Shown: piece after piece, positions 1 through 8,986 of the stretch
Layout of the letters: each line of letters starts with the position of its first letter
Numbering within the stretch: the stretch's first letter is position 1
DNA from: Acidobacteriota bacterium
Lineage (GTDB): Bacteria > Acidobacteriota > Terriglobia > Terriglobales > Acidobacteriaceae
DNA length: 8,986 bases
Assembly: GCA_021779695.1 (NCBI GenBank)
Contig: JAJYAE010000180.1
Coordinates: 1-8,986, forward strand
Direction of reading: 5' to 3'
The notes under the pieces: model-generated
Told to the model about the DNA's origin: nothing
Databases searched by the model: none
The model's input: only the letters and a program-made list of their open reading frames with translations
Position numbers and translations under genes: made by a program

Positions 1-728
1 ATGCGGCGATCACCGGAGCGTCCGTTCACATTGCGCACATCAACAGCATGGCCAACAAAGAGACGCCGATCGCTTTGCAAATGATCGAAGGCGCGCACGC
101 GCACGGCATCGACATCACCACCGAAGCCTATCCCTACACGGCGGGCGAAACCCGGATTGATTCCGGAGTGTTTGACGCCGGCTGGCAGCGCCAACTGGAC
201 ATCACTTACTCCGACCTGATGTGGGTGAACACGGGCGAGCGCCTGACGGAAGAGTCCTTCAACCGGTACCGCAAGCAGGGTGGCTTCGTGATTCTGTTCA
301 CCAATACGGAGGCGATGGTCCGGGAAGCGATGGCCGACCCAGCCGTGATGATCGCAAGCGACGGTATCATTCAGGACCACAAGGGGCATCCGCGCGCTTC
401 CGGGACCTATGCCCGCCTGCTGGGAGTCTATGTGCGGGAGCAGAAGGTGCTCACACTGATGGAGGCAATTCGGCGCTCGTCACTGGCGCCCGCGCAACGC
501 CTTGAAGACGCAAGCCCGCAGATGAAAAACAAGGGCCGTCTCCGGGTGGGAGCGGACGCCGACATTGATATGTTCGACCCCGCCAAGGTCATCGACAGGT
601 CAACGTACCAGCAGCCTGCGCGCTACTCCTACGGTTTTCGCTATGTTCTTGTGGGCGGAATCCCTGTTGTGTGGAATGGCAAACTCGAGGAGAGCATCCT
701 GCCCGGACAGGGAGTTCTTGCTCGTTGA
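1..728 (+). CDS. D-aminoacylase / N-acyl-D-amino-acid deacylase family amidohydrolase, C-terminal part
   Basis: The 5' end lies outside the window. The frame is open from base 3 and reads AAITGASVHIAHINS before the first internal Met at 48, so that Met is not the start. About 241 codons remain of a family that usually has 480-550. Visible family marks are HIAH, the usual site of metal-ligand histidines; EAYPYTAG; the catalytic-Asp region IASDG (SDG at residues 104-106 counted from Met 48) followed by HPRASGTYARLLG, a typical D-aminoacylase signature; and the C-terminal amidohydrolase sheet GADADIDMFDP ... VLVGGIPVVWNGK. Such enzymes are metal-dependent TIM-barrel hydrolases that remove the N-acyl group from D-amino acids or related dipeptides. 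The exact substrate cannot be read from this fragment. No downstream partner gene is on the same strand within 440 bp. Confidence 0.87.
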   Translation, partial: AAITGASVHIAHINSMANKETPIALQMIEGAHAHGIDITTEAYPYTAGETRIDSGVFDAGWQRQLDITYSDLMWVNTGERLTEESFNRYRKQGGFVILFTNTEAMVREAMADPAVMIASDGIIQDHKGHPRASGTYARLLGVYVREQKVLTLMEAIRRSSLAPAQRLEDASPQMKNKGRLRVGADADIDMFDPAKVIDRSTYQQPARYSYGFRYVLVGGIPVVWNGKLEESILPGQGVLAR

Positions 729-780
729 TCCGGGCCAATGATGCAGGCCAATGACGGGGACAACGGCAGGTGGCCCGATC
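727..780 (+). repeat. Inverted repeat just after the amidohydrolase stop
   Basis: The arms are GATC-C-GGGCCA (727-737) and TGGCCC-GATC (771-780), which pair over 10 bp with one bulged C around a 33-nt loop. The loop also contains the second copy of a 9-bp direct repeat, GGCCAATGA, at 733-741 and 746-754. No T-run follows, so it is at best a 3'-end stem and not a clear intrinsic terminator. The rest of the gap, 781-994, holds nothing else I can support. Confidence 0.3.
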
Positions 781-994
781 GCGGCATTCGGCGGCAGCAG
801 CGGATTGGCGAGAGGCCAGTCCCGTCCTTGTTTTCTTGCGATGAGCGGGCGATATGGGGCGGGTAGGCGGCTTTCGACGCGCGGCTTGCCAGCGGCAACA
901 CGATCAGTCTCCGAAAAAGACAGATCCGGATCGGAGCTGGCGACGGGAGCAGACGGACTGGAGTGAAAATGCGCGGAAATTGCGCGGGGAGAGA

Positions 995-1070
995 TGGAGC
1001 CGACGATCGGACTTGAACCGATGACCTGCTGATTACGAATCAGCTGCTCTACCAACTGAGCTACGTCGGC
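995..1070 (-). tRNA. tRNA-Thr (anticodon CGT), CCA encoded
   Basis: Read on the minus strand, the 76-nt cloverleaf is complete. The acceptor stem is GCCGACG/CGTCGGC with discriminator T and encoded CCA (995-997). The D arm is GCTC...GAGC with the GTTGGTAG loop. The anticodon arm is GCTGA/TCAGC with loop TTCGTAA, placing anticodon CGT at 1035-1037. The T arm is ATCGG/CCGAT with loop TTCAAGT. Anticodon CGU reads ACG threonine codons. A promoter sits immediately upstream (1084-1112). Downstream, a weak GCGC/GCGC hairpin followed by ATTTTC (about 966-986) may end the transcript. Confidence 0.96.
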
Positions 1071-1083
1071 GGCTTCCTTCCCG

Positions 1084-1112
1084 ATTGTATCGTTCAGTGC
1101 GCTTTGGGTAAA
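1084..1112 (-). promoter_or_regulatory. Promoter of the tRNA-Thr gene
   Basis: On the minus strand, TTTACC (1107-1112) and TACAAT (1084-1089) are separated by 17 bp. Transcription would start near 1077, about 7 nt ahead of the mature tRNA 5' end, as expected for a stand-alone tRNA gene. Matches to the sigma70 consensus are 4/6 and 5/6. Confidence 0.6.
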
Positions 1113-1170
1113 GTTGAGCGGTGGCGCCCGGAGCGATGCACCCGGCGTGCGCGGAGATGAGGCGAGAGTC

Positions 1171-1416
1171 ATGGATCAGACCATCCAGCTTGCGTTCCGG
1201 ATTGCGATTGTGTGGTCGGCGGGATTTCTGGTGGCGGTGGGCGTGCGCGCTCTGCTGCCGGACCAGGCCGGAATCACACTGGGCACGGCAGAGGGCAGCC
1301 TGTTTCTTTCCTACAGCAAGATTGGCTTCTGGACATGCCTGCTGGCGGCGCTGACGGTGACGGGACTGGTGGTGTTCCGGGCGATGGTGGCGGATATGGG
1401 GTTTGGGACGCGCTGA
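1171..1416 (+). CDS. Small two-helix membrane protein of unknown function
   Basis: An 81-residue protein starting at the ATG in MDQTIQLAFRIAIVW. The longer reading from 1114 would run into the tRNA promoter and has no ribosome site, whereas GAGATGAGG lies 6-14 bases before 1171. Residues about 7-28 and 47-70 form two hydrophobic helices joined by a short loop (PDQAGITLGTAEGSLFLSYSK); the C-terminus is short and basic (MGFGTR). Strong G/C bias at third codon positions matches the neighbouring real genes. No domain is recognised. It is divergent from the tRNA, and the candidate small RNA 3' of it is transcribed towards it. Confidence 0.65.
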   Translation: MDQTIQLAFRIAIVWSAGFLVAVGVRALLPDQAGITLGTAEGSLFLSYSKIGFWTCLLAALTVTGLVVFRAMVADMGFGTR

Positions 1417-1442
1417 GGCGGAGCCGAGTGGGCACCTTGAGG

Positions 1443-1479
1443 CAAAAACGGAAAGAGCCGCCCGGCAACAGGGCAGCTC
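1443..1479 (-). terminator. Intrinsic terminator, minus strand
   Basis: On the minus strand a 9-bp stem, GAGCTGCCC / GGGCGGCTC (1479-1471 and 1463-1455, one G-U pair), with a 7-nt loop is followed directly by TTTCCGTTTTTG. The T-tract is present only on the minus side. The preceding minus-strand gene ends 300 bp away, but a strong promoter lies only 80 bp upstream, so it most simply ends that short transcript. Confidence 0.65.
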
Positions 1480-1529
1480 CTTCCTCAGGGAGAATAGTTC
1501 CAACGGAGGCAAAACCATCAGAACTTTCT
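1444..1529 (-). ncRNA. Candidate stand-alone small RNA of about 86 nt
   Basis: A near-consensus promoter at 1536-1564 and an intrinsic terminator at 1443-1479 face the same way with no credible coding sequence between them. The predicted transcript starts near 1529 and ends near 1444. It contains a small 5' hairpin (AGAA/TTCT), a C-rich CCTCC stretch (1505-1509) that could pair with Shine-Dalgarno sequences, a possible CTCC/GGAG hairpin, and the terminator stem. The next minus-strand feature downstream is the tRNA, so this is not a leader or riboswitch for a gene. No known RNA family is recognised. Boundaries are inferred. Confidence 0.5.
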
Positions 1530-1535
1530 GGCTGC

Positions 1536-1564
1536 ATACTAGGGTTCGTGGGGCGGAGTGTCAA
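1536..1564 (-). promoter_or_regulatory. Strong sigma70-type promoter (minus strand)
   Basis: On the minus strand there is a perfect TTGACA (1559-1564), a 17-bp spacer and TAGTAT (1536-1541, 4/6). The -35 side is preceded by an A/T-rich stretch at about 1565-1605 that could act as an UP element. This is the best consensus promoter in the window, and it faces no protein gene. Confidence 0.65.
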
Positions 1565-1740
1565 GAATAAATCTGGGAAGAAATAAAACTAATTTTATGA
1601 ATGAGTTAGGAGGGCAGGCATGCGGATGTTGCGGTGCAAAGGTTCGCCGTCTGTTCGCCCGCAAAGTTCCTGATTTTTTAGAGAATTGAGGGAGTTTCTT
1701 CGGGTTTCTGGCTTGTTTTCCACAGCTTAGAGAGCCAGGG

Positions 1741-1791
1741 TAACGCCTGAGATGCGCCGGCAGCATGCTGCCGGCGGGGGCGTTATTTTTT
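1741..1791 (+). terminator. Long hairpin with 22-bp perfect palindrome; plus-strand terminator-like
   Basis: The outer arms TAACGCC (1741-1747) and GGCGTTA (1779-1785) enclose a 22-bp perfect palindrome at 1755-1776 centred on GCATGC. On the plus strand the structure runs into TTTTTTG (1786-1792), fitting an intrinsic terminator for transcripts coming from the left, such as that of the small membrane protein. For the minus-strand gene ending at 1783 it forms a 3' hairpin without a T-run. The T-run overlaps that gene's last Lys-Lys-stop codons. Otherwise 1565-1740 is an A/T-rich gap without a supported gene. Confidence 0.5.
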
Positions 1792-2955
1792 GAGGTCGAG
1801 CCGGATGAACTCAATATCCGAGACGGAGGAGACGGGTCTTCCGCGGGCGATGCGGTAGAGAGCGCGGCCGCCGCCAAGGAAGAAACCGAGGAGGATGGCG
1901 GCGAAGGAGCCGATGAGGACAAGGCTGGCGATGCCGAGGAGAAGGCGGCCGGTTTTCTGGACTTCGGACTCGGCGGGGAGCGGGATGGCGGTGAGCTGGT
2001 CCTGATAATTGACGAGCTCGATGAGGCGGTGGCTTTCGTCGGGGATGGCGTCTCCGCTGACGAGGGCGACGATGGGACCGCTGCGGCGGACTTCGAGCGA
2101 GGCGGTGTCAGAGTCCTGGAGTGGCTTGGGCCAGGCGGGCTGGGCCTTGCTGCCGGCCTTGATATAGTCGCGGATCTTCTGTTCCTGGGCGGCAGCCATC
2201 TGGGGTGTGGGATAGCTGATGAGGGTGAGAGTGGCAGGCCCGGAGGGTAGCGAGTAGGTGGCGGTGATGGCTTCGGCGTCGAGGTTGAAGCCGATGAGGC
2301 TGGCGGGGAGGACGCCGCCTGCGCCGGTGTATCCGTCGGGACCGAGCGCGTAGTGGGTGGTCTGCTTTTCCAGCGAAGCCTGGGGCAGGTTGAGAAGGAT
2401 GGGCGGGGGGATTGCCTTGTTGCCGCGCGGCGTGGGGAGCTGGTGGGCGAGGGAGCGCATTTCTGCGGCGGACATGGGCGTGATGGTGGAGAAGGTGGCG
2501 TCGACGACGGTATCACCCTGCCAGAAGAGGACGTGATTGTGGTCCGAGGCTGCGCCGAAGCCGATATCGGCGCGGGGGAACCCGTCCTTGCGGTAGAAGG
2601 TGTAGGCGCCGTAGGCTCCGCTCTCGTCACTGAAGCGGAGTGCGCGGAGGGTGAGGGTGTCGCCGTCGCGCTTGTAGGTGGCGGAGGCGCCGTAGGTGAA
2701 GTCGTATTCCTGGAGGGCGGCGGCGTTGACGGCGTCGGCCTGTGCGGTGGAGGTGAGCGGATTGGCGGAGCCGGTGAGGACCCATCCGGAGAAGACCTCG
2801 GGCAGAAGAGCCTTGGCCTTGGCGGCGGGTGGCACGGGGACGTCGACGGTGACAGCCGGGGCGTGCGATGGGGCGGGTTGAGGGCTCTGTGGCCGGGCTT
2901 GCGCGCGGGCGGCGAGAAGAGCGAGGCAACAGAGCAGGGTGGCGGACTTCCGCAT
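1783..2955 (-). CDS. Secreted, membrane-anchored protein resembling DUF6599
   Basis: A 390-residue protein. The N-terminus MRKSATLLCCLALLAARAQA is a signal peptide, followed by a Pro/Ala-rich linker to about residue 45. The conserved start of the domain is LLPEVFSGWVLTG, which resembles acidobacterial DUF6599 proteins (family name from memory). A mainly beta ectodomain runs to about residue 330, then one transmembrane helix (about 337-360, LLLGIASLVLIGSFAAILLG) and a basic cytoplasmic tail ending DLKK. It should face the periplasm, anchored at its C-terminus. The start is the ATG at 2955 with GGGAG 10 bases upstream. It is divergent from the LOG gene with only 73 bp between the starts. Long open frames on the opposite strand here are GC-bias shadows. 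No catalytic motif is seen. Confidence 0.85.
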   Translation of the reverse strand: MRKSATLLCCLALLAARAQARPQSPQPAPSHAPAVTVDVPVPPAAKAKALLPEVFSGWVLTGSANPLTSTAQADAVNAAALQEYDFTYGASATYKRDGDTLTLRALRFSDESGAYGAYTFYRKDGFPRADIGFGAASDHNHVLFWQGDTVVDATFSTITPMSAAEMRSLAHQLPTPRGNKAIPPPILLNLPQASLEKQTTHYALGPDGYTGAGGVLPASLIGFNLDAEAITATYSLPSGPATLTLISYPTPQMAAAQEQKIRDYIKAGSKAQPAWPKPLQDSDTASLEVRRSGPIVALVSGDAIPDESHRLIELVNYQDQLTAIPLPAESEVQKTGRLLLGIASLVLIGSFAAILLGFFLGGGRALYRIARGRPVSSVSDIEFIRLDLKK

Positions 2956-3028
2956 TCAAAAAGACTCCCACCTCAAGGGTACACGCTGGCGGGGAATGCG
3001 TGTGCCGGGGCGCTATGCTGGAGGCACG

Positions 3029-3589
3029 ATGAGCGAAAATGTGGGACGTATCCGTCGTGTGGCGGTGTATTGTGGCTCGGCGAGCGGCGCGGACCCGGTG
3101 TATCTGCAGGAGGCGCGGGCGCTGGGAGTGGCGATTGCGACTGCGGGGATGGGTCTTGTGTATGGCGGGGCGAGCGTGGGGCTGATGGGCGCAGTGGCCG
3201 ATGCGGCGCTGGCCGGTGGCGCGGAGGTGATTGGCGTGCTGCCGGAGGTGCTGGCGGGCAGCGAGATTGCGCACACGGGATTGACGCGGCTGGAGCAGGT
3301 GCCGACGATGCACGCGCGCAAGGCGCGGATGGTGAAGCTGGCCGATGCGTTTCTGATCTTGCCGGGAGGCTACGGAACGCTGGACGAGCTGATGGAAATT
3401 GTGACGTGGGCGCAGTTGAAGATTCACGCCAAGCCGTGCGTGCTGATTAATACGGCGGGGTATTGGAACGGGCTGCTCGATTTTCTGGATACGGCGGTGC
3501 TGGAAGGCTTTCTGAAGGCGAAGAACCGGGCGCTGCTGCGCGTGGCAGGGAGTGCGGCGGAGGCGGTGGCAATGCTGGAGGAGATGTGA
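3029..3589 (+). CDS. LOG-family protein (nucleoside 5'-monophosphate phosphoribohydrolase, TIGR00730 type)
   Basis: A 186-residue protein of normal family length. Order of motifs: Rossmann start VAVYCGSASG (11-20), YGGASVGLMG (45-54), the MHARKARM motif (94-101) and the signature PGGYGTLDE (112-120), whose Glu and Arg/Lys residues act in catalysis in LOG enzymes. Family members hydrolyse the N-glycosidic bond of AMP-like nucleotides; in plants and some bacteria they release free cytokinins. The bacterial role is often unclear, so the name should stay general. The start at 3029 has GGAGG at 3020-3024; the upstream-extended frame reads back into the divergent gene and is rejected. The last ~108 bp occur a second time at 4974-5081. 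Confidence 0.93.
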   Translation: MSENVGRIRRVAVYCGSASGADPVYLQEARALGVAIATAGMGLVYGGASVGLMGAVADAALAGGAEVIGVLPEVLAGSEIAHTGLTRLEQVPTMHARKARMVKLADAFLILPGGYGTLDELMEIVTWAQLKIHAKPCVLINTAGYWNGLLDFLDTAVLEGFLKAKNRALLRVAGSAAEAVAMLEEM

Positions 3590-3594
3590 GGGCG
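3487..3594 (+). repeat. Direct repeat, left copy (3' end of the LOG gene)
   Basis: This copy covers the last 34 codons or so of the LOG gene, its stop and 5 bases beyond. It matches 4974-5081 at 106 of 108 positions, an offset of 1,487 bp. Both differences are synonymous (GAA/GAG, CTG/TTG). Similarity decays immediately outside on both sides. Confidence 0.95.
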
Positions 3595-3644
3595 TTGGGG
3601 ATGGGGCGGTTTCGGGTTAGACGACCAACCGCTAGCGTGCCGGA

Positions 3645-4109
3645 TCAGGCGGAAGTCCACCTTTGCGAAGCCGCAGCTTTGCGGCTCTTCGAGTACACAA
3701 TCAGACCGATGACTACACAAATCCCCATAATTAGAAATGATTGCATTCCCCTCTGCCTTCTGCTGGCAGACCCAAAGTCTTCTAGCGAGTTTGTCGCAGG
3801 ATCGTTGCGATCAAAGTAGACCCGCACTAATTGTCCAATGTATGCGGCTTTCGTTGGTGACGACCATTTGCCGCTGTATTGTGTCCCTCGAATTTGGAAC
3901 GTGTAGGTACATTGGTTGTGATTGGATGGCTCATATCCTGTCACGACACCTGTAGTCGATTGCTGACGTTGGGCTAGAGCGTGGTATTCGTGCGCATTGA
4001 ATGAGACAAAAACTAAGCCAAAAACGAATGGAGCTGTAATGAACAGCGCGTTCCAGGATTTCCAATCGTCATTCGATCGCGGAGAAATCAACCATCTAAA
4101 GAAATTCAC
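3645..4109 (-). CDS. DUF3592-like membrane protein
   Basis: A 154-residue protein with a GTG start. Helix one is about residues 20-38 (NALFITAPFVFGLVFVSF). A soluble beta domain, about 52-112, contains TTGVVTGYE ... YTFQIRGTQYSGKW ... GQLVRVYFDRNDPATNSLEDF, which is the DUF3592 pattern. Helix two is about 124-140 (SFLIMGICVVIGLIVYS), before a basic tail. Function is unknown for this family. The gene is clearly less GC-rich than its surroundings and lies inside the repeat-bounded segment, which points to recent acquisition. There is no Shine-Dalgarno sequence; a promoter 6 bases upstream suggests a leaderless transcript. Its C-terminal codons overlap a 7-bp hairpin (AGCCGCA / TGCGGCT, 3669-3686). 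Confidence 0.72.
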   Translation of the reverse strand: MNFFRWLISPRSNDDWKSWNALFITAPFVFGLVFVSFNAHEYHALAQRQQSTTGVVTGYEPSNHNQCTYTFQIRGTQYSGKWSSPTKAAYIGQLVRVYFDRNDPATNSLEDFGSASRRQRGMQSFLIMGICVVIGLIVYSKSRKAAASQRWTSA

Positions 4110-4115
4110 GAGTCA

Positions 4116-4144
4116 ATTATGACCCTTGGCCTCAGAGCTTTGAA
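4116..4144 (-). promoter_or_regulatory. Promoter of the DUF3592-like gene, leaderless type
   Basis: On the minus strand TTCAAA (4139-4144, 4/6), a 17-bp spacer and CATAAT (4116-4121, 5/6) are followed by only six bases, TGACTC, before the GTG start. Transcription would begin at or next to the start codon. Confidence 0.5.
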
Positions 4145-4309
4145 AGGCACATCCTCGTTCTCCGTCCGAATCACCAGCTATCCGGAGATCGACGGCGTTT
4201 GGGTCTAGCTTGAGGCAGTGGAGCGAATGCGGACGACACAATTGAGCCATGCTTGGGGTGTCCGCCGATACCTGTTTGATCGTCTGCCGGTGTTTGCTCA
4301 TCTCCGATG

Positions 4310-4327
4310 TTCTAATATTTGTTAGAA
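4310..4327. promoter_or_regulatory. Inverted repeat: probable operator of the toxin-antitoxin operon
   Basis: TTCTAA (4310-4315), six bases, TTAGAA (4322-4327): perfect 6-bp arms, centred about 30 bp before the antitoxin start. A/T-rich sequence of -10 type lies within the repeat, so binding there would block transcription. Swapped-hairpin AbrB-type antitoxins usually repress their own operon. A clear -35 box could not be placed. The rest of 4145-4309 shows no gene I can support. Confidence 0.5.
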
Positions 4328-4348
4328 TCTGGGCAGGGAGGGTCTGTC

Positions 4349-4573
4349 ATGCTGAAGCTCAAGCTCACGACGATTGGAAGCTCTGTCGGGGTGATTCTGC
4401 CCAAAGAGGCCCTGGCCCGGCTGAAGGTCGACAAGGGCGACTCCATCTTTCTGACGGAAGAGAAGGATGGGTTCCGGCTAACGCCGTTCGATCCAGCGTT
4501 TGAGAATGCGATGCAGTCGGCGCGCAAGGTGATGAAGAAGCGCCGGAACGCATTGCGCGAGCTCGCAAAGTGA
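4349..4573 (+). CDS. AbrB/MazE-type antitoxin, Doc partner (TIGR02609 type)
   Basis: A 74-residue protein. The N-terminal half is a SpoVT/AbrB DNA-binding fold: KLKLTTIGSSVGVILPKEAL (about 3-22), then LKVDKGDSIFLTEEKDGFRLTPFDP (25-49). The C-terminal part (FENAMQSARKVMKKRRNALRELAK) is a basic amphipathic helix of the kind that holds the toxin. The family is the 'addiction module antidote' found next to Doc toxins. The start at 4349 is fixed by AGGGAGGG at about 4336-4342; a longer frame from 4319 would overlap the operator. The stop overlaps the toxin start. It should neutralise Doc and repress the operon through the inverted repeat upstream. Confidence 0.88.
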   Translation: MLKLKLTTIGSSVGVILPKEALARLKVDKGDSIFLTEEKDGFRLTPFDPAFENAMQSARKVMKKRRNALRELAK

Positions 4574-4956
4574 GAGCCCGCCGATGGGTATGGGTTCCGG
4601 TGGAGGTGGTCCTTGCCATTCACGACGAACAGATTGCAGAGCACGGCGGCATCGGCGGCGTCCGCGATGTGGCAGTGGTGGAATCTGCGCTGGCACGGCC
4701 CCGCAACCTCGTAGCCTACGGGAAACCCGATGCTGCTGCATTGGCGGCAGCGTATGCATTCGGGATCTGCAGCAATCACGGTTTTCTCGATGGCAATAAA
4801 CGGACGGCCTACGTCGTTGCGGAAACGTTCCTTGATCTGAATGGTTACGCGATGGAGGCTTCGGACGAGGCGGTGGTGCACGCAGTGCTTGCAGTCGCAT
4901 CCGGCGGGATGACGGAAGAACAACTGGAGAAGTGGTTCCGATCCTTTATCCGGTAG
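4570..4956 (+). CDS. doc: Doc-type toxin (Fic/Doc family)
   Basis: A 128-residue protein, the usual Doc length. The GTG start at 4570 overlaps the antitoxin stop (GTGA), implying translational coupling, with the antitoxin made first. Visible signatures are the N-terminal GGIGGVRDVAVVESALARP (26-44) and the active-site motif H70-GFL-D74-GN-K77-R78-TA. The Lys after Asn, where AMPylating Fic enzymes have Gly, is the Doc form. P1 Doc phosphorylates elongation factor Tu and halts translation. The motif is intact, so the toxin looks functional. Twelve bases after its stop the second LOG 3' copy begins. Confidence 0.93.
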   Translation: MRARRWVWVPVEVVLAIHDEQIAEHGGIGGVRDVAVVESALARPRNLVAYGKPDAAALAAAYAFGICSNHGFLDGNKRTAYVVAETFLDLNGYAMEASDEAVVHAVLAVASGGMTEEQLEKWFRSFIR

Positions 4957-4967
4957 CTGGCAGGCTT

Positions 4968-5076
4968 GATTTTGGATACGGCGGTGCTGGAGGGCTTTTT
5001 GAAGGCGAAGAACCGGGCGCTGCTGCGCGTGGCAGGGAGTGCGGCGGAGGCGGTGGCAATGCTGGAGGAGATGTGA
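4968..5076 (+). pseudogene. 3' remnant of the LOG gene
   Basis: The frame reads LDTAVLEGFLKAKNRALLRV, then the same last 13 residues and stop as the intact LOG protein, about residues 153-186. There is no start codon with a ribosome site and no upstream part of the gene. At the left edge, GATTTT-GG replaces GATTTTCTGG of the intact gene, so two bases are lost at the joint. It is either the original tail displaced by the accessory segment or the tail brought in by it. Confidence 0.85.
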
Positions 5077-5081
5077 GGGCG
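4974..5081 (+). repeat. Direct repeat, right copy (LOG 3' end)
   Basis: Partner of 3487-3594: 106/108 identical and in the same orientation. Together the copies bound the segment carrying the DUF3592-like gene and the toxin-antitoxin pair. Confidence 0.95.
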
Positions 5082-5087
5082 GCGGGG

Positions 5088-5115
5088 TTTGGAAAGGCAT
5101 TGGCTGGACTATAAT
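5088..5115 (+). promoter_or_regulatory. Promoter of ssb
   Basis: A perfect TATAAT at 5110-5115 is preceded 16 bp upstream by TTTGGA (5088-5093); TTGGAA one base later would be spaced by 15. The start would be near 5122, giving a leader of about 80 nt. The leader contains a hairpin, GCTTCC (5119-5124) / GGAAGC (5145-5150). The promoter begins only 7 bp after the right LOG repeat, so ssb transcription is independent of the accessory segment. Confidence 0.55.
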
Positions 5116-5202
5116 CAAGCTTCCGAAAGCAGCGGGTTGCGCTGGGAAGCGAGCCGTGAGGCAATGGAAACCTGACCAATTGAAGGATGGGAGAGCGCGA
5201 GC

Positions 5203-5673
5203 ATGGCGAAGTCAGTGAATAAGGTATTTCTGCTGGGGAATGTGGGCAAGGACCCGGAGATTCGTTCGACGCCGAGCGGGACGACGGTGGCGCAGTTTAC
5301 GCTGGCGACGAGCGACCGGCAGAAGGACGCGCAGGGTAACTGGCAGGACCGCACGGAGTGGCACAACCTGGTGGCGTTTACGAAGCTGGCGGAGATTGTG
5401 CGCGACTACGTGAAGAAGGGCTCGAAGCTGTATGTGGAGGGCAAGATTCAGACGCGGTCATGGGACGACAAGGAGACGGGCGCGAAGCGGTATCGGACGG
5501 AGATTATTGTGAACGACATTTCGCTGCTGTCAGGACGCGAAGAAGGCGCGGGCGGCTACAGCCGGAGCGCGGGCGCGTCGAGCACGACGGCGAGCTTTGA
5601 CCAGCGGCCTGCGGGCGGACAGGATGAGTACGCGCAGTCGTCGGAGATATCGGACGACGATATTCCGTTCTAG
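5203..5673 (+). CDS. ssb: Single-stranded DNA-binding protein
   Basis: A 156-residue protein. The OB fold occupies residues 1-110 with family motifs VNKVFLLGNVGKDPEIRSTPSG, VAQFTLATSD, RTEWHNLVAF, YVKKGSKLYVEGKIQTRSW and the strand ending VNDISLL. A flexible Gly/Ser/Ala/Gln-rich linker follows (114-148). The acidic tip DDDIPF binds DNA-repair and replication partners. SSB protects single-stranded DNA in replication, recombination and repair. The ATG start at 5203 has AAGGATGGGAG 9-20 bases ahead. It stands alone rather than between rpsF and rpsR, which is where many bacteria keep an ssb copy; a second copy may exist elsewhere. Confidence 0.97.
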   Translation: MAKSVNKVFLLGNVGKDPEIRSTPSGTTVAQFTLATSDRQKDAQGNWQDRTEWHNLVAFTKLAEIVRDYVKKGSKLYVEGKIQTRSWDDKETGAKRYRTEIIVNDISLLSGREEGAGGYSRSAGASSTTASFDQRPAGGQDEYAQSSEISDDDIPF

Positions 5674-5698
5674 TCCGGCAACGAAGACAGTTGTGGCC

Positions 5699-5724
5699 AA
5701 GACCCTCCGATGGCGGAGGGTCTT
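5699..5724 (+). terminator. Terminator between ssb and rsmI (convergent)
   Basis: The 11-bp perfect stem AAGACCCTCCG / CGGAGGGTCTT has the 4-nt loop ATGG. It starts 25 bp after the ssb stop. The bases after it on the plus strand (CGTGTTGTG) are only partly T-rich, and the minus side lacks T's, so it may need help from Rho. It probably serves both converging genes, since rsmI ends at 5739. Confidence 0.75.
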
Positions 5725-5738
5725 CGTGTTGTGCGGGG

Positions 5739-6725
5739 CTATTTGCGTTTGGCGCGCTCGCGCTGGAGTTCGCGATAGAGCTCACTTTTGGACTGGCCGG
5801 TTTCGCGTGCGAGGCGCTTGAGGGCGTCCTTTTCTTCGAGGCCTAACTCGGAATGCAGAGTGGCGATGCGGGCGCTGATTGATTCCGAGGTCCGAGAATC
5901 CGGACCTGGGGTATCGGCGGAACGAATGGGGGCTTCGACGAGGAGGACGAATTCGCCGCGGATGCGGTCGCGATCGGAGAGGGCGCTGCGGAGTTCGGCG
6001 ACGGTGCCGCGGAGAAACTCTTCGTGCAGCTTGGTCAGCTCGCGTGCGAGGACGATGCGCAGGGCGGGACCGAAGACCGATTCGAGATCGGCGAGTGTGT
6101 CGGCGATGCGGTGCGGCGCCTCATAGAAGATGAGCGTCTGCACTGCTTCGCGCGGAGCGGCGGCGAGGTCTTCAAGGCGGGAGCGGCGCGCGCCGGCTTT
6201 TTCCGGCAGGAAGCCGAGGAAGGTGAATTCCGCGGTGGGCAGGCCGGAGGCGATGAGGGCGGTGAGTGCAGCGCTGGCTCCGGGGATGGGGACGACAGGG
6301 ACACCGGCGGCGATGGCCTCTGCGGCGAGCAGCGCGCCGGGATCGCTGATGCCGGGCAGGCCCGCGTCAGAGACGACAGCGATGGCAGCGCCGCGCTGGA
6401 TTTCCGCAATGAGCTCGGCGGCGCGGGCGCGCTCATTGTGCTGATGACAGCTGACGGTGGGCGTGTCGATGCCGTAGTGGTTGAGCAGCTTCTGCGTCTG
6501 GCGGGTGTCTTCGCAGGCGATGCGTCGGGCGCGGCGGAGGATGTCGAGGGCGCGAAGGGTGATGTCGCCGAGGTTGCCGATGGGAGTGGCGACGAGGTAG
6601 AGACTGGGTGCGAGCGGGGTCTCGCCGGAGGTGGTCCGCGGTTTGTGCTCTCCCACCTTAGCTGATTCGCCAGAAGCGCCAATCGCCGAAGGTGGGGCAC
6701 ACGGAGCTTGAAGATCGCCGGACAT
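5739..6725 (-). CDS. rsmI: 16S rRNA (cytidine-1402 2'-O)-methyltransferase RsmI
   Basis: As called, a 328-residue protein (E. coli RsmI has 286). The tetrapyrrole-methylase-like domain begins at SLYLVATPIGNLGDITLRAL (41-60), followed by CEDTRQTQKLL (71-81), SDAGLPGISDPG (119-130), IPGASAALTALIASGLP (147-163) and IFYEAPHRI (199-207); the C-terminal helix region is EEKDALKRLARETGQSKSELYREL. It uses S-adenosylmethionine to methylate the ribose of C1402 in the decoding centre. The first 40 residues are not family-like and encode a hairpin repeat (6645-6700). I chose ATG 6725, 7 bp after the upstream gene's stop; ATG 6749 and TTG 6758 would overlap it, and GTG 6656 after the repeat is also possible. 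Likely co-transcribed with the M50-like gene. Confidence 0.93.
   Translation of the reverse strand: MSGDLQAPCAPPSAIGASGESAKVGEHKPRTTSGETPLAPSLYLVATPIGNLGDITLRALDILRRARRIACEDTRQTQKLLNHYGIDTPTVSCHQHNERARAAELIAEIQRGAAIAVVSDAGLPGISDPGALLAAEAIAAGVPVVPIPGASAALTALIASGLPTAEFTFLGFLPEKAGARRSRLEDLAAAPREAVQTLIFYEAPHRIADTLADLESVFGPALRIVLARELTKLHEEFLRGTVAELRSALSDRDRIRGEFVLLVEAPIRSADTPGPDSRTSESISARIATLHSELGLEEKDALKRLARETGQSKSELYRELQRERAKRK
6645..6700. repeat. Hairpin repeat (REP-like) in the 5' end of rsmI
   Basis: On the plus strand, GTGCTCTCCCACCTTA starts the element and AAGGTGGGGCAC ends it; the arms pair over CCCACCTT/AAGGTGGG, with further partly paired inner bases (GATT/AATC). The ends have the same layout as the repeat inside rsmD (8374-8414): GTxCxCTCCCACC ... 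GGTGGGGCAC. It is translated as part of the atypical RsmI N-terminus. Confidence 0.65.
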
Positions 6726-6732
6726 GGGCGGG

Positions 6733-7845
6733 CTATCCGCTGGCCGCATCGTGCTCAATGCGGCGCTGCTCGGCGAGCAGGGACATGGAGCTCATGAGGT
6801 TTTGAACGCTGACGATGCCGACGACCCGGCCACTGTCTGTGACGGGAATGAGGGAGAGCCCGTGGCCGGCGTTGAGGCGGCGGATGGTGGCGCCGAGGGT
6901 GTCTTCAGGTCGGGCGACCTGGAAGGCGCGGGACATGACGGACTGGATGTAGCCGTTGCCGTCGTTGCGGAGCGCGTCCACGATGCGTTGACGGGAGACG
7001 ATGCCGACGAGCTCGGGTCCGCGGACGACGGGAAAATCGTCCTGGAGCGAGTGGATGCAGCGGGTGAGAGCGTCGGCGAGGGTGTCTGATGGCGAGAGGG
7101 TGGCGAAGTCAGTGAGCATGACTTCGCGCATGTGGACGGTGTCGACGACGGACTGGAAGAAGACGCCCTGGTCTTCAATCTGCGCGCCGATCATGATGAA
7201 GAAGCCGGCGATGACGAGCCATGGAGAGTGGAAGAGCATGCCTGCGATCATGGCGGCGAGAGCGAGGAGCTGGCCGAGCCCACCGGCGGCGCGGCCGGCT
7301 GGGGCGAGGCCGTGGTTGCGGGCAAAGCTGCCGCGGAGCAGGCGGCCACCGTCGAGCGGGTAGGCTGGGAGCAGGTGGAGTGCGGCGAGGCCGAGCTGGA
7401 ACCAGACCATGCTGCGAAGCAGATAGTCGGCGGTGATCCAGGGCTGGGCGAAGAGCTGGATGGAGGGCCCGGCGGCGCCGAGGAGAGCGGCACCGAGAGC
7501 GACGGCCGTGGCGGCGTTGGCGAGCGGGCCGGCAAAGGCCAGGGCGAATTGTCCGGAGCCCTGGTTGGAGTTGTCCTGGCTCTCTGGGTTGGCGTAGGCG
7601 AAGAGGCCGCCGATGGGGAGCAGGAGAATGGCGCGCAGGCGCAGGCCGAACCACGCGGCGGTGAGCAAGCGCGCGATTTCACGCACGAGCACAGCGAGGA
7701 CGAGTACGAAGAAGAGGCCGAGGCCACGCAGAACACCGCTATTGCCGCTCAGCAGCAGACAGACTGCGGCCAGCAGCGGAAAGAAGGCATGGACGCGGAG
7801 TTCAACGCCCATCCAGCGGCCCATTGGGAGTGACCAGCCTCGCAT
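6733..7845 (-). CDS. Site-2-protease-like (M50) membrane protein with CBS pair; protease motif degenerate
   Basis: A 370-residue protein. The N-terminal half has five to six hydrophobic helices and the layout of M50B proteases with C-terminal CBS domains: GRWMGVELRVH (9-19), the helix that normally carries HExxH (about 43-63), LLPIGGLF (75-82), FAGPLAN (104-110) and LLPAYPLDGGRLLRG (158-172), which keeps the third metal ligand Asp165. CBS domains span about 238-292 and 299-354 and usually bind adenine nucleotides. The HExxH motif reads R55-E56-I57-A58-R59, so both His ligands are absent. Either it is a pseudoprotease or it works by another route. No Shine-Dalgarno sequence precedes the ATG; TACAAT (7852-7857) lies six bases upstream, suggesting leaderless transcription. 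rsmI follows closely. Confidence 0.85.
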   Translation of the reverse strand: MRGWSLPMGRWMGVELRVHAFFPLLAAVCLLLSGNSGVLRGLGLFFVLVLAVLVREIARLLTAAWFGLRLRAILLLPIGGLFAYANPESQDNSNQGSGQFALAFAGPLANAATAVALGAALLGAAGPSIQLFAQPWITADYLLRSMVWFQLGLAALHLLPAYPLDGGRLLRGSFARNHGLAPAGRAAGGLGQLLALAAMIAGMLFHSPWLVIAGFFIMIGAQIEDQGVFFQSVVDTVHMREVMLTDFATLSPSDTLADALTRCIHSLQDDFPVVRGPELVGIVSRQRIVDALRNDGNGYIQSVMSRAFQVARPEDTLGATIRRLNAGHGLSLIPVTDSGRVVGIVSVQNLMSSMSLLAEQRRIEHDAASG

Positions 7846-7901
7846 AAGGCAATTGTAGAAGGTCGGGGCTGAGAGGCGATGGTCATTTATGCTGGTTCGC
7901 G

Positions 7902-8561
7902 ATGCGCATCATTGCGGGACAGTATCGGTCGCGGGTTCTGGAGGCACCGGTGGGGATGTCAACGCGGCCGACGAGCGACCGGCTGCGGGAGACGCTGTTC
8001 AACGTGCTGGCGCCGCGGATGGAGGGATGCGCGTTTGCGGATTTGTATGCAGGCTCGGGAGCGGTGGGGTTGGAGGCACTGAGCCGCGGCGCGGCGCGTG
8101 TGGTGTGTGTGGAGCGCGGGCCAGCGGCGCTGAAGGCGCTGCGCGGGAATCTGGCGCGGCTGGGCGTGAAAGAGGGTGTGCGCGTGGAAGCGGCGAGTGT
8201 GGCGGCTTGGCTGAAGCGGGCACAGGGGCCGTGGGATATCGTGTTTCTCGATCCGCCGTACGACGCGGAGGAAGAGTATGAGCGCGCGCTGGGTGCGCTG
8301 GGCGGCGGGGCGGTTCTTAGCAGAAGCCACGATTCGACTCCTCACGCAGAAGTGAATCCTGGCGGGGAGATCGTACCCTCCCACCCTAAACGCGATGCGT
8401 TTAGGGTGGGGCACCCAATTCTGGCGGAGGGCGCGGTGGTGATTGCCGAGCATCGAAGAAAGATGAAGCTGGAGGATCGGTATGGCGGGTTGCGGCGCGT
8501 GCGGCTGCTGGAGCAGGGCGATGCGGCGCTGAGTTTTTATGAGACAGCTGTCAGCTGTTAG
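7902..8561 (+). CDS. rsmD: 16S rRNA (guanine-966 N2)-methyltransferase RsmD, with an in-frame repeat insertion
   Basis: A 219-residue protein (E. coli RsmD has 198). Motifs: MRIIAGQYRSRVLEAP (1-16), TRPTSDRLRETLFNVL (21-36), the SAM-binding ADLYAGSGAVGLEALSRGA (46-64), VERG (70-73) and the catalytic DPPY (117-120). The family C-terminus resumes at LAEGAVVIAEHRRK (174-187). Between them, residues 139-173 are encoded by a 105-bp insertion holding hairpin repeats. Removing it restores AVLAEGAVVIAEHRR exactly. The last residues, TAVSC, and the stop come from a heptamer repeat. The ATG at 7902 has no ribosome site, and TATGCT lies eight bases upstream. The gene is divergent from the M50-like gene with 56 bp between starts. 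Activity with the insertion is uncertain, but the frame is intact. Confidence 0.93.
   Translation: MRIIAGQYRSRVLEAPVGMSTRPTSDRLRETLFNVLAPRMEGCAFADLYAGSGAVGLEALSRGAARVVCVERGPAALKALRGNLARLGVKEGVRVEAASVAAWLKRAQGPWDIVFLDPPYDAEEEYERALGALGGGAVLSRSHDSTPHAEVNPGGEIVPSHPKRDAFRVGHPILAEGAVVIAEHRRKMKLEDRYGGLRRVRLLEQGDAALSFYETAVSC
8314..8418. repeat. 105-bp two-hairpin repeat element inserted in rsmD
   Basis: TTCT occurs at 8314-8317 and again at 8419-8422, bounding exactly 105 bp, which is 35 codons. Hairpin one is imperfect: GATTC-G-ACTCCT and AGAAGTGAATC, about 8331-8358. Hairpin two is a perfect 14-bp stem, 8380-8393 against 8397-8410, with a 3-nt loop GAT. It is flanked by GTACCCT and GCACCC. The 4-bp direct repeat is compatible with a small target duplication, as for a MITE or REP-type element. 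A related element lies in rsmI. Confidence 0.8.
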
Positions 8562-8579
8562 CTTTCAGCTTCCAGCTCT
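8545..8579 (+). repeat. Heptamer tandem repeat across the rsmD stop codon
   Basis: Five degenerate 7-bp units in a row: CAGCTGT, CAGCTGT, TAGCTTT, CAGCTTC, CAGCTCT. The TAG stop of rsmD (8559-8561) is the start of the third unit, so the gene's last codons are made of repeat sequence. Similar heptanucleotide arrays are known in cyanobacteria and other genomes. Confidence 0.75.
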
Positions 8580-8592
8580 GGAAAGGAATGAA

Positions 8593-8986
8593 TTGAAGAA
8601 CAGGATGCAGTGGATTGCGTGTGCGGCGCTGGGATGGGCCGCGATGGGCTTTGGTCAGACAAGTGCTTCGTGGGGGATTGGGCCGTGGACGCGGCCAGCC
8701 GCTGGCAATCCGGTGGTGACGCCGAATGCGGCATCGACGTTTATGGACCCGATTGCGAAGAAGCCGGTGCAGTGGGAGGCGCTGCACACGTTCAACCCGG
8801 CGGCGGTGGTGCGCGGCGGCAAGGTGTTCGTGCTGTATCGCGCAGAGGACAACTCGGGCACGATGGAGATTGGCGGGCACACGTCGCGGCTGGGGTTGGC
8901 GGAGAGCAAGGACGGTGTTCACTTCACGCGCAGGGGCGAGCCGGTGTTTTATCCGGCGGAAGACGATCAGAAGGCGCGCGAGTGGC
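8593..8986 (+). CDS. Secreted GH130-family glycosidase/phosphorylase, N-terminal part
   Basis: The gene runs off the right edge; about 131 codons are seen. I prefer the TTG at 8593 (MKNRMQWIACAALGWAAMGF), because AAAGGAA lies five bases ahead and it gives a basic residue before the signal-peptide core; ATG 8605 is the alternative. After the signal peptide come VQWEALHTFNPAAVVRGGKV, VLYRAEDNSG, GGHTSRLGLAESKDGVHFTR and EPVFYPAEDDQKAREW. These are the first blades of a five-bladed propeller of GH130 type; the family's GGCEDPR segment would follow just outside. Members phosphorolyse or hydrolyse beta-mannosides; the signal peptide suggests an exported member. Substrate cannot be assigned. Confidence 0.8.
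   Translation, partial: MKNRMQWIACAALGWAAMGFGQTSASWGIGPWTRPAAGNPVVTPNAASTFMDPIAKKPVQWEALHTFNPAAVVRGGKVFVLYRAEDNSGTMEIGGHTSRLGLAESKDGVHFTRRGEPVFYPAEDDQKAREW

Follow-up and report, generated by a model that had tools for sequence, protein, structure and literature searches.

How did the 3' end of a LOG-type gene come to stand twice, on both sides of a toxin-antitoxin (TA) pair, and by which route did the DNA between the two copies arrive? These questions are raised by a locus in a stretch of Acidobacteriaceae DNA of 8,986 nucleotides, which was analysed at its full length and is referred to below as the window.

The repeated LOG end and the genes between its copies

The LOG-type gene (Lysine_decarbox / TIGR00730) is located at 3029..3589 on the forward strand and is intact; the LOG equivalog profile NF058542 matches it below its cut-off, with 124.6 of 300 bits. 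Direct comparison within the window showed that the last 108 bp of this gene (3487-3594) recur at 4974-5081, with 106 of 108 positions identical and a spacing of 1,487 bp. Both mismatches (3505 A / 4992 G and 3512 C / 4999 T) are synonymous in the LOG frame, affecting the third position of GAA/GAG and the first position of CTG/TTG, and the longest exact block common to the copies measures 82 bp and ends at 3594. With gaps allowed, the match covers 3475..3600 (copy 1, the 3' end of LOG) and 4964..5087 (copy 2, an orphan LOG tail), both on the forward strand, at 94% and 194 bits. As 20 single-base shuffles of the window gave at most 37.4 bits, the repeat is not a product of chance. The core had been described in the original prediction as a repeat of ~108 bp, and its identity, spacing and synonymous differences were all reproduced; the homology itself reaches some 11 bases further left of 3487, in weaker form, to about 3475. 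Copy 2 carries a 2-base deletion near its left edge, inside this extension.

An assembly artefact could be suspected here, since the source appears to be a draft or metagenome contig and the exact repeat is 82 bp long. We regard this as very improbable. The copies differ by two bases and a 2-base deletion, which argues that copy 2 has reads of its own, the junction of the TA pair with copy 2 is found in no relative fetched, and similar structures stand in other assemblies (genomes G183 and G263, described below).

Between the copies, a DUF3592-like membrane gene is encoded on the reverse strand (3645..4109), convergent with LOG. Its Pfam match (E 7.2e-5, 23.8 bits) lies just under the curated cut-off of 25.3, and relatives were found in 10 of 250 family genomes, the best at 34% identity. 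An antitoxin of the doc_partner type with an AbrB/MazE fold (4349..4573, forward strand; Pfam MazE_antitoxin, TIGR02609 doc_partner) and a Doc-type toxin with the motif NHGFLDGNKR (4570..4956, forward strand; Pfam Fic/DOC, TIGR01550) complete the cargo. These two adjacent genes form one operon with an overlap of 4 bases (GTGA), and both profiles pass their curated cut-offs (73 of 55.9 and 60.6 of 38.65 bits). PDB relatives of the toxin are 3k33, 3dd7 and 3kh2, 'Death on curing protein', with E 1e-9 to 2e-8. Relatives of the pair occur in 109 of 250 family genomes, and it is an ordinary member of the doc_partner/Doc type II TA pairs (TIGR02609, TIGR01550), in which only the placement is unusual. 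Downstream of copy 2, ssb was identified by profile match at 5203..5673 on the forward strand.

LOG, ssb and the outer flanks have a G+C content of 0.65, 0.62 and 0.67, respectively, whereas the values for the DUF3592 part, the spacer and the TA genes are 0.50, 0.53 and 0.59; most of the drop falls in the DUF3592 half. A profile scan of the insert genes returned DUF3592, MazE-type and Fic/DOC matches only, and no integrase, transposase or recombinase. Terminal repeats were not found at the segment ends either, where the best inverted and direct matches were equalled by 217 of 300 shuffled pairs, which argues against a classical transposon or insertion sequence. On all these points, the gene content, the reduced G+C and the lack of mobility genes and short terminal repeats, the first reading of the sequence is borne out.

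Two other features of the window were recorded. A tRNA-Thr (cgt) gene is located at 995-1070 on the minus strand, 2 kb from LOG, and no link to the segment was seen. A perfect inverted repeat of 14+14 bases with a 3-base loop is found at 8380-8410, within an open frame taken as rsmD, and a piece partly similar to it stands near the start of the frame taken as rsmI (about 6674-6700); it is perhaps a small palindromic repeat inserted in frame.

Empty sites and the age of the duplication

LOG loci were sampled by a LOG protein search, which gave 80, and by a DNA search of 250 family genomes, which gave 30 more. The nearest relatives by LOG protein are Acidobacteriaceae and Acidobacteria metagenome genomes. 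In six fetched genomes (G057, G385, G001, G263, G305 and G002) LOG is followed by ssb, while relatives with other genes after LOG are uninformative on this site. The 1.4-kb segment is absent from all six, in a comparison of species, not strains, and can thus be identified as an insertion. In these genomes 147-222 bp separate SSB from the last LOG residue in the alignment. In the three for which the DNA was aligned (G057, G001 and G002), a single LOG tail leads straight into a spacer with a conserved TATAAT-containing block before ssb. This block, ggctggactataatcaagctt, is located at about 5102-5122 of the window, upstream of ssb, and is nearly unchanged in the three empty sites; in the window it belongs to the ancestral LOG-ssb spacer that follows copy 2. 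An empty site of this kind, with one LOG tail running directly into the ssb leader, had been anticipated in the original prediction.

The inner 1,366 bp of the segment were also searched in the six genomes and in G183. Four gave no match, the cargo DNA being absent from G057, G385 and G001, and in G263, G305 and G002 only the TA part matches (76-78%), at other places. Downstream of the site, the window has 66 bp (5673-5739) between ssb and rsmI (named by eye), where G001, G385 and G263 (L001, L201, L204) have 3.8-4.0 kb.

The duplication could be dated relative to G057 and G385. Copy 1 has 12 differences from these genomes within 122 aligned positions, and copy 2 has the window state at all 12, which places the duplication after the divergence from both genomes. 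At the two positions where the copies disagree, G057 and G385 agree with copy 1; the substitutions, together with the 2-base deletion, therefore arose in the orphan copy on the ssb side, and the synonymous nature of both is a coincidence and not a sign of selection. The duplication is recent, and copy 2 is a non-coding, drifting copy.

These shared states bear on two other origins of the repeat. Copy 2 adjoins the ssb leader, and the original prediction had named an ancient, conserved part of that leader as a reading that would speak against an insertion; a similar picture would result if an old tandem copy of LOG had been lost except for its tail. For the window such an origin is rejected as scarcely credible, since both copies share lineage-specific states and the aligned relatives have one tail only, although the G183 case, at 85% identity, is less clear. 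A homologous-recombination product was the alternative named in the original prediction. Campbell-type integration, in which a circle already carrying a LOG tail would have recombined once with the chromosomal tail by homologous recombination, would yield exactly the observed structure with copies 98% identical. It is nevertheless unlikely: it shifts the question to how the circle obtained the LOG tail of this same lineage, with 12 lineage-specific states in common, and ~110 bp of homology is short for RecA. Assembly error aside, it is almost certain that DNA was recently inserted here and that a gene end was duplicated.

Duplicated gene ends elsewhere in the family

Among the 110 LOG loci, which are not all distinct genes, 97 showed no second copy of the LOG end, 12 showed short matches (18-42 bases) and one, in G183, showed a longer duplication. 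In this genome (L166, G183:C25, minus strand) the LOG tail at 2009-2169 and the orphan copy at 617-777 share 161 bp at 85% identity, with a 339-aa DUF7544 membrane gene, convergent with LOG, between them. Other cargo between duplicated LOG tails had been expected from the first reading, and G183 provides an example. For G183 no empty counterpart was found, the sequence past the orphan tail being unmatched in three relatives and in a fourth with a more distant LOG, and the DUF7544 gene has a second copy elsewhere in the same genome, so that it is the repeat itself that carries this case. The orphan tails of the window and of G183 have the same left edge: each starts with the codon for the second Leu in GLLxFLD, which is codon 149 of either protein when counting from 0, and each extends slightly past the stop codon.

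Such tails are rare. A LOG-tail profile, with 16 candidates per genome scored, matched 257 of 398 family genomes among the matches listed, and full relisting of the 64 genomes with at least two matches gave two tails close together only in G183, which corresponds to one of the 398 family genomes searched. A class-level sample of 250 genomes, which overlaps in part with this set and of which 53 gave matches at E 1e-5, contained no further orphan LOG tail.

The LOG tail is not the sole gene end used, as ferrochelatase tails are also duplicated. In G263 the 3' end of the ferrochelatase gene is present twice (L223, G263:C27, 8917-9028 / 9954-10066; 113 bp, 87%, 1,037 bp apart), and the copies enclose a 250-aa gene that belongs to no Pfam family. 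G305 is 93% identical to G263 over 5,066 bp up to the ferrochelatase stop codon and from there passes without interruption into what stands after the second copy in G263. Therefore G305 represents the empty state for the G263 insert; an empty counterpart is known for the window and G263 inserts only. G305 has a repeat of its own (L222, G305:C306, reverse complement, 5016-5213 / 8687-8885; 199 bp, 95%, 3,671 bp apart), in which the final 51 bp of the ferrochelatase gene are joined by sequence from downstream, part of it palindrome-like and dispersed. Between its copies stand three genes: one for an ABC transporter, one of 569 aa and one of the RHH type. Both ferrochelatase repeats lie ~3 kb from the TA homologue of their genomes, and among the genes scanned in the G183, G263 and G305 inserts there was no integrase. 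If the same process is at work, the duplication lengths are 108-125 bp in the window, 161 bp in G183, 113 bp in G263 and 199 bp in G305.

These cases allow a minimal non-autonomous island to be weighed, moved in trans by a site-specific recombinase and using the LOG tail as its attachment site, with the gene end rebuilt upon entry as by prophage e14 at icd. According to the accessible text of PMC6379469, e14 supplies the icd 3' end and leaves a 163-bp icd' copy. There, as in the window, the gene preceding the element has two copies of its 3' end; the window insert differs in being 1.4 kb in size, not a prophage and without integrase. This precedent and the LOG duplications, which with different cargo start at the same codon and end just past the stop, make such an island a serious, if unlikely, candidate. 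Against it, no integrase is encoded in the window insert or among the scanned genes of the other inserts, and the left edges, which would mark a crossover core, agree in the two LOG cases but differ by about 60 bp between the two ferrochelatase cases. Searches of 50,697 phage records and of 72,556 plasmid records found no LOG tail, and 17 LOG-tail pattern matches in viral contigs gave none that was confirmed, both with short queries of low power. The rarity of orphan LOG tails points the same way. The LOG tail as an element's attachment site, as originally predicted, is consequently weakened by the ferrochelatase cases, this rarity and the lack of an integrase in the inserts.

In a wider form of the idea, very small non-autonomous insertions would form a family in the Acidobacteriaceae. 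They would target the 3' ends of genes (LOG, ferrochelatase) and restore the end on entry; with a cargo of one to three genes, frequently of the membrane or addiction type, they would be moved in trans by a putative recombinase. We consider this quite improbable; if it were true, the codon common to the two LOG events would be the recognition core.

Duplication is not a habit of the doc_partner/Doc family, since in 45 homologous TA loci (34 distinct pairs) no direct repeat of at least 50 bp bracketed the pair. At E 1e-3, any bracketing direct repeat was found in three of the 45 loci. In L148 the repeat is 45 bp long, at 84% identity and 11.6 kb apart. In L223 and L222, from the related genomes G263 and G305, a piece of 47-48 bp just upstream of the TA pair resembles codons of a gene which we take, by eye, to be hemE (uroporphyrinogen decarboxylase), at 87% identity in L223 (4954-5000 / 7018-7064) and 77% in L222 (reverse complement, 944-991 / 3014-3061). 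A search round hemE did not find an empty counterpart for these pieces.

As a base rate, contigs selected independently of these genes, about 1.44 Mb in total, were examined, 960 kb from G305, G263, G219, G240 and G122 and 479 kb from G385 and G001, with pairs inside one ORF set aside. No clear orphan gene tail was found in them, which indicates that these events are rare or local.

A probable insertion with long target duplication

The explanation that we hold to be probable, if by a narrow measure, is that a fragment with the DUF3592-like gene and the Doc TA pair was inserted at the LOG 3' end and that 108-125 bp of target now stand on both sides, as a long target duplication. Capture of the fragment would have required no dedicated recombinase: at a fork that had broken or stalled, the ends would have overlapped by ~110 bp, and repair synthesis would have copied this overlap onto both sides. 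LOG would have stayed intact because the overlap included its stop codon. As an addiction module, the TA pair may favour the retention of the insert.

A long target duplication is consistent with the empty states, the polarity of the copies, the absence of terminal repeats and of a recombinase among the scanned insert genes, and the unequal duplication lengths elsewhere; the G263 insert with its empty counterpart in G305 has the same geometry. Against it, the two LOG duplications share their first codon, for which we estimate a chance of about 1 in 100 with arbitrary break ends, an agreement noticed after the fact. The base-rate contigs, with no clear orphan gene tail, and the 34 distinct TA loci, with no bracketing repeat of 50 bp or more, also count against it, and the relatives compared are species, not strains.

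Nobusato et al. (2000) and Furuta et al. (2010) are said to have described insertion with long target duplication of restriction-modification (R-M) systems. As far as the accessible text of the reports goes, the insertion of some R-M systems is accompanied by target duplications that are long, on the order of 100 bp, and vary in length (PMC3874152), and such insertions occur in Helicobacter and other genomes (PMC1643837, PMC3031569 and PMC4978471, citing Nobusato 2000 and Furuta 2010). The likeness to these accounts consists of a block absent from a related genome, a variable direct repeat of ~100 bp copied from the target, no transposase and addiction cargo. In the window, by contrast, the cargo is a TA pair with a membrane gene, the host belongs to the Acidobacteriaceae, a gene 3' end is duplicated and the comparison is between species. 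The insert works like an R-M long target duplication and is not an R-M member, its cargo being DUF3592 and doc_partner/Doc. A LOG gene as an insertion site, or long target duplication in Acidobacteria, was found in no report in the open-access literature searched, which is a weak statement.

The locus bears on the question of how addiction modules spread when no mobile element is visible. Outside the R-M systems, a TA pair whose insertion can be dated, carries a long target duplication and has its empty state in six related species would be a clean case. If the structures in G183, G263 and G305 share the process, the family is a place to find what makes such duplications, and orphan gene tails are a simple signature to search for.

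Some other repeats were observed in these genomes. In L230 (G305:C7) a direct repeat of 172-174 bp at 97% identity (83-254 / 879-1052) surrounds a 155-aa ORF and is not dispersed in the searched G305 and G263 contigs, and weaker repeat pairs are present in L260, L293, L309 and G219 in the base-rate contigs.
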